From Verticiella sediminum (GTDB taxonomy: Bacteria > Pseudomonadota > Gammaproteobacteria > Burkholderiales > Burkholderiaceae_B): a DNA stretch of 64,000 bases. Positions 1-64,000 of this stretch are shown here, piece by piece; position 1 is the first letter of the stretch, and the number at the start of each line of letters is the position of its first letter. A model generated the notes under the pieces. That model made no database searches. It was not told where the DNA came from and saw only the letters and a program-made list of their open reading frames with translations. Made by a program: the position numbers and the translations under genes. The stretch spans positions 124,001 to 188,000 of the forward strand of contig NZ_VLTJ01000022.1 of NCBI RefSeq assembly GCF_007558815.1. Direction: 5' to 3'.

Positions 1-151
1 AATCCAGCAGACCGAGGACGTCAAGGCCCGCTACACCGCCCTGGGGGCTCAGCCCGGCCAGGGCACACCGGCCGACGCCGCCGAGTTCCTGCGCCGCGAA
101 GTCGAACGCTATGCGCTCGTCGTACGCGAGAACAACATCACCGTGGAATGA
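1..151 (+). CDS. Bug/TctC-family tripartite tricarboxylate receptor, C-terminal fragment
   Basis: Only the last 49 residues are in the window; the gene begins to the left. The reading frame from base 2 ends in a TGA at 149-151. The tail (LGAQPGQGTPADAAEFLRRE, then a stretch ending VRENNITVE) matches the usual C-terminus of periplasmic Bug receptors, where a G-x-x-x-x-x-G-T-P-A/E-E-x-A-x-F pattern precedes the last helix. Bug proteins bind small carboxylates or amides in the periplasm. The racemase starts 4 nt downstream, so the three genes probably form one operon in which this protein captures the substrate. Confidence 0.75.
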   Translation, partial: IQQTEDVKARYTALGAQPGQGTPADAAEFLRREVERYALVVRENNITVE

Positions 152-155
152 GTTC

Positions 156-905
156 ATGCGCCTGCTCGTCGTCAATCCCAACACCAGCGCCAGCGTCACC
201 GGGCTGATCGCCGCCGAGGCCCGGCGCGCCGCCAGCCCGGGCACCGAGATCGATGCGGTCACCGCCGCGTTCGGCATGGCCTATATCGAAACCCGGCTCG
301 AATCGGTGATCGGCGGCTATGCCGCCGTGTGCGCCGCCGCCGAGCACTACGAGCGCCACGACGGCGTGATCGTCGCGGCCTTCGGCGACCCGGGGCTGGG
401 CGGGATGCGCGAGCTGTTCGACGTCCCCGTGACCGGCATGACCGAGGCCGCCCTCGCCAGCGCCTGCCTGCTCGGCCAGCGCTTCTCCATCGTGGCGATC
501 AGCCGCCGCATCAAGGCCTGGTATCGCGAGTGCGTGCAGGGCTACGGCCTGGAGACGCGCCTGGCGAGCATCCGCAGCCTGGAGCAGCCCCTGGCCAACA
601 TCGCCACCGTGCAGGACGACCACGCCGAGCGCCTGGTCGCGCTGTGCGAGCAGACCGTCGTGGAGGACGGCGCCGACGTGGTGATCATCGCCGGCGCGCC
701 CCTCGCCGGCCTGGCGCGCAGCGTGCGGGGCCGGATTCCCGTACCGGTGGTCGACGGCGTCTCCAGCGCCGTGCGGCACCTCGAGAGCCTGGTCGCGCTC
801 GACCCGGGCGCAGCGCAGACCGGCAGCTTCGCGCGCCCGCCGGCCAAGCCCAACCAGGGCCTGCCGCCCAGACTCGCCGCCATGCTCGCGGCAGGCCGGC
901 CATGA
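156..905 (+). CDS. Asp/Glu/hydantoin racemase-fold protein lacking the usual catalytic cysteines
   Basis: The 249-residue protein has the N-terminal signature of the hydantoin/allantoin racemase group (MRLLVVNPNTSASVT). ATG 156 is chosen because it opens exactly at that signature; an in-frame ATG at 111 would overlap the preceding gene. In hydantoin and allantoin racemases two cysteines act as acid/base, in segments like IACFGDPGL and LGCAGMA. Here the first segment reads VAAFGDPGL (Ala75 for Cys) and the second IIAGAPLAGLA (about Gly180 for Cys). The four cysteines present lie elsewhere. The fold is clear, but racemase chemistry is doubtful; a lyase, decarboxylase or non-catalytic role is possible. 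It overlaps the amidase by ATGA, which suggests coupled translation and work on the same amide or hydantoin substrate. Confidence 0.8.
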   Translation: MRLLVVNPNTSASVTGLIAAEARRAASPGTEIDAVTAAFGMAYIETRLESVIGGYAAVCAAAEHYERHDGVIVAAFGDPGLGGMRELFDVPVTGMTEAALASACLLGQRFSIVAISRRIKAWYRECVQGYGLETRLASIRSLEQPLANIATVQDDHAERLVALCEQTVVEDGADVVIIAGAPLAGLARSVRGRIPVPVVDGVSSAVRHLESLVALDPGAAQTGSFARPPAKPNQGLPPRLAAMLAAGRP

Positions 906-2332
906 GCGATACCGGCGAGACCGCCGACCTGGCCGATGCCGGTGTCGTCGAATTGTCCCGACTTTTGCACGCAGGCGAGGTGTCCGCGCTCGATGTCGCC
1001 CAGGCCTGCATCGAACGCATCGAGGCCTGCGATGGGGGCTTGAACGCCATGGTGCGCTTCGACCCGCAGGTCGGCCTGGCGCAGGCACGCGCAGCCGACC
1101 GGCGCCGGGCGGCCGGCGAGGCGCATCCGCTGCTCGGCATCCCGTATACGGCCAAGGACAATATCTGGGTGGCCGGCCTCGGCTGCACCCAGGGTTCATT
1201 GCGTTTCGAGCACTTTCGGGCGCCGGCCGACGCCCAGGCCGTCGCCGCGCTGCGCGCGGCCGGGGCCGTCTTCCTCGGTCACACCAACTGCTCGGAGTTC
1301 GCCTGCAAGGGCGTGACCACCAACCTGCTGTACGGCGTGACGCGCAACCCGTGGCATCCGCAGCTCACGCCGGGCGGCTCCTCGGGCGGCGCGGCCAGCG
1401 CGACGGCGGCGGGCTATGCGCCGCTCGCCCTGGCCACCGACGCCGGCGGCTCGACCCGGCGGCCGGCCGCGCACACCGGCGTGGTGGGCTTCAAGCCGAG
1501 CGCCGGGCTGATCCCGCACGCGCTCGGCCATGCCGAGCCGGTCTACGGCAACTCGGTGATCGGGCAGATGACGCGCTCGGCGGCCGACCTGCGCCCGGTG
1601 CTGCGCACGCTGGCGCTCGATGCACCGGACGATCCGCAATGGCGGCCGCACGACGTGCGCGAGCGGCTGGCGCAAACGGATGCCGCGCCGCGTCTGCGCA
1701 TCGGCTACAGCCCGCGCCTGGGATTGGGCCATGCGGTCGATCCCGACGTGCAGCAGGCACTCGAACGTACCGCGCAGGCGCTGCAGGCGCTGGGCCACGA
1801 GGTCATCGCCTGCGACCCCGCCTGGCCGGCGGACACCAGCGAAGAGGCCCTGATGCCCCTGCAGTGGGCAGGCCTCGCCGAGTTGCACGGCCCAGCCTGG
1901 CAGGCCGGCGAGTGGACGGCGGACCCCGACATCGCCGCGCAGATCGAGAAAGGCCTGGCGCTGGCGGGCAGCGCCGTGACGGCGGCCCTGCGCCTGCGTG
2001 AAGCGCTGCACCGCAGTCTGAGCGCCTACTGGACGCAGGTCGACGTGATGCTCACGCCCACGACGGCGGCCACCGCCTGGCCTTGGACGCAACCCGGCCC
2101 GGCCACCATCGAAGGCCGGCCCGCCAGCCCGCGCGCGCATGCCGTCTTCACCCCGCTGTTCAACCACGTCGGCGTGCCGGCGCTCTCGCTGCCCTGCGGG
2201 CTGGATGCCGCCGGCCTGCCGATCGGCGTGCAGCTCGTTGCGCCGCGCTTTGCCGACGCGATGCTGGTGGCCCTGGCCGAAACGCTGGAAGCCCGGCTGC
2301 CGCGCCTGCCCCGGCCAGCTCGCCCAGGCTGA
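902..2332 (+). CDS. Amidase signature-family hydrolase (GatA/AtzF-like)
   Basis: The 476-residue protein belongs to the amidase signature family, which hydrolyses amide bonds with a Ser-cisSer-Lys triad. The triad is visible: Lys85 in PYTAKDN, the Gly/Ser loop TPGGSSGGAAS around Ser160-161, and the nucleophile Ser184 in DAGGSTRRPA. There is no signal peptide, so it is cytoplasmic. Length is normal for stand-alone amidases. The start overlaps the racemase stop (ATGA). It is probably not GatA of the tRNA amidotransferase, since gatB and gatC are absent and the neighbours are a racemase and a Bug receptor. The natural amide, carbamoyl compound or hydantoin derivative cannot be told from sequence. 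Confidence 0.88.
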   Translation: MSDTGETADLADAGVVELSRLLHAGEVSALDVAQACIERIEACDGGLNAMVRFDPQVGLAQARAADRRRAAGEAHPLLGIPYTAKDNIWVAGLGCTQGSLRFEHFRAPADAQAVAALRAAGAVFLGHTNCSEFACKGVTTNLLYGVTRNPWHPQLTPGGSSGGAASATAAGYAPLALATDAGGSTRRPAAHTGVVGFKPSAGLIPHALGHAEPVYGNSVIGQMTRSAADLRPVLRTLALDAPDDPQWRPHDVRERLAQTDAAPRLRIGYSPRLGLGHAVDPDVQQALERTAQALQALGHEVIACDPAWPADTSEEALMPLQWAGLAELHGPAWQAGEWTADPDIAAQIEKGLALAGSAVTAALRLREALHRSLSAYWTQVDVMLTPTTAATAWPWTQPGPATIEGRPASPRAHAVFTPLFNHVGVPALSLPCGLDAAGLPIGVQLVAPRFADAMLVALAETLEARLPRLPRPARPG

Positions 2333-2421
2333 AGAAAACCGACGGGAGCGACGGGAAAGAACGTTCCTGTCGCTGCACGCTGCCCTGCGCTCTCCAGAAG
2401 GCGCGCTCCCGCCGATAGCCT

Positions 2422-2892
2422 TTAGACGCCCCCGGCGTAGCCCTGCTGGCGCCAGGCCTCGAACACCGTCACGGCCACCGCATTGGACAGGTTCAGGCTG
2501 CGCTGCCCCGGCCGCATGGGCAAGCGCAGGCGTTGCGCCGGCGCGAAGCCGGCGAGCACGTCCTCGGCAAGGCCGGCCGTCTCGCTGCCGAACACGAACA
2601 CGTCGGCCGGTTCAAAGCCCACCTCGCCCAGGTGCCGCTCGGCGCGCGTGGTCAGGGCATAGACGCGCTCGCGCGGCGTACCGATGCAGGCCAGGGCCGC
2701 CGCCAGGTCGTCGTGCACCTGCACGCTGGCCCATTCGTGATAGTCCAGCCCGGCGCGGCGCAGTCTGGCGTCCTCCAGCACGAAGCCGAGCGGGCGCACC
2801 AGATGCAGGGCAACGCCGGTGTTCGCGGCAAGGCGGATGGCATTGCCCGTGTTGGGCGGGATCTCGGGCGAGACCAGGACGACGTGGAACAA
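2422..2892 (-). CDS. trmL: tRNA (cytidine/uridine-2'-O-)-methyltransferase TrmL
   Basis: SPOUT-class methyltransferase that 2'-O-methylates the wobble base (position 34) of certain leucine tRNAs with SAM. The start is a TTG at 2892-2890, preceded at 5 nt by AGGAG (2902-2898). From there the protein reads LFHVVLVSPEIPPNTGNAIR, the standard TrmL N-terminus, and gives 156 residues against 157 in E. coli. The C-terminal knot motifs are present: VFGSETAGL, then MRPGQRSLNLSNAVAV. An open frame continues upstream to 3084, but that part is low-complexity and overlaps the IclR gene, so it is rejected. It lies 37 nt downstream of the IclR gene on the same strand and may be read from that transcript. 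Confidence 0.93.
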   Translation of the reverse strand: MFHVVLVSPEIPPNTGNAIRLAANTGVALHLVRPLGFVLEDARLRRAGLDYHEWASVQVHDDLAAALACIGTPRERVYALTTRAERHLGEVGFEPADVFVFGSETAGLAEDVLAGFAPAQRLRLPMRPGQRSLNLSNAVAVTVFEAWRQQGYAGGV

Positions 2893-2929
2893 GAGGGCTC
2901 CTGGGTAGAGGGAGAACGCGCCGGCGGGC

Positions 2930-3796
2930 TCAGGCCGGCGCCTGCGCGCGCACGTGCCCCAGCGCCAGGGACAGCGCATGCGCCGCCTGCGTGACGGCGG
3001 GCTCGAAGGCGCGCATGGCCTTCTGGGTGAGGCGGTCCGCCGGGCCCGAGATGCCGAGCGCCGCGACCACCTCGCCGCGCGCATCGAACACCGGCGCCGC
3101 CAGGCCGCACACGCTGGCGCGCCACTCGCCCCGGTTCACCGCGTAACCCTGCTGCCGGACGCGACGCAGTTCGGCTTCGAGTTCCTGCGGATCGACGATG
3201 GTGCGCGGCGTGTACGGCGCCATGGCGGCGCTGGCCTCGGCCACCCGGGCCGCCTCGGCATACGCCAGCAATACCTTGCCGGTGGCGACGCAACCCGCCG
3301 GCGCGCGCCCGCCGACGCGCGAGTACGCACGCACCGGCTGAGGGCTGTCGATCTTGTCGACGTAGAGCACGTCGATGCCGTCGAGGATGGAAAGATGCAC
3401 CGTCTCCGACGTGGCATCGGCCAGCTCGCGCAGGAAGGGCGCGGCGACCTGGCGCAGATCCAGGCGATCGGCGACCCGCATGCCGACCTCCCAGATGCGC
3501 AGGCTGCAGGCGTAGCGGCCCTGCGCCTCGCGCACCCAGCCCAGATCGCACAGCATGCGCAGCAGGCGGTGCACACCGCTCTTGCCCATGCCCAGCTCGC
3601 GCGCGAGTTCGGTGACGCCCATGGGAGCGTCGGCGCGCGCGAGCGCCTCGAGGATGGCCAGGCCCTTGGGCAGCGAGCCGACGCCGGGAGCATCGGGTAC
3701 GGGATCGACGGCGGCTGAAGCGGAGGAGACCAGGGTCACGGGTAGGCCGGAGGCGGTTGCGGAGGACTTGATGATACCGGAAGCACGCATTACCAT
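2930..3796 (-). CDS. IclR-family transcriptional regulator
   Basis: The 288-residue protein has a winged-helix N-terminal DNA-binding domain (about residues 41-100: SLPKGLAILEALA, then MGVTELARELGMGKSGVHRLLRML) and an IclR effector domain (about 115-285). It diverges from the Bug-CoA-transferase operon across a 71-nt AT-rich gap, the classic layout of an IclR regulator controlling its neighbour. The start used is the ATG at 3796; a second in-frame ATG two codons later (3790) is equally possible. About 25 residues before the winged helix look disordered. The ligand is unknown, probably the operon substrate or its CoA ester. Confidence 0.92.
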   Translation of the reverse strand: MVMRASGIIKSSATASGLPVTLVSSASAAVDPVPDAPGVGSLPKGLAILEALARADAPMGVTELARELGMGKSGVHRLLRMLCDLGWVREAQGRYACSLRIWEVGMRVADRLDLRQVAAPFLRELADATSETVHLSILDGIDVLYVDKIDSPQPVRAYSRVGGRAPAGCVATGKVLLAYAEAARVAEASAAMAPYTPRTIVDPQELEAELRRVRQQGYAVNRGEWRASVCGLAAPVFDARGEVVAALGISGPADRLTQKAMRAFEPAVTQAAHALSLALGHVRAQAPA

Positions 3797-3867
3797 ATAT
3801 CCAAATATTATGAACGCCGTACTAATAATTAGAACATAATCGAGCCCCCACAGGAGGAGTCCAGACC
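3797..3867. promoter_or_regulatory. Divergent promoter/operator region between IclR regulator and Bug operon
   Basis: This 71-nt gap is strikingly AT-rich in a very GC-rich window. It contains the odd palindrome CTAATAATTAG at 3822-3832 and other A/T blocks (ATATCCAAATATTATG from 3797) that could hold -10 elements for both directions. AGGAGG at 3852-3857 is the ribosome-binding site of the Bug gene at 3868. IclR proteins usually bind such short palindromes between divergent genes. The operator assignment is inference. Confidence 0.6.
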
Positions 3868-4893
3868 ATGCCGTTTTCGCTCACCTTGCTACGCAATGCC
3901 GCACGCGGCTGCACCCGGCGCGTCGCCGCTTCGTTGCTCCTGGGCGGCGCCCTGGTCTGCGCGATGCCGGCGGCGCTCCAGGCCGCGCAGCCGTCCCCGG
4001 CCAACTGGCCCGAGCGCCCGATCACTTTCATCGTGCCCTTCCCGCCGGGAGGCAACAGCGACAACCTCGGGCGCATCATGGCCGAGCAACTGCGCATCAA
4101 GCTGGGCGTCCCGGTGATCGTGGAGAACCGGCCAGGCGGCACCACCTCGGTAGGCACGGAGGCGCTGGCGCGCGCCCAGCCGGATGGCTACACCCTGCTG
4201 CTGGGCGCGGCCACCGCCTTCACCGTGCTGCCGCACCTGCGCAAGCTGCCCTACGATCCCGAGCGCGACTTCACCTTCGCCGCCGGCATCGCCGACTATC
4301 TGCCGATCGTCACCGCGTCTCCCCAATTGGGCGTGCGCTCGCTGCAGGAACTCGTCGAGCTGGCCCGCCAGCGTCCCGGCGAGCTGAAGATCGGCTCGGC
4401 GGGCATCGCCTCGGCCGGCCACATCGCCAGCGAGATCATCAAGCGCGCGAGCGGCATCGACGTGCTGCACGTGCCCTACAAGGGTTCGGCCGAACTCATT
4501 TCCGCCCTGCAGGGCGGGCAGATCGACTTCTTCATCGACGGCGTGGGCCTGAACATGGCCCAGGACGGCCGGGGCGTGGCGCTGGCCACCTTCGCCGAGC
4601 GGCGCCACCCCATGCTGCCGGACGTGCCCAGCCTTCCCGAGGCGGGTATAAAAGAAGATCTGCCGCAGGGCGGTTGGGGCCTGGTGCTTCCCGCCGGCAC
4701 CGACCCGGCCATCGTCGCCAAGGTCGGCGCCGCCGCCAAGACCATCCTGGCGGACCCCGACACCATCGACCGGCTGCTGCGCGCCAGCGTCGTCGCCGAA
4801 TACATCGACCCCGCGCCCTATCGCGAGAACCTCGCCAAGGCCTACCGCTTCTATGGGGAGCTGATCCCGGCGGTCGGCATCGCCACGCAATAA
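3868..4893 (+). CDS. Bug/TctC-family periplasmic substrate-binding protein
   Basis: The 341-residue protein has an N-terminal signal peptide (a basic stretch to about residue 18, then a hydrophobic core ending near ALQAAQ). The mature protein opens with WPERPITFIVPFPPGGNSDN, the binding-loop signature of Bug receptors, and later carries VPYKGSAEL and LPDVPSLPEAG. Bug proteins bind carboxylates or similar small molecules in the periplasm. No TctA/TctB membrane genes are nearby, so transport may use distant subunits, or the protein may act as a sensor. It is the first gene of the CoA-transferase operon and likely binds the compound that operon degrades. Confidence 0.92.
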   Translation: MPFSLTLLRNAARGCTRRVAASLLLGGALVCAMPAALQAAQPSPANWPERPITFIVPFPPGGNSDNLGRIMAEQLRIKLGVPVIVENRPGGTTSVGTEALARAQPDGYTLLLGAATAFTVLPHLRKLPYDPERDFTFAAGIADYLPIVTASPQLGVRSLQELVELARQRPGELKIGSAGIASAGHIASEIIKRASGIDVLHVPYKGSAELISALQGGQIDFFIDGVGLNMAQDGRGVALATFAERRHPMLPDVPSLPEAGIKEDLPQGGWGLVLPAGTDPAIVAKVGAAAKTILADPDTIDRLLRASVVAEYIDPAPYRENLAKAYRFYGELIPAVGIATQ

Positions 4894-4915
4894 CCCTTCA
4901 CCCATCGGGAGTCCC

Positions 4916-6076
4916 ATGACCCAAAACCCGCTTCCCCTCGCCGGCGTCAAAGTCGTCGAAATCTGCCAGGTCGCCGCCGGCCCGTTCGCCGGCATGCTGC
5001 TCGCGGACTACGGCGCCGACGTCGTCAAGATCGAACCGCCCGAAGGCGATGCGCTGCGCCAGTGGCCGCCGCTGTCCGGCGCGGATGACGATCGCTACAG
5101 CGAGAACTACGCCTCGCTGAACCGGGGCAAGCGGTCGGTGGCGCTGAACCTGAAAGACCCTGCCCAGCTCGCCTATGCGCGCCAGCTCATCCTCGAGGCC
5201 GACGTGCTGGTCGAGAACAGCCGGCCCGGCGTGATGGAGCGGCTCGGGCTGTCGTGGGAGCACTTCGCCGAGCACAAGCCCGGCCTCGTCTACTGCTCGA
5301 TCTCCGCCTTCGGCCAGAGCGGGCCACGCTCGCGCGAGGGCGGCTTCGACGTCACCGTCCAGGCCGCGGCGGGCGTGATGAGCGTGACCGGCGAACCCGA
5401 GGGCGCGCCCGTCAAGTGCGGCGTGCCCATCTCCGACTTCACCGCGGGGCTGTACGCGGCGTTCTCGATCGCCGCCCTGCTCGCCCGCGTGCGCGCGGGC
5501 GGCGCCGGCGGACGCATCGACGTGCCGATGTTCGCCACCACCCTGGCCGTGGGTGCGCTGCAGACCAGCGAATACTTCGGCACCGGCCGCAATCCGCGCA
5601 AGCTCGGCTCGGCCCATCCGCGCAACGCGCCTTACCAGGCCTACGAAGCGAGCGACGGCTGGTTCGTCATCGCCGCGGGCAACAACCGGCTGTGGCAGGC
5701 CGTCTGCGATGCCGCCGACACCCGCCACCTGCTCGAGGACGAGCGCTTCACCACGCCCACGCTGCGCGCGACGCACCAGGTCGCGCTGCGCGACCTCCTG
5801 CAGCCGCGCTTTCGCGAGTTCACGGTGGCGCAATGGCTGGAGCGCTTCAATGCGGCGGGCGTACCCAACGCACCCATCAACGGCTATGCCGAGGCGCTGG
5901 CCGATCCGCAGGCCGAGCACCTGGGCCTGGTCCAGCCCATCACCCTGCCCAATGGCGTGGTCACCCGTACGGTCGGCTGCCCGGTGTGGCTGGACGGCGC
6001 GCCGGTGCCGGTGAAGAGCGACTACGCGCGCCTGGGCGAGCACACCCCGGCCGAGTTCCGGGCGGATGCGGCATGA
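4916..6076 (+). CDS. CaiB/BaiF-type (family III) CoA-transferase
   Basis: The 386-residue protein starts PLAGVKVVEICQVAAGPFAG, followed by LLADYGADVVKIE, the hallmark N-terminus of family III CoA-transferases. These enzymes swap CoA between carboxylic acids through an aspartyl-CoA thioester. The segment around GFDVTVQA (about residues 143-150) follows the usual order of the catalytic region, but I did not fix the catalytic Asp by alignment. ATG 4916 has GGGAG 9 nt upstream. The gene lies 22 nt after the Bug gene and 55 nt before the thiol dioxygenase, on the same strand. Its likely task is to load CoA on the product of the neighbouring dioxygenase or on the imported acid. Confidence 0.9.
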   Translation: MTQNPLPLAGVKVVEICQVAAGPFAGMLLADYGADVVKIEPPEGDALRQWPPLSGADDDRYSENYASLNRGKRSVALNLKDPAQLAYARQLILEADVLVENSRPGVMERLGLSWEHFAEHKPGLVYCSISAFGQSGPRSREGGFDVTVQAAAGVMSVTGEPEGAPVKCGVPISDFTAGLYAAFSIAALLARVRAGGAGGRIDVPMFATTLAVGALQTSEYFGTGRNPRKLGSAHPRNAPYQAYEASDGWFVIAAGNNRLWQAVCDAADTRHLLEDERFTTPTLRATHQVALRDLLQPRFREFTVAQWLERFNAAGVPNAPINGYAEALADPQAEHLGLVQPITLPNGVVTRTVGCPVWLDGAPVPVKSDYARLGEHTPAEFRADAA

Positions 6077-6131
6077 GCCGCGTCGCACCAGCCACCGACG
6101 GCCGCGCGCCCTTTTCTCCGAGAACGACTCC

Positions 6132-6761
6132 ATGACCACGCCTGACGACACCCTGGCGCCGCTGCGCGACTACGTCGCGCACATGACGCGCATCGCCGAC
6201 ACCCTGGGCACGCCCGCGGGGCTGGAACAGGCCCGCGCCCTGCTCGCCCAGCTCGTCGCGCGCGACGACTGGCTGCCCGAGGCCTTCGCCCAGCCCCATC
6301 CGCAGTTCTATCAGCAATACCTGCTGCACGGCGATCCGCTGGAACGCTTCAGCGTGGTCAGCTTCGTCTGGGGCCCGGGCCAGCGCACCCCCATCCACGA
6401 CCATTGCACCTGGGGCCTGATCGGCATGCTGCGCGGCGCCGAGCGCGGCCAGCGCTACACGGCGGCCGCCGACGGCAGCGTGCATCCCGACGGCGAGGCG
6501 GCCCTGCTCGAACCCGGCGACATCGAACTCGTGTCGCCGGCCACCGGCGACTGGCACGTGGTCGAGAACGCCTACGCCGACCGGGTCTCGATCAGCATCC
6601 ACGTCTACGGCGGCAACATCGGCGCCATCGCCCGCCACGTCTACGACCCCGCCGCCGGCGTGATCAAGCCCTTCGTATCCGGCTATTCCGCGCCGGTCTC
6701 GCCCAACCTGTGGGATCGCTCCGCCCAGGTGCGCGCCACGCTGGCCGGAGGCAAGGCATGA
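6132..6761 (+). CDS. Cysteine dioxygenase-family (Gln-type) thiol dioxygenase, likely 3-mercaptopropionate dioxygenase-like
   Basis: The 209-residue cupin belongs to the cysteine dioxygenase type I family, non-haem iron enzymes that oxidise a thiol to a sulfinate with O2. The iron ligands are visible: His89 and His91 in PGQRTPIHDHCTWG, and His142 in GDWHVVENAY. Where mammalian cysteine dioxygenase has Arg60 for the amino acid carboxylate, this protein has Gln62 in YQQYL. That is the known mark of bacterial enzymes that prefer 3-mercaptopropionate. My hand alignment of this region needs one gap. ATG 6132 opens directly at MTTPDDTLAPL; the upstream in-frame region overlaps the CoA-transferase. 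It overlaps the next gene by ATGA. The substrate is inferred. Confidence 0.85.
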   Translation: MTTPDDTLAPLRDYVAHMTRIADTLGTPAGLEQARALLAQLVARDDWLPEAFAQPHPQFYQQYLLHGDPLERFSVVSFVWGPGQRTPIHDHCTWGLIGMLRGAERGQRYTAAADGSVHPDGEAALLEPGDIELVSPATGDWHVVENAYADRVSISIHVYGGNIGAIARHVYDPAAGVIKPFVSGYSAPVSPNLWDRSAQVRATLAGGKA

Positions 6762-7537
6762 GCGCTTCCGCCCGGCCGCCCGAAGGAAGCGCGACGCTTC
6801 CCGAGGCCGCCTCCGGCCTGCACGTCGCGCACGAGGATGGCGTGGCCCGGCTCACGCTGGATCGCCCGCAGCTCGGCAACGCGCTCTCGGCCGAGCTGGT
6901 CGAGGCCCTGCTCGCCGCCCTGGCGCAGGCCGAAGCCACGGCCGGCATCCACACCGTGCTCCTGCGCGGCAACGGCCGCCACTTCTGCACGGGATTCGAC
7001 CTGTCCACGCTGGACGCGCAGAGCGACGGCGACCTGCTGCATCGTTTCGTGCGCGTCGAGACCCTGCTCGCGGCGCTGTGGCATTCGCCGCTGCGCACCG
7101 CCGTCCTGGCCCAGGGCCGAACCTGGGGCGCGGGCGCCGACCTCGTCGCCGCCTGCGAGAGCCGCGCCGCGGCGGCGCGCGCGAGCTTTCGCTTCCCGGG
7201 CGCGCGCTTCGGGCTGGTGCTGGGCACGCGGCGCCTGGCCGAACGCATCGGCGCCGACCGCGCGCGCCGATGGGTGCTCGACGGTCATGAGGCGCCGGCC
7301 GCCGAAGCATGCGCCGCCGGCCTCGTCGAGAGCGTGCTCGCCGAAGGCGACGAGGACGGCTGGTGCGCCGCGCTGCGCGAGTCTTCCGCCGTCGCGCCGG
7401 CAACCGCCGCGCGCCTGCGCATGGCCACGCGCCTGGACGCGCGCGACCACGACCTGGCGGCCCTGGTGCGCTCGGCCGCCGACCCCGGCCTGCGCGAGCG
7501 CATCCGCGCCTACGTAGCGCAGAACAAGAAGTCCTGA
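6758..7537 (+). CDS. Enoyl-CoA hydratase/isomerase-family protein
   Basis: The 259-residue crotonase-fold protein carries RLTLDRPQLGNALS near residue 30, the oxyanion-hole stretch GRHFCTGFDLS (about 74-84), and the second segment AQGRTWGAGADLVAACE (about 120-136). These proteins act on acyl-CoA thioesters as hydratases, isomerases, hydrolases or lyases. The usual hydratase glutamates are not evident: the second loop reads FPGARFGLVLG, with no Glu in the common position, so it may be an isomerase, thioesterase or lyase. It is translationally coupled to the dioxygenase gene (ATGA overlap), so its substrate is probably a CoA ester from the same pathway. Confidence 0.87.
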   Translation: MSASARPPEGSATLPEAASGLHVAHEDGVARLTLDRPQLGNALSAELVEALLAALAQAEATAGIHTVLLRGNGRHFCTGFDLSTLDAQSDGDLLHRFVRVETLLAALWHSPLRTAVLAQGRTWGAGADLVAACESRAAAARASFRFPGARFGLVLGTRRLAERIGADRARRWVLDGHEAPAAEACAAGLVESVLAEGDEDGWCAALRESSAVAPATAARLRMATRLDARDHDLAALVRSAADPGLRERIRAYVAQNKKS

Positions 7538-7569
7538 TCCATCACGGAACCCTTACGGAGGAACTCCTC

Positions 7570-9699
7570 GTGACAGCACAGTCCGGCCACTCGCCGCACG
7601 CCCTCGAAGCCCTGATGAACCCTCGTTCCGTCGCCGTCATCGGCGCGTCCGAGGACCAGACCAAGTTCGGCGGACGGCTCTATCGCATGCTGCTGCATCA
7701 TGGCTACGAGGGCACGGTCTATCCGATCAACCCCGGGCGCGACACCTTGTTCGGCCTCAAGACCCATGCCTCGCTGCAAGCGCTGCCGGCGGCGCCGGAC
7801 ATGGTGGTCCTCGCCCTGCCCCGCGACAAGGTCAAGGACCAGATCGCGGCGGCCGCGGAGCGCGGCGCCAAGGGCGGCATCATCATCACTGCCAAGTTCT
7901 CGGATGCCGGCCCGGAAGGCGCGGCGATCGAACGCGAGATCGTCGAGATCGCCCGCGCCAAGGGCATGCGCCTGATCGGCCCGAACTGCCTGGGCCTGAT
8001 CAGCGCGGCCAACCGGGTGGTGCTGTGCTCGTCGCCGGTGCTCGAGCGCAAGCCGCTGCCGCTGAGCCCGATCGGCCTGGTCAGCCAGAGCGGCGCGCTG
8101 ATGGCCACCCTGTTCGACCGCGCCTGGGATCGCGGCATTGGCTTCACGCACGGCGTGTCGGTGGGCAACCAGGCCGACATCGAGCTGTGCGATGTCGTGG
8201 ACTACCTGATCGCCGATCCGCGCACACGCGTGATCTGCACCTACATCGAAGGCATCAAGGACGCCGAGCGCTTCGTGCGCACGGCCCGCAAGGCGCGCGC
8301 CGCCGGCAAGCCGTGGCTGGCCGTCAAGGCCGGGCGCACCGAGGCCGGCAGCAAGGCGGCGTTCTCGCATACGGCGAGCATCGCCGGCAGCCATGACGTC
8401 CTGGCGGCGGTCTGCCGCGACGAAGGCGTGACTCTGCTGGACGATCCCAACGCCATGATCCTGCTCGCGGCCGAGCTGGCCCGCGTGGGCGAGCGGCCGG
8501 TACGCCGCATCGGCATCTTCACCACCTCGGGCGGTGGCGGCGCCCTGGCCGCCGACGCGGTGTCCGCGCATGGCCTGGAACTGGCCCGCTTCACCGCCAC
8601 CACCGAGGCGGCCTTCGCCGACTGGTACAGCCCCGGCCAGGCGCAGAACCCGGTCGACGTCGGCGGGCGCAAGTCCGAGGCCAAGGCCGACCTGGCCCGC
8701 GCGACAGTGGCCGCGTTGCTGGACGACGCCAACACCGACGGCCTGCTCCTGCCGATCACCACCGCGCCCGACGTGCCCGGGCTGTGCGCGCAGATTGCCG
8801 ATGGCGTGCAGGGCGAGCGCGGCGGCAAGCCGGCCTTCGTCGTGATGGAGCCGGGCAAGGCGGGCGACGGCGGACGCGCCAAGCTGGTCGAAGGCGGCGT
8901 AACGTACACCGACACGCTCGGCGAGGCCGTGGAAGCCCTCACCGCCTGGGCCACGCGTGCGCCGGCCGCCGATGCGGCCCAGGCGCCGGCGCGTCCCGGC
9001 GACATACCGGGGCAGGCGCCGGCGGCCGCCGCCACGCTCAACGAGTCCGACAGCAAGGCCCTGCTCGCACAGTACGGCGTGCCGGTGGGCGCCGACCTGA
9101 CCGCGGCCAGCGTCGAGCAGGCGGTGCAGCATGCGCGCTCGCTGGGCTATCCGGTCGTCATGAAGATCGTGTCGCCGGACGTGGTGCACAAGAGCGACGC
9201 CGGCGGCGTGCGCCTGGACATCCAGGACGACGAGGCGGTGGCCGCTGCCTGGCGGCGCATCCACGACGACGTGCGCAAGGCCGTGCCGCAGGCGCGCATC
9301 GACGGCATCTCGATCCAGAACCAGGCGCGCGGCAAGCTCGAACTCATCGTCGGCGCGCGCCGCGACCCGCAGTTCGGCCCGGTGGTCGTGGTCGGCGCGG
9401 GCGGCATTTTGGTGGAACTGCTGCCCACGCCGCTGATCCTGCGCGCGCCGGCCGCGCCGGAGGCCGTCAAGCGGCTGCTGCAGACCCTGCCGGTCTGGCC
9501 GATCCTGGCCGGCTATCGGGGCACGCCGCTCGCCGTCGACGCCGTGGTCGACGCCATCGTGCGCGCGAGCTGGCTCGCCGCCGACCTGGGCAGCCAGGAT
9601 TTCGAGTTCGACATCAACCCGCTCATCGTCGCCGCCGACCGTTGCGTCGCGGTCGATGCGCGCATCCGCATCGGCAACACCGAGGAGACATCCGCATGA
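7570..9699 (+). CDS. ADP-forming acyl-CoA synthetase (acetate--CoA ligase/FerA family)
   Basis: The 709-residue protein has the three parts of nucleoside diphosphate-forming acyl-CoA synthetases: a CoA-binding Rossmann domain (about 10-140, with LMNPRSVAVIGASEDQTKFG), two succinyl-CoA-ligase-like flavodoxin domains (about 150-460), and a C-terminal ATP-grasp domain (about 490-700, LNESDSKALLAQYGVP). His267 in FSHTASIAGS is the expected phospho-histidine. The start is GTG 7570, with GGAGG 8 nt upstream; ATG 7615 is a possible alternative. It activates an acid to its CoA thioester using ATP. Feruloyl-CoA synthetase FerA belongs to the same family, so an aromatic substrate cannot be excluded. 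It overlaps the next hydratase gene by ATGA. Confidence 0.9.
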   Translation: MTAQSGHSPHALEALMNPRSVAVIGASEDQTKFGGRLYRMLLHHGYEGTVYPINPGRDTLFGLKTHASLQALPAAPDMVVLALPRDKVKDQIAAAAERGAKGGIIITAKFSDAGPEGAAIEREIVEIARAKGMRLIGPNCLGLISAANRVVLCSSPVLERKPLPLSPIGLVSQSGALMATLFDRAWDRGIGFTHGVSVGNQADIELCDVVDYLIADPRTRVICTYIEGIKDAERFVRTARKARAAGKPWLAVKAGRTEAGSKAAFSHTASIAGSHDVLAAVCRDEGVTLLDDPNAMILLAAELARVGERPVRRIGIFTTSGGGGALAADAVSAHGLELARFTATTEAAFADWYSPGQAQNPVDVGGRKSEAKADLARATVAALLDDANTDGLLLPITTAPDVPGLCAQIADGVQGERGGKPAFVVMEPGKAGDGGRAKLVEGGVTYTDTLGEAVEALTAWATRAPAADAAQAPARPGDIPGQAPAAAATLNESDSKALLAQYGVPVGADLTAASVEQAVQHARSLGYPVVMKIVSPDVVHKSDAGGVRLDIQDDEAVAAAWRRIHDDVRKAVPQARIDGISIQNQARGKLELIVGARRDPQFGPVVVVGAGGILVELLPTPLILRAPAAPEAVKRLLQTLPVWPILAGYRGTPLAVDAVVDAIVRASWLAADLGSQDFEFDINPLIVAADRCVAVDARIRIGNTEETSA

Positions 9700-10451
9700 C
9701 TCAAGCCTACGAACGCATCACCGTCGCCGACAACGACGACGGCACCACGCTCATCACGATCAACCGCGCCGAGCGGCGCAACGCCATCTGCCGGCTCACG
9801 GCGATCGAACTGCAGCAGGCGTTCGCGGCCTTCGACGCCAACGACGCGCAGCGCGTAGCCGTCATCACCGGGGCGGGCGACGAAGCCTTCTCGGGCGGCG
9901 CCGACGTGACCGACCTGCCCGAACTCTGGCGCTGCATCCCCACGGTCGGGATCACCACCGAGAAGCCCGTGATCTGCGCCACCGCCGGCTGGTGCGTGGG
10001 CGGCGCCCTGGTCCTCGCCATGATGGCCGACCTCATCGTCGCCGCGGACAACGCCAAGTTCTCCTATCCCGAAGCGCGGCTGGGCTTCACGGGCGGCATG
10101 ATCGCCGAGCTGGCCAACCGCATTCCGCACCATGCCGCGATGGACCTGATCCTGATCGGCCGCCCGATCGACGCGCAGCGCGCCTACCAGCTCGGCTTCG
10201 TCAACGAGGTCGTGCCCAAGGGCGAGCAGGTGCGCGCGGCGCTCGCCATGGCCGCCGAGCTGGCGGCCTCCTCGCCGCTGGTGCTGCGCACGCTCAAGCG
10301 CTTCGTCAACGAGAGCGTCATGACCGCCGGGCCCTCCGTGCTCGCCGCGCGCACGCAGCGCGACCTGGGGCGGGTGCGCGAAAGCGAGGACGCCAAGGAA
10401 GGCGTCGCCGCCTTCCGCGAGAAGCGCAAGCCGCGCTACCAGGGCCGCTGA
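9696..10451 (+). CDS. Enoyl-CoA hydratase/isomerase-family protein
   Basis: The 251-residue crotonase-fold protein has LITINRAERRNAICRLT near residue 20, DEAFSGGADVTDL in the first oxyanion segment and ATAGWCVGGALVLAMMADLIVAA in the second, ending with the usual helical trimerisation tail. It is the last gene of a coupled set (ATGA overlap with the synthetase). Pairing of an ADP-forming acyl-CoA synthetase with a crotonase recalls FerA/FerB of hydroxycinnamate degradation, though the rest of the operon points to a thiol or small acid. The reaction cannot be fixed from sequence. Confidence 0.88.
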   Translation: MTQAYERITVADNDDGTTLITINRAERRNAICRLTAIELQQAFAAFDANDAQRVAVITGAGDEAFSGGADVTDLPELWRCIPTVGITTEKPVICATAGWCVGGALVLAMMADLIVAADNAKFSYPEARLGFTGGMIAELANRIPHHAAMDLILIGRPIDAQRAYQLGFVNEVVPKGEQVRAALAMAAELAASSPLVLRTLKRFVNESVMTAGPSVLAARTQRDLGRVRESEDAKEGVAAFREKRKPRYQGR

Positions 10452-10602
10452 GCGCGCCCACCGACCTGCATCCCTGCGCTGGCGGGGATACATAGCGCTA
10501 CCCCCCAGTTCCTGCTGTCCCCCCGGCGCCGCGTAACGGCGTCAGGGCATTGTTCGTCCCCAACAACCGAACCACCCGCCCTCCAAGAGGTGTTTGACAT
10601 GA

Positions 10603-10650
10603 AACGACCCCCACGCTCACTTCGTTCGCTGCCCCCCAAGGGGGCTTCAG
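10603..10650. repeat. GC-rich palindromic intergenic repeat (same family as the queA repeats)
   Basis: The stretch opens with ACGACCCCCACGCT and continues to GCTGCCCCCCAAGGGGGC, a C-run/G-run hairpin. The same opening and the same C/G palindrome occur in both 63-nt copies inside the end of queA (54594 and 54681), with a different middle. It lies between an enoyl-CoA hydratase gene and a Bug gene, 31 nt before the Bug start. The rest of the 229-nt gap (10452-10680) shows no gene. Confidence 0.7.
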
Positions 10651-10680
10651 CCTCCTTCGGGCGGCCGCGCGGAGGCTGAC

Positions 10681-11676
10681 ATGTACCCGAACCACTCCCC
10701 CCGCCTGCTCCGCCGCCGACTGCTCCGGACCCTGTTCGCCCTGCCGCTGGGGCTCGCCTGCGCAGCCCATGGGCCGGCCCTGGCCGCGCAGGACTGGCCG
10801 GCCAAGCCGATCACGCTGATCGTGCCCTACCCGGCCGGCGGCAACTCCGACACGATCGCGCGGCTGGTCGCCGAGAACCTGCGCAAGCAGCTCGGCACGG
10901 ACATCATCGTCGAGAACAAGGGCGGCGCCGGCGCGACCATCGGGGCGCGCGCCGCCGCCTCCGCCGCGCCAGACGGCTACACGCTGCTGCTCGCGCCGAC
11001 CGCGGTGATGGCCATCACGCCGCATCTGCGCACGGTGCCCTACAAGCCGTCGGAGTTCGCGCCCGTGGCCAACGTCTCGGGCAGCTACGGCATCGTCGCC
11101 GCGCGCAAGGACCTGCCGGCCAACACGATGGACGAACTGGTCGAGCTGGCGAAATCCCAGCCGGGCAAGCTCACCTTCGGCTCGGCCGGTCCGGCCACCG
11201 CCACCCACCTGGCCGGCGTCATGGTGGCCCGCGCCGCCGGCATCGATCTCATGCACGTACCCTACAAGGGCTCGATCGAAGCGCTCAACGACCTGCTGGG
11301 CGGGCAGATCGATCTCATCTTCGATCCGGTCGCCCTGTCCCAGGTCAAGGCGGGCAAGTTGAAGGCGCTCGCCAGCAGCAGCCAGCGCCGCAACCCGGAG
11401 CTGCCGGACGTGTCCACCCTCAAGGAACTGGGCTACGACGTCGACACGCGTAGCTGGTTCGGGCTCTTCGTGCCGGCGGGCACGCCCGAGCCCGTCATCG
11501 ACAAGATCGCCACCGGCCTGGAAGCCGCCCTCGCGCAGCCGGAGATCACCGACGTGATGCTGAAGTTCAGCCAGTTCCCGCAGTTCCAGGGGCCGGAGGC
11601 GTTCGCCCGCCGCATCGCCGACGACGACGCCTTCTTCAAGAGGCTGATCACCGACGAGGGCATCAAGGTCGAGTAA
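10681..11676 (+). CDS. Bug/TctC-family periplasmic substrate-binding protein
   Basis: The 331-residue protein has a signal peptide (arginine-rich RRRLLRTLFALPLGLACAAH, cleavage near LAAQ). The mature part starts DWPAKPITLIVPYPAGGNSD and contains VPYKGSIEALNDLLGGQID and LPDVSTLKELGYD, all typical of Bug receptors. A 229-nt gap with a palindromic repeat separates it from the operon upstream, so it may have its own promoter, yet orientation and context make it a second receptor for the same pathway. No tctA or tctB gene is present. It is convergent with gdhA. Confidence 0.92.
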   Translation: MYPNHSPRLLRRRLLRTLFALPLGLACAAHGPALAAQDWPAKPITLIVPYPAGGNSDTIARLVAENLRKQLGTDIIVENKGGAGATIGARAAASAAPDGYTLLLAPTAVMAITPHLRTVPYKPSEFAPVANVSGSYGIVAARKDLPANTMDELVELAKSQPGKLTFGSAGPATATHLAGVMVARAAGIDLMHVPYKGSIEALNDLLGGQIDLIFDPVALSQVKAGKLKALASSSQRRNPELPDVSTLKELGYDVDTRSWFGLFVPAGTPEPVIDKIATGLEAALAQPEITDVMLKFSQFPQFQGPEAFARRIADDDAFFKRLITDEGIKVE

Positions 11677-11702
11677 GGCAGGGCCTCAGCACCAGCCCTG
11701 CC
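11677..11702. terminator. Hairpin between convergent Bug and gdhA genes
   Basis: GGCAGGGC (11677-11684) and GCCCTGCC (11695-11702) form a perfect 8-bp stem with a 10-nt loop. It starts directly after the Bug stop codon and overlaps the last codons of gdhA on the other strand. No T-run follows, so it may be a weak or Rho-assisted bidirectional terminator. Confidence 0.45.
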
Positions 11703-13029
11703 CGATCAGGGCGTCGGCCACCTTGACGAAGCCGGCGACGTTGGCGCCGTCGACATAGCTCACGGCGCCATCGCCCTGCGCGCCGTACTGCACGCACGCG
11801 GCGTGGATCGACTGCATGACGTGGCGCAGGCGGGCATCGACCTCGTCGCGCGGCCAGGACAGGCGCAAGGCATTCTGCGACATCTCGAAGCCCGAGGTGG
11901 CCACCCCGCCGGCGTTGCTCGCCTTGCCGGGCGCGAACAGCACGCCGGCCGCCTCGAACGCATGGGTGGCGCTCAGCGTGCAGGGCATGTTGGCGCCTTC
12001 GGCCACGCACACCACGCCGTTCTCGATCAGGCGGCGCGCGTCCTGCTCGTCGAGCTCGTTCTGCGTGGCGCACGGCAGCGCCACGTCGACCGGCACGTGC
12101 CACGGCCCCTTGCCGGGCAGATAGTCCACGCCGATGCGCTCGGCATACTCGCGCACCGTCTTGCGCTCCTCGTTGCGCATCTGCATGAGCAGGGCGAGCT
12201 TGCCCGGGTCGAAGCCGGCCTCGTCCACCGCCGTCCCCTGCGAGTCCGACACGGTCACCACGCGCGCACCCAGCGAGAGCGCCTTTTCGATGGCGTACTG
12301 CGCGACGTTGCCCGAGCCCGACACCGACACGCGCATGCCTTCGATCGACTGGCTGCGCCGCGCCAGCATTTCCTCGACGAAATACACCAGCCCGTAGCCG
12401 GTGGCCTCGGGACGGATCAGGCTGCCGCCGAAGGACAGCCCCTTGCCGGTGAACACCGAGGAGGCCGTATTGGTGATCTTCTTGTACGCACCCGCCATGT
12501 AGCCGACTTCGCGCCCACCCACCCCGATGTCGCCCGCGGGAACGTCCGTATCCGGCCCGATATGGCGGTACAGCTCGGTCACCAGGGCCTGGCAGAAGCG
12601 CTTGACCTCACCGTCCGACTTGCCCTTGGGGTCGAAATCCGCCCCGCCCTTGCCACCGCCCATGGGCAGCGTGGTGAGCGCATTCTTGAAGGTCTGCTCG
12701 AAGCCGAGGAACTTCAGGATCGACAGGTTCACGGACGGATGAAAGCGCATGCCGCCCTTGTAGGGACCGATGGCCGCACTGTGCTGCACGCGCCAGGCGC
12801 GGTTGATGCGCGTGCGGCCGCTGTCGTCGGTCCATGCCACGCGGAACTGGACGATGCGATCGGCTTCGACCAGGGTCTCGAGCAGCGCAGCGTCGCGATA
12901 ACGCGGGTTGTTGTCGATGAAGCCCCAGAGGCTTTGCATGACTTCGCCGACGGCCTGATGGAACTCGGGCTGGCCCGGGTTGCGGGCCGCGACGTGGGCC
13001 ATGAACTGGTCGAGGTTCTGGTACTGCAT
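11686..13029 (-). CDS. gdhA: NADP-specific glutamate dehydrogenase
   Basis: The 447 residues equal the length of E. coli GdhA. The enzyme aminates 2-oxoglutarate with ammonia and NADPH to glutamate. Recognisable parts are the substrate-domain segment AAIGPYKGGMRFHPSVN, the Gly/Lys loop LPMGGGKGGADFDPKGKSD, DVPAGDIGVGGREVGYM, and the Rossmann stretch VSGSGNVAQYA. ATG 13029 is preceded by AAGGAGA (around 13041-13035). On the minus strand, TAAGAT at 13076-13071 is a possible -10. The 190-nt gap to ribE holds nothing else evident. Confidence 0.97.
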   Translation of the reverse strand: MQYQNLDQFMAHVAARNPGQPEFHQAVGEVMQSLWGFIDNNPRYRDAALLETLVEADRIVQFRVAWTDDSGRTRINRAWRVQHSAAIGPYKGGMRFHPSVNLSILKFLGFEQTFKNALTTLPMGGGKGGADFDPKGKSDGEVKRFCQALVTELYRHIGPDTDVPAGDIGVGGREVGYMAGAYKKITNTASSVFTGKGLSFGGSLIRPEATGYGLVYFVEEMLARRSQSIEGMRVSVSGSGNVAQYAIEKALSLGARVVTVSDSQGTAVDEAGFDPGKLALLMQMRNEERKTVREYAERIGVDYLPGKGPWHVPVDVALPCATQNELDEQDARRLIENGVVCVAEGANMPCTLSATHAFEAAGVLFAPGKASNAGGVATSGFEMSQNALRLSWPRDEVDARLRHVMQSIHAACVQYGAQGDGAVSYVDGANVAGFVKVADALIGQGWC

Positions 13030-13220
13030 GGTAGGGTCTCCTTGCGGCGTGGGGGTGGGTCAGGGCCGCTATCTTAGTTTGCACAGCGTGGCCGGCGGTG
13101 TCCGGGACGCTGCGATGCCTGCCTGGCCGGTCGGCCGCGCAGGCGCCACGGCCGGCCGATGCGCGGCCGGCCCCGGCGGGACGAGCTCGCCGCGCTCCGA
13201 CGCGGTGCCGGGTGGCGTTA

Positions 13221-13841
13221 TCAGCCGGTCTTCATGTCCTGCAGCATGCGCTGCACGTAGCGCGCGATCATGTCCACCTCGAAGTTCACCTTGCTGCCCG
13301 GCTGCAGATGCTTCAGGGTGGTCATGGCGATGGTGTGCGGAATCAGGTTGATGCTGGCATCGCTGCCTTCGGGGCCATCCGCCACGCGGTTCACGGTGAG
13401 GCTCACGCCGTTGATGGCGATCGAGCCCTTGTACGCCAGGTAGCGGCCGAAGGCGGCGGGTACGCGCACGACGAGTTCGTGGGATTCGCCCACCGGGGCG
13501 AACCGGACGACCTCGGCGATGCCGTCGACGTGGCCCGACAGGATGTGGCCGCCGAGGGCGTCGCCCATGCGCAGGGCCTTCTCGAGGTTCACTTCGCCGG
13601 GTGCGTCCAGGCCGACGGTCAGGCGCAGACTCTCGTGCGAGATGTCCACGCTGAAGACCTTGCCCTCCATGCCGGTGACGGTCATGCAGGCGCCCTGCAG
13701 GGCGATCGAGTCGCCTTCCTTGACGTCGGCGAGGCCGAGGTCGGCGCTGTCGACGAACAGGCGCAGGCCGGCGTATTCGCCGGCGTCCTGGGATTCGACT
13801 CGGACGATGCGCCCGATGGCGGCAACGATGCCGGTAAACAT
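13221..13841 (-). CDS. ribE: Riboflavin synthase, alpha subunit
   Basis: The 206-residue protein starts MFTGIVAAIGRIV, the conserved N-terminus that supplies the active-site phenylalanine. It has the two homologous lumazine-binding barrels (about 1-97 and 98-200; second copy begins GHILSGHVDGIAEV). It dismutates two 6,7-dimethyl-8-ribityllumazine molecules to riboflavin plus a pyrimidinedione. ATG 13841 has GAGGA 5 nt upstream. Upstream sequence does not show the FMN-riboswitch core. The other rib genes are not in the window. Confidence 0.96.
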   Translation of the reverse strand: MFTGIVAAIGRIVRVESQDAGEYAGLRLFVDSADLGLADVKEGDSIALQGACMTVTGMEGKVFSVDISHESLRLTVGLDAPGEVNLEKALRMGDALGGHILSGHVDGIAEVVRFAPVGESHELVVRVPAAFGRYLAYKGSIAINGVSLTVNRVADGPEGSDASINLIPHTIAMTTLKHLQPGSKVNFEVDMIARYVQRMLQDMKTG

Positions 13842-13986
13842 GGTGTTCCTCGCAGTCAGTAAGGATCGATAAGGAGGCAGCGACACAGGCGGCCGGTGCT
13901 GCCCGTGGGACGTGCGGCAGGACATCGCGGGAACGCCGCGCGGCCCTGCGCCGCGCCCGCGACGGGAACTGGAACGGGCATGCTCG

Positions 13987-14598
13987 TCAACTGCGGCGCT
14001 CGGCCAGCGCCCACGCGACCGTGCCGGCATCGACGTACTCGAGCTCGCTGCCCGCCGGTACGCCACGCGCCAGACGGGTGACGGTCAGGCCGCGCGCGCG
14101 CAGGGCATCGCCCAGGTAGTGGGCCGTGACGTCCCCTTCCGCGGTGAAGCTCGTGGCCAGGATGACTTCGCGCACCACCCCATCGGCGGCGCGCTCGAGC
14201 ACCCGCGCCAGGCCGATCTCCTCGGCGCCCGCTCCGCCCAGCGGCGACAGCCTGCCCATCAGGATGTAGTACAGGCCGCGATAGCCATGGCTGGCCTCGA
14301 TCACGTTCTGGTCGGCCGGGGTCTCGACGATGCAAAGCTGGGTGGCATCGCGCCGCGGGTCGGCGCACAGGGCACAGATGGGCTCCACCGAGAACGTGTT
14401 GCAGCGTTCGCAATGGCGCAGCTCGGTGAGCGCCTGGGCCAGCGCCTGCGTGAGCGCGATCGCCCCGGGCTGGTCGTGCTGGAGCAGGTGGTAGGCCATG
14501 CGGCGCGCGCTCTTGACGCCCACACCGGGCAGGCGGCGCAACGCGCCGATCAGCGCCGCCAGGGGCGCCGGGTCGGCGAGTTCTTGGTCCAGTGCCAT
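13987..14598 (-). CDS. recR: Recombination mediator protein RecR
   Basis: The 203-residue protein has the helix-hairpin-helix start ([24 protein letters not shown]), a four-cysteine zinc site (Cys63, Cys66, Cys75, Cys78) and a Toprim domain ([19 protein letters not shown], then [18 protein letters not shown] in close form). With RecO/RecF it loads RecA at gaps. It lies 13 nt downstream of ybaB in the conserved dnaX-ybaB-recR order. Confidence 0.97.
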
Positions 14599-14611
14599 CG
14601 GATGCCGGGTT

Positions 14612-14938
14612 TCAGAAGGGCAGCTTCATCCCCGGCGGCAGCGGCAGGCCGGAGGTCACCGAAGCCATCTTCTCCTGCGAGGTGGTCTCGACCTTGCGCA
14701 GCGCATCGTTCATGGCGGCGGCGACGAGATCCTCGAGCATGTCCTTGTCCTCGCCGAGCAGGCTGGGATCGATCTGGACGCGCTTGACATCGTGCCGGCA
14801 GGTCATGCTGACCTTGACCAGGCCGCCGCCCGCCACGCCGTCGACGACGATCTCGGCGAGCGCTTCCTGGGCCTTCTTGACGTTTTCCTGCATTTGCTGC
14901 GCCTGGCGCATCAGGCCGGCAAGCTGTCCTTTCATCAT
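14612..14938 (-). CDS. ybaB: YbaB/EbfC-family nucleoid-associated protein
   Basis: The 108-residue DNA-binding protein reads [20 protein letters not shown], followed by the YbaB core [21 protein letters not shown]. It starts at ATG 14938 (or the adjacent ATG 14935) and overlaps the dnaX stop (TGA 14937-14935), so it is translationally coupled to dnaX. YbaB forms tweezer-like dimers that bind DNA; its exact cellular role is still loosely defined. Confidence 0.96.
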
Positions 14939-17493
14939 GATGCTCTGTCCTCGTTGGTCTTGCTTAAGGGTTTGATGGAGCCCGGCACGATCTGCCCGTC
15001 GAACTGTTCGACCAGCGCCCGCACGAATGGGTCCTCGGCAATGGCTTGCTCGGCCTCGCGCTGGCGGGCGTCGCGTTCGGTCTGGGCGACAGCATGCGCG
15101 GTGCCGGCGCCGGTGGCGCCGACCTGCATGCGCACCTGGATCGGCCGGCCGAAGTGGCGCGACAGCGCAGCGCGCAGGCGCTCGACCGAGGGGCCCTGCG
15201 CCATCGGCTGGGCCGGCACGGTGAAGGTAATGACGTTGCCCTCGACGCCCATCCACTCGGCCTGGCGCGCCAGTTCGGCCGACAGGCCCTTCAGGGGCAG
15301 ACGGGTGGCCAGCACGTGCCAGGGCTCGGCAAGCACGATGGGCTCGTCGGCGCGCGCACGGGCAGCCGGGCGCCGAGACTCGGGCGCGGCGGGCTCGTAA
15401 GGGGATTCGTAAGAACGGGCCTCGGCCGCGGAGCCGGCGGCCGCGGGCTCCCAGTCCGGGGGCGCCGGGTTCTCGGATTCGTAATCGTCCCAGGCCGGCG
15501 GCTCGACCGGGCCGGGCGCAGCCTCCTCCTCCCACGGCGGCGGCGCAGCCGCGCTGGCGCGCCGGGTGGCCGGCGCGGCCGCCAGCGGCGCGGCGGCGGC
15601 GCCGGCCGCAGACCGGCCCGGCGGCTGACGCGGCGACGACGGCGCGGCGGGCGGCGCGGACTCCGCTTCCGGCGCGGCGCCGGCTTCGGATGCCGACACG
15701 TCGGGCGCGGCTGCCGCCCCCGCCTGAACGGCGGCGACAGCCTCGGGCAGCGGCTCGGCCGCCGCGGACGGGAGGGCCGCCGCAGATTCGGGTTGGTCGT
15801 GGTGCGCTACGGTTGCGGATCCGGGCTCGGCATCGCGCGCCGCGGCCCCGGATTCGGGTTCGGCGCCGCGCGTTACGGCCGCGGATTCAGGCTGGGCGTC
15901 GCGCGCAGCGGTTGCGGAGTCGGGTGCGTCGTCATGCGCGGCAGCCTTGGCCTGCCCGCCGGCAACCGGCGCGGCATGGCCCGGCTGCGCGGCGGCCGGC
16001 GCGGCCGATCCCGCAGACGGGATAGGCGCAGGCGCAGCGGCGCGCGCCGGAAACGGCAGGTCCTCGCGGGGCGCTGGCACGGACGCGGTGGAAACACGGG
16101 ATGCAGTGGGTGCCGCGGGCGCTGCGGACGCCGAGGGTGCTGCGGGCGCTGCCGGGCCGGCGGCAGCGGCGGCCGGCGCCTGGCGTGGCCCCGATGCGCG
16201 GCCGGCCTGGCCGCGCAAGGCGGCGAGCGCCGCGCGCGCGGCCGCCGGGCCGCTCTGTGCCGGCGCACTGGCGCCGGCGGCAGGGGCCGCAGCACCGGCG
16301 GCGGGTGCCGTGGCGCCGGCGGCTGCCATCGCTGCGGTGGCGGCCGCGCCGACCTGCACGGGCGCTGGCGTGCCGCCAACGGGCGGATCGCCAGCGCCGG
16401 CAGCGTCGCCCTCGGCGACGAAGGCGAGCATGCGCAGGCAGGCCATGACGAAACCCGCGTACTCGTCCGGCGCGAGCGCCAGCTCCGGGCGGCTGTGCAG
16501 GGCGATGGAATAGAAGAGCTGGGTCGCATCGGGCGACATCTGGCCGGCCAGGCGACGGATGTCCTCGGCCAGCGGGGCGTCGTCGGCGGGCATGCCAGGG
16601 ATGCGCTGGGCCATGGCGATCTGCGCGAGCAGGCTGGCCAGGTCGCCTAGCGCACTCGCGTAGGACAGGCTGCGCGCGGCCAGCTCGTCGGCCACCGCCA
16701 CCATGCCGGGCCCATCGCCGGCCACCAGCGCATCCAGCAGGCGCACCAGGTAGCGCTGGTCGATGGCGCCCAGCATGCCGCGCACGGCATCCTCGGACAC
16801 GTTGCCGCCGCTGTAGGCGATCGCCTGGTCGGTGAGCGAGAGCGCGTCGCGCATGGAGCCGCGCGCGGCCTGGCCGATCAGGCGCAACGCGCCCGGCTCG
16901 GCCGGGACTTCCTCGGCCTCGAGCACCTGCTCGAGGTGGCGCGCCACGGATTCGGGCGGCATCTGCTTGAGGTTGAACTGCAGGCAGCGCGACAGCACCG
17001 TCACCGGAATCTTCTGGGGATCGGTGGTCGCCAGGATGAACTTGACGTGCGGCGGCGGCTCCTCGAGCGTCTTCAACATGGCGTTGAAGGCGTGCCCGGT
17101 GAGCATGTGCACTTCATCGATCATGTAGACCTTGAAGCGGCCGGCCGAGGGGGCGTAGACGGCCTGCTCGAGCAGGCGGGTCATTTCCTCCACCCCGCGG
17201 TTGGAGGCCGCGTCGAGCTCCAGGTAGTCCACGTAGCGATCGGCATCGATGCCGGTGCAGGCGGCGCACTTGCCGCAAGGCGTGGGCGTGATGCCCTGCT
17301 CGCAGTTCAGCGCCTTGGCCAGTATGCGCGAGAGCGTGGTCTTGCCCACGCCGCGCGTGCCCGTGAAGAGCCAGGCATGGTGCAGCCGTTGCGTGGTGAG
17401 CGCCTGCGTCAGCGCACGCACCACGTGCTCCTGGCCGACCAGGGTATCGAAGGATCGCGGCCGCCATTTGCGGGCCAGCACGAGATAAGTCAT
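14935..17493 (-). CDS. dnaX: DNA polymerase III subunit gamma/tau
   Basis: The 852-residue clamp-loader ATPase has Walker A GTRGVGKT (45-52), a zinc module with Cys64, Cys73, Cys76 and Cys79, the DEVH box in MIDEVHML, and sensor 1 ([11 protein letters not shown]). The AAA+ and collar domains end near residue 365. A very long Ala/Pro/Gly-rich linker (about 370-735) follows, then a short conserved tau end ([19 protein letters not shown] onward). At 852 residues it is much longer than E. coli tau (643), mainly from the linker, which contains an 11-residue tandem repeat. I see no A/T-rich slippery site, so gamma production by frameshift is not supported here. It sits downstream of ffs. Confidence 0.96.
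15769..15930 (-). repeat. 11-residue tandem repeat (33-nt units) inside the dnaX linker
   Basis: Read on the minus strand, this part encodes five degenerate units: [54 protein letters not shown]. The first unit is one residue short. Each full unit is 33 nt, so copy-number change keeps the frame. It lies in the disordered linker between the ATPase part and the polymerase-binding end of tau. Confidence 0.8.
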
Positions 17494-17667
17494 GGCGGCA
17501 TTTTAGAGTCAGTCAGGCGCGGGCGATACGCGGACTGCGCGCCGGCCGCCATCGGCGGCCGCACCCGCATGCCGGCGCCGAAAATCGTTCCGGCACGGCG
17601 AGGACACGGGGGGTGGGGAGGACGCTGCGCGAACGGTCGACACACGCCCGCACAACGGCAGAAAGAA

Positions 17668-17762
17668 GGGCGGGCCTGGCTTCGGCACTGCCGGATAACG
17701 ACTATGGCTGCTTCGTTCCCGACCTGACCAGGTTCACCGCTCCGTCATGCGAAGGGGCCCGC
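17668..17762 (-). ncRNA. ffs: Signal recognition particle RNA (4.5S RNA, small bacterial type)
   Basis: The minus strand carries ACCTGGTCAGGTCGGGAACG followed by AAGCAGCC, nearly identical to the conserved SRP RNA domain IV tip that binds Ffh. The ends pair: GCGGGCC (17762-17756) with GGCCCGC (17676-17670), forming the closing stem of a roughly 95-nt hairpin. It lies upstream of dnaX on the same strand, as is common in proteobacteria. Ends are approximate, set from the closing stem and the -10 box upstream. Confidence 0.93.
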
Positions 17763-17768
17763 AGCGAC

Positions 17769-17774
17769 ATTCTA
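17769..17774 (-). promoter_or_regulatory. Probable -10 element of the SRP RNA gene
   Basis: TAGAAT on the minus strand ends 6 nt before the predicted 5' end of the RNA (about 17762), the right spacing for a -10 box. No clear -35 hexamer is visible in the GC-rich sequence upstream. Confidence 0.55.
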
Positions 17775-17871
17775 ACAGAGTCGGCGGCGGCGCTCGTCGC
17801 CCCGCCCGCGGGCTCGCGGGCCACCGCGGCCGGGCGCAATACAATGGGGCTTCACCCAGCGAGAGGATGCC

Positions 17872-18186
17872 GTGAGCCACTATCGCCACCATGTTTTCTT
17901 CTGTACCAACCAGCGCGAGCCGGGTGCGGACCGGCCGAGCTGCAACAACTGCGGCGCCTCGAGCGCCCAGGAGCATGCCAAGCGCAAGGTCAAGGAGCTC
18001 GGCCTGTCGGGCGCGGGCAAGGTCCGCATCAACAAGGCCGGCTGCCTGGACCGCTGCGAGGAAGGCCCGGTGCTCGTGGTCTACCCCGAGGCCGTCTGGT
18101 ACACCTACGTCGACGTCGCCGACATCGACGAGATCATCGAGTCGCACCTCGTGCGCGGCGTACCCGTCGAACGGCTGATGCTGTGA
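17872..18186 (+). CDS. (2Fe-2S) thioredoxin-like ferredoxin-domain protein
   Basis: The 104-residue protein resembles the small stand-alone thioredoxin-fold [2Fe-2S] ferredoxins. It begins with SHYRHHVFFCTNQRE, and has Cys11, Cys24 and Cys27 (SCNNCG) plus the C-terminal pair in GCLDRCEEGPVLVVYPE. The likely role is electron transfer; the partner is unknown. The start is GTG 17872, with GAGAGGA at 17861-17867. TACAAT at 17840-17845 is a plausible -10 box. The hydrolase gene follows 43 nt later and may be co-transcribed. Confidence 0.88.
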   Translation: MSHYRHHVFFCTNQREPGADRPSCNNCGASSAQEHAKRKVKELGLSGAGKVRINKAGCLDRCEEGPVLVVYPEAVWYTYVDVADIDEIIESHLVRGVPVERLML

Positions 18187-18229
18187 ACGCGCGACTTCCA
18201 TCCATTCAAGCCCCGAGAGCCAGCGCCCG

Positions 18230-18886
18230 ATGAGCGTGCATCCCGATACCCTGGCGCTGAACGGCCATGCCGGCGCCGTCGATTGCGCCCTCGACTGGCC
18301 GGCGCAGGCGCCGCGCGGCTGGGCCCTGCTCCTGCATCCGCACCCGCTGTATGGCGGCGCGCGCGGCAACAAGGTGGTCACCACGCTGGCCCGCGCCTGC
18401 ACCCTGGCCGGGCTGCTCGCGGTGCGTCCCGACTTTCGCGGGGTCGGACGCTCCGGCGGCACCTATGACGAGGGCCGCGGCGAGGCCGACGACATGCTCG
18501 GCCTGCCCGCCCAACTGCTCGAACGCTTTCCCGAGCTGCAAGGCCTGCCCTTCGTGCTCGGCGGCTTCTCGTTCGGCAGCGCGGTCGCGAGCCAGGTCGA
18601 GGCGCGCGCCGATCAGGCCGGCCTGCCGCCGCGCGTCGGCGTGATGCTGGTCGGCGCCGCGGTGGAACGCTTCGAGGTTGCGCGGGTGCCGCCCGACACG
18701 CTGGTCGTGCACGGCGAACAGGACGACACCATCGCGCTCGCCAGTGTGCTCGACTGGGCGCGTCCGCAGGATCAGCCCGTGGTGGTGATCCCCGACGCCA
18801 GCCATTTCTTCCACGGCAAGCTGGTGCCGTTGCGCCGGGTGGTCGAGAACTACCTGCGGCTCGTACTGCCGGCACACGCCGGGTGA
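18230..18886 (+). CDS. Alpha/beta hydrolase (serine hydrolase of the COG2945 type)
   Basis: The 218-residue hydrolase has WALLLHPHPLYGGARGNKVV, the His-Pro-His-Pro oxyanion region of this group, then the nucleophile elbow GGFSFGS, an acid loop HGEQDDTIAL, and the final histidine in DASHFFHG. There is no signal peptide, so it is cytosolic. Substrate is unknown; relatives are carboxylesterases. ATG 18230 has a weak GAGAG upstream. Confidence 0.87.
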   Translation: MSVHPDTLALNGHAGAVDCALDWPAQAPRGWALLLHPHPLYGGARGNKVVTTLARACTLAGLLAVRPDFRGVGRSGGTYDEGRGEADDMLGLPAQLLERFPELQGLPFVLGGFSFGSAVASQVEARADQAGLPPRVGVMLVGAAVERFEVARVPPDTLVVHGEQDDTIALASVLDWARPQDQPVVVIPDASHFFHGKLVPLRRVVENYLRLVLPAHAG

Positions 18887-18973
18887 CCGGCCCGGACGGC
18901 TTGCGCGCATCGAGCCCGACCGTCCGGTTTCAGGTCGTTTCAAGCACGGCGCGGCGGCGGCAGGGGCACTGCC

Positions 18974-18979
18974 TATAAT
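18974..18979 (+). promoter_or_regulatory. Probable -10 box upstream of dacC
   Basis: A perfect TATAAT lies 78 nt before the dacC start in an otherwise GC-rich gap. No good -35 hexamer is seen at the normal distance. Confidence 0.5.
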
Positions 18980-19057
18980 GCCCGCTTCGGTTTTTCCGCG
19001 CCCGGCAAGCCGAATCGCCCGGGCGCCCGTCCCACACCCGCACCTCACACTGTCGTC

Positions 19058-20365
19058 ATGAAGCCTTCCCGTACGATGTCTTCCCTCCTGGCCCGGCCCT
19101 GCGAGCGGCGTGCCACGGAGGGCGCCGCGTTGCGTCCCGCCGCCTGGCGTCTGCGCGCCGGAGCGCTGGCCATGGCGTTCGCGCTGGCCGGCACGGCCCC
19201 CGCGCTGCACGCCGCCGACCAGACCGCCCCGCAAACCGGCACGAGCAGCACCACCCTGGCCCCGGCGCCGCAGCCGGTCACCACCGTGGCCGAGCTGTCC
19301 TCGCTGCCCGCGCCGAACATCGCCGCGCGTGCCTGGATCTCGGTGGACGCGACCACCGGCCAGGTGATCGCCGCGACCGACCCCGACATACGCGTGGAAC
19401 CCGCCTCGCTCACCAAGGTCATGACCGCCTACCTGGTCTTCAAGGCCCTGGACGAGAAGCGCCTGACGCTCGAGCAGCAGGTGCCGGTCTCGGAACATGC
19501 CTGGCGCACGGGCGGTTCACGCATGTTCATCGAACCGCGCAAGCCGGTCACCGTGGGCGAACTGATCCAGGGCATGATCGTGCAATCGGGCAACGACGCC
19601 TCGGTCGCGCTGGCCGAGGCCGTGGCCGGCAGCGAGTCGGCCTTCGCCGCGCTGATGAACCAGGAAGCCGAGCGCCTGGGCATGACGGGCACGCACTTCA
19701 CCAACTCCACCGGCCTGCCCGACGCCGATCACTACACCACCGTGCGCGACCTTTCCGTGCTGGCCTCGCACATCGCCCAGGACTACCCCACGCAGTACGA
19801 GTACTACCGCCAGCGCGAGTACACGTACAACAACATCACCCAGCCCAACCGCAACCGCCTGCTGTGGCTGGACCCGACGGTCGACGGCATGAAGACCGGC
19901 CACACCGAGGCCGCCGGCTACTGCCTGATCGCCTCGGCGCTGCGCGGCGACCGTCGCGTGGTGACCGTCGTGGTCGGCACGGCCAGCGAGACCGTGCGCG
20001 CGCAGGAGAGCCTCAAGCTCCTGAACTGGAGCTTCCAGAACTTCGATTCGGTGCAGCTCTACGCAGCCAACCAGCCGGCCGTCGAGGCGCGAGTATGGAA
20101 GGGCGCCGCCGACCAGGCCAAGCTCGGCGCGACCAACCCCATCCGCGTGACCGTGCCGCGCGGCCAGGCCGCGCAACTGCAGCCGGTGGTCGAGCGCACC
20201 GATCCGCTGGTCGCCCCGCTGGAGCAGGGCCAGCCGGTCGGCACCCTCAAGCTGGTGCTCAACGGCCGCGTGCTCAGCCAGACGCCGCTCACGGTGCTCG
20301 AACCGGTGGCCGAGGCGAGCTTCTTCGGCCGCATGTTCGACGCGATCCGCATGCGCTTCGAATAA
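19058..20365 (+). CDS. dacC: D-alanyl-D-alanine carboxypeptidase (PBP5/6 type)
   Basis: The 435-residue penicillin-binding protein trims the terminal D-Ala of peptidoglycan pentapeptides. It has a long N-region and signal peptide (cleavage near ALHAAD, residues 50-53) and the three active-site motifs S117LTK, S177GN and K279TG. A C-terminal PBP5-type domain follows (about 305-400), then a tail FFGRMFDAIRMRF that could form an amphipathic membrane anchor. ATG 19058 is used; ATG 19076 is an alternative, and neither has a strong ribosome-binding site. It stands before ybeD-lipB, as in E. coli dacA-ybeD-lipB; dacA or dacC would both be acceptable symbols. Confidence 0.94.
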   Translation: MKPSRTMSSLLARPCERRATEGAALRPAAWRLRAGALAMAFALAGTAPALHAADQTAPQTGTSSTTLAPAPQPVTTVAELSSLPAPNIAARAWISVDATTGQVIAATDPDIRVEPASLTKVMTAYLVFKALDEKRLTLEQQVPVSEHAWRTGGSRMFIEPRKPVTVGELIQGMIVQSGNDASVALAEAVAGSESAFAALMNQEAERLGMTGTHFTNSTGLPDADHYTTVRDLSVLASHIAQDYPTQYEYYRQREYTYNNITQPNRNRLLWLDPTVDGMKTGHTEAAGYCLIASALRGDRRVVTVVVGTASETVRAQESLKLLNWSFQNFDSVQLYAANQPAVEARVWKGAADQAKLGATNPIRVTVPRGQAAQLQPVVERTDPLVAPLEQGQPVGTLKLVLNGRVLSQTPLTVLEPVAEASFFGRMFDAIRMRFE

Positions 20366-20391
20366 GGCAGGTCGCCGCGGCGTCCTGCCTT
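20364..20391 (+). terminator. Stem-loop after dacC
   Basis: AAGGCAGG (20364-20371) pairs with CCTGCCTT (20384-20391), with the self-complementary CGCCGCGGCG between them, giving a long hairpin that begins in the dacC stop codon. Only two T residues end the stem, so it is an imperfect intrinsic terminator. Confidence 0.5.
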
Positions 20392-20547
20392 GGCCGGCGT
20401 GGCGGCGCCCCGTGCGCCGCGTCGGCCCGCCGGGCCCGGCGGGCCTTGTCGATGCGGGGATACACCCCCATCTACGGGTGATCCGCATGCGCCCGCATGC
20501 CACCCGATCGCCCGGCCCGCGGCCGTGTCCTACAGCAAGGTGATGCC

Positions 20548-20823
20548 ATGACCCAGATTCCCGCCGACCAGTCCCTCATCGAGTATCCGAGCGACTTTCC
20601 CATCAAGGTGATGGGCCGGCAGCATCCGGAGTTCGCCCAGCGCCTGACCGAGGTGGTGCTGGTCCACGCGCCCGACTTCGATCCGGCCACGGTGGAGATG
20701 CGGCCCAGTTCGGGCGGCAACTACATCGGCCTGACCTTCACCGTGCGCGCCACCTCGCGCGAGCAGCTCGACAACCTGTATCGCGCCCTGACCTCGCACG
20801 AGATGGTCGCCTACGTGCTGTAA
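20548..20823 (+). CDS. ybeD: DUF493 family protein YbeD
   Basis: The 91-residue protein of the small YbeD family has an ACT/ferredoxin-like fold. It contains YPSDFPIKVMGRQHPEFAQ, and ends with SREQLDNLYRALTSHEMVAYVL, both characteristic. Function is unproven; its constant position next to lipB suggests a link to lipoate metabolism. ATG 20548 is the start matching the family length. lipB follows after 9 nt. Confidence 0.93.
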   Translation: MTQIPADQSLIEYPSDFPIKVMGRQHPEFAQRLTEVVLVHAPDFDPATVEMRPSSGGNYIGLTFTVRATSREQLDNLYRALTSHEMVAYVL

Positions 20824-20832
20824 GCAGGCAGC

Positions 20833-21477
20833 ATGCAGCGCCGCTGGCTGACGCCCAGGCCCGCGCCCTACCAGCCCGTCTGGGAGGCGATGCGGGCCCA
20901 CACGTCGGCGCGCCGCGCCGACACCCCGGACGAGATCTGGCTCGGCGAGCATGCGCCGGTCTATACGCTGGGCCTGGCCGGCAAGCGCGAGCACCTGCTC
21001 GCCACCGGCGAGATCCCGGTCGTGCCGACCGACCGCGGCGGCCAGGTCACCTACCACGGGCCCGGCCAGGTGATGGCCTACGTGCTGTTCGACCTGCGGC
21101 GCAGCGGCTACTTCGTGCGCGAGTACGTGTACCGCCTCGAGAGCGCGATCATCGACACACTCGCCGCCTTCGGCATCGAGGATGCGCGCCGCGAGCCCGG
21201 TGCGCCCGGCGTCTACGTGCCCCACCCCGACCGGCCCCAGGCGCAGGCGGCCAAGATCGCCGCGCTCGGGATCAAGGTCAGCAACGGCTGCACCTATCAC
21301 GGCGTGTCGCTGAATGTCGACATGGATCTTTCCCCCTTTGACGGCATCAACCCCTGCGGCTACGCTGGGTTGGCCACCGTCGACATGGCGGGCTGCGGTG
21401 TACGCGCCGACCTCGTCAGCGTCGGCGAACGCCTGGCGGACGCCCTATCGGCACAACTCACACGGAGGGACCGATGA
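20833..21477 (+). CDS. lipB: Octanoyl-[acyl carrier protein]-protein N-octanoyltransferase
   Basis: The 214-residue enzyme moves octanoyl from ACP to lipoyl domains, the first step of lipoate assembly. The signature [12 protein letters not shown] is at 68-79. The catalytic pair is Lys141 ([15 protein letters not shown]) and Cys175 (GINPCGY). It lies after ybeD and overlaps the GNAT gene by ATGA. Its pathway partner lipA is about 11.7 kb downstream instead of adjacent. Confidence 0.97.
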
Positions 21478-22328
21478 GCGCAGGTGCTTACCCGATCCAC
21501 ACCATGGCCAAGGCCGATCTCGCCCTGGCGCTGGCCTGGGCCAGCGACGAAGGCTGGAACCCGGGGCTGGCCGACGGCCCGGCCTTTCATGCGGCCGACC
21601 CGGATGGCTTTCTGCTGGCGCGGCGCGACGGCGTGGCCGCCGGCTGCGTCTCGCTGGTGCGTTACGACGACCGCTATGCCTTCCTCGGCCTGTACCTGGT
21701 GCAGCCGGCGTTTCGCGGGCAAGGCCTGGGCAGGGCGCTCTGGCAGGCGGCGCTCGAACGCGGCCAGGGCTGCGTCATCGGCCTGGACGGCGTGCCGGCC
21801 CGGCAAGACGACTACCGCGCGGCCGGCTTCGTGCTGGCGCACCGGAACCTGCGCTTTGCCGGCATGGCGGCCCCGGACCCCCGCCCCGAACCGGCAGTGA
21901 CGGAACTGGCCGACCTGCCGTTCGAGCAGGTCCTGGCCTATGACCGCCATGGCTTCCCGTCGCATCGCCCGCATTTCCTGAAGGCCTGGACCCACTACCC
22001 CGGCGGCTGCGCCCTGGCGTACGAGGGCGACGACGGCGAGCTGCAGGGCTACGGCGTGCTGCGCCCCTGCGTGACGGGCAGCAGGATCGGCCCGCTGTTT
22101 GCCGACACGCCCGAGATCGCCGATGCGCTGTTTCGCGCGCTGCGCGCGGCGGCGCCGGCCGGCACTCCCGTCTACCTGGACGTGCCGGAGAACCAGCCGC
22201 AGGCCATGGCACTGGCCCAACGCTACGGCCTGCAGCCGCAGTTCGAGACGGCGCGCATGTACCGGGGCGATGCGCCCGAGGTCGACGCAACCCGCATCTA
22301 CGGCGTCACGACCTTCGAGCTGGGGTGA
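21474..22328 (+). CDS. GNAT N-acetyltransferase with second C-terminal acetyltransferase-like domain
   Basis: The 284-residue protein begins with a full GNAT domain (about 1-135), with the acetyl-CoA loop [17 protein letters not shown] second domain (about 145-280) ends [23 protein letters not shown], like the YitH/Acetyltransf_18 tail. Such two-domain proteins acetylate small molecules, peptides or proteins; the substrate is unknown. ATGA overlap with lipB suggests coupled expression with the core operon, so this may be the last gene still attached to it. Confidence 0.88.
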
Positions 22329-22387
22329 CGCGGCCGGCCTGAGCGCACGGCGGCGGCCATGGCCGTTGCCCGGCCGCCGACGCGGTG

Positions 22388-22918
22388 TCAGCCCTCGTCG
22401 GGCAGCGCGACGAAGATCAGCACCGCCAGGATGGTGATGAAGAAGCGGAACGCGCTTTCGATGCCGTTCCATTGCTGGGACATCCACATGCCGAACCATT
22501 CGCCGCCGATGCTCATGAAGCCCACCTGCCAGACCAGAAAGCCCAGCATCAGCCCGGCATAGGCGGCATGCTTGGCGCGCTGGAACTGCGCCAGCGGCGC
22601 GCGCAGGCGCAGCAGCATGCGCCACGCGCCCAGCCAGCACAGCAGGGCCACCATGCTCTCGAGCGCGATGATGAAGACATAGGCGGCATGGTGCAGCGCC
22701 GGCGACTCGATGGCGCGATAGCCGATGGTCGCATCGGGGAAGATCGTGTCCATGCGCAGGACATGCTCGACGAAGGCGAAGTTCGTCCCGTAGTCGGTGA
22801 TGTTGCCGAACGCCACCAGGCTCGCGAAGAAGGCGATGGCAGCCACCGCCATCACCTTGCACGAGCGCAACACCGGAAACGCACCTTCGAACGCGAACCT
22901 GCCGTCACTCCGCCTCAC
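22388..22918 (-). CDS. DUF2165 family small integral membrane protein
   Basis: The 176-residue inner-membrane protein has about four hydrophobic segments (near residues 20-40, 75-105, 118-142 and 155-172). The loop VAFGNITDYGTNFAFVEHVLRMDT is close to the family consensus. The GTG at 22918 is preferred because GGAGG lies 7 nt upstream; an open frame continues to an ATG at 23038 inside a heptanucleotide repeat. No function is known for DUF2165. It ends 59 nt from the convergent GNAT gene. Confidence 0.85.
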   Translation of the reverse strand: MRRSDGRFAFEGAFPVLRSCKVMAVAAIAFFASLVAFGNITDYGTNFAFVEHVLRMDTIFPDATIGYRAIESPALHHAAYVFIIALESMVALLCWLGAWRMLLRLRAPLAQFQRAKHAAYAGLMLGFLVWQVGFMSIGGEWFGMWMSQQWNGIESAFRFFITILAVLIFVALPDEG

Positions 22919-23031
22919 GATCCATCCTCCGCACAAATCGCACAGCTTGTCATCATGCAAGTACGCAGGACAAGTGCGGCTGGTGCAAGCCGTTTTGCGC
23001 AAATCGACATCGACAAACGGGCCGGCCGACC

Positions 23032-23072
23032 GGCTCATGGCTCATGGCTCATGGCTCGTGGCTCGTGGCTCG
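23032..23072. repeat. Heptanucleotide tandem repeat GGCTC(A/G)T, about six copies
   Basis: Three copies of GGCTCAT are followed by two of GGCTCGT and a partial sixth, 41 nt in all. It lies between the DUF2165 gene and allA. Read on the minus strand, the units contain ATGAGCC, so each copy supplies an ATG in a shifting frame upstream of the DUF2165 gene; one of them (23038) is in frame with it. Confidence 0.85.
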
Positions 23073-23110
23073 CACGCGGACCGCAGACCTCGCGCCTCAC
23101 GACCGGCGCC

Positions 23111-23620
23111 TCACACCTCGCGCCAGGCAAGCAGGCGCTGCGCGGCCGGCGCCAGCTCGATGCGATCGCAGTTGGGCCCGGCCCCCAGGCGGTCGATCAT
23201 GACGAAGGTCGCGGGCTGATCGACCGCCAGCAGCACATGGTGCCAGACGCCGCGCCGGTAGTTCACGCCCTGCTGCCCGTTGGTGACGAACGCACGCAGG
23301 GCATGCCCCTCCACGCGCTCGCCCACGGGCGCGACGACCACCACGAAGCGCGCACCCGCGAGCGGGATGAACGCCTGGCTCGACAGGGGATGGCGCTCCA
23401 GAACCTGAACGCGCAATGGCAGACAATAGGGCTGGGCATGCGCCAGGCTGATGCCGGCCCTGCCGTCCTGCGCCAGCACGTCGACCTCGGCGAGGTCGTC
23501 GTAGCGTTGCACCTGTTGCTGGTTGATGTAATGAAACGGCCGGCCTTCGGTCTCGATCACCTCGCCGAAGGGTAGAAAAGCGTCCGCGGTCAGCGGTTCG
23601 GGATGCAGCAGTTCAATCAT
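23111..23620 (-). CDS. allA: Ureidoglycolate lyase
   Basis: The 169-residue cupin enzyme cleaves ureidoglycolate to glyoxylate and urea, the last step of the allantoate pathway. Typical parts are LTADAFLPFGEVIE, HYINQQQVQRYDDL, HPLSSQAFIPLAG and NYRRGVWHHVLLAVD. ATG 23620 opens at the conserved MIELLHPEPLT; there is no good Shine-Dalgarno upstream, and the frame stays open to 23782, so the start is less certain. It diverges from the FadR-type regulator, whose likely operator lies between them. Confidence 0.92.
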   Translation of the reverse strand: MIELLHPEPLTADAFLPFGEVIETEGRPFHYINQQQVQRYDDLAEVDVLAQDGRAGISLAHAQPYCLPLRVQVLERHPLSSQAFIPLAGARFVVVVAPVGERVEGHALRAFVTNGQQGVNYRRGVWHHVLLAVDQPATFVMIDRLGAGPNCDRIELAPAAQRLLAWREV

Positions 23621-23721
23621 GGTCGCGAAGGCAGGAGGGAAGGAAGAAATAGGACGAAGACAAGGACAGCGGGCGCTCGAGGCGGTGGTACGGTTGGCGT
23701 CCTTCATGCATAATCGGCCCA

Positions 23722-23736
23722 ACTGGTAATACCAGT
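23722..23736. promoter_or_regulatory. Probable FadR/GntR-type operator (TGGT-N3-ACCA)
   Basis: ACTGGTAATACCAGT is a perfect 15-bp palindrome with core TGGTAATACCA, the known shape of FadR-subfamily operators (TNGTNNNACNA). It sits between allA and the FCD-type regulator gene that starts 25 nt later. Similar cores occur at 30756 and 32853. Confidence 0.75.
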
Positions 23737-23760
23737 CCGCCTGACTGATCCGGAGATGAC

Positions 23761-24543
23761 ATGAGCGCCCCCCGAGCGGCACGCCGCACCGCCGAACCGA
23801 GCCCGCAGCCCGCTGCGCCCAGCGCGCGCATCCAGGCTCGTCCAGTAGCGGCGCGAACGCCCGTGACGCAGCATGTGCTCGCCGCCCTGCAGGAAAAGAT
23901 CGTGAGCGGCGCGTGGCCGCCGGGCCACCGGCTCGATTCGCAGCGCGAGCTGGCCGAGCAGTTCCAGGTGAGCCGCGCCTCGCTGCGCGAAGCCATCTCC
24001 TCGCTGGAGGCCTTCGGCCTCGTGAGCGTGGAGCCCGGGCGCGGCGTGTTCGTGACCGAGCCCGGCGCGACTGTGCCGATCGCCTGGCCAGCCCAGGTCG
24101 ACTACACCGCCGAGGAATTGTACGAGGCGCGCTTTCTGCTCGAAGGCGCGGCGGCCGCGCTGGCGGCGCTGACCATCACGCCGGCCGCGCTGGACGAGCT
24201 GGGCCGCATCGTCGACGCCATGCAGGCGGCGCTGCAAGCCTATGACCAGGCCGAGCTCGACCGCCTCGACTTCGCCTTTCACGCGGCCATCGCCTCGGCC
24301 GGCCAGAACCGCCTGCTCAGCGCCCTGCTCGCGCCGCACTTCTCCGAGCGCGACATGAGCACCACCGCCATCGTGGACGTCGCCCTGATCAGCACCCGCG
24401 TGAAAGAGCACCGCCAGATCCACGCCGCCATCGCCGCGCGCGACGCCAGGGCCGCACAGCGGGCCATGCAGCGCCACGTCCTGCGCGCGGCGGGACGCGG
24501 CCGTGCCGCCCTGCGCCCCGGGCTCGAGGCCCTGCTCGCCTGA
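23761..24543 (+). CDS. GntR-family (FadR/FCD subfamily) transcriptional regulator
   Basis: The 260-residue protein has a winged-helix domain (about 34-102: LAALQEKIVSGAWPPGHRLD, then LAEQFQVSRASLREAISSLEAFGLV) and an all-helical FCD ligand domain (about 115-245). Candidate metal or ligand residues are the Asp/His of LDFAFHAAIA, the His of KEHRQIHAAI and the His of MQRHVLRA. About 33 proline/alanine-rich residues precede the domain. It probably represses the ureide genes, with allantoate, glyoxylate or a related acid as effector. The palindrome at 23722 supports local control. Confidence 0.92.
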   Translation: MSAPRAARRTAEPSPQPAAPSARIQARPVAARTPVTQHVLAALQEKIVSGAWPPGHRLDSQRELAEQFQVSRASLREAISSLEAFGLVSVEPGRGVFVTEPGATVPIAWPAQVDYTAEELYEARFLLEGAAAALAALTITPAALDELGRIVDAMQAALQAYDQAELDRLDFAFHAAIASAGQNRLLSALLAPHFSERDMSTTAIVDVALISTRVKEHRQIHAAIAARDARAAQRAMQRHVLRAAGRGRAALRPGLEALLA

Positions 24544-24643
24544 GCCAGGCTGCGCGCCGCGGCGCGTCCTGCGGCGCCCGGCCCGCCGGTTGCGGCCCGC
24601 ACCCGGCCTCGGGCAGACATCGGCGCCGCAAGCCGCCGAAGCG

Positions 24644-25432
24644 TCAGAACGCGACATCGCGATTGACGTCCTTGTAGAGCAGGTAGGCAGCGCGCGACCA
24701 GCCGGTGGCGTAGAAGAACTGCGGGCAGAACGGCGCCATGTAGATGAAATCCTTGGCCCAACATTCGTGCCACTGGTCCTGCAGCAGGTACATGCCCTGC
24801 CCTTCCAGCATGTACAGGCCATGCTCCATGACGTGGGTCTCGACCATGGGAAAGTAGTTCCCGGGCTCGAACGCCAGGATGTTCACCGCGAAATCGAAGC
24901 CCAGTTCGTCCGGCAGCAGGTGCTGCCAGGTGCGGCCTTCCGTGTGCTTGCACACGGCCGCCACGTTCGCCGCGTCGCCCACGAAGGGCGCGGGCGCGGC
25001 GACACCGTCCAGGCGCTGATACGGCTTTTGTATCCACATGACCTCGGTGGCGGCGCCATCGGCCGCGCGCAGGCGGAATGCGCACGCCACGGGCACATAG
25101 GCGTACTGCCCCGGCGTGAGCCGATGCGTGGCGCCGTCCAGCACCAGCTCGGCAGCGCCCTCGACCACATACAGGAAGTGCTGCAGGCTGTCGCAGCGCG
25201 GCTTCTCCATGCCACCGTCGGCGGCGATCTGCAGCAGGATCTGGGCGAATCGCGCGCCGAGGGCGGGCGCGGCCAGCACGCGCGCGCGGGTGGCCCGAAA
25301 GTTGGGCAGCCGGCTCTCCAGCACCCCTTCGGGCGGCATCACCGCGTACATGGCGTTGACGGCGGCGCGGCTGCGGGCGTAGACGCCCGGCGGCTGGATC
25401 GAGCGTGCGGCAGAGTTGGATGTGGCGTTCAC
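24644..25432 (-). CDS. allE: (S)-ureidoglycine aminohydrolase
   Basis: The 262-residue bicupin converts (S)-ureidoglycine to (S)-ureidoglycolate and ammonia. Family landmarks are VMPPEGVLESRLPNF, FLYVVEGAAELVLDG and LPDELGFDFAVNILAFEPG. The metal-site strand ETHVMEHGLYMLEGQGMYLL follows, and the protein ends with YKDVNRDVAF. The start is a GTG at 25432 that gives the normal family length; its ribosome-binding site is weak. It is the last gene of the minus-strand ureide operon, 38 nt after the ABC ATPase. Its presence beside allantoicase is odd, since allantoicase bypasses ureidoglycine. Confidence 0.9.
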   Translation of the reverse strand: MNATSNSAARSIQPPGVYARSRAAVNAMYAVMPPEGVLESRLPNFRATRARVLAAPALGARFAQILLQIAADGGMEKPRCDSLQHFLYVVEGAAELVLDGATHRLTPGQYAYVPVACAFRLRAADGAATEVMWIQKPYQRLDGVAAPAPFVGDAANVAAVCKHTEGRTWQHLLPDELGFDFAVNILAFEPGNYFPMVETHVMEHGLYMLEGQGMYLLQDQWHECWAKDFIYMAPFCPQFFYATGWSRAAYLLYKDVNRDVAF

Positions 25433-25470
25433 GTAGTGTCTCGCAAGGGTTGACGAAGGTTGACGGGGGA

Positions 25471-27306
25471 TCAGGCCAGCGCCATGCGCGGCTGCGCTTC
25501 GCGCGCGGCGTGGGCAGGCAGGCGCGGCGTGGCCGCGAGCAGTGTCCGGGTGTAGGTGTGGCGCGGCGCCTGGAGAATCTGCCGCGCGTCGCCGCTCTCG
25601 ACGATGCGTCCCTGCTGCATGACGGCGATGCGGTCCGCCATGTGGGCCACGACGGCGAGATCGTGGGTGATCAGCAGCAGGCTCAGCCGCTCGCGCTCGC
25701 GCAGTTCGAGCAGCAGGTTCAGGATCTGCGCCTGGACCGACACGTCCAGCGCGGACGTCGGCTCGTCGCAGACGATCAGCGCGGGCCCGGTCACCAGGGC
25801 GCGCGCGATCGCCACGCGCTGGCGCTGCCCGCCCGACAACTGGCCGGGCCAGGCGTGGTGCAGGCGCCGCGGCAGCCCGACCCGGTCCAGCACCTCGCTC
25901 GCCCGGGCGTTGCGCTCGGCGAGGTCCAGCCCGCGCTGCAGGTCCAGCGGATGCCGGACTGCCGCGTGCACGTCGCGCGCCGGGTTGAGCGAACCGAAGG
26001 GGTCCTGGAACACCAGTTGCACCAGCCGCGCGCGGGCCGGGCCGGACAAGGCGCTGAGGTATTCGCCGCCCACCACCACCGAGCCGTCGTCCGGGCGCTC
26101 CAGGCCCAGCAGCACCCGGGCGAGCGTCGACTTGCCGCAGCCCGACTCGCCCACGATGGCCAGGGTCTCGCCCGCGCGCACGGTCAGGGAAACGCCGTCC
26201 AGGGCCGTCAGCTCGGTGGCGCGGCGCCAGCCGCCGCGGCGCTGGCGGTAGGTCCTGGTCACGCCGCTGGCCACCAGCACCGGCTCGCCCACGCTGCGCT
26301 CGGGGCGCGGCGCGGCCTGCGCTGCCGGCGCGCCGATGGCATCCAGGCGCAGGCACCGGCTCGCATGGCCGGGCGCGGACCACGTTTCGGGCGGACGGGT
26401 CGTGCGGCACGGCGCCGCGGCGATGTCGCAGCGCTCGGCGAACACACAGCCCGCCGGCGTCCCGTGATACGTGGCCACGACGCCCGGAATGGTGGTCAGC
26501 ACGGCCCCCGTGCCGGTCCCGTCCAGGCCGGGCAAAGCGCCCAGCAGCCCGCGGGTGTAGGGGTGCCGCGGGTCGGCGAAGATCGAGCGCGCCGGCGCCG
26601 TCTCCACGACCTCGCCGGCATACATCACGGCCACCCGGTCCGCCGCCGCGGCCACCACCGCGAGGTTGTGCGAGATCAGGAGCATGCCCATGCGCAGCTC
26701 GCGCTGCAGGTCGGCCAGCAACGCCATGATCTGGGCCTGGATGGTGACGTCCAGCGCCGTCGTCGGTTCGTCCGCGATCAGGAGCGCGGGGCGGTTCATC
26801 AGCGCCGCGGCGATCACCACGCGCTGGCGCTGCCCGCCCGACAGCTCGTGCGGGTAGGCATGCATGCGCCCCTGCGGGTCGGGAATGCCGACCCGCTCGA
26901 GCATCTCGATGCCGCGCCGCCATGCCTCGCGCCGCGTCGCCGTGCCATGCAACTGCATGGTCTCGGCCAGTTGGCGGCCCACGCTGTAGACCGGATTGAG
27001 CGCGGTCATGGGCTCCTGGAACACGAAGCCCACCTTGCGTCCGCGCACACGGCGGGCCAGCCCGGCCTCGTCCAGGGCGAGCAGGTCCTCGCCGTCGAGG
27101 TTCATGCGCGTGGCCGTCAGCCGCGCGCCGCGCGGCAGCAGGCGCAGCACGGACAGCGCCGTCAGCGACTTGCCCGAGCCCGACTCGCCGACGATGCCCA
27201 CGCACTCGCCGGCCTCCACGCGCAGGTCCAGGTCGCGTACGGCGCTCACGCTGCCGCTGGGCGTGTCGATGTCGATGCGCAAACCTTCGATGTCCAGCAA
27301 GGCCAT
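25471..27306 (-). CDS. Dipeptide/oligopeptide-type ABC transporter, fused double ATP-binding protein
   Basis: The 611-residue protein joins two complete ABC ATPases, equivalent to DppD and DppF. The first half has Walker A GESGSGKSL, signature LSGGQRQRV and Walker B LLIADEP, with the DppD tail cysteines (AGCVFAERCDIAAAPC). The second half (from about residue 320) has GESGCGKST, another LSGGQRQRV and LIVCDEP. ATG 27306 has GGGAG upstream and fits the conserved MALLDIEGLRIDI start. It energises the permeases encoded just upstream (5-nt gap). Such fusions occur in the GsiA/YejF type. The cargo is probably a ureide or peptide. Confidence 0.93.
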   Translation of the reverse strand: MALLDIEGLRIDIDTPSGSVSAVRDLDLRVEAGECVGIVGESGSGKSLTALSVLRLLPRGARLTATRMNLDGEDLLALDEAGLARRVRGRKVGFVFQEPMTALNPVYSVGRQLAETMQLHGTATRREAWRRGIEMLERVGIPDPQGRMHAYPHELSGGQRQRVVIAAALMNRPALLIADEPTTALDVTIQAQIMALLADLQRELRMGMLLISHNLAVVAAAADRVAVMYAGEVVETAPARSIFADPRHPYTRGLLGALPGLDGTGTGAVLTTIPGVVATYHGTPAGCVFAERCDIAAAPCRTTRPPETWSAPGHASRCLRLDAIGAPAAQAAPRPERSVGEPVLVASGVTRTYRQRRGGWRRATELTALDGVSLTVRAGETLAIVGESGCGKSTLARVLLGLERPDDGSVVVGGEYLSALSGPARARLVQLVFQDPFGSLNPARDVHAAVRHPLDLQRGLDLAERNARASEVLDRVGLPRRLHHAWPGQLSGGQRQRVAIARALVTGPALIVCDEPTSALDVSVQAQILNLLLELRERERLSLLLITHDLAVVAHMADRIAVMQQGRIVESGDARQILQAPRHTYTRTLLAATPRLPAHAAREAQPRMALA

Positions 27307-27310
27307 GGTC

Positions 27311-28192
27311 CTACTCCCTGGCGCCGGGCTGGATCGCATCGCGCAGCCCGTCGCCCAGCATGTTGATGCCGGCCACCAGCACGAACAGTGCGGTGCCGGG
27401 CACGATCACCAGCGAGGGCCGCAGCAGCATCGCCGCCTTGCCCTCGGCGATCATCAGCCCCCATGACGGGTTCGGCGACGGCACGCCGACCCCCAGGAAG
27501 GACAGCGCCGCCTCGGCCAGGATGGCTGCGCCCGCCTCGAAGGAGAACACCACCAGGATGACGCTGGACAGATTCGGCAGGATGTCCGACACGATGATCC
27601 TGCCCGAGGAGGCGCCGGCCACGCGCGATGCGCGCACGTAGTCCAGTTGGCGGATGCGCTGCGTCGCGCTGCGCGTGACGATGAGATAGAGGGTCCAGTG
27701 CAGCATGCCGATCACGGCGATCACCGTGAGCACCGAGGGCGACAGGAAATAGATCAGCGACATGGCGAGCAGCATGCCGGGCATGGCGAGCTTGCAGGCC
27801 AGCACGAAGCCGATGGCGCGATCCGTGCGCCCGCCGTGAAAGCCGGCGCAGGCGCCCAGCGTGACGCCGATGAGCGCCCCGATGCCGGCCGCGCCGAAGC
27901 CGATGGCCAGCGAGATGCGCGCGCCGTGCAACAGGCGGGCCAGCACGTCGCGGCCGAGGTGATCGGTGCCGAGCGGATGGGCCCAGTTGCCTCTGGCGTC
28001 CCAGACCGCGGGCAGCATCCGCGCGGCCAGGCTTTGCTGGAAGGGGTCGGTGCTCCAGACCCAGGGCCCGGCGATCGCACAGACGATCCAGAACAGGACC
28101 ACGCCGCCGCCCAGGCGGACATTGCGATTGCGCAGCGCCCGGCGCCAGGCGGTCGGCCTGGCCGTCGCGGCATTCGCCGCCGGATTGTTCAT
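27311..28192 (-). CDS. DppC-type ABC transporter permease
   Basis: The 293-residue inner-membrane permease has the OppC-like N-terminal segment (LGGGVVLFWIVCAIAGPWVW) and the landmark HPLGTDHLGRDVLARLLHGARISL. Five further membrane spans follow, and the EAA loop that contacts the ATPase includes DYVRASRVAGASSGRII. ATG 28192 is chosen for a GGAGA about 6 nt upstream; an in-frame ATG at 28204 overlaps the dppB stop and would add four residues. It forms the channel with the neighbouring DppB-type protein. Confidence 0.93.
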   Translation of the reverse strand: MNNPAANAATARPTAWRRALRNRNVRLGGGVVLFWIVCAIAGPWVWSTDPFQQSLAARMLPAVWDARGNWAHPLGTDHLGRDVLARLLHGARISLAIGFGAAGIGALIGVTLGACAGFHGGRTDRAIGFVLACKLAMPGMLLAMSLIYFLSPSVLTVIAVIGMLHWTLYLIVTRSATQRIRQLDYVRASRVAGASSGRIIVSDILPNLSSVILVVFSFEAGAAILAEAALSFLGVGVPSPNPSWGLMIAEGKAAMLLRPSLVIVPGTALFVLVAGINMLGDGLRDAIQPGARE

Positions 28193-28203
28193 GACGCTCT
28201 CCA

Positions 28204-29121
28204 TCAGTTCACGCGTATGCGCGGGTCCAGCCACGCGTTCAGCAGGTCGGCCATGAAGGTGACGCCGACGAACACCAGGGCCATCAGCAGCACCAGCATC
28301 TGCAGCGTGGGGATGTCCCCGGTCAGCACCGAATTCAGGGCGAGCCGGCCGAGCCCGTTCATGGCGAACACCACCTCGGTCACCATCGAGCCGCCCAGGC
28401 TGTTGCCCAGGGTCACGGCCAGCACGCCCACCACCGGCAGCAAGGCATTGCGCAGAGCGTGCCGGCGCAGCAGCGCCCACCCGGTGTAGCCCTTGGCGCG
28501 CGCGGTGCGAATGAAGTCCGCCTGGAGCACGTCGATCAGCCCCGAGCGGGTCAGGCGCATGACGTTGGGTACCGAAGCGGTGCCGAGGATCAGGGCCGGC
28601 AGGACGAAGTTGGCCCAGGTCTGGTCGCCCGACACCGGCAGCCAGCCCAGATGCACGGCGAAGAACAGAATGAACACCAGGCCGAGCCAGAAGTTCGGCG
28701 ACGCCTGCAAGGCCGCGGCGAGCGTCAAGGACAGCCGGTCCCAGGCGCTGTCGGGCCGTGCCGCCGCGGCGATCCCCAGCGGCACGGCGACCAGCACGGT
28801 CACCAGCAGCGACAGGAAGGCGAGCTTGAGCGTCACCGGGGCATGCTGGGCGAAGACTTCGAGCACGGGCTGGCGCAGCACGTAGCTCTCGCCGAGATCG
28901 CCGGCGGCCAGCCGCTGCAGCCATTCCGCATAGCGCACCGTCGCCGGGCGGTCGAGCCCGAGCTGCTTGCGCACCTGCTCGACCACGAGCGGGTCGTCGG
29001 TATCGCCGACCAGGGCCGCGGCCGGATCGATCGACAGGTTGAGCAGGGCGAACGTGACCGCCGACGTGGCCAAGGCCACGGCGAGCGCAAGCAGGGCGCG
29101 CTGAAGGAGGAAGTTCCACAT
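28204..29121 (-). CDS. DppB-type ABC transporter permease
   Basis: The 305-residue permease starts MWNFLLQRALLALAVALATS, has an early periplasmic region (LGLDRPATVRYAEWLQRLA, then GDLGESYVLRQPV) typical of OppB/DppB, and five later spans. The EAA loop includes DFIRTARAKGYTGWALLRRHALRNAL. The stop overlaps an alternative start of dppC by one base; the solute-binding gene ends 20 nt upstream. Together they form one transporter operon. Confidence 0.93.
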   Translation of the reverse strand: MWNFLLQRALLALAVALATSAVTFALLNLSIDPAAALVGDTDDPLVVEQVRKQLGLDRPATVRYAEWLQRLAAGDLGESYVLRQPVLEVFAQHAPVTLKLAFLSLLVTVLVAVPLGIAAAARPDSAWDRLSLTLAAALQASPNFWLGLVFILFFAVHLGWLPVSGDQTWANFVLPALILGTASVPNVMRLTRSGLIDVLQADFIRTARAKGYTGWALLRRHALRNALLPVVGVLAVTLGNSLGGSMVTEVVFAMNGLGRLALNSVLTGDIPTLQMLVLLMALVFVGVTFMADLLNAWLDPRIRVN

Positions 29122-29141
29122 GGGCGTCGGCCGTGGCTGCG

Positions 29142-30731
29142 CTACTGGCGCCAGCGCGCGAGGAACAGGCGCGGCATGCCGTCATCGCTCTGCACGTACT
29201 CGAGATCGGGCGCCAGCAGGAAGTTCTGCGTGAACTCGTACAGCGGAATCCAGTAGGTCTGCTCGTTGATCCGGGTGATCGCGCTGCGCGCCAGCGCCAG
29301 GCGCTCCTGCGCATCGGTAGTCTGCAGCAGGCCCTCGACCAGCGGATACAGCGCTTCGTCGTGATGCCAGTCGCTCGGCGCGCCTCTGCCGAACTGGCCC
29401 GGCAGGATCGCGCCCACGTCGGCGATACCGACCGATCCGTTGTTCTCGAAGTACAGGTTGAGGGAGTTCTCGTCGCGCGCCTTGTTCATGGCGGGAGACT
29501 TGACCAGCCGCAGGTTGGCGTTCACACCCACGCTGCGCCACATTTCGACCACCGCTTCCAGGGGCTCCTTCTCGCGCGAGGCCCACAGGTCCAGGCGCAG
29601 GCCGCTGGCGTAGCCGGCCTCGGCCAGCAGCGCCTTGGCGCGCGCCGGATCGTAGTGCGGTTGCGGCACATCCTGGGGGCAGCCGAACTGCGCCGGCAGG
29701 CATGGCGTATAGGCCGGCTTGCCACCGCCGCGCACGAGCTGCTTGACGATGAGGTCGCGATCGATGGCCAGGCTCAGCGCCTCGCGCACGCGCGGATCGC
29801 GCAGCGCGTGCTCGCCGGCGCGCCCGGCGGCGTCGGGTATCAGGTAGCCGATGCGCATCGACGGCGAGGACATCGCCTGGGCTCGCCCGGTGCTCGCGAC
29901 TTCCTCGACGATGTCGGTGGGCAGCCCGTAGGTCCAGTGCACGCCGCCGGCCATGACTTCCGCGGCCTGGGTGGCCGGGTCCGGGATGATGCGGAACTGC
30001 ATGCGCGCGACCGACGGCGCGCCCTTGGGCGAGTCGCTGCGATAGCCGTCATAGCGCTCGATGACCAGTTCGCGCCCGGGCAGGAAGCTCACCACGCGGT
30101 AGGGGCCGGCGCCGATCATGCGGTTGGCCTGAGCCTGGGCATTGATGCCGCCCGGTGCGTCGGGATCGTCGTAGGTGCCGCGCGGCACGACGCGCCCGGC
30201 CGTCGAGAGAGAGTGCAGCGCGAGCGGATTGGGCTGCTTCATGTGAAAGCGCACCACCTTGTCGCTCACGGTTTCGACGCTCGCCAGCCACAGCGCGAAC
30301 GCGCCCGCCTTGAGCGCCGTGTTGCCCGGCTTGAGCAGGGTCTGGAACGTATAGGCAACGTCGGCGGCCTCGACCGGGCGGCCGTCGTGAAAGGTCACGT
30401 CGTCGCGGATCGTCACGTCCAGCGTCAGCGGGTCGGGCATGGCGTAGGACGCGGCGATCAGCGGGACGGGCTGCTTGGTCTGCGGGTCGATGTAGAAGAG
30501 CGCGTCGTCGATCAGCAGGCTGATGATCTCGTTGTCGCGCGAGGTCGAGTTGAAGTTGTCGAGCGTGAGCAGTTCGCGGGTGAAGGCTGCGACCAGCGGC
30601 GCGTCGGGGGCGCGCGCCGCGCTGGCGCGCTCAGGCGCCATGGTCATGGCGATGGCGGCGGCCGCCAGCATGCCAAGGCAGGCGCGCCGCGTCAGGCGCA
30701 GACGGGCAATGCGCGTAGCGGGATTCGACAT
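29142..30731 (-). CDS. Dipeptide/nickel-type (family 5) ABC solute-binding protein
   Basis: The 529-residue periplasmic protein has a signal peptide (RRACLGMLAAAAIAMTM, cleavage near ASAAR). It has the family 5 features: a start of the mature chain around AFTRELLTLDNFN, LDVTIRDDVTFHDGRPVEAADVAYTF in two joined motifs, and VREALSLAIDRDLIV in the second lobe. ATG 30731 has TTAGGAGC upstream. The cargo is not readable; the operon with allantoicase and AllE suggests a ureide such as allantoate. A TGGT-N3-ACCA-like site lies 25 nt before the start. Confidence 0.93.
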   Translation of the reverse strand: MSNPATRIARLRLTRRACLGMLAAAAIAMTMAPERASAARAPDAPLVAAFTRELLTLDNFNSTSRDNEIISLLIDDALFYIDPQTKQPVPLIAASYAMPDPLTLDVTIRDDVTFHDGRPVEAADVAYTFQTLLKPGNTALKAGAFALWLASVETVSDKVVRFHMKQPNPLALHSLSTAGRVVPRGTYDDPDAPGGINAQAQANRMIGAGPYRVVSFLPGRELVIERYDGYRSDSPKGAPSVARMQFRIIPDPATQAAEVMAGGVHWTYGLPTDIVEEVASTGRAQAMSSPSMRIGYLIPDAAGRAGEHALRDPRVREALSLAIDRDLIVKQLVRGGGKPAYTPCLPAQFGCPQDVPQPHYDPARAKALLAEAGYASGLRLDLWASREKEPLEAVVEMWRSVGVNANLRLVKSPAMNKARDENSLNLYFENNGSVGIADVGAILPGQFGRGAPSDWHHDEALYPLVEGLLQTTDAQERLALARSAITRINEQTYWIPLYEFTQNFLLAPDLEYVQSDDGMPRLFLARWRQ

Positions 30732-30755
30732 CGGGTAGCTCCTAACTGGATAGGC

Positions 30756-30766
30756 CGGTCTGACCA
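30756..30766. promoter_or_regulatory. Second TGGT-N3-ACCA-like operator, upstream of the ABC transporter genes
   Basis: CGGTCTGACCA differs by one base from the perfect palindrome TGGTCTGACCA at 32853, and eleven bases (GGTCTGACCAG) are identical in both. It lies in the 85-nt gap between allantoicase and the solute-binding gene. Likely a site for the FadR-type regulator at 23761. Confidence 0.55.
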
Positions 30767-30816
30767 GCGGTGTGTGAACGGACGTGCATACGGGGATACG
30801 GGCGCCGAACGAGGCG

Positions 30817-31881
30817 TCAGTCGCTGCCGCGCACGGGGCGACCGATCAGCCGCAAGCGGGTGACGCCGCCATCCGGATAGATGTTCAGGCGAACGTGGGT
30901 ACAAATCCGCTCGCCGTCGCCGTCGATGCGGTAGCGATTCTCGGCGCCGCCGCGCAAGGGCTGCTGCGCCAGGAGTTCGGACCAGTACATGGCCTGGTTG
31001 ACGATGAGGGCATCATCGGCCGCCCCGCCCGGCGCATGCTGGCGCAGATCGGCCGCCTGCAGCGAGAACGAGGCCGGATGGTTGCCGGTGTAGAACTTCG
31101 TGTCGAGCACGACTTCCTCGAGCACGCCGGGCGTTGCCAGCGCGATCACCGCCCAGTCGTGGCCGGGCACGCGCCGCCGACGGCTCTCCCATCCTTTGCC
31201 CCACTGCACCTGCGGGCCGGGTGCGAGCATGGCGGATACCGAGCCGAAGTGCGCGTCGCTGCAGGCGAGCACCCGGCCTCCCAGCTCCAGAGCGGCCAGG
31301 TCGCCGCGATCGGGCAAGGTCTGCGCCGACACGGCGATTCTGCCGAACACGCGCAGCCGCGCCATGCCGCCGTCCGGATGCAAATTGAGGCGCACGTGGG
31401 TATAGATGCCGGCATCGTCGACGGGATGTACCACCTGGGCATCGCCCTTCACCTCGGTGGCGCGCAGGATCGGCGTCCACGCCACGCCTTCGGGCACGGC
31501 ATCCGACTCGCAGCGGCAGGCCTGCACGGAGACGACCGGAGGAAAATTGCCGGTGAAGAAACTCGTGTCCAGGCCGATACCGGCGATGGTGCCGGGCCGG
31601 CCCAGGCGGATCACGCACCATTCGTTGCCCGGCTGGCGGCGCCGGACCGTCTCCCAGCCGTCCACCCAGCGCATGCCTTCGTCGTCGTGGAAGTAGTAGT
31701 TGGCGGGGGCGGCGTCCAGCAGCCTTGCCGCCGGCGCGTACCACTCGTCGGACGCCGCGACGACGCATGCGCCCAGGCGCGCATCGGCCAGATTCGCGTA
31801 GGCGCCGGACCAGGTGCGGAAAGTCTCGGCCACCTCGCCGTACTGCCGGATCAGCGTTCTATCTCGGGTACCACTGCCCAT
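30817..31881 (-). CDS. alc: Allantoicase
   Basis: The 354-residue enzyme hydrolyses allantoate to ureidoglycolate and urea. It has two allantoicase repeats: the first with GWETVRRRQPGNEWCVIRLG and LDTSFFTGNFPP, the second with GWESRRRRVPGHDWAVIALA and LDTKFYTGNHPA. Each half ends with an RLN(L/I)xPDGG motif. ATG 31881 has GGAG 8 nt upstream. Its product is the substrate of AllA, encoded in the same cluster. Allantoinase is not in the window. Confidence 0.95.
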   Translation of the reverse strand: MGSGTRDRTLIRQYGEVAETFRTWSGAYANLADARLGACVVAASDEWYAPAARLLDAAPANYYFHDDEGMRWVDGWETVRRRQPGNEWCVIRLGRPGTIAGIGLDTSFFTGNFPPVVSVQACRCESDAVPEGVAWTPILRATEVKGDAQVVHPVDDAGIYTHVRLNLHPDGGMARLRVFGRIAVSAQTLPDRGDLAALELGGRVLACSDAHFGSVSAMLAPGPQVQWGKGWESRRRRVPGHDWAVIALATPGVLEEVVLDTKFYTGNHPASFSLQAADLRQHAPGGAADDALIVNQAMYWSELLAQQPLRGGAENRYRIDGDGERICTHVRLNIYPDGGVTRLRLIGRPVRGSD

Positions 31882-31943
31882 CGTGTTGCTCCATGATGAA
31901 AAATGCCGCCTGCGTATGGCAGCCGTCGTGAAAGCCGGCCGGT

Positions 31944-32732
31944 TCAGCCCAGATCGGCGGGTAGCGGCATGGCCAGCCAGCGCTCGGATATCCGGTCCAG
32001 TTCGCCGTTGGCGCGCGCCTCGGCGATGATCCGGTCGACCTCTGCGAGCAACGCCGGTTCGCCCTTGTTCACGCCGATGTGGCAGGGCGAGCTGCGGATC
32101 ATGAACTTGACCTCCGGCCGTACCGAGGGACTGCGCCGCAGGATGGCGGCCGCCACCACGTTGCCGGTGGCCACGAGCTGCGTCTGCCCCGCGAGGAAGG
32201 CCGCCATGGTGCTGCTGCCGTCCTCGTAGCGCCGGATCGTCGTATCGGGCGGAGCCAACTGGGTCAGCTCCAGATCCTCGACCGACCCCCGCGTGACGGC
32301 CACGGACCGGCCGGCCAGATCCTGCGCCGACTTCACCGGCAGGTCGGCGGGCCCGAACACGCCGTTGAAGAACGGCGCGTAGGCGACGGAGAAGTCGATC
32401 GCGCGTTCGCGCTCGGCGTTGCGGCCCAGGCTGTAGATGACCATGTCCACCCGGCGCGTGACGAGATAGGGAATGCGGTTCGCGCCGGTGACCTGCACCA
32501 GCTCGACCTTCGCACCGAGCCCGCGGCCGATGAGCTGGGCCACGTCCACGTCGTAGCCGGCGGGCTTCAGATCGGCGCCGACCGAGCCGAACGGCGGCGC
32601 ATCCTGCGGAATGGCGATGCGCACCACCGCGCGTTGGCGGATGTCCTCGAGCGTGTCGGCAGCGGCCCGCGCGACGGGCAGCACCAGGGCGCCCAGGGCT
32701 ACGCTGTAACTCAGAAAGGTTCGTCGCTGCAT
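31944..32732 (-). CDS. Polar amino acid-type (family 3) ABC solute-binding protein, orphan
   Basis: The 262-residue periplasmic protein has a signal peptide MQRRTFLSYSVALGALVLPV (cleavage near ARAAA). Family 3 landmarks include AGYDVDVAQLIGRGLGAKVELV and AIDFSVAYAPFFNGVF. ATG 32732 is chosen because AGGAG lies 10 nt upstream and the signal peptide begins there; an ATG at 32762 is also in frame. No His/Gln-type permease or ATPase is adjacent, so it may work with distant subunits. It is the first gene of the minus-strand ureide set and sits below an inverted repeat. Confidence 0.92.
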   Translation of the reverse strand: MQRRTFLSYSVALGALVLPVARAAADTLEDIRQRAVVRIAIPQDAPPFGSVGADLKPAGYDVDVAQLIGRGLGAKVELVQVTGANRIPYLVTRRVDMVIYSLGRNAERERAIDFSVAYAPFFNGVFGPADLPVKSAQDLAGRSVAVTRGSVEDLELTQLAPPDTTIRRYEDGSSTMAAFLAGQTQLVATGNVVAAAILRRSPSVRPEVKFMIRSSPCHIGVNKGEPALLAEVDRIIAEARANGELDRISERWLAMPLPADLG

Positions 32733-32754
32733 ATTGCCATCGCTCCTGCGTAAT

Positions 32755-32773
32755 GTACGCATTTATTGCGTAC
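32755..32773. promoter_or_regulatory. Perfect inverted repeat GTACGCA-N5-TGCGTAC
   Basis: Two 7-nt arms are separated by TTTAT, 23 nt before the start of the solute-binding protein gene at 32732. Its position over the probable promoter suggests an operator for a dimeric regulator. It differs from the TGGT-N3-ACCA sites, so a second regulator may act here. Confidence 0.5.
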
Positions 32774-32852
32774 AAGAATTGTTCTGACCATGCGCAGGCA
32801 AATGCAAGTTCGATGCCAACTCGCCGAAATCGCCACCGCCCTCTGGTTAGTC

Positions 32853-32863
32853 TGGTCTGACCA
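32853..32863. promoter_or_regulatory. Third TGGT-N3-ACCA operator
   Basis: TGGTCTGACCA is a perfect palindrome, extended by C and G to 13 bp (32852-32864). It lies 121 nt upstream of the solute-binding gene. The core fits the FadR-subfamily operator pattern and repeats the site at 30756. Confidence 0.65.
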
Positions 32864-33170
32864 GTTGGACAGAAGCACAAGAACGGGGCACGCGCGCACC
32901 AGCACCGTGCGTACGGGGTCGTCCGGCACCGTGAAAGCGCGCGCTGCGAACGGCAGGCGCTACGGGGCCACGCAGGCTGCGGCCCGGTCCGAACCGGGCA
33001 ACCACCCCGGCGGGCGGCCGCGGACACGGGCGGGCCCGGCGGGGGCGCCCGTGTCCGTACGCCCGACCCGGCGATAGGGGTGCTGCCGGGCGGGCCGCCC
33101 CAGGGCGCTAAAATACCCGCTCACCCACCAGCCGCCGGAGAGGCCAGACGCCTCCCGGCACAGGAAGCCC

Positions 33171-34172
33171 ATGACCTCCCCCGCCGAACCGCTAGCGACC
33201 ACAGCCCGCGCAGACCGCGGCGCGCAGCCGGCCTACGACCCCACCGAAAAGCAGAAGTCCGGCGCCAAGACCGCCCGCATTCCGATCAAGGTGATTCCGG
33301 TCGAACGGCTCAAGAAGCCCGACTGGATACGCGTGAAGGCGCCCTCGCCCGGATCGCGCTTCTACGAGATCAAGGAAATCCTGCGCGAGCACCGGCTGCA
33401 CACGGTATGCGAGGAGGCCTCCTGCCCGAACATCGGCGAATGTTTCGGCAAGGGCACGGCTACTTTCATGATCATGGGCGACAAGTGCACGCGCCGCTGC
33501 CCGTTCTGCGACGTGGGGCACGGCCGCCCCGATCCGCTGGACGTGGACGAGCCCGAGAACCTGGCGCGCACGATCGCCGCCCTGAAGCTCAACTACGTGG
33601 TCATCACCTCGGTCGACCGCGACGACCTGCGCGACGGCGGCGCGGCCCACTTCGTGGCCTGTATCGAACGCGTACGCGAACTGTCGCCGGCCACCCGCAT
33701 CGAGATCCTGGTGCCGGATTTCCGCGGCCGGCTGGATCGCGCCCTGGATATCCTGAACGGCGGGCCGCCGGACGTCATGAACCATAACCTCGAGACGGTG
33801 CCGCGCCTGTACAAGCAGGCTCGTCCGGGGTCGAACTACGAGCACTCGCTCAAGCTCCTGCAGGAGTTCAAGCGCCTGCACCCCGACGTGCCGACCAAAT
33901 CCGGCCTGATGCTGGGCCTGGGCGAGACCGACGAGGAGATCCTGCAGGTGATGCGCGACATGCGCGAGCACGACGTGGACATGCTCACCATCGGCCAGTA
34001 CCTGCAGCCCTCGGAGCACCACCTGCCGGTGCTGCGCTATGCCCACCCGGACGTGTTCACCATGCTCGAGCGCGAAGCCTACGCCATGGGTTTCACCCAC
34101 GCCGCCGTGGGCGCCATGGTGCGCTCTTCCTATCACGCCGACCAGCAGGCGCACCAGGCCGGCGTAGTCTGA
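33171..34172 (+). CDS. lipA: Lipoyl synthase
   Basis: The 333-residue radical-SAM enzyme inserts two sulfurs into octanoyl groups on lipoyl domains. The auxiliary cluster cysteines are Cys80, Cys85 and Cys91 ([12 protein letters not shown]); the radical-SAM cysteines are Cys106, Cys110 and Cys113 (CTRRCPFC). The C-terminal RSSYHA carries the serine ligand of the auxiliary cluster. ATG 33171 gives a normal-length protein. It follows the ureide block rather than lipB and therefore seems to have its own promoter. Confidence 0.98.
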
Positions 34173-34177
34173 AGGGT

Positions 34178-34252
34178 AGGGGCTCCCCCCTACGCGCTGA
34201 CGCGTGCCCCCCAGGGGGGCGGCACTGGCGGACCGGCGGAGCCGGATCCGCC
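34178..34252. repeat. GC-rich palindromic repeat downstream of lipA
   Basis: GGGGCTCCCCCCTACGCGCT and the odd palindrome GCCCCCCAGGGGGGC (34204-34218) form strong hairpins just after the lipA stop. It resembles the C-run/G-run palindromes at 10630 and in queA and probably belongs to the same family of dispersed Burkholderiales repeats. It may also help end lipA transcription. Confidence 0.6.
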
Positions 34253-34262
34253 GTGCCCTGGA

Positions 34263-34286
34263 TGGTATCGCCACAGTTTCATACCA
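34263..34286. promoter_or_regulatory. Inverted repeat TGGTAT-N12-ATACCA upstream of the lipoprotein hydrolase
   Basis: Six-nt arms separated by 12 nt lie just before TAAGAT (34301-34306), a possible -10 box. That box is only 7 nt from the ATG at 34313, so either the mRNA is nearly leaderless or the true promoter is elsewhere. A role as operator is inference. Confidence 0.35.
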
Positions 34287-34312
34287 GCGCGGCGGAACAC
34301 TAAGATGATCGC

Positions 34313-35485
34313 ATGCCGCTCGTTCGTCTCGCCGTTTCCCTGTTCCTTCTCGCCATGCTCGCCGGATGCGCCGCCTCGCACCAGCCCATGGGGCCGGCAC
34401 AAGGGCCGGGCGCCTTCGCGGGCGAGCACCTGATTGCGCACGACGGCGCACGCCTGCCGCTGCGCCGCTGGCTGCCGCAGACCCAAGCGCCCCGCGCAGT
34501 CGTCATCGCCCTGCACGGCATGAACGACTATGCCCATGCCTTCGACGCGCCGGCGCGCGCCTGGGCCGGGCAAGGGGTCGCCACCTACGCCTACGACCAG
34601 CGCGGCTTCGGGGCGTCCGGGCAGCCCGGCATCTGGCCGGACACGGCGACGCTGGTGGACGACCTGGGGGCGGCGGTGGATGCCGCACAGGCGCGCCACC
34701 CCGCCACCCCGCTCTTCTTGCTGGGTGAAAGCATGGGCGGCGCGGTGGTGCTGGCAGCGCTCGCCGAGCCCGGGGCGCCCGGGACTCAGGCGCTGGCCGA
34801 GCGTGTGGACGGCGCCATCCTGTCCGCCCCGGCGCTGTGGTCGCGCCAGGCGCTCAACCCCTTCTTTCGGCTCACGCTATGGGCCGGCTATCGGCTGATG
34901 CCCGGGCTGGCGGTACGTCCGCCCGCCAACCTGAAGATACAGCCATCGGACAACATCGAGATGCTGCGCGCGCTGGGCCGCGACCCGCTGGTCCTGAAGC
35001 GCACCCGCATCGACGCCCTGAGCGGGCTGGTGGACCTGATGACGGCGGCGCGCGAACGCCTCGCCGAACGTCCGCGCATGCTGCCCATCCTCGTGCTGTA
35101 TGGCGAGCACGAACAGGTGCTCGCACGCGACGCCGTCACCGACGTCGTGCGGGCGCTGCGCGCGGACGCCGCCAGCCGCACCCGGCTCGCCGTCTATTCG
35201 CAGGGCTATCACATGCTGCTGCGCGATCTGTGCGCCGGTGTCGTATGGGCGGATGTGCTCGCCTGGATGGCGCAGCCCGAAGCCCCGCTGCCCAGCGGTG
35301 CGGATACGCTTGCATGGCGAGAGCAGCCTGCGCCGCCCGTCGTCGCGGGCGCATGGGCCGGCGGCTGCCCGGCGCCTGCCGGCTCGCACCGGGCGGCGGA
35401 CGCAACCGGGGCGGCGGCAGACGCACCCGCCGCCGGGCTCGCCGGCGTGGGCAGGCCCGGCCCTGAGCGGGCCGGCGGTGCGCGC
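34313..35485 (+). CDS. Lipoprotein alpha/beta hydrolase (monoacylglycerol lipase-like) without a normal stop codon
   Basis: The N-terminus VRLAVSLFLLAMLAGC ends in a lipobox (Cys19), so the protein should be a membrane-anchored lipoprotein. It has the lysophospholipase-like HGMNDYAHAF region, YDQRGFGASG, the elbow LGESMGG (Ser140) and a final His300 in GYHMLLRDL. The acid position reads YGEHEQVLA, with Glu where Asp is usual. Homology fades near residue 335 (about 35320). The frame then stays open, with no stop until 36650-36652, running antisense through the whole lldD-like gene (779 codons in total). The end given here is the edge of lldD, not a stop codon. A frameshift could also explain this: the +1 frame stops at 35466. 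Confidence 0.7.
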
Positions 35486-36667
35486 TCAGACCCTGTGCGT
35501 CGGCGTCGGATACGTGCCTGGCACCAGGATGCCGGCATCGATCTCGTCGATGCGCCGGCGCCCGCACAGCGCCATGGTGATGTCCATCTCCTTGGCGATC
35601 ATCTGCAGCACTTTGGTGACGCCCGCCTCGCCCTGCGCGCCCAGGCCGTACAGGAAGGCGCGGCCGATCAGCACGCCGCGCGCGCCCAGCGCCACGGCCT
35701 TGAGCACGTCCTGCCCCGAGCGCACGCCGCCGTCCATCCAGACCTCGACATCCTTGCCCACGGCCTCGACGATGGGCGGCAGCGCGTTGATCGAGGAGAG
35801 CGCGCCGTCGAGCTGGCGCCCGCCGTGGTTGCTGACGACGATGGCGTCGACACCGCAGTTGGCGGCGAGCCGGGCGTCCTCGGGGTCGAGCACGCCCTTG
35901 AGGATGACCTTGCCGCCCCAGCGGTTCTTGATCCATTCGATCGCGGCCCAGTCCAGGCGCGGATCGAACTGCTCGGCGGTCCAGGCGCCCAGCGAGCTCA
36001 GATCGCTCACGCCCTTGGCATGGCCGACGATGTTGCGGAATGTGCGGCGCTCGGTGTGCAGCATGTTCCAGCACCACTTGGGCTTGGTGACGAGGTCCGC
36101 GAGATTGCGCGCCGTCAGGCGCGGCGGCGCGGTCATGGCGTTGCGCACGTCCTTGTGCCGCTGGCCGAGGATCTGCAGATCCAGGGTGATCATCAGCGCC
36201 GAGCATTTGGCGGCCTTGGCGCGCTCGATCAGGTTCTCGACGAAGGCGCGATCGCGCATGACGTAGAGCTGGAACCAGAACGGGCTGCTGGTGTATGCGG
36301 CCACGTCCTCGATCGAGCAGATGCTCATGGTCGACAGCGTGAAAGGGATGCCGAACTTCTCGGCGGCCCTGGCCGCCAGGATCTCGCCGTCGGCATACTG
36401 CATGCCGGTCAGCCCGGTGGGCGCGATCGCCACCGGCATGCTGGTCGGGATGCCGGCCATGGTGGTGTGCAGGCTGCGGTTGGTCATGTCCACCGCGACG
36501 CGCTGGCGCAGCTTGATCTTCTGCAGATCCTCCTCGTTCGCGCGGTAGGTCGACTCGGTCCAGGAACCGGAATCGGCATAGTCGTAGAACATGCGCGGGA
36601 CACGGCGCCGGGCGAGCTGGCGCATGTCTTCGACGCAGCAGACGATGGATGAAGGGTAGGCTGACAC
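35486..36667 (-). CDS. lldD: FMN-dependent alpha-hydroxy-acid dehydrogenase (L-lactate dehydrogenase LldD-like)
   Basis: The 393-residue protein is an FMN-dependent 2-hydroxyacid oxidising enzyme. Landmarks are MPVAIAPTGLTGMQYADGEI, FQLYVMRDR, ALMITLDLQILGQRHKDVRN, VILKGVLDPEDA with the FMN lysine, the active-site SNHGGRQLDGA and MDGGVRSGQDVLKA. L-lactate is the most common substrate, but mandelate or glycolate-type relatives are similar, so the symbol is tentative. No lldR or lactate permease gene is nearby. Its 3' end is convergent with the stop-less hydrolase gene. Confidence 0.9.
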   Translation of the reverse strand: MSAYPSSIVCCVEDMRQLARRRVPRMFYDYADSGSWTESTYRANEEDLQKIKLRQRVAVDMTNRSLHTTMAGIPTSMPVAIAPTGLTGMQYADGEILAARAAEKFGIPFTLSTMSICSIEDVAAYTSSPFWFQLYVMRDRAFVENLIERAKAAKCSALMITLDLQILGQRHKDVRNAMTAPPRLTARNLADLVTKPKWCWNMLHTERRTFRNIVGHAKGVSDLSSLGAWTAEQFDPRLDWAAIEWIKNRWGGKVILKGVLDPEDARLAANCGVDAIVVSNHGGRQLDGALSSINALPPIVEAVGKDVEVWMDGGVRSGQDVLKAVALGARGVLIGRAFLYGLGAQGEAGVTKVLQMIAKEMDITMALCGRRRIDEIDAGILVPGTYPTPTHRV

Positions 36668-36908
36668 TGCGATCCTTTTGGGTGAAGGCGACGCCCCGCG
36701 CGGACGAGGGCCGCGGCCTGCGCGGCACGTCCGGCGCAGACCGCCCGACGGCGCTCATGGTAACAACAGGACCCCGGGCACGAAAGCCAGGGTTTCTCCG
36801 TCCCACACGCCGGACGGGCATGGTACCGGCGCGCGCCATCATCGCCTAGAATTCCCGGCGCAGGCACACATTCCCATACCCAAGCCTGCCGCCGCCAGGA
36901 GGAGCACC

Positions 36909-37658
36909 ATGGCCCACGCACTTCGCGACCCGATCACGGAAGAACAGTTGCGAACGCAACTTGCCGCCTGCTATCGCATCTTCGCGATGCTCGGCTGGAC
37001 CGAGCTCATCTACAACCACATCACGGTACGCATTCCGGGGCCGGAGCGGCACTTTCTCATCAACCCCTTCGGCCTGCACTACCGTGAAGTCACCGCGTCC
37101 AACCTGGTACGGATCGACCTGGAGGGCCGGATCGTCGGCCGCAGCGAGCATCCCGTGAACCCGGCCGGCTTCGTGCTGCATTCGGCGATCCATCAGCACA
37201 TTCCCGAGGCCCATTGCGTCATGCACGTGCACACCACGGCGGGCTGCGCGGTGGCCAGCGCGGACGCGGGCCTGTGCATGAACAACTTCTATTCGGCGCA
37301 ACTGCACGGCCGGGTGGCCTACCACGAGTTCGAGGGGATCACGGTGCACGCGGACGAAGGCCCGCGCGTGATCGCGTCGATCGGCGACAAGCCGGCCGTC
37401 ATCCTGCGCAACCACGGCCTGCTGTCGTGGGGCCCCACCCTGCCGCTGGCCTTCGCCTATCTCTGGACCCTGCAGCGCGCCTGCGAAATCCAGGTCGCCG
37501 GCGCGGCGCTCGGCCCGGCCCGCCCGATCGCCGAGGGCATCCAGCGCAAGTGCAGCGCCGACGCGCTGCAGTTCGATCCACGCTATGGCGGCGGCGCCGA
37601 CGGGTTCGCCGCCCTGGTGCGCCAGGTCGAGCGCCTGGACCCTTCGTATCGCGACTGA
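36909..37658 (+). CDS. Class II aldolase/adducin-family protein
   Basis: The 249-residue protein belongs to the AraD/FucA fold. Zinc ligands are visible in HVHTTAG (about residue 102) and in the later ILRNHGLLSWG. LGWTELIYNHITVRIPG and FLINPFGLHYREVTASNLV are typical of the group of uncharacterised class II aldolases found in proteobacteria. ATG 36909 has AGGAGG just upstream; TAGAAT at 36847 is a possible -10 box. It diverges from lldD across 241 nt. The substrate, a phosphorylated or free hydroxy-ketone, is unknown. Confidence 0.9.
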   Translation: MAHALRDPITEEQLRTQLAACYRIFAMLGWTELIYNHITVRIPGPERHFLINPFGLHYREVTASNLVRIDLEGRIVGRSEHPVNPAGFVLHSAIHQHIPEAHCVMHVHTTAGCAVASADAGLCMNNFYSAQLHGRVAYHEFEGITVHADEGPRVIASIGDKPAVILRNHGLLSWGPTLPLAFAYLWTLQRACEIQVAGAALGPARPIAEGIQRKCSADALQFDPRYGGGADGFAALVRQVERLDPSYRD

Positions 37659-37730
37659 ATGCGCGGCCGGTGACAGCCGCGGGGCGCTGCGCTAGCATAC
37701 GCGCCGTAACCGAACCTGACGGAGACGCAG

Positions 37731-38423
37731 TTGAACAACGACACATCCGGCTGCGGCTGTCGCAGCATCGGCCATCTCGTCGATGGCATCCAGCGCTTTC
37801 GCGCTCAGTATTTCGGTGCCGATCCGTCGTTCATGCGCAACCTGGTCGAGGCCGGACAATCGCCGGCCTCGCTCGTGATCTCCTGCAGCGATTCGCGGGT
37901 CGATCCGGCCCTGCTCACCGGCGCGGCGCCGGGCGAGCTTTTCGTCGTGCGCAACGTGGCCAACCTGGTGCCGCCGTACGCGCAGGGCACCGGGCTGCAC
38001 GGCACGGGCGCGGCCATCGAGTATGCCGTGCGCGATCTCAAAGTGGACCACATCATCGTGCTGGGCCACGCGCACTGCGGCGGCATCAAGGCCATGATGA
38101 ACGCGGCGGGCGGCGAGTGGCCCGAGCGCGACTTCATCGGCGACTGGGTGGCGATGGCGCTGGGTGCGGCCGAGCAGTACGTGCAGGACGAAAGCGCCGA
38201 AGGCGGCCGCAGCCGCGTGCCGCTCGAGCGCCTGAAGTCCAGCCCCTTCCTGGTCGAACGGGCCGCGATCCGGCGCTCGCTCGACAACCTGATGACCTAC
38301 CCGTGGCTGCGCGAGCGCGTCGAGGCGGGTACCCTGCAGGTGCACGGCTGGTGGTTCGACCTCGACACCGGCGACCTCTGGAAGACCGAGGGCGGCGAAC
38401 GCACCCTGCTGCCGGTGATCTGA
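37731..38423 (+). CDS. Beta-class carbonic anhydrase
   Basis: The 230-residue enzyme interconverts CO2 and bicarbonate. Zinc ligands are Cys52 and Asp54 in SCSDSRVDP, with His113 and Cys116 in GHAHCGG. The start is TTG 37731, supported by GGAG 6 nt upstream (ACGGAGACGCAG) and by the normal N-terminal length. Families can and cynT are alike, so no symbol is given. It stands alone between the aldolase and the convergent LOG gene. Confidence 0.95.
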   Translation: MNNDTSGCGCRSIGHLVDGIQRFRAQYFGADPSFMRNLVEAGQSPASLVISCSDSRVDPALLTGAAPGELFVVRNVANLVPPYAQGTGLHGTGAAIEYAVRDLKVDHIIVLGHAHCGGIKAMMNAAGGEWPERDFIGDWVAMALGAAEQYVQDESAEGGRSRVPLERLKSSPFLVERAAIRRSLDNLMTYPWLRERVEAGTLQVHGWWFDLDTGDLWKTEGGERTLLPVI

Positions 38424-38531
38424 CCTGCGATCCGACCTACGCGGGGCCCGGCGCCTGCCCTGGCCCCGTGAAGCGCATTGCGTGAAGCGCGTCCGTTGCG
38501 GCGATCCGCGCCCGGGGCGCGGCCGCCCGCC

Positions 38532-39119
38532 TCAGGTTTCGCTCTTCTCCACCCATTTGTGCACCGCCGGCGCCTCGTAGCAGCGGAACGCCTCGAGCAG
38601 GCTCGGCCCATCGACGGCCGCGAGCAGCATGCCGCGGTGGCCTTCGCGCACGAAGCCCGCATGCACGGTTTCGTCCAGAAAGCGCACCAGCGTGTCGTAG
38701 TAGCCGGCCACGTTGAGCAGGCCGCAGGGTTTGGCGTGCATGCCCAGTTGCGCCCAGGTCCAGATCTCGAAGATCTCCTCGAGCGTGCCGATGCCGCCCG
38801 GCAGCGCCACGAAGGCGTCCGAGAGTTCGGCCATGCGCGCCTTGCGCTCGTGCATGGAAGCCGTGATGAACAGCTCGCTGAGCCCCGAGTGGGCGACCTC
38901 GCGATCGACCAGCGCCTGGGGAATGACACCGTAGACTTCGCCGCCGGCGGCCAGCGCCGCGTCGGCCACCCTGCCCATGACGCCGATGCTGGCGCCGCCA
39001 TAGACCAGGCGGATGCCCCGTTCGGCGAGCAGTGTGCCGAAGGCGGCGGCCGCGGCCACGTATTCGGGCCGGTTGCCCGGATTGGACCCACAATAGATGC
39101 AGAGACTGCGGATAGACAT
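38532..39119 (-). CDS. LOG family protein (cytokinin riboside 5'-monophosphate phosphoribohydrolase-like)
   Basis: The 195-residue Rossmann-fold protein has the family signature PGGIGTLEEIFE and the start SIRSLCIYCGSNPGNRPEY. LOG-type enzymes release bases from nucleoside 5'-monophosphates; many bacterial members are general AMP or cytokinin-monophosphate phosphoribohydrolases. ATG 39119 has GGAG 7 nt upstream; the in-frame ATG at 39125 is too near that site. Function in this organism is inferred only from the family. Confidence 0.92.
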   Translation of the reverse strand: MSIRSLCIYCGSNPGNRPEYVAAAAAFGTLLAERGIRLVYGGASIGVMGRVADAALAAGGEVYGVIPQALVDREVAHSGLSELFITASMHERKARMAELSDAFVALPGGIGTLEEIFEIWTWAQLGMHAKPCGLLNVAGYYDTLVRFLDETVHAGFVREGHRGMLLAAVDGPSLLEAFRCYEAPAVHKWVEKSET

Positions 39120-39229
39120 GAACATACTCCATCTGGACGCCACATAGTAGCGCGCCGGCCTGGCGGCGCCTGCCCTGCCCGCTACAATACGGGCAACGAC
39201 GACAAGGCGCGGTCGCACCCGCCAACCCG

Positions 39230-39964
39230 ATGCCGAGACACATCCCCCGCTGGCTGAGCGCCGCCGCCGGCGCCATGCTGGCCCTGGCCGCCTGGATACC
39301 CTGTACGCATGCCGAGGAGCGCATCGACGACGGCATGCGCGAGCGCGTCGCCGCCTGTACCGCCTGCCATGGCGCCGAGGGCCGCGCCGGCGCGGACGGC
39401 TACTATCCGCGCATCGCGGGCAAGCCGGCCGACTACCTCTACCACCAGTTGCTGAATTTCCGCGACGGCAGGCGCCAGTACGCACCCATGACCTGGCTGC
39501 TGGTGAACCTGCCCGACGACTACCTGCGCGAGATCGCGCAGTATTTCGCCGGCCTGCATCCGCCCTACGCGGCCAACCCGCGCACCCAGGCGCCGGCGGC
39601 CCAGCTCGCGCGCGGCGAGGCGCTGGTGCGCGACGGCGTGCCGGGCCGGCCCGCCTGCGCGGCCTGCCACGGCGCCGATCTCGCCGGCATCGCGCCCGCC
39701 ATTCCGGGCCTGCTCGGCCTGCCGCGCGACTACCTGCTGGCGCAGATCGGCGCCTGGCAAGGCGGCACCCGCGCCACGCCGGCGCCCGATTGCATGGCCA
39801 CGGTGGCGCGCGCCCTCAGCCCCGAGGACGTGGCGGCCGTGGCCGCCTGGCTGGCCAGCCAGCCCCTGCCCGCCGGCTATGCGGCGCGCACCGCGCCGGA
39901 CCATCCGCTGCCGATCGCCTGCCACGGCGTGCCGCAGCCCGTCGCTACGGAGGCCGGACCATGA
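39230..39964 (+). CDS. Dihaem cytochrome c (cytochrome c4-like)
   Basis: The 244-residue periplasmic protein has a signal peptide (WLSAAAGAMLALAAW, cleavage near CTHAEE) and two haem-binding motifs, C43TACH and C143AACH. This layout fits cytochrome c4-type or small dihaem electron carriers. TACAAT at 39183-39188 is a possible -10 box. Its stop overlaps the start of the next cytochrome gene (ATGA), so the two are made together and probably pass electrons to each other. Confidence 0.92.
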   Translation: MPRHIPRWLSAAAGAMLALAAWIPCTHAEERIDDGMRERVAACTACHGAEGRAGADGYYPRIAGKPADYLYHQLLNFRDGRRQYAPMTWLLVNLPDDYLREIAQYFAGLHPPYAANPRTQAPAAQLARGEALVRDGVPGRPACAACHGADLAGIAPAIPGLLGLPRDYLLAQIGAWQGGTRATPAPDCMATVARALSPEDVAAVAAWLASQPLPAGYAARTAPDHPLPIACHGVPQPVATEAGP

Positions 39965-41268
39965 GGCTGCCACGCTGGGCCGGCATCCTGGGCGGCGTGC
40001 TCCTGGCCGCGATCCTGGTCGCCGGCACCGCCATGTACTGGCTCGGCACCCGCGACGCCCCGCCCGTGCCCGCCAGCACCACGCGATTCGACGACCCCGA
40101 TCTCGTGCTGCGCGGCGAATACCTGGCGCGCCTGGGCAATTGCGCCACCTGCCATACCACGCGCGGCGGTACGCCCTATGCCGGCGGGCGCGCCGTGCCC
40201 ACGCCCTTCGGCACGCTGTACGGCCCCAACCTGACGCCGGACGACGACACCGGCATCGGCCGCTGGAGCGCCGACGACTTCTGGCGCGCGCTGCACGAAG
40301 GCAAGGCGCCGGGCGGCCGGCTGCTCTATCCCGCCTTCCCCTATCCCGACTACACCCAGGTCACGCGCGCGGACGCGGACGCGATCTACGCCTACTTGCG
40401 CGCTCTGCCGCCGGCACGCCAGGAAAGCCCGCCGCATGCCCTGCGCTTTCCGTACGACCAGCCGCTCGCCCTGGCATTCTGGCGCGCGCTGTATTTCCGC
40501 CCTGCCGCCTTCGTCCCCGAGGACGGCCAGGACGCGCTCTGGAATCGCGGCGCCTACCTGGTGCGCGGCCTGACGCACTGCGCCGCCTGCCACACGCCGC
40601 GCAACGCGCTCGGTGCCAACCGGGCCGACGCCCCGCTCGCCGGCGGCATGATCCCGGTACTGGAATGGTATGCTCCGCCGCTTGCCGGCAACGCCCCGGA
40701 AGGGCTGGGCAACTGGCAGGAAGCGGACGTCGCCGCGCTGCTGCGCACCGGCGTGAGCGCCCGCGGCACCGCCGCCGGGCCGATGGCCGACGTGGTCTAC
40801 GAAAGCCTGCAGCACCTCACCGAGGCCGATACGCAGGCGATGGCGCGCTACCTGAAGTCGCTGCCGCCCTCGCCGCACGTGGCCGCGCAGGCCGCCGCGG
40901 AGGGTGCCGGGCGAGGCACCGGCGCCGCCGGCCTGATGTCCCACGGCGCCCAGGTGTACGCCCAGCACTGCGCGGACTGCCACGGCAGCCAGGGCGAAGG
41001 CCGGGCGCCGGCGTTTCCTCCGCTGGCGGGCAATCTCTCGGTGCTGGCGCACTCGACCGCGAACACCATCCGCGTGGTGCTCAACGGGGGCTACGCGCCG
41101 GGCACGCAGGGCAATCCCCGGCCGCACGGCATGCCCCCCTTTCGGCAGAGCCTGAGCGACAATGACGTCGCCGCCGTGGTGACGTACATCCGGGGGAGCT
41201 GGGGCAACGAAGCCGCGCCGGTCTCGCCCCCCGACGTGCGCAGTTTCCGGTCGCTGCCGCTGTACTGA
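39961..41268 (+). CDS. Trihaem cytochrome c (alcohol/gluconate dehydrogenase cytochrome-subunit type)
   Basis: The 435-residue protein has one N-terminal membrane segment ([22 protein letters not shown]) and three CxxCH motifs at Cys61, Cys207 and Cys337. Motif order, length and sequences such as [15 protein letters not shown] and [17 protein letters not shown] match cytochrome subunits of membrane dehydrogenases (AdhB or gluconate 2-dehydrogenase type). In such enzymes it passes electrons to ubiquinone or an oxidase. No flavin, PQQ or molybdenum dehydrogenase subunit is next to it, so the partner must be encoded elsewhere. Coupled to the dihaem gene by ATGA. Confidence 0.92.
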
Positions 41269-41380
41269 CCGGAACGCCCCGGTGCGCGCCCTTCCCCGGG
41301 GCGCTGCGTCGGCCGGCGGGCAAGGGCCGGCCGCGCCGGCGCCTGCGCACCCCGGGCCGGGCCCAAGACACGCATTACGC

Positions 41381-42166
41381 ATGATCAGACTCGAACACAT
41401 CGTCAAGACGTTCCCGGCCGCGCCGGACCGCACCGCATTCACGGCGCTGCACGGCGTCGACCTCGCCGTGCAGACGGGCGAGATCTTCGGCATCATCGGC
41501 CGCTCCGGCGCCGGCAAGAGCACGCTCATACGCACCTTGAACCTGCTCGAGCGGCCCACCGCGGGCCGCGTCGTCATCGACGGCGAGGACATCACCGACC
41601 TGGACGGCGCCCCGCTGCGCCGGGTGCGCCAGCGCATCGGCATGGTGTTCCAGCACTTCAACCTGCTGTCGGCGCGCACGGTGTACGAGAACGTGCGCCT
41701 TCCGCTGCGCATCACCGGCGAATACACCGCGCTGCAGATGCGCGAGCGCGTCGACCAGATGCTCGCCCTGGTGGGCCTGGCGGACCAGCGCGACAAGTAT
41801 CCCGGCCAGCTCTCCGGCGGCCAGCGCCAGCGCGTGGGCATCGCCCGCGCGCTCGCCAACCGCCCGCGCCTGCTGCTGTGCGACGAGGCCACCTCGGCGC
41901 TGGACCCGGAGACCACCCAGTCCATCCTGCAGCTCCTGCGCCGCATCAACCGGGAACTCGGGCTGACCATCGTGCTCATCACCCACGGCATGGACGTCAT
42001 CCGCGCGGTCTGCCACCGCGTGGCCATCCTCGACCAGGGCCGCATCGTCGAAGAAGGCGAGGTCGAGCACATCTTCCGCGCGCCGCAGCACGCGGTGACG
42101 CGCGCCCTGCTCGACCCCATGGGCATCCATTTCGGCACGCCCGCGCCCCTGGGGGAGGCGTCGTGA
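41381..42166 (+). CDS. metN: Methionine ABC transporter ATP-binding protein, short form
   Basis: The 261-residue ATPase of the MetNIQ importer has Walker [10 protein letters not shown] (40-48), [16 protein letters not shown], signature [15 protein letters not shown], Walker [17 protein letters not shown] and the H-loop ITHGMDV. E. coli MetN has about 343 residues, with a C-terminal NIL domain that binds methionine and shuts the transporter. This protein stops right after the ATPase part, so that domain is missing. It overlaps metI by one base. Confidence 0.93.
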
Positions 42167-42852
42167 TGGAAACGCTCGCCAACCTGTGGTCCATCCTGGC
42201 CGACATGGACTGGCCGCAGATTCTCGCCGCCACCTGGGAAACCCTGGTCATGACCGGGGTCTCGCTGTTCTTCACGGTGCTCATCGGCCTGCCGCTGGGC
42301 ATCCTGCTGTTTCTCACCGGCCGGGGCCAGTGGCTGCAGAGCCGCGCCGTCTACGGCGCACTGTCCATCGTCACCAACATCCTGCGCTCCGTGCCCTTCA
42401 TCATCCTCTTGATCGTGATGATCCCGATCACGCTGTGGATGGTCGGCACCTCGCTGGGCGTGCGCGGCACCATACCGCCGCTGGTGGCGGCCGCCGCGCC
42501 CTTTTTCGCGCGGCTCACCGAGAACGTACTGCGCGAGATCGACCGCGGCATCATCGAAGCCTGCCACGCCATGGGCGCGGACACCCGCCAGATGGTGGGC
42601 TGGGCCGTCCTGCCCGAAGCGCTGACCGGGCTGGTCGGCGCCGTGACCGTCACGGCGATCATGCTGGTCGGCTACTCGGCGATGTCCGGCGTGATCGGCG
42701 GCGGCGGCCTGGGCGATCTGGCCGTGCGCTTCGGCTACCAGCGCTTCCAGACCGAGGTCATGGTGGTCACGGTGGCGATCCTGGTCATACTCGTGCAGGT
42801 GCTGCAGTGGTTCGGCGACTGGCTGGTCCGACGGCTCGACCACCGGGCGTGA
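42166..42852 (+). CDS. metI: Methionine ABC transporter permease
   Basis: The 228-residue inner-membrane protein has five membrane spans and the MetI landmarks LGILLFLTGRGQ, NILRSVPFIILLI, EIDRGIIEACHAMGAD (the loop contacting MetN) and VGYSAMSGVIGGGGLGDLA. ATG 42166 has GGAGG 7 nt upstream and overlaps the metN stop by one base. The stop overlaps the GTG start of the following IclR gene, which ties that regulator to the metNI transcript. Confidence 0.95.
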   Translation: METLANLWSILADMDWPQILAATWETLVMTGVSLFFTVLIGLPLGILLFLTGRGQWLQSRAVYGALSIVTNILRSVPFIILLIVMIPITLWMVGTSLGVRGTIPPLVAAAAPFFARLTENVLREIDRGIIEACHAMGADTRQMVGWAVLPEALTGLVGAVTVTAIMLVGYSAMSGVIGGGGLGDLAVRFGYQRFQTEVMVVTVAILVILVQVLQWFGDWLVRRLDHRA

Positions 42853-43643
42853 GCACGGCCACCCGCGCCACCGGCACCGGCACGGTCAAGTCGGCCGACC
42901 GCGCGCTCGACATCCTCGAACTGCTCGCCGCCTCCGGCCGCAGCCTGGGGCACGCCGAGCTGGCGCGTCGCACCGGCATTCCGAAAAGCAGCCTGACGAT
43001 GATGCTGCGCAACCTGGTCGATCGCGGCTATGTCGCCGTCGACCCGGTGGAAGGCCCGACCGGCTACCGCCTGGGCGACAGCACTTACGCGCTGGCCAGG
43101 CAGGGGGCGCGGGTGCGCGACATCGTCGCGGTGGCGCAGCCGGCCCTGGAGCGCCTGACCCGCCGCGTGGACGAATCCTCCGCGCTCTACCTGCTGCGCG
43201 ACGACATGGCCGAGCGCGTCTGCAGCGCGCGCAGCGAACGCGCGCTGCTGTACGCCATGCACGTCGGCGTGCGCGCCCCGCTCTATGCGAACTCCGCGGG
43301 CAAGCTGTTCCTGGCCTGGAAGAGCGCGCGCGAGCGCGAACGCTACCTCGCCGCGCTCGACATGGCGCCGCTCACCGACCGCACACTGCGCTCGCCCGTG
43401 CAACTGCGGCGCCAGCTTCCCCGCATACGGCAGGAACAGGCGGCCTACAGCCTGGGCGAGTTCACGCCCGGCGTGGCCGGCGTGTCGGTGCCGGTGCTCG
43501 ATCCGCACGGCAAGCTGCTGGCGGGGGTCGGCGTGGCCCTGCCCGAAGCCCGTCTGGACGAGCCCTGCCGGCAACGCTTGCTCGCGGCGCTGCGCGCATG
43601 CGCGGCCGAGATCTCGGCCGCGCTCGAACTGCGGCGCGGCTGA
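42849..43643 (+). CDS. IclR-family transcriptional regulator
   Basis: The 264-residue protein has a winged-helix domain (about 12-75: VKSADRALDILELLAASGRS, then LARRTGIPKSSLTMMLRNLVDRGYV) and an IclR effector domain (about 85-255). The start is GTG 42849, overlapping the metI stop (GTGA). It reads in the same direction as the FAD oxidoreductase and Bug genes that follow. A perfect palindrome lies in the gap between, so it probably controls those genes. Its link with methionine uptake is by position only. Confidence 0.9.
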   Translation: MSTATRATGTGTVKSADRALDILELLAASGRSLGHAELARRTGIPKSSLTMMLRNLVDRGYVAVDPVEGPTGYRLGDSTYALARQGARVRDIVAVAQPALERLTRRVDESSALYLLRDDMAERVCSARSERALLYAMHVGVRAPLYANSAGKLFLAWKSARERERYLAALDMAPLTDRTLRSPVQLRRQLPRIRQEQAAYSLGEFTPGVAGVSVPVLDPHGKLLAGVGVALPEARLDEPCRQRLLAALRACAAEISAALELRRG

Positions 43644-43671
43644 GCCGTCGTCCCCCGCGCGGCACAGGAAG

Positions 43672-43689
43672 TGTTCACGGGTGTGAACA
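43672..43689. promoter_or_regulatory. Probable IclR operator TGTTCAC-N4-GTGAACA
   Basis: A perfect inverted repeat with 7-nt arms and a GGGT spacer sits between the IclR gene stop (43643) and the FAD oxidoreductase start (43760). Size and place fit an operator for the adjacent regulator. Confidence 0.65.
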
Positions 43690-43759
43690 TCGCGTTGTCG
43701 CCCCCACGCCTCGCACCTACGCTGGCGGTCATTCTTCATGACCTGACCAGGAGCGAGAC

Positions 43760-45142
43760 ATGACTTCCCAACCCTGCTTGCGCGAACATCTGGACACCCC
43801 GATCGTCGACGCCTACGACGTCGTGGTCGCCGGCGGCGGCGCTTCCGGCCTGATCGCCGCGGTATCGGCCGCGCGCGCCGGCGCGCGCACCCTGCTGGTG
43901 GAACACTCGGGCTGCCTGGGCGGCACCGCGACCTACGGCATGGTCGCGCAGTGGATCGGCTTCTTCAACCGCGACACCCGCGTCGTGGGCGGCCTGCCCT
44001 ATGAGCTCAGCGAGCACGTGCGCCGCCTCGGCGGCAGCGACGGCTTTCACCGCTACGTGCTGGCCGAGGCCAGCAGCAATCCGGTGCCGATCTACAACTT
44101 CCCCTTCAACCCGGAAGTCCTGAAGTATGCCGCCGACGAACTCGTGCAGGAGGCCGGCGTCGCCCTGCGTCTGCACGCCCGGGTGGTGGCGCCGCTGATG
44201 GCCGATGCCGGGCGGGTCGGCGGCGTGGTGATCGAGGACATCGGCGGGCGCTCGGCCGTGCGCGCCGGCATGGTCATCGACGCGACCGGCGACGCCACGC
44301 TGGCCGCCGCGGCGGGTGTCGCATGCGCGGGCACCGAGGCCGCCCAGCGCCGCGAGCGCCAGCCCTGCACGCTGGTGTTCCGCATGTCCAACGTCGACGT
44401 GGCGCGCTTTCGCGCCCTGCCGCGCGAGGAGAAGCGGGCGCTCGCGCTGCGCGGCCTGGAGGAAGGCCGCATCTATTGGGAAAGCCTGTCGTTCTGCAGC
44501 ACGCCCGACTACACCGACGCCATCGGCCTGATGAGCCGCATCCACGACGTGGACGCGCTCGACCCCGCCGACCTGACCCGGGCCGAGGTCAAGGGCCGGC
44601 GCCAGATCCACAACATCGTCGGCTTTCTCAAGGAGCGCGTGCCCGGCTTCGAGCGCGCGTCGCTGGCCGGCATCGCGGCCCACGTGGGCGTGCGCGAGAC
44701 CCGGCGCATCGTCGGGCGCCACACCCTGACCGAGGAAGAGATCGTCGGCGGCGCCCGCCACGCCGACACCATCGCCCTGGGCGCCGGCCCCATGGACCTG
44801 CACGAAGCCAACGGCGGCACCGGCATCGCCCTCTGGACGCCGGAGCATCCGTTCGAAATCCCGATGCGCTGCCTGGTCCCCGCCGAGCTCGGCGGTGTGC
44901 TGGTCACCGGCCGCGCCATCTCGGCGACCCGCAGCGCGAACGGCGGCAGCCGCCACATGGGCACCGCCATGTGCCTGGGCGAGGCGGCGGGCGTACTGGC
45001 CACCGAACTGCTGGGCCAGCACAGCGACGCGCTGCCGCACGAGCGGGTGCGCGCCGTTCTGCGTTCGCGCGAGGCGCTGATCTCGGTCGACGACGCCCTG
45101 GCCGCCGACACACCCGCCAGCGCTTTCAAGGCCGCGGCCTGA
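43760..45142 (+). CDS. FAD-dependent oxidoreductase (FAD_oxidored family)
   Basis: The 460-residue protein starts with a dinucleotide-binding motif (YDVVVAGGGASGLIAAVSAA), followed by EHSGCLGGTATYGMV, the flavin-contact segment seen in the family that includes tricarballylate-type and uncharacterised FAD oxidoreductases. A second motif, MVIDATGDATLAAAAG, and the end piece NGGSRHMGTAMCLGEAAGVLA complete the fold. AGGAG lies upstream of ATG 43760. It is followed by a Bug receptor, so it probably oxidises or reduces the compound that receptor binds. The substrate is unknown. Confidence 0.88.
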   Translation: MTSQPCLREHLDTPIVDAYDVVVAGGGASGLIAAVSAARAGARTLLVEHSGCLGGTATYGMVAQWIGFFNRDTRVVGGLPYELSEHVRRLGGSDGFHRYVLAEASSNPVPIYNFPFNPEVLKYAADELVQEAGVALRLHARVVAPLMADAGRVGGVVIEDIGGRSAVRAGMVIDATGDATLAAAAGVACAGTEAAQRRERQPCTLVFRMSNVDVARFRALPREEKRALALRGLEEGRIYWESLSFCSTPDYTDAIGLMSRIHDVDALDPADLTRAEVKGRRQIHNIVGFLKERVPGFERASLAGIAAHVGVRETRRIVGRHTLTEEEIVGGARHADTIALGAGPMDLHEANGGTGIALWTPEHPFEIPMRCLVPAELGGVLVTGRAISATRSANGGSRHMGTAMCLGEAAGVLATELLGQHSDALPHERVRAVLRSREALISVDDALAADTPASAFKAAA

Positions 45143-45276
45143 AGCGGCGGGCATCGCCCCGGCACCACGAGCAGGCTCAAGCCGGGCCACGGCCTGCGCA
45201 GCGGATCGGCAAGCAGCGGCAACGGCTCTGCACAACGGCATCCTGCACTGAACGAACCGTATAAGGAGACACTCTC

Positions 45277-46287
45277 ATGACTCGACAGACTCGAACCGTG
45301 ACGCGCTGGCGCCATGGCCTGCGGGCGCTCGCGCTCGGCCTGGTTGCCGCGCTCGGCGCGACCACCGGCGCCGGCGCGGCGGCCGCCGCGACCTTTCCCA
45401 GCCAGCCCATCCGTCTGGTGGTTCCGTTTCCGCCGGGCGGCCCGTCGGACGTCACCGCGCGTGCGATCTCGAGCGGCATGTCGCAGGCGCTCGGACAGCC
45501 CGTGGTGGTGGAGAACCGGCCGGGCGCGGGCGCAGTGCTCGCCAGCGAATCCGTGCTCAACAGTGCGCACGACGGCCATACGCTGCTGATGGCGAGCAAC
45601 ATCCTGTCCACCGGCAAGGCGCTGTATCCCAACCTGCGCTTCGACCCGGCCCGGGATTTCCGCGCGGTTGCCGGCGTGTTCAAGAGCCCGCACGTCGTGG
45701 TGGTGGCGCCGACCTTCCCCGGCGACGGCATCCAGGACCTGCTGCGCTATGCCGACGAGCACGGCGAGGCCATGGACTACGCATCATCGGGCGCCGGCAC
45801 CATGCCGCACCTGGGTACCGAACTGTTCAAGCAGTTGACGGGCGCGCCGATGCGCGCGATTCCCTACAAGGGTTCCAGCCCTGCCCTGATCGCCGTGATG
45901 TCGGGCGAAGTACCGGTCTACTTCGACATCCTGCTCTCGGCGCAGAACCTGGTGCGCACCGGCAAGCTCAAGCCGCTCGCAGTCACCAGCGCCGAGCGGC
46001 TGGCCCAGTTTCCCAACGTTCCCACGGTGATGGAGCAAGGCGTTGCCGACTTCGAGCTCTATTCCTGGTTCGGCATCGTGGTGCCGTCGGACGTGCCCGA
46101 TGCCGTGGTCGAGCGTCTGAATGAGGCTGTCAACGAGGCGATGCGGACGCCCGCCTTCGCCCGGCAACTGGAGACGTTGGCAGCCTTGCCCATCGGAGGC
46201 GAAGCCGCCGAATTCCAGGCGATGATCGAGCAGGATACCGAGCTGTGGGGTCGCACCATCGAGAAGGCGGGCATCACGCTGGAGTGA
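45277..46287 (+). CDS. Bug/TctC-family periplasmic substrate-binding protein
   Basis: The 336-residue protein has a signal peptide (GLRALALGLVAALGATTGAG, cleavage near AAAAT). Bug landmarks are FPSQPIRLVVPFPPGGPSD, IPYKGSSPALIAVMSGEV and FPNVPTVMEQGV. AAGGAGA precedes ATG 45277. It lies 134 nt after the FAD oxidoreductase on the same strand. No TctA/TctB subunits are present. It likely serves the uptake or sensing of the oxidoreductase substrate. Confidence 0.92.
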   Translation: MTRQTRTVTRWRHGLRALALGLVAALGATTGAGAAAAATFPSQPIRLVVPFPPGGPSDVTARAISSGMSQALGQPVVVENRPGAGAVLASESVLNSAHDGHTLLMASNILSTGKALYPNLRFDPARDFRAVAGVFKSPHVVVVAPTFPGDGIQDLLRYADEHGEAMDYASSGAGTMPHLGTELFKQLTGAPMRAIPYKGSSPALIAVMSGEVPVYFDILLSAQNLVRTGKLKPLAVTSAERLAQFPNVPTVMEQGVADFELYSWFGIVVPSDVPDAVVERLNEAVNEAMRTPAFARQLETLAALPIGGEAAEFQAMIEQDTELWGRTIEKAGITLE

Positions 46288-46442
46288 GCGGCAAGCCGGC
46301 TTGAAAGCGGGCGCGGGCAACCTCACCTACCCTCGATTGCATACGCATTTGCATATGCGCGGGAGGCATTGCGCGGACGGCTAGAATCGGCGGCCCGGAG
46401 CAGGCGCCTACGCCCGAACCCATTGCTTTCGAGGAAGACTTC

Positions 46443-47228
46443 ATGTTCAAGCCCCTACTGTTGCGCACCACGCTCGCCGCCGCCCTGCTCGCCGGCGCAG
46501 CCGCGCATGCCGACACGCTGACCGTCGCCGCCACGCCGGTGCCGCACGCCGAGATCCTCGAGCACGTCAAGCCTGCCCTCGCCAGGGAAGGCGTCGAGCT
46601 CGACATCAAGGTCTTCACCGACTACGTGCAGCCCAACCTGCAGGTTGCGCAAAAGCAGCTCGACGCCAACTTCTTCCAGCATCAGCCCTATCTCGACGAG
46701 TTCAACAAGAGCCGCGGCACCGACCTGGTTTCGGTCGCCGCGGTCCACGTCGAGCCTTTCGGCGCGTACTCGCGCAAGCTGAAGGATCTCGAGGACCTGG
46801 ACGAAGGCGCCACCATCGCCATCCCCAACGACCCGTCCAACGGCGCACGCGCGCTGCTCCTGCTGCACAAGGCCGGGGTGATCCAGTTGAAGGACCCGTC
46901 CAACATCCTGGCCACCTCGCGCGACATCGGCGAAAACCCCAAGAAGCTGCGTTTCCGTGAACTGGAGGCGGCCACCCTGCCCCGCGTGCTCGACCAGGTC
47001 GACCTGGCTCTCATCAACACCAACTACGCGCTGGAAGCGGGTCTGAACCCCAGGGCCGACGCCTTGTTGATCGAAGGCGCCGACTCGCCTTACGCCAACA
47101 TCGTCGTCACCCGCCAGGACAACGCCGAATCCGAGAACCTGCGCAAGCTCGTGCAGGCGCTGCATTCGGACGACGTGCGCAAGTTCATCGACGAGAAGTA
47201 CCAGGGAGCCGTGGTTCCGGCGTTCTGA
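46443..47228 (+). CDS. metQ: Methionine-binding protein of the MetNIQ ABC transporter
   Basis: The 261-residue NlpA/MetQ-family protein contains VAATPVPHAEILEHVKPAL, FFQHQPYLDEFN, IAIPNDPSNGARALLLL, DLALINTNYALEAGL and ENLRKLVQALHSDDVRKFI. The signal peptide (LAAALLAGAAAHADT) has no lipobox cysteine, so it should be soluble in the periplasm rather than a lipoprotein as in E. coli. GAGGAAG precedes ATG 46443. It is separated from metNI by about 3.6 kb of unrelated genes and must have its own promoter. Confidence 0.93.
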   Translation: MFKPLLLRTTLAAALLAGAAAHADTLTVAATPVPHAEILEHVKPALAREGVELDIKVFTDYVQPNLQVAQKQLDANFFQHQPYLDEFNKSRGTDLVSVAAVHVEPFGAYSRKLKDLEDLDEGATIAIPNDPSNGARALLLLHKAGVIQLKDPSNILATSRDIGENPKKLRFRELEAATLPRVLDQVDLALINTNYALEAGLNPRADALLIEGADSPYANIVVTRQDNAESENLRKLVQALHSDDVRKFIDEKYQGAVVPAF

Positions 47229-47282
47229 GCCGTGCGCCGGCGAGCCGCGCGTGGTGGCGGCTCGCCGGCACCGCAGCGACGT

Positions 47283-47828
47283 TCAGGACGCCAGCGCCCG
47301 CTCGATGTCCGCGAAGAAGAGCTTCTGGTCCACGTCGCCCAGGTAGCGCTTGACGATCCGCCCCTCGCGGTCGATCAGAAAGGAGGTGGGCGTCAGGCGC
47401 ACGTCGCCGAAAGCCTTGGCCACCTCGCCGACCGGATCGAGCGCCACCGTGAACGGCAGCTTGCGCGTCTGGACGAAGTTCAGCACGTAATTCGCCGGGT
47501 CGTAGGACATCGCGACGGCGAGCACCTCGTAGCCGCGATCCCGGTAGGTTTCGTACGACTCCGTGATCATCGGCATCTTCTTCACGCAGGTGACGCAACT
47601 GGTGGCCCAGAAGTTCACCAGGACGACCTTGCCGCGCAGATCCTCGGTGCCGATCTTGCGTCCGTCGATGGCGGCGAAGGCGACGTCCGGCGCGCGCTCG
47701 GCCGGGGCGAACAACAACCAGCCGCCGATGGCCGCCGCCACGGCGAGAATCAGGACAACGATGTGCCTGGCCGCACCGCGCTGGCGGCGGTCGGTGCGCG
47801 TGGCGAGCGTACGAGGAAGGCCGGACAT
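47283..47828 (-). CDS. Thioredoxin-fold TlpA/ResA-like thiol-disulfide protein
   Basis: The 181-residue protein has one N-terminal membrane anchor (about 21-40, HIVVLILAVAAAIGGWLLF) and a periplasmic thioredoxin domain with Cys78 and Cys81 in NFWATSCVTCVKKMP. LTPTSFLIDREGRIVKRYLG holds the cis-proline region. It probably reduces or shuffles disulfides in the cell envelope, for example in cytochrome c maturation. It lies 29 nt after the dolP-like gene on the same strand. Confidence 0.92.
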   Translation of the reverse strand: MSGLPRTLATRTDRRQRGAARHIVVLILAVAAAIGGWLLFAPAERAPDVAFAAIDGRKIGTEDLRGKVVLVNFWATSCVTCVKKMPMITESYETYRDRGYEVLAVAMSYDPANYVLNFVQTRKLPFTVALDPVGEVAKAFGDVRLTPTSFLIDREGRIVKRYLGDVDQKLFFADIERALAS

Positions 47829-47857
47829 GGTGCGGGCGTCCTTGCGATGCGGCGCCC

Positions 47858-48607
47858 TCAGGGGGCGCGCGGGATGGGAATGACCTGGGCCGCTCCGGTG
47901 TCCACCGGTGCGGGCGTAGACGCGGCGGGCGTGCCGCCGGCGGGCGAACTCAGCTCGGAAATCGGCGTGCCCGTGGTGGCCGGCGCCGGCGTCTGCGCCG
48001 GCTGCTGCACGGCCGTGGTGCGTGCCGCTTCGTCTTCGCTGATGTACTCGTAGAACGTGAGCACCTTGCCGACGCCGCGTACCTGCGCCGCGGCCTGCGC
48101 GGCCATGTCGCCTTCGCGCTTGGAAACGCGCCCCTGCAGGTGCACCACGCCGCGGAAGGTGGTGATGGCAAAGCTGTTGGACGGCAGCCCCGAGGTGCCG
48201 ATCAGGCGAGTGCGCACCTGGCCGGAAATCCAGCTATCGTTGGCACCTTGCGAGACCGTGCGCGCCGGGCCGACGATCAGCCGGTTGATGACACCACCCA
48301 CGTTCTGCTGCCCGGCGGCGATGCGCTCGGCGCGCGCCTTGCTCGCCTCGTCGGCCACGGCGCCCACCAGCAGCACGCTCCGGTTGTAGGACGACGGCGT
48401 CACCTGCGCCTTCTCGCCCAGTTCCTTGTCCACCGCATCGCGCACGCGCATCTCGATGGCCTGGTCCTCGACCTGGATGCCCGGACTGCGCCGGTCGGTC
48501 GCGACCACCGTCGTACCCACCAGCGCGCCGCCCATCAGCGCCGGCACACACCCGGAGAGCGCGGCCGCCAGGGCCGCCAACGCCAGCATCCGGCCACCAG
48601 CGCGCAT
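47858..48607 (-). CDS. dolP: BON-domain outer-membrane lipoprotein (DolP/YraP-like)
   Basis: The 249-residue lipoprotein has a signal peptide and lipobox (LAALAAALSGC) and two BON domains (about 50-118 and 128-195, second with ITTFRGVVHLQGRVSKREGD). A proline/threonine-rich tail follows. ATG 48607 has AAGGGGG upstream; ATG 48625 is an alternative. DolP keeps outer-membrane integrity at sites of BAM activity. The order yraN-diaA-dolP is the same as in E. coli. Confidence 0.9.
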   Translation of the reverse strand: MRAGGRMLALAALAAALSGCVPALMGGALVGTTVVATDRRSPGIQVEDQAIEMRVRDAVDKELGEKAQVTPSSYNRSVLLVGAVADEASKARAERIAAGQQNVGGVINRLIVGPARTVSQGANDSWISGQVRTRLIGTSGLPSNSFAITTFRGVVHLQGRVSKREGDMAAQAAAQVRGVGKVLTFYEYISEDEAARTTAVQQPAQTPAPATTGTPISELSSPAGGTPAASTPAPVDTGAAQVIPIPRAP

Positions 48608-48645
48608 GGCACCCCCTTGCTTCATCACTGCCACTTCACACACCA

Positions 48646-49236
48646 TCAAGCATCCCCGAGTAACTGCGCATCGATGCCATCGCACAGCAGATGGACCAGG
48701 AGCGAATGAACCTCCTGGATGCGCATCGTGCGATCGTGCGGCACGCACAAATGGAAATCATGCGGGCTCAGCATCCCGCGCAGCCGCCCGCCGCCTCGCC
48801 CGGTGAGGGCGATGACGACCATCTCGCGCTCCTGCGCGGCCTCGACCGCGCGCACGATGCTGGGCGAATTGCCGCTGGTGGAGATCGCCACCAGCACGTC
48901 GCCCGGCTGGCCCAGCGCATTCACCTGGCGCGCGAACACGTCCTCGTAGCCGTAGTCGTTGGAGACGGCGGTGAGGATGGCGGTGTCGGTATTGAGCGCC
49001 ACGGCGGCCAGCGGCAGGCGTTCGCGCTCGAAGCGGCCGACCAGTTCGGCCACGAAATGCTGGGCGTCGGCGGCCGAGCCGCCATTGCCGCAAGCGAGAA
49101 TCTTGCAATTGCTGGAAAGCGCGAGGAACAAGGCCTCGGCGGCGGCGGCCGTGGGCGCCGACAGCTCGGTCGCGCATTGCTCGAACAGGGCAATGGCGTC
49201 CCGAAAATGCGTGTTGAAACGGGAGGTCAGGTCCAT
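48646..49236 (-). CDS. diaA: SIS-domain protein DiaA (phosphoheptose isomerase-like)
   Basis: The 196-residue single SIS domain protein has CGNGGSAADAQHFVAELVGRF, LNTDTAILTAVSNDYGYEDVF, ISTSGNSPSIVRAV and a helical end QEVHSLLVHLLCDGID. Sequence alone cannot separate DiaA, which binds DnaA and aids replication initiation, from GmhA, which makes heptose. The position between yraN and dolP favours DiaA. The start ATG 49236 has a weak ribosome-binding site. Confidence 0.9.
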   Translation of the reverse strand: MDLTSRFNTHFRDAIALFEQCATELSAPTAAAAEALFLALSSNCKILACGNGGSAADAQHFVAELVGRFERERLPLAAVALNTDTAILTAVSNDYGYEDVFARQVNALGQPGDVLVAISTSGNSPSIVRAVEAAQEREMVVIALTGRGGGRLRGMLSPHDFHLCVPHDRTMRIQEVHSLLVHLLCDGIDAQLLGDA

Positions 49237-49376
49237 AGCGCGGGATTATCTCACGCACACGGCGTTGCGCGCCGGGGGATGAACGCGTCGCGCAGGGAAC
49301 GCAGAGCGATGCCGGCGGAAAAGCCAGGTGCGGACGCGTGAACGCGCCGAGCGCGAGGGACATGGCGTCGACGGCC

Positions 49377-49967
49377 CTAGACATTTCCCGTCTCGTCGAA
49401 AGCGCCGCGCACCCATTGCAGGGCCTCGCCTTCGAGGGCGACCACGTCGAAGCGGCAGGCGGGCACCGGCCCGCGCCACAGCGTCTGCAGAAACACCTGG
49501 GCGGTGCGCATCAGGCGCCGGCGCTTGTCCCAGCCCACGCTGGCCAGCGCGCCGCCGTGGCTGCCGCCGCGACGCTCGCGCACTTCGACGAACACCAGGT
49601 GCTCGCCGTCGCGCATGACGAGATCCAGTTCGCCCGTGCGTGCGCGCAGGTTCTGCGCCACGCAGACCAGGCCGGCCGCCTCGAGATGCGCCCGGGCCCG
49701 CGCCTGTGCGAGTTCGCCCTGCCGCTGGGTGGCCGACACGGCGGCCGGCTGGGCCGCCATGGCGAGCTCGCGCCGGCGGCGACGCCTGGCCTTGCGCTGC
49801 GCCCGCAGGGCGAGCGCGTAGGCCAGGTCCGGTGCCGCAACGAGCGCGCTGCGGCCGGGGTGGTCGGCAGGGCTGGCATGACCGCAATTGCCGGAGCTGC
49901 CGGAATCGCCAGGATCGCTGCGATCGTCCGCGTCCCTGGAACCGCTGGAGCGTTTGCGCCGGCGCAT
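49377..49967 (-). CDS. yraN: YraN family protein (UPF0102)
   Basis: The conserved part is about 115 residues: RQGELAQARARAHLEAAGL, RTGELDLVMRDGEHLVFVEV, and KRRRLMRTAQVFL, a Holliday junction resolvase/nuclease-like fold. The frame used here begins at ATG 49967 and gives 196 residues, with a charged, low-complexity N-terminal part (RRRRRR near residue 64). An internal ATG at 49760 would give 127 residues, near the usual family length. Neither has a strong ribosome-binding site. It diverges from rsmI by 31 nt. Confidence 0.82.
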   Translation of the reverse strand: MRRRKRSSGSRDADDRSDPGDSGSSGNCGHASPADHPGRSALVAAPDLAYALALRAQRKARRRRRRELAMAAQPAAVSATQRQGELAQARARAHLEAAGLVCVAQNLRARTGELDLVMRDGEHLVFVEVRERRGGSHGGALASVGWDKRRRLMRTAQVFLQTLWRGPVPACRFDVVALEGEALQWVRGAFDETGNV

Positions 49968-49998
49968 GCCTCGAACCCGGGCCGGTTATGCTTGCGCC

Positions 49999-50931
49999 AT
50001 GACGACGCACGCCCCCGAATCGACCGCCGCCGACGCGCTGGCCGCCTGGCGCCGCCAGGCCGAACAGGTTGCCCTGCAGGACTGGCCGCCCGCGACGCTG
50101 TACGTGGTGGCCACGCCCATCGGCAACCTGGGCGATCTCAGCCTGCGTGCGCTGCATGCCCTGCGCACCGTGGACGTGATCGCCGCCGAGGACACCCGCA
50201 CCAGCCGCGCGCTGCTCGACGCCTGGGGCATCGGCACACCGCTGATGGCGGCCCATCGCCACAACGAAGCCGCCGCGGCGGCGGCCATTGTGCAGCGCCT
50301 TGCCGCGGGCGCGCGGGTGGCCCTGGTGTCCGATGCCGGCGCGCCGGCCGTGAGCGACCCGGGCGCGCGCATCGTGCGCGCCGTGCAGCAGGCCGGATAC
50401 CGCGTCGTCCCGCTGCCCGGCCCCAGCGCCGTGATCGCCGCGCTGATGGCCAGCGGCGCAACCTCCGACGAGAACCCGGCTTTCGCCTTCGCCGGCTTCG
50501 TGCCCGCGAAGGCCGCCGCCCGCGCGGCCTGGCTCGCGCGCTGGTGCGCCCTGCCCGCGCCGGTGGTGATGTTCGAATCCCCGCACCGGCTGGCCGCCAC
50601 CCTGGACGAGTTGGGCCGTGTGTGCGGTACGGGCCGCGAGCTTACGCTGGCGCGCGAGCTGACCAAGCGCTTCGAGGAAGTGGCGACGCTGCCGCTGGCG
50701 CAGGCGCCGGCCTGGCTCGCCGCGCAGGCCAAGCGCAGCCAGGGCGAGTTCGTGCTCATCGTGCACGAAGCGCCGCCCGCCCAGGCGCAGGAGGCCGGCG
50801 CGGCCGACGACACCCTGCGCGCCCTGCTCGACGCGGTGAGCGTGCGCGATGCGGCACGGATCGCCGCGCGCATCACCGGCCTGCCGCGCGATGCCCTGTA
50901 CGCGCGGGCACTGGCCCTGCGCGACGAATGA
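49999..50931 (+). CDS. rsmI: 16S rRNA (cytidine(1402)-2'-O)-methyltransferase
   Basis: The 310-residue SAM-dependent tetrapyrrole-methylase-fold enzyme modifies C1402 in the 30S decoding centre. Landmarks are LYVVATPIGNLGDLSLRAL, VIAAEDTRTSRALL, HRHNE, VALVSDAGAPAVSDPG, PLPGPSAVIAAL and FESPHRLAATL. ATG 49999 gives about 30 residues before the first strand, slightly longer than average. It is divergent from yraN, as in many proteobacteria. Confidence 0.96.
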   Translation: MTTHAPESTAADALAAWRRQAEQVALQDWPPATLYVVATPIGNLGDLSLRALHALRTVDVIAAEDTRTSRALLDAWGIGTPLMAAHRHNEAAAAAAIVQRLAAGARVALVSDAGAPAVSDPGARIVRAVQQAGYRVVPLPGPSAVIAALMASGATSDENPAFAFAGFVPAKAAARAAWLARWCALPAPVVMFESPHRLAATLDELGRVCGTGRELTLARELTKRFEEVATLPLAQAPAWLAAQAKRSQGEFVLIVHEAPPAQAQEAGAADDTLRALLDAVSVRDAARIAARITGLPRDALYARALALRDE

Positions 50932-51135
50932 CGGCGCTCCGTGGCGGGACGTAGCGGCAAGCGGGGGCATGCGAGACATGGCGACATGGCGGGCTCCGGT
51001 GGCAAGAACCCACCATAGCCGCAGCGCCGTGCGCCGGCACGCTCAGTGCGCGGATTTCATCGCACCTCGCCGCCCGCCACGCCGGGCCGCCAGGCTTTAC
51101 ACTGCGCACTTCACGCTCGCCCCGGGGTTTACCCC

Positions 51136-52638
51136 ATGCCCATGACCCACATGCTCGCCGGCGTCGATCTAGGCTCCAACAGCTTTCGCCTCGCCATCGG
51201 CCGTGTCGTCTACGACGACGGCGTCCCCCAGGTCTATCAAGTGGACCGCCTGAAGGAGACCGTGCGCCTGGCCGCCGGCCTGGACGACGACCAGGTGCTC
51301 GACGAAGCCACCATCGCGCGCGCGGTCGCCGTGCTCGAGCGCTTCGGCGAACGCCTGCGCAGCTTCGATCCGGACCGCGTGCGCGCGGTGGCGACCAACA
51401 CGTTTCGCGTCGCCCGCAACGTCGAGGAACTGCATCGCCGCGCCGAAGCCGCACTCGGCTTTCCGATCGAAGTCATCGCCGGACGCGAAGAGGCCCGCCT
51501 GATCTTCGCCGGCGTGGCCCACTCCCTGCCGGGCTCGCCCGAGCGGCGCTTCATCGTCGACATCGGCGGCGGCTCTACGGAATGCATCGTCGGTACGGGC
51601 TTCGAGCCCGAGCTGATGGAATCGCTGCCCATGGGCTGCGTCAGCTACAGCCGCCGCTTCTTCCCGGACGGACGGGTCGACCGCGACCGCATGCTGCGCG
51701 CCGAACTGGCCGCGCGCGAGCAAGTCCAGGGCATCGCCCGGACGTACCGGCGCCTGGGCTGGACGGCCGCCTATGGCTCCTCCGGCACGGCCAAGGCGCT
51801 GGCCGCCATCCTGCCCGCCACCGGCCTGTCCGAGGCCGGCATTACGCGGGAAGGCCTGCACCGTCTGCGCGAGCGCCTGATCGACGCAGGCTCGGTCGAC
51901 GCCGCCAAGCTGCTCGACATCAAGCCCGACCGCGCCGCCGTGCTGCCCGGCGGGCTCGCCATCATGCGCGCGGCCTTCGACGAACTGGGCATCGAGACCA
52001 TGCAGACCGCCGACGGCGCGCTGCGCGTGGGCGTGCTCTACGACCTGCTGGGACGCGAGGCCGAGCAGGACAAGCGCGCCCATACGGTGCGCCAGTTCAT
52101 GGTGCGCTACGAAGTGGACCAGGCGCAGGCCGCGCGGGTGCGGGCGAGCGCCCTGGCGCTCTATCGCGACGTCACGGACAAGAGCGGGCAGCGCGCCGAC
52201 GCGGACGAGGTGGCGCAGCTTCTGGGCTGGGCCGCCGAGCTGCACGAGTGCGGCTTGTCCATCTCGCACAGCAGCCATCACACGCATGCCGCCTACATCC
52301 TCGGCCACGCCGACATGCCGGGATTCTCCAGTTCGGAACAGCAACTGCTCGCCACGCTCTGCCTGGGGCATTACGGCAAGCTCACTCGTCCCGAATTCAA
52401 GATCCTGAGCCCGCAGCACTGGCTGGCCCTGCTCTGCCTGCGGTTGGGCTGCCTGCTCTGCCGGCGCCGCGAGGACCTGCCCGCACCGCCGCTGCGCGCC
52501 GTCCTCGGCAAGAAGCAGGTGCATCTGCAGGTGCAGGCCGACTGGCTCGCCGAACATCCGCTCACGGACTACAGTCTGCGCAGCGAAGCCGAGGAGTGGG
52601 CAAAGGCCGGCCACAAGCTGACCATCGACGCGCAATGA
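51136..52638 (+). CDS. ppx: Exopolyphosphatase/pppGpp phosphohydrolase (Ppx/GppA family)
   Basis: The 500-residue enzyme has the ASKHA ATPase-like start AGVDLGSNSFRLAIGRV, the RAVATNTFRVARN segment, the catalytic-side region VIAGREEARLIFAGV, DIGGGSTEC, and AAYGSSGTAKALAAI. An HD-like C-terminal domain (about 310-500, with WAAELHECGLSISHSSHHTHAAYI) is present. It removes phosphate from polyphosphate or pppGpp. ATGs at 51136, 51142 and 51151 are all possible starts. The gap to rsmI (204 nt) holds no gene that I can see. Confidence 0.93.
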   Translation: MPMTHMLAGVDLGSNSFRLAIGRVVYDDGVPQVYQVDRLKETVRLAAGLDDDQVLDEATIARAVAVLERFGERLRSFDPDRVRAVATNTFRVARNVEELHRRAEAALGFPIEVIAGREEARLIFAGVAHSLPGSPERRFIVDIGGGSTECIVGTGFEPELMESLPMGCVSYSRRFFPDGRVDRDRMLRAELAAREQVQGIARTYRRLGWTAAYGSSGTAKALAAILPATGLSEAGITREGLHRLRERLIDAGSVDAAKLLDIKPDRAAVLPGGLAIMRAAFDELGIETMQTADGALRVGVLYDLLGREAEQDKRAHTVRQFMVRYEVDQAQAARVRASALALYRDVTDKSGQRADADEVAQLLGWAAELHECGLSISHSSHHTHAAYILGHADMPGFSSSEQQLLATLCLGHYGKLTRPEFKILSPQHWLALLCLRLGCLLCRRREDLPAPPLRAVLGKKQVHLQVQADWLAEHPLTDYSLRSEAEEWAKAGHKLTIDAQ

Positions 52639-52642
52639 GAGG

Positions 52643-52664
52643 GCGGCGGGCGCTGGCCCGCCGC
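52643..52664. terminator. Hairpin between convergent ppx and sixA
   Basis: GCGGCGGGC and GCCCGCCGC make a perfect 9-bp stem with a 4-nt loop, 4 nt after the ppx stop. There is no T-run, so termination by this hairpin alone is uncertain. Confidence 0.45.
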
Positions 52665-52756
52665 GCCGCCTTGGATGGTCGGCCCCGGGCCCGCCGGGCA
52701 GCGCGAGGCGCCGCCGGGCTCGTTCTTTCCAGAACCCGTCGCTGATCCCCAGGGGC

Positions 52757-53218
52757 TCAGAGCAGGTCGGCGTCGACGACCGTGCGCACGACCACGCCGC
52801 GCGTGCCGTCGTCCTCGATCTCGTCGGGGTGGGTCAGCCACCAGATACCGGCGCGCCGCACCGACCAGTAGCGATCGCTCCCCGTCATGAGCAGCGAGGC
52901 CACGCGGCCCAGGGTAGGCTGATGGCCGACCACCAGCACCGTCCCGCCCGCCTCCGGCCAGCCGGCAACCTTCAGCACGGCGCCGGCCTCGGCATTGGGC
53001 GCAACGGCCTGCACCACGTCGTAGCTGCGCCCGAGCGCGTCCGCGGTCTCACAGGCGCGCACGGCCGGGCTCACGATGATGCGCGTGTCGTGCGGCAGGT
53101 GCGCGCGCAGCCAGGCGCCGGCCCGCCGGGCCTGCTCGCGCCCGTGCGGTGTCAGCTTGCGCAGCATGTCGTGGCGGCCGTCTTCGGCCTGCGCATGCCG
53201 CCAGAGAATGAGGTTCAT
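52757..53218 (-). CDS. sixA: Phosphohistidine phosphatase SixA-like
   Basis: The 153-residue histidine phosphatase has LILWRHAQAED with the catalytic RHA, LTPHGREQARRAGAWL, SPAVRACETADAL and the second active histidine in VLVVGHQPTLGRVASLL. SixA removes phosphate from histidine residues of phosphotransfer proteins. Its role here is by family only. ATG 53218 opens at the conserved MNLILWRHA. Confidence 0.92.
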   Translation of the reverse strand: MNLILWRHAQAEDGRHDMLRKLTPHGREQARRAGAWLRAHLPHDTRIIVSPAVRACETADALGRSYDVVQAVAPNAEAGAVLKVAGWPEAGGTVLVVGHQPTLGRVASLLMTGSDRYWSVRRAGIWWLTHPDEIEDDGTRGVVVRTVVDADLL

Positions 53219-53534
53219 GGTCGATGCCGTCGTTGATGAGGAGGACGCGCCGCGGCAGCGTGAGTCGCTCCCGCCTGAAGGCGGCAGCTTCCTCGCCACA
53301 AAATGGGGGGCGCCTTCGGCGCCGGGATGGGCTTGCCTCGCTAGCCCTCGCCCTGCAGGGAGAGGCTTGCGCTTCAGCCGGTGGTCATGCCGCGATCTGG
53401 CCGCGTTCTGCAGCGATTGTATGTGAAAGCCGCCGCAGTTCCACACCAGCGGGCGCAGCCGCGGCTCGGGTAGAATGCCGGCTTTCCCCCGCCACTCTCC
53501 ACGGCAGGCGCCTCGCGCGTGCGCCGGCTTCGCC
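53219..53534. other. 316-nt divergent intergenic region, sixA/queA
   Basis: No gene is seen. It holds two compact hairpins, CCGCCTGAAGGCGG (53271-53284) and GGCGCC-TTC-GGCGCC (53309-53323). TAGAAT at 53471-53476 is a plausible -10 box 59 nt before queA. The hairpins look like dispersed palindromic sequence rather than terminators, as there are no T-runs. Confidence 0.5.
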
Positions 53535-55968
<2,434 letters not shown>

Positions 55969-56152
55969 CGCAACCAGTCGCGGGCGCCGCCGGCCGGCAG
56001 GGCGCGGGGCGACAGGCGAGCCGCCAGGAATCGCACACGGCATGCAGGATTGCCCGGATGGCAGGCGCGCACGCTTTTGATACAGTCGGCAGGCGGCGAC
56101 CGTACGGCGCCGGACAAGAAGATTCAACACGATCCGTCGGAGAGCGACACTC

Positions 56153-57142
56153 ATGCCATCTGTCGCATCAGGGGATGCGCACGGCGCCGCCGGCGCCGCA
56201 ATCTGCGCTCAAGGGGGGCAGGTCAACTGGTTGACCGCTCGTGACGGCCGGCGGGTGCGCACAGCGTTCTTTCCGGTGGCCGACGCCGCGGGGCACGTGC
56301 TCCTGCTCAACGGGCGCACCGAGTTCATCGAAAAGTATCTCGAGACCATTGCCTCGCTGCGCGAGCGCGGTCTTGCCGTGTGGACCCTGGACTGGCGCGG
56401 ACAGGGGCGCTCGGAACGCCTGCTGGACGACGCCGAGCGCGGACATGCCGGCAGCTTCGACGACTTCGTCGACGACCTCGACCGCTACCTCACCACCAGC
56501 GTGCTGCCCGGCGCCGCCGGCGCGCCGCTCATGCTGCTCGCGCATTCCATGGGCGGCAATATCGGCCTGCGCTTTCTGCATGGCCATCAGCACCATTTCC
56601 AGCGCGCGGTGTTCAGCGCCCCCATGGTCGCTTTCCACGTCGGCAAGCTGCCCCGGCCCTTGGCCCGCCTGCTGGCCGGCGCGATGTGCGCCACGGGCCG
56701 CGCCGGCGCCTATGCGATGGGCCAGGGGCCGGCCGCCAGCCATCCGGTGTTCGACGACAACCCGCTGACCAGTTGCCCCGAGCGTTTCGCGCGGCTGCAG
56801 CGCCTGCTCGAGGACGATCCCGAGTCGCGCCTGGGCGGGGTCACGTGGGGCTGGCTGAGCGCGGCGCTGCGCTCGACGGCGCTGACCGATGCGCCCGGCT
56901 TCGCCCGGCAGCTCCGGATCCCGCTGCTGGTCTTCGTGGCGCAGCAGGAGCGGATCGTCGACAACGCCGCCATCGGTCGGTTCGTCGGCGCGCTGCCCGC
57001 GGGCCGTCTGGTCGAGATCCCGGGAGCCCGCCACGAACTCCTGTGCGAGCGCGACGAACCGCGCTCGATGGTATGGCGCGAGATCGATCGTTTCCTGGAC
57101 GTGCGGGCCCGTCCGCCCGACGCCGTCCTCGGCATGGCGTAG
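56153..57142 (+). CDS. Alpha/beta hydrolase (lysophospholipase L2 PldB-like)
   Basis: The 329-residue hydrolase has VLLLNGRTEFIEKYLETIASL and WTLDWRGQGRSERLL, both close to the PldB group, the elbow LLAHSMGGNIG, and a final His in IPGARHELLCE. The acid region reads FVAQQERIVDNA. There is no signal peptide. GGAGAG lies before ATG 56153. The stop is 6 nt from the patatin gene, so the two form a small operon that probably handles phospholipids or lysophospholipids. Confidence 0.88.
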   Translation: MPSVASGDAHGAAGAAICAQGGQVNWLTARDGRRVRTAFFPVADAAGHVLLLNGRTEFIEKYLETIASLRERGLAVWTLDWRGQGRSERLLDDAERGHAGSFDDFVDDLDRYLTTSVLPGAAGAPLMLLAHSMGGNIGLRFLHGHQHHFQRAVFSAPMVAFHVGKLPRPLARLLAGAMCATGRAGAYAMGQGPAASHPVFDDNPLTSCPERFARLQRLLEDDPESRLGGVTWGWLSAALRSTALTDAPGFARQLRIPLLVFVAQQERIVDNAAIGRFVGALPAGRLVEIPGARHELLCERDEPRSMVWREIDRFLDVRARPPDAVLGMA

Positions 57143-57148
57143 CCGCGG

Positions 57149-58972
57149 ATGGCCGACAAGAAACTCGTGATCCGCGGTGGCACCCGGCCCGTCGGCGAGG
57201 CGGAGCGCCCGCAGGTGTTGCGCTGGCTGGCGTTCCTGGAAGTGTTCGAGGACGTCCCTGAGCAGGAACTGGCGCTCTTGCTGGATGGCGCGGAATGGGC
57301 GTCGTTCGAGCGCGGCCAGTTGGCCCTGGACGGCCGATCGGCGGTGCGGGCTGTCTGCATCCTGCGCAGCGGCAGCTTGTCCACGGAGCTTGCCTGGACG
57401 CCGGGCGGCCTGGGCGCGATGGCCCGGATCGAGCCGGGCGACCTCATCGGTGCGCTCGGCGCCCTGTGCGGTGTGCCGCCGCTCGTACGCGCCACCGCTG
57501 CGCGCGACAGCGTCGTCCTGCGGATTCCCGAGCGCGCCTTCGTCCGGTTTCTCGAGTCATCGCACCAGGGGCTGCTGCGCGTCACCCGCCATGTCAACCG
57601 CTGGCTGATGCGTGGTCTGCGAGCAGGCGCCGCCAAGCGCGAATGCAGCGTGATCGCTTTCGTGGCCGCCTCGCAAGGCATGGATCTGGAGCCCCTGGTG
57701 CGGGGCATGGCCGGCTATCTGGCCGAGCAGCGCCTGGCGGTGGAACTGGTCACGCCCGCCGACCGGCCGGCCAGAAGCGAAACCCTGTCGGCGATGGAGG
57801 CGGTGAGCGACGTGGTCTTTCTCGTCACCTCGCCGTCCGACCCTGAATGGACGGGCATGGCGATCGCGAATTGCGATCGGGTGGTGATCCTCCAGGAACC
57901 GGCTGCCGCAGCATTGCCCGAGCCCGACATCATGGCGCTCTGCGGCCCCGGGCAGCGGCCCACCATCGACCTGGTCCTCGTGCATCCCGCCGACGCCGGG
58001 AGCGCGCAGATGCCCGCGCACTGGGTCGGGCGCGAGGATATCGACGCCCATCTGCATATCCGGGCCGGCAATCCCGCCGATGGCGACTTCCTGGCGCGCT
58101 TTCTGGTCGGCCGGGCCGTCGGGATGGTGTTCGCCGGCGGCGGCGCGCGCGGTTTCGCGCACCTGGGCGTGGTGAAGGCCTTCCAGGAGGCGGGCATTCC
58201 CATCGACATGACGGGCGGCACCAGCATGGGCGCCATCATTGGCGCGGGCATCGCCTGCAAGTGGAGTATCGAGCACCTTCTCGAGCGCCTGCACCAGTTG
58301 TTTGCCATGAGCAGCCCCATGCGCGACTACACCCTGCCGCTGATCTCGATCGTCCGGGGCCGCCTGGTGGCCAAGCGACTGGAATCCGCGTTCGGCGATC
58401 TCGACATCGAGCGCATGTGGCGGCCGTTCTTCTGCGTGTCCTCCGACCTGACGATGGGGCGTGCGCACGTGCATCGCGTGGGCCGCCTGTGGCGCGCGCT
58501 CAGGGCGAGTTCGGCCTTGCCCGGCATCCTGCCGCCGGTCATCGCCAACGGCCACGTCCTCGTGGACGGCGCCATCACCAACAACTTCCCGGTGGACGTC
58601 ATGCGCGACATGGAGCGCGGCTGCGTCGTCGGCTCCAACGTGCGCGTCGACTCGCGCTTCATTTCCGCCATGGAGAACATCGAGTCGATGAGCACCTGGC
58701 GCTTGATGCGGGACATGCGCAGCGGGCCCGTCAACATCTTCAGCGTGATGTCGCGCACGGCCACCATCAGCAGCATGCACCAGACCCAGCACTCCTGCCG
58801 GATGGTGGACTATCTCGTCGAATCGGTGTCGGACGACGTCAGCCTGCTCGACTGGAAATCCCTGCACCGTGTGGTGGAGCGCTCCTACCAGTCGACCGCG
58901 CGCATGCTCGAGCGCGACGGCGTCAGCTACGCCTCGCTGCTGAACGGCAACCTGTGCAAGAGCGCGGCGTGA
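57149..58972 (+). CDS. Patatin-like phospholipase with N-terminal cyclic-nucleotide-binding-like domain (NTE/RssA type)
   Basis: The 607-residue protein resembles bacterial neuropathy target esterase-like lysophospholipases. The N-terminus (about 25-150) looks like a cyclic-nucleotide-binding barrel (VFEDVPEQELALLLDGAEW to VLRIPERAFVRFLESS). A middle Rossmann-like part (about 165-310) follows, and then the patatin domain: the oxyanion loop FAGGGARGF (about 328-336), nucleophile Ser359 in GGTSMGA and Asp473 in VDGAITNN. All catalytic residues are kept. Whether the N-domain still binds a nucleotide is doubtful, as I cannot see the usual phosphate-binding GE...R pattern. Confidence 0.9.
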   Translation: MADKKLVIRGGTRPVGEAERPQVLRWLAFLEVFEDVPEQELALLLDGAEWASFERGQLALDGRSAVRAVCILRSGSLSTELAWTPGGLGAMARIEPGDLIGALGALCGVPPLVRATAARDSVVLRIPERAFVRFLESSHQGLLRVTRHVNRWLMRGLRAGAAKRECSVIAFVAASQGMDLEPLVRGMAGYLAEQRLAVELVTPADRPARSETLSAMEAVSDVVFLVTSPSDPEWTGMAIANCDRVVILQEPAAAALPEPDIMALCGPGQRPTIDLVLVHPADAGSAQMPAHWVGREDIDAHLHIRAGNPADGDFLARFLVGRAVGMVFAGGGARGFAHLGVVKAFQEAGIPIDMTGGTSMGAIIGAGIACKWSIEHLLERLHQLFAMSSPMRDYTLPLISIVRGRLVAKRLESAFGDLDIERMWRPFFCVSSDLTMGRAHVHRVGRLWRALRASSALPGILPPVIANGHVLVDGAITNNFPVDVMRDMERGCVVGSNVRVDSRFISAMENIESMSTWRLMRDMRSGPVNIFSVMSRTATISSMHQTQHSCRMVDYLVESVSDDVSLLDWKSLHRVVERSYQSTARMLERDGVSYASLLNGNLCKSAA

Positions 58973-59038
58973 GCGCGCTGCGGCATGGCGCAAGGGGCAG
59001 TGTCCGGCGCATTCGGCGGCGATGCGCCCGGGTTAACC

Positions 59039-59044
59039 TATAAT
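59039..59044 (+). promoter_or_regulatory. Probable -10 box upstream of yajC-secDF
   Basis: A perfect TATAAT stands out in the GC-rich gap 121 nt before yajC. The -35 region is not recognisable. It suggests that yajC-secD-secF has its own promoter and does not depend on tgt. Confidence 0.5.
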
Positions 59045-59165
59045 CGTCGGCTACCTTTTTCCGCGACCCGGGCGCGCTGCGCTCGAGATCAGCCTTGCGC
59101 CTGGGTGGAACCTTGCCGCAAGGCCGCGTTCCTACACTCCCCACCTTCACCCCTGAGGACGAGAG

Positions 59166-59507
59166 ATGAGCCTTTCCGATATTTCCCTGACCGTCGTGGC
59201 ACAGACCGCCGGCGGCGGCGACGCGCTGATGGGCATGCTGCCCATCATCCTGATGTTCGTGATCCTGTACTTCCTCATGATCCGTCCCCAGATGAAGAAG
59301 CAGAAGGAGCACCGCAACATGGTCGCCGCGCTCGCCAAGGGCGACGAAGTGATCACCGCCGGCGGCATCTGCGGCAAGGTCATCGACGTGAAGGACAACT
59401 ACATCACTCTCGAGATCGGCAGCGAAGCCGGCCGTCCGGTCGAGGTGACCATGCAGCGCGTGGCCGTGTCCACCCTGCTGCCCAAGGGAACCCTCAAGGC
59501 GCTGTAA
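59166..59507 (+). CDS. yajC: Sec translocase accessory subunit YajC
   Basis: The 113-residue protein has one membrane span (MLPIILMFVILYFLMIRPQ) and the cytoplasmic part KKQKEHRNMVAALAKGDEVITAGGICGKV in pieces matching the family. It binds SecDF near SecYEG. Length and sequence are normal. A hairpin and 119 nt separate it from secD. Confidence 0.97.
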   Translation: MSLSDISLTVVAQTAGGGDALMGMLPIILMFVILYFLMIRPQMKKQKEHRNMVAALAKGDEVITAGGICGKVIDVKDNYITLEIGSEAGRPVEVTMQRVAVSTLLPKGTLKAL

Positions 59508-59585
59508 AGACCAACCGGGTTGGCCGCGCGCGCGCGCGGCTTCGCCCCGCGCACCGCCCGGCGCGCCGAGCGGCCGGTACCTGAG

Positions 59586-59605
59586 CCCGGCGCCCTGCCG
59601 GGTTT
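59586..59605 (+). terminator. Hairpin in the yajC-secD gap
   Basis: CCCGGC and GCCGGG with a 5-nt loop are followed by TTT. It could act as a weak terminator or attenuator that lowers secDF relative to yajC. Confidence 0.4.
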
Positions 59606-59626
59606 GTCGTCTGCAGGAATGCTTCT

Positions 59627-61492
59627 GTGAATCGTTACCCCCTCTGGAAGTACCTCACGGTGGCGGTCGCCCTCGTGATCGGCCTGATCTACACGCTGCC
59701 GAATTTCTTCGGCGAATCCCCCGCCGTCCAGGTCTCGAGCGCGAAGGCCACCGTGCGTGTGGACCAGTCGATGATGAACCGCGTCGGAGAGCTGCTCTCC
59801 CAGGCGGGCATCGCACACACCGGCATGCAGTTCGACCAGAACGGCCCGGTGGGCAGCGTGCGCGCACGCTTCGAGAGCACCGACACGCAACTGCAGGCGC
59901 GCGACCTGATCGAACGCTCCCTCAACCCCGACCCGGCGGACCCCGGCTACGTGGTGGCGCTCAACCTGCTACCCGCCTCGCCCGCCTGGCTGAGCGCGCT
60001 CAACGCCAACCCCATGTACCTCGGCCTGGACCTGCGCGGCGGCGTGCACTTCCTGCTGCAGGTCGACATGCAGGGCGCGTTGTCGGGCCGCTACGACACC
60101 ATGGCCACCGACGTGCGCGCGGCGCTGCGCCAGGCCAACCTGCGCGCCGACCGCGTGGAGCGCTCCGGCATGTCGGTGACCGCCAGCGTGCCCCAGGCCG
60201 AGGCGGCCCGCGCCGAAGACGCGATCCGCAGCCGCGTCCCCGACCTGCAACTGTCCACCACCGGCAGCGGCGATCAGGTCGTCATCACCGGCGCGCTGTC
60301 CGAGCAGGCGATGCGCACGGTCCAGGACAACGCCCTCAAGCAGAACATCGCCACCCTGCACAACCGGATCAACGAGCTGGGCGTGGCCGAGCCCGTCATC
60401 CAGCAGCAGGGCGCCGACCGCATCGTCGTGCAACTGCCCGGCGTGCAGGACGTCGCCCGGGCCAAGGAGATCCTCGGCCGCACCGCCACCCTCGAGATCC
60501 GCCTGGTCGACGACTCGCCCGCCGCGCAATCGGCGCTCGCGGGCGGCACCGTTCCCTTCGGCCTGGAACGCTACAACGACACCAGCGGCGCGCCGGTGCT
60601 GGTGCGGCGCACCGTCATCCTGACCGGCGAGAACCTGCAGGACGCCCAGCCGGGCTTCGACGACCGCCAGCAGCCGGCCGTGCACCTGACGCTGGATTCC
60701 AAGGGCAGCCGCGTATTCCGTGACGTGACGCGTGACAACGTCGGGCGCCGCATGGCCATCATCCTGTTCGAGAAAGGCGTGGGCGAAGTCGTCACGGCGC
60801 CGGTGATCCGGACCGAGATCGGCGGCGGCCGCGTGCAGATCTCCGGCAGCATGACCACCCGCGAGGCCAACGACATCGCCCTGCTGCTGCGTGCCGGCAG
60901 CCTGGCCGCGCCGATGGAGATCATCGAGGAACGCACCATCGGCCCGAGCCTGGGCGCCGACAACATCAGCCAGGGCTTCAACGCCACGCTGTGGGGCTTC
61001 GTCGCCATCGCCATCTTCATCATGCTGTATTACGCGCTCTTCGGCGTGTTCTCGGTGATCGGCCTGGCCTTCAACCTGCTGCTGCTGGTCGCCCTGCTCT
61101 CGATGCTGCAGGCCACGCTCACCCTGCCCGGCATCGCCGCCATCGCGCTCACGCTGGGCATGGCGATCGACGCCAACGTGCTCATCAACGAGCGCATACG
61201 GGAGGAGCTGCGGGCCGGGGCCTCGCCCCAGCAGGCGATCCACCTGGGTTTCGAGCGGGCCTGGGGCACCATCCTGGACTCCAACGTCACCACCCTGATC
61301 GCGGGCGTCGCCCTGCTCGCCTTCGGCTCGGGCCCGGTGCGCGGTTTCGCCGTCGTGCACTGCCTGGGCATCCTCACCTCGATGTTCTCCTCGGTGATCG
61401 GCGTGCGCGCGCTCGCCAACCTCTGGTATGGCCGCCAGCGCCACCTCAAGAAGATCTCGATCGGCCAGGTCTGGAAACCCAAGGAGCGCTGA
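59627..61492 (+). CDS. secD: Protein translocase subunit SecD
   Basis: The 621-residue inner-membrane protein has span 1 (YLTVAVALVIGLIYTLPNFFG), a large periplasmic domain with LGLDLRGGVHFLLQVD, and five C-terminal spans including LTLGMAIDANVLINERIREEL with the conserved charged pair. Using the proton gradient, it pulls exported proteins out of SecYEG. The start is GTG 59627, with AGGA upstream. Confidence 0.97.
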   Translation: MNRYPLWKYLTVAVALVIGLIYTLPNFFGESPAVQVSSAKATVRVDQSMMNRVGELLSQAGIAHTGMQFDQNGPVGSVRARFESTDTQLQARDLIERSLNPDPADPGYVVALNLLPASPAWLSALNANPMYLGLDLRGGVHFLLQVDMQGALSGRYDTMATDVRAALRQANLRADRVERSGMSVTASVPQAEAARAEDAIRSRVPDLQLSTTGSGDQVVITGALSEQAMRTVQDNALKQNIATLHNRINELGVAEPVIQQQGADRIVVQLPGVQDVARAKEILGRTATLEIRLVDDSPAAQSALAGGTVPFGLERYNDTSGAPVLVRRTVILTGENLQDAQPGFDDRQQPAVHLTLDSKGSRVFRDVTRDNVGRRMAIILFEKGVGEVVTAPVIRTEIGGGRVQISGSMTTREANDIALLLRAGSLAAPMEIIEERTIGPSLGADNISQGFNATLWGFVAIAIFIMLYYALFGVFSVIGLAFNLLLLVALLSMLQATLTLPGIAAIALTLGMAIDANVLINERIREELRAGASPQQAIHLGFERAWGTILDSNVTTLIAGVALLAFGSGPVRGFAVVHCLGILTSMFSSVIGVRALANLWYGRQRHLKKISIGQVWKPKER

Positions 61493-61493
61493 C

Positions 61494-62441
61494 ATGGAAT
61501 TCTTCCGCATCCGCCGCAGCATTCCCTTCATGCGGCACCGGCTGGTCCTCAACCTGATCAGCCTGGCCTTCTTCGTCGTCGCGGTGTTCTTCATCGCCAC
61601 CCGCGGCTTTCACCTGTCGATCGAATTCACCGGCGGCACGGTGATGGAGGTCAACTACCCGCAGGCGGCGCAGCTCGACTCGGTGCGCAGCACGCTCTCG
61701 AGCATGGGGTACTCCGACTTTCAGGTGCAGAATTTCGGCACCTCGCGCGACGTGATGATCCGGCTGCCCGCCAGCGAGGGCCAGAACGCGGCCGCGCAGA
61801 GCCAGGCGGTGATGGGCGAGCTGCAGAAGGCCGACCCCGCCGTCGAGCTGCGCCGCGTCGAATTCGTCGGCCCGCAGATCGGCAAGGAGCTCGCCTACGA
61901 CGGCCTGCTCGCCCTGCTGTTCGTGGTCGTCGGCATCGTGATCTACCTCGGCCTGCGCTTCGAATGGAAGTTCGCCCTGGCCGGCGTGATCGCCAACCTG
62001 CACGACGTGGTCATCATCCTCGGCTTCTTCGCCTTCTTCCAGTGGGAGTTCTCGCTGGCCGTGCTCGCCGGGGTGCTGGCCGTGCTGGGCTACTCGGTGA
62101 ACGAGTCCGTGGTCATCATGGACCGTATCCGCGAAAACTTCCGCAAGCAGCGCACGGCCACGGTCGAAGAAACCATCGACAGCGCGATCACCCAGACGAT
62201 GTCGCGCACCATCATCACACACGCTTCCACGCAGTTGATGGTGCTGTCGATCTTCTTCTTCGGCGGCCCCTCGCTGCACTACTTCGCCCTGGCGCTGACC
62301 GTCGGCATCTGGTTCGGGATCTACTCCTCGATCTTCGTCGCCGCCGGCCTGGCCATGTGGATGGGCGTCAAGCGCGAAGACATGATCAAGAAGCCGCCCA
62401 AGAAGGAAGGCGAAGGCGAGCCGGCGGCAGAGCTGCCGTAG
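61494..62441 (+). CDS. secF: Protein translocase subunit SecF
   Basis: The 315-residue partner of SecD has a first span (LNLISLAFFVVAVFFIATRG), FHLSIEFTGGTVMEV, GPQIGKELAYDGLLALLFV, and VLGYSVNESVVIMDRIREN. ATG 61494 lies 1 nt after the secD stop, so translation is coupled. The C-terminal tail (KKPPKKEGEGEPAAELP) is short and charged. Confidence 0.97.
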   Translation: MEFFRIRRSIPFMRHRLVLNLISLAFFVVAVFFIATRGFHLSIEFTGGTVMEVNYPQAAQLDSVRSTLSSMGYSDFQVQNFGTSRDVMIRLPASEGQNAAAQSQAVMGELQKADPAVELRRVEFVGPQIGKELAYDGLLALLFVVVGIVIYLGLRFEWKFALAGVIANLHDVVIILGFFAFFQWEFSLAVLAGVLAVLGYSVNESVVIMDRIRENFRKQRTATVEETIDSAITQTMSRTIITHASTQLMVLSIFFFGGPSLHYFALALTVGIWFGIYSSIFVAAGLAMWMGVKREDMIKKPPKKEGEGEPAAELP

Positions 62442-62807
62442 AGGAGCCCCTCCGCCCGCTGCGCGGGCACCTCCCCAAGGGGAGGCGGCGCGCGCCCTCC
62501 GGGCGGCCGCGCGGGCGCGCGCTTACCCCCGCGCTAAGCTGTGGCGGAGCAAGTCTGTGTACCGAAGGCAGCCATTCGCCGAGACGCCCCTCCGCCCCGC
62601 TGCGTGGGTACGTCCCCGCAGGGTGGAAAATGAAAAATCGGATGCATCCGATTTTGCTTTCCGACGCCCGCACGGACAGCGCCTTCGCATGAAGACACTT
62701 TTCTTAGCGCGGGGGTAAGCGCGGCGCCGCCCGGCCGCTCCGAAGGAGCCGCGCAGCCTCCCTCGGGGAGGTGGCCGCGCAGCGGCCGGAGGGGAGCCTC
62801 TCCTGGG
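62442..62807. repeat. 366-nt intergenic region with long inverted repeat and central palindrome
   Basis: No gene is seen. Near-inverted GC-rich blocks flank it (GGGCACCTCCCCAAGGGGAGG near 62465, in pieces, and its relatives near 62757-62800). A perfect 20-nt inverted pair is present: GCGCTTACCCCCGCGCTAAG at 62519-62538 and its complement at 62703-62722, 164 nt apart. In the middle, 62634-62655 is a perfect 22-nt palindrome (AAAATCGGATG and its complement), which could act as a two-way terminator for the convergent secF and MFS genes. It may be a small repeat-bounded element. Confidence 0.7.
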
Positions 62808-64000
62808 CTAGCCCTCGCCCTCCGGCCGCGGCACCGGGCGGCCGGCGGACAGGACGATGAACATCAGCGTGGCGCACACGTAGAACACGCCGGTGATGGC
62901 CAGGCCGGCGCTGATGCCGACGATGGTGAACAGCGAGCCGACGAAGAGCGGGCCGACCATCTGGCCGAACTTGTCGGCGGCGCGCAGGATGCTGGTCGCC
63001 GCGCCCGGCCCGTAGTCCTGTACGCGCGGCAGCGACAACATCCATGAGGTCTGGGCCGCGCCGCACCAGCAGCTACCGAGAGCGAGCAGGAAGACGGCGA
63101 CGGAGACCGCGAGCAGGCTGTGGTCGAAATAGAGGTAGGTCATGCCCAGGCCGCCCAGCAGCCCGCCCAGGGCGATGAAGGGCTTCTTGTGCGGCGAACG
63201 GTCGACCAGGCGGCCCACCGCCGGCCCCAGGTAGATGATGCACAGGCCGTACAGCATCAGGACGCGGCCGATGCTGGAAGCCGCCACCCCGAGCGCCTGC
63301 AGGTACAGCGGCAGCGCGAAGTACAGCAGACCGACCTGGGCGATCGAGAACGGCACGATGCTGCCCGCCAGCAGCGCGCCGTAGTCGCGGCTCAGGATCA
63401 GCGAACGCAGGTCGGCCCAGCGCCCGCGCGGCGGCGGCACGCGCGACACCGGACGGTCGGCGGCCACCGGCAAACTGCCGGGCCGCGTCTTGGCGGCCGG
63501 CCCGGCGATCGGACGCGTGCGCAGGAGCATCACGCCCAGCAAGGGCAGCAGCATGAGCAGGCCGCCCACCACGAACACCGGGCGATACGACACCTGATCG
63601 GCCAGCATGGCCCCCGCCGCCGTGCCCGACAGGTGGCCGGCGAACAGCCCGGCGATGAGCCAGGCCATGTTGCGTCCGCGGAACACCGGCGAGCTGCGGC
63701 TCACGACCAGCCCCTGCAGGCCCATCCACGCCAGCCCGTAGCCCAGGCCGACCAGGCCGCGCGTCAGCACGAAGACTTCCAGATGCTGGATCATCGCGCT
63801 GGCGAACGAGCCGGCGCCGGCCACGCACAGCCCCACGACGACCGCCGAGCGCCAGCCCCGGCGGTCGGTCAGGCGGCCGGCCAGCAGCGCGCCGAAGAGA
63901 CCGCACAGCATCTCGGCCGAGATCGGCAGGGCCATCAGGATGCTCTCGGGCAGGCCGAGGAACAAGACGCGCAAAGTGCCCGCATAGAGCGGCAGGAAAC
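62808..64000 (-). CDS. MFS transporter, N-terminus beyond the right edge
   Basis: The frame is open to the window end, and the extra residues (FLPLYAGTLRVLFLGLPES) read as a membrane-protein N-terminal part, so the gene continues past 64000. At least 397 residues with about eleven membrane segments are visible. The MFS loop 2-3 motif appears as GALLAGRLTDRRGWRSAV, and an equivalent, LGPAVGRLVDRSPHKKP, is in the second half. It is probably a drug or metabolite proton antiporter. The substrate is unknown. It is convergent with secF. Confidence 0.88.
   Translation of the reverse strand, partial: FLPLYAGTLRVLFLGLPESILMALPISAEMLCGLFGALLAGRLTDRRGWRSAVVVGLCVAGAGSFASAMIQHLEVFVLTRGLVGLGYGLAWMGLQGLVVSRSSPVFRGRNMAWLIAGLFAGHLSGTAAGAMLADQVSYRPVFVVGGLLMLLPLLGVMLLRTRPIAGPAAKTRPGSLPVAADRPVSRVPPPRGRWADLRSLILSRDYGALLAGSIVPFSIAQVGLLYFALPLYLQALGVAASSIGRVLMLYGLCIIYLGPAVGRLVDRSPHKKPFIALGGLLGGLGMTYLYFDHSLLAVSVAVFLLALGSCWCGAAQTSWMLSLPRVQDYGPGAATSILRAADKFGQMVGPLFVGSLFTIVGISAGLAITGVFYVCATLMFIVLSAGRPVPRPEGEG

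Follow-up and report, generated by a model that had tools for sequence, protein, structure and literature searches.

A conserved dioxygenase-crotonase operon of Verticiella sediminum as a candidate variant of the 3-mercaptopropionate pathway

In Advenella mimigardefordensis DPN7 and Variovorax paradoxus TBEA6, 3-mercaptopropionate is oxidized by Mdo to 3-sulfinopropionate, which receives CoA from Act or SucCD and is cleaved by Acd to propionyl-CoA and sulfite. The thiodipropionate cluster of TBEA6 comprises mdo, act, acdA and the crotonase genes ech-20, ech-30 and VPARA_05510. We analyzed a stretch of 64,000 nucleotides from Verticiella sediminum (the window; contig NZ_VLTJ01000022.1), which resembles the TBEA6 cluster at the gene-family level in combining a thiol dioxygenase (MDO), a CoA-transferase and several crotonases, whereas TBEA6 also has acdA, act and acyl-CoA dehydrogenases. 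With the Mdo-Act-Acd route the window shares an MDO-family enzyme whose active site is identical, along with a nearby CoA-transferase of family III and TctC/Bug receptors. However, its transferase lies outside the Act clade, the operon has instead two crotonases of non-canonical type and an ADP-forming synthetase, no Acd was found in the assembly, and the regulator is of the IclR family, while Acd loci have LysR. The genes are the following.

2930 to 3796, minus strand: IclR-family regulator (Pfam IclR_C, 3.7e-51; HTH_IclR, 1.1e-15)
3868 to 4893, plus strand: bug, Bug/TctC periplasmic binding receptor (Pfam TctC, 6.2e-52)
4916 to 6076, plus strand: coat, family III CoA-transferase, COAT (Pfam CoA_transf_3, 2.4e-116)
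6132 to 6761, plus strand: mdo, predicted Gln-type 3-mercaptopropionate dioxygenase, MDO (PDB matches and active-site residues)
6758 to 7537, plus strand: ech1, non-canonical crotonase, ECH1 (Pfam ECH_1, 3e-27)
7570 to 9699, GTG start, plus strand: acs, ADP-forming acyl-CoA synthetase, ACS (Pfam, scanned from 7534)
9696 to 10451, plus strand: ech2, crotonase, ECH2 (Pfam ECH_1, 2.4e-49)
10681 to 11676, plus strand: second Bug/TctC receptor (Pfam TctC, 1.9e-67)

The sequence-only reading of this locus had the genes from bug to ech2, their families, coordinates and common strand right, but of the three ATGA overlaps that it claimed only two exist (mdo/ech1 and acs/ech2); ech1 and acs are separated by 32 bases, with a GGAGGAA stretch ahead of the acs GTG. 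It had not included the divergent IclR gene or the second Bug gene, which starts 229 bases past ech2 and is possibly a member of the same unit. The series bug-coat-mdo-ech1-acs-ech2-second bug is a genuine operon with a divergent IclR regulator; IclR genes lie near many MDO/COAT/ECH1 loci, and the one here is probably the operon's own regulator. The same seven-gene order was found again in a member of another family (L250), where the counterparts of the first and second Bug are 57% and 58% identical; a Bug gene also follows ech2 in L239 and L234, and not in L238. The receptors probably serve substrate uptake, and PMC8102459 reports that growth of TBEA6 on thiodipropionate requires a TctC receptor. 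Since the set is conserved in other genera and families, the earlier suggestion of a variant route that uses two crotonases and a synthetase gains weight.

The dioxygenase matched solved 3-mercaptopropionate dioxygenases (PDB 4qma, 3uss, 4wvz and 6xb9) with E values of 8.6e-74 to 8.3e-65, compared with only 8e-10 for the solved mercaptosuccinate dioxygenase 8vni, and it is nearer to the former than to mercaptosuccinate or cysteine dioxygenases. The iron ligands H89, H91 and H142 and Q62, in place of the cysteine dioxygenase arginine, were as previously described, and to these we add the Ser-His-Tyr triad (S155, H157 and Y159) and R168; each of these residues was 100% conserved in 89 MDO rows, counting rows with a letter at the site. 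According to PMC8050391, Arg168 of 3-mercaptopropionate dioxygenase binds the substrate carboxylate, and its full conservation here counts in favor of the C3 organosulfur-acid explanation given below. By its residues, MDO is thus predicted to be a Gln-type 3-mercaptopropionate dioxygenase. In the MDO tree the Acd-linked enzymes cluster together and that of the window falls elsewhere. Lyase_1-family genes were seen near the MDOs of L053, L059, L072, L082, L083 and L235.

COAT carries Asp174, which was 100% conserved in 70 rows, the window copy among them. At Acd loci the best-matching transferase is 35 to 37% identical to it, compared with 57 to 79% at ECH1-linked loci, and transferase identities to COAT split into two groups (11 rows at 35 to 39% and 70 rows at 50% or more). 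Judged from these identities, COAT belongs to the ECH1-linked clade and not to the Act clade. The claim that the locus keeps the first two steps of the Advenella/Variovorax route therefore stands for MDO but not for the CoA-transferase, and with that correction thiol-acid catabolism through a sulfinate and CoA esters is still the best frame. The COAT-ECH1 pair was also seen apart from MDO, frequently accompanied by a GctAB-like pair and an AMP ligase, so that it may have a wider role.

The assembly is 99.19% complete in 46 contigs. With the AcdDPN7 sequence, identified through PDB 5af7, as the reference, the best of 85 matches in the whole assembly was only 35% identical, compared with 70 to 81% for three other Acd proteins of the family, and an Acd profile at E<=1e-140 found nothing in this genome; the absence of a desulfinase of the acyl-CoA dehydrogenase type, previously noted for the locus, thus holds genome-wide. 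Acd was present in 6 of 151 family genomes, compared with 77 for strong MDO matches. It was not found in 59 of the 64 family genomes with MDO as well as ECH1, nor in any of the 33 such genomes of the order sample, so that without ECH1 the sulfinate would have no known outlet there.

At the sites of the two catalytic glutamates of enoyl-CoA and acryloyl-CoA hydratases (AcuK/AcuH; rat Glu144 and Glu164), ECH1 has Asp128 and Gly148, both 100% conserved in 67 rows, window copy included. Its closest solved relative is 3ISA (2.4e-46; 5.5e-78 for the ECH1 of genome G131), a putative enoyl-CoA hydratase/isomerase whose entry name gives no function. Comparison of related dioxygenase neighborhoods, proposed earlier as a check, showed that MDO-ECH1 recurs: of the 75 ECH1 genes in the 151 family genomes, 44 have an MDO at a distance of 12 kb or less, where by our own estimate chance would give fewer than one, so that the grouping exceeds chance. 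In the order sample this was the case in 22 of 36, 17 of them outside the organism's own family, and the linkage spans nine families of the order. ECH1 depends on MDO more than MDO depends on ECH1: in the order sample MDO was present in 33 of the 36 ECH1 genomes (absent from 3), while 20 of 53 MDO genomes lacked ECH1. The difference was weaker in the family, where MDO was absent from 7 of 71 ECH1 genomes and ECH1 from 13 of 77 MDO genomes. Some MDO-ECH1 units (L249, L252, L258 and L259) had no COAT, ACS or ECH2 matches in the fetched stretch, and COAT-MDO-ECH1 was found in small genomes of 1.6 to 1.8 Mb (L247 and L248). MDO-ECH1 is the conserved core of the set. Only L249 and L135 had a PF03601 gene, of a kind annotated elsewhere as a sulfate exporter, close to MDO-ECH1.

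ACS has CoA-binding, Succ_CoA_lig and ATP-grasp domains with a conserved His267, and the nearest solved enzymes are 4-hydroxybutyrate- and 3-hydroxypropionate-CoA ligases (313 and 291 bits), compared with 229 bits for DddX. The latter, an ATP-dependent DMSP lyase of the same superfamily that releases acryloyl-CoA, is a precedent for action on a sulfur-bearing propionate. The alignment with ACS covers DddX 49-419 and 522-728, and the DddX base Glu432 is outside these stretches. ECH2 keeps one of the hydratase glutamates, the second (Glu126), and has Val106 at the first site, a pattern common to 24 of 25 other aligned rows. A lone second glutamate is also found in hydroxycinnamoyl-CoA hydratase-lyase, but that enzyme (2vsu) ranked far down for ECH2 (E value of 1.9e-21, with a best match of 2.5e-37), and in this comparison of ECH2 a FerA/FerB hydroxycinnamate pair found no support. 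Besides the window, an ACS-ECH2-type pair accompanies MDO and COAT-ECH1 in L250, L238, L239, L234 and L227-L230; context and residues suggest a role in thioether activation and cleavage.

Our best explanation, which we hold tentatively, is an operon for the uptake and breakdown of a C3 organosulfur acid (3-mercaptopropionate itself or a thioether from which it is set free), with ECH1 in place of Acd downstream of MDO. The Bug receptors would import the compound, ACS would activate a thioether precursor, and ECH2, whose only glutamate is the one expected to take the alpha proton, would eliminate the thiol to leave acryloyl-CoA, which AcuI, encoded on another contig of this genome (61% identical), may reduce to propionyl-CoA. 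MDO would convert the thiol to a 3-sulfinopropionate-type sulfinate, COAT would load it with CoA, and ECH1 would cleave the C-S bond of the sulfinyl-CoA ester, a task that in Advenella and Variovorax falls to the flavoprotein Acd. The MDO-ECH1 core, including the units that lack COAT, ACS and ECH2, favors this downstream role. Against it, sulfinate is a poor leaving group in beta-elimination, five of the six family Acd genomes also carry ECH1, and in Pseudorhodoferax soli (L135) some 12 kb hold act and acd together with coat, ech1 and an MDO of the Acd group. At one Act-Acd locus (L067, the same as L157) MDO is likewise accompanied by an ACS-ECH2-type pair, but this apparent exchange of COAT-ECH1 for Act-Acd counts for little: the two proteins share only 37% (ACS) and 43% (ECH2) identity with their window counterparts, and the genome, one of the five just mentioned, also carries COAT-ECH1 and another MDO on a separate contig (L046).

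The main rival, which we consider less likely, places COAT-ECH1 upstream of MDO: COAT would load a thioether acid such as 3,3'-thiodipropionate, ECH1 would free 3-mercaptopropionate and acryloyl-CoA for AcuI, ACS would activate a C3 acid, and 3-sulfinopropionate would pass to SucCD and an unrecognized enzyme or be excreted. Thiolate leaves better than sulfinate. In TBEA6, mutants that lack ech-20 or ech-30 of the mdo/act/acdA cluster no longer grow on thiodipropionate but grow on 3-sulfinopropionate as before, the third crotonase gene aids growth on thiodipropionate, and TDP-CoA stabilizes Ech-20 (PMC6370202). The coexistence of Act-Acd with COAT-ECH1 in L135 fits as well. So do the acuI genes that adjoin coat and ech1 in L227, all three on the same strand, with the same arrangement in L228-L230 and L244; these, and the acuI genes within ligase-ECH2-MDO clusters, also count for our best explanation. 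A gene 30% identical to AcuI after ech1 in L252 is compatible with elimination to acryloyl-CoA under both readings. However, an upstream role leaves the sulfinate of most MDO genomes without a known outlet (Acd in 6 of 151) and must accommodate a glycine at the site of the alpha-carbon base, and the transferase-free MDO-ECH1 units and the rarity of ECH1 without MDO (3 of 36 and 7 of 71 genomes) fit a downstream role better.

It is improbable that the thiol is another beta-mercapto carboxylate, that is, a substituted 3-mercaptopropionate, whose sulfinate breaks down spontaneously while COAT, ECH1, ACS and ECH2 process the carbon skeleton. Sulfinosuccinate, the mercaptosuccinate dioxygenase product, is described in PMC5373536 as unstable, yielding succinate and sulfite, and Lyase_1-family genes do lie near several MDOs, but the Pfam scan found none in the window operon and MDO matches solved 3-mercaptopropionate dioxygenases far better (8e-65 or better) than 8vni. 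Slightly less probable again is ordinary acyl catabolism, with COAT-ECH1 as an AcuN-AcuK-like acrylate pair, ACS-ECH2 as a FerA/FerB-like hydroxycinnamate or short-chain acyl pair and MDO merely detoxifying thiols, for although AcuN is an acyl-CoA transferase and AcuK/AcuH belong to the enoyl-CoA hydratase family (PMC3338564, PMC5651017) and the ligases nearest ACS would suit it, acryloyl-CoA hydratase needs both glutamates, its Ala variants being inactive (PMC5651017), while ECH1 has Asp/Gly and ECH2 Val/Glu, and ECH1 without MDO is uncommon.

The operon is a testable candidate variant of the known MDO pathway, whose novelty lies in the pairing with ECH1 instead of the sulfite-releasing enzyme. 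The known fate of 3-mercaptopropionate runs through Acd, yet Acd is far rarer than MDO in the family, and the MDO-ECH1 linkage suggests a definite, testable destination for the sulfinate; the recurrence of the pair points to an undescribed C-S bond cleavage. It is possible, if doubtful, that ECH1 is a flavin-free, crotonase-fold 3-sulfinopropionyl-CoA desulfinase, or performs an equivalent C-S cleavage. It would then be a non-homologous replacement of Acd through which the MDO product is most commonly channeled in Alcaligenaceae and related families of Burkholderiales, small streamlined genomes among them. If ECH1 does supply this step, the crotonase superfamily would gain a C-S cleavage reaction and structure 3ISA a function, with relevance to organosulfur turnover and to 3-mercaptopropionate as a polythioester precursor.

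The sequence-only reading had given the genes of the operon, their order and their strand, all of which were borne out by reading frames and family searches; the operon is a real, conserved gene set.

3868-4893, forward strand: bug, a Bug receptor gene
downstream to 10451, forward strand, in this order: coat (family III CoA-transferase, COAT), mdo (3-mercaptopropionate-type dioxygenase, MDO), ech1 (crotonase, ECH1), acs (ADP-forming acyl-CoA synthetase, ACS) and ech2 (second crotonase, ECH2)
from 229 bases past ech2, forward strand: bug2, a second Bug gene

Three ATGA overlaps had been claimed, of which only two are present (mdo/ech1 and acs/ech2), ech1 and acs being separated by a 32-base gap. 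An IclR regulator gene lies divergently upstream of the operon, and a search for its operator in the gap at 3797-3867 found short repeats only.

The MDO residues Q62, H89, H91 and H142 were as previously read, and S155, H157, Y159 and R168 are additionally present. Four solved structures of the 3-mercaptopropionate dioxygenase type matched MDO with E values of 8.6e-74 to 8.3e-65, compared with 8e-10 for mercaptosuccinate dioxygenase and 0.022 or weaker for cysteine dioxygenase type 1. R168 and the other named active-site residues were kept in 100% of the 89 MDO rows compared, to which 94 had been reduced by removing duplicates and rows below 180 bits; COAT rows were reduced from 81 to 70 by removing those below 350 bits, and the sets of 89 (MDO), 70 (COAT), 67 (ECH1) and 11 (ECH2) rows each count the window's own copy (L074). 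According to PMC8050391, R168 of the Azotobacter enzyme binds the substrate carboxylate. The structural matches and the conservation of R168 point to a beta-mercapto carboxylate as the likely substrate. A second thiol dioxygenase homologue is encoded on contig 34 of the same genome (L073:9585-10229; Pfam CDO_I 1.2e-10; 37% identity to MDO over the match), adjoined by a TctA transporter gene, with a TauE-family gene about 4 kb away. Among the fetched loci, L057, L060 and L088 have a rhodanese-domain protein family directly downstream of MDO, with four domains in L088, the one tested. Fumarase/adenylosuccinate-lyase superfamily genes near MDO (L053, L059, L072, L082, L083 and L235) might release a thiol acid from an S-succinyl-type compound; the L072 gene, the one tested, resembles the XcbD model with a score under its cut-off.

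ECH1 homologues (E<=1e-30) were found at 75 places in 71 of the 151 family genomes; both MDO and ECH1 occurred in 64 genomes, MDO only in 13, ECH1 only in 7 and neither in 67. In the order sample (300 genomes, ten of them listed as the window's own family), ECH1 (E<=1e-35) was present in 36, MDO (E<=1e-45) in 53 and both in 33. Of the 75 family ECH1, 44 had a strong MDO within 12 kb, 36 within 6.5 kb and 20 within 1.5 kb; in the order sample, 22 of the 36 lay within 12 kb of an MDO and 18 within 1.5 kb, with 17 of those 22 outside the window's family and nine families represented in all. Such counts are inflated by shared descent, yet gene order varies among loci. Contexts were mapped by tblastn because gene calling had missed MDO in 8 of 60 loci, one of which (L073) has the second, distant homologue only. 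In an MDO tree, which came from a brief search and has several long branches, COAT-ECH1 contexts were scattered (15 changes for context A, in which L135 was put, its acd and mdo lying over 9 kb apart), and MDOs linked to acd were close to one group (2 changes). The mdo-ech1 pair stands without other recognised partners in L249, L252, L258 and L259, followed in L252 by a gene 30% identical to that of the acrylyl-CoA reductase AcuI, and coat-mdo-ech1 units occur in genomes of 1.6-1.8 Mb (L247 and L248). COAT-ECH1 with a glutaconate-CoA-transferase-like (GctAB-like) pair and an AMP ligase is a separate conserved unit, MDO being absent from the fetched stretch (L207, L208, L211, L212, L213, L216, L217, L219, L222, L225, L226, L245 and L246); COAT-ECH1 away from MDO, often with these genes, may reflect a wider use of both proteins. 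Sulfite/sulfate exporters were tried and set aside as evidence after a search with two PF03601 and six TauE seeds in 200 loci (L033-L092 and L127-L266) and the window, where PF03601, a family annotated as sulfate exporter, was near ECH1 only in L249 and L135, and TauE was near an MDO only in L070, an Acd locus.

No gene for Acd, the flavoprotein 3-sulfinopropionyl-CoA desulfinase of Advenella, had been seen beside the operon, and a search of the whole genome, with all 99 candidates scored, likewise found no Acd-type desulfinase, the best of 85 matches to AcdDPN7 being 35% identical. The protein encoded next to MDO in L070 is identical or almost identical to AcdDPN7 (PDB 5af7, E 4.8e-268, all 401 residues), and three other family genomes have Acd 70-81% identical to it. 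Profile searches, in which the top 12 (family) or top 6 (order) candidates per genome were scored, found Acd in 6/151 and 2/300 genomes, versus strong MDO in 77/151 and 53/300; within the reach of these searches, then, both this genome and the majority of MDO carriers lack the final step of the published route. An acd context was counted for 20 of 89 MDO rows, an inflated figure because most of these rows came from the search for Acd itself. An anti-correlation between Acd and ECH1 was tested in the family and was uninformative, with ECH1 in five of the six Acd genomes, about as expected from independence (64 of 77 MDO genomes have ECH1). The two Acd genomes of the order sample were G250, with MDO and without ECH1, and G388, without either at the thresholds used. 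The genome with AcdDPN7 (G149, probably Advenella; L058 and L070) also has a second MDO, clustered with an AMP ligase, an ECH2-type crotonase, AcuI, an enolase-superfamily protein, an AhpD-type protein and an IclR gene.

The way ECH1 accompanies MDO, the existence of small units (mdo-ech1 and coat-mdo-ech1) and the missing Acd speak for an ECH1 that would act on the MDO product once it is esterified to CoA. The explanation as a whole, in which MDO would make a sulfinate, COAT would add CoA and ECH1 would cleave the C-S bond, with ACS and ECH2 of the window as candidates for a thioether step ahead of 3-mercaptopropionate, is tentative, and we give it somewhat less than an even chance. In the main alternative, COAT and ECH1 would act upstream of MDO as a thioether lyase, a reading modelled on Variovorax paradoxus TBEA6 growing on thiodipropionate, in which crotonases are required before 3-mercaptopropionate appears, according to PMC6370202. 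In Candidimonas nitroreducens (L067 and L157, the same locus), an ACS-ECH2-type pair (37% and 43% identical) and an MDO stand beside Act-Acd, Act being the CoA-transferase of the Acd route, as if Act-Acd and COAT-ECH1 were alternatives. Elsewhere, however, that genome also pairs COAT-ECH1 with a different MDO (L046), and in Pseudorhodoferax soli (L135) Act-Acd and COAT-ECH1 share one locus, where the MDO is of the Acd group; both cases count against a simple replacement of Acd by ECH1. They make the upstream placement, which we still consider rather unlikely, somewhat more likely than before, and slightly lower the standing of ECH1 acting after MDO and of ECH1 as a desulfinase.

Under the favoured order, with ECH1 after MDO, the enzyme could be a flavin-free crotonase-fold desulfinase on 3-sulfinopropionyl-CoA, or perform an equivalent C-S cleavage, replacing Acd, an assignment that we regard as doubtful. 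Sulfinates are poor leaving groups and their direct elimination is unfavourable, so ECH1 may have to use a different mechanism. The sequences clearly show a crotonase fold, and the closest solved relative of ECH1 is 3ISA, a putative enoyl-CoA hydratase/isomerase. With the register taken from an alignment to an ordinary hydratase, the 67 ECH1 rows have Asp (D128) at the place of rat Glu144 and Gly (G148) at that of Glu164; R96, R136 and R248 are invariant, and R159 is 99% conserved. For ECH2, conservation was taken from the 11 rows scoring 250 bits or more, after which all 25 rows apart from the window's copy were inspected (L067 and L157 among them being a single locus); the second Glu (E126) is kept and the first absent in 24 of these 25, the exception being L225 (35% identical), with a canonical first Glu. 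As stated in PMC5651017, replacement of either Glu by Ala abolishes acryloyl-CoA hydratase activity, and neither crotonase is thus expected to be a simple hydratase. Plain acrylate hydration was rejected on these residues, and a FerA/FerB pair was rejected because hydroxycinnamoyl-CoA hydratase-lyase ranks far down for ECH2.

The full set recurs in another family (L250), where bug, coat, mdo, ech1, acs, ech2 and bug2 keep the window's order, share a strand and are 54-72% identical, and L238, L239 and L234 also carry coat-mdo-ech1-acs-ech2. In L227-L230, the set is split into divergent ech1-coat-acuI and bug-acs-ech2-mdo, the L227 AcuI scoring above the curated cut-off for NADPH acrylyl-CoA reductase. 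AcuI also clusters with AMP ligase, ECH2-type crotonase and MDO, and the window's genome encodes one (61%) on another contig; this placement and the gene in the window's own genome make acryloyl-CoA a probable intermediate. ECH1 is also present in all 14 family genomes that have, close to MDO, a ligase or synthetase together with an ECH2-type crotonase (contexts B, AB, C and L067; W class left out), an overlap that proves little because 64 of 77 MDO genomes have ECH1 anyway. The nearest solved structures to ACS are 4-hydroxybutyrate and 3-hydroxypropionate CoA ligases; ACS is also related to DddX of the same superfamily, which PMC8163506 describes as a DMSP lyase releasing acryloyl-CoA. Among the matches listed in a search of titles and abstract openings of the open-licence literature, no printed description of the MDO-crotonase unit was found. 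The gene set represents a novel version of an established pathway, and what is most interesting in it is that a crotonase seems to stand in for the desulfinase.
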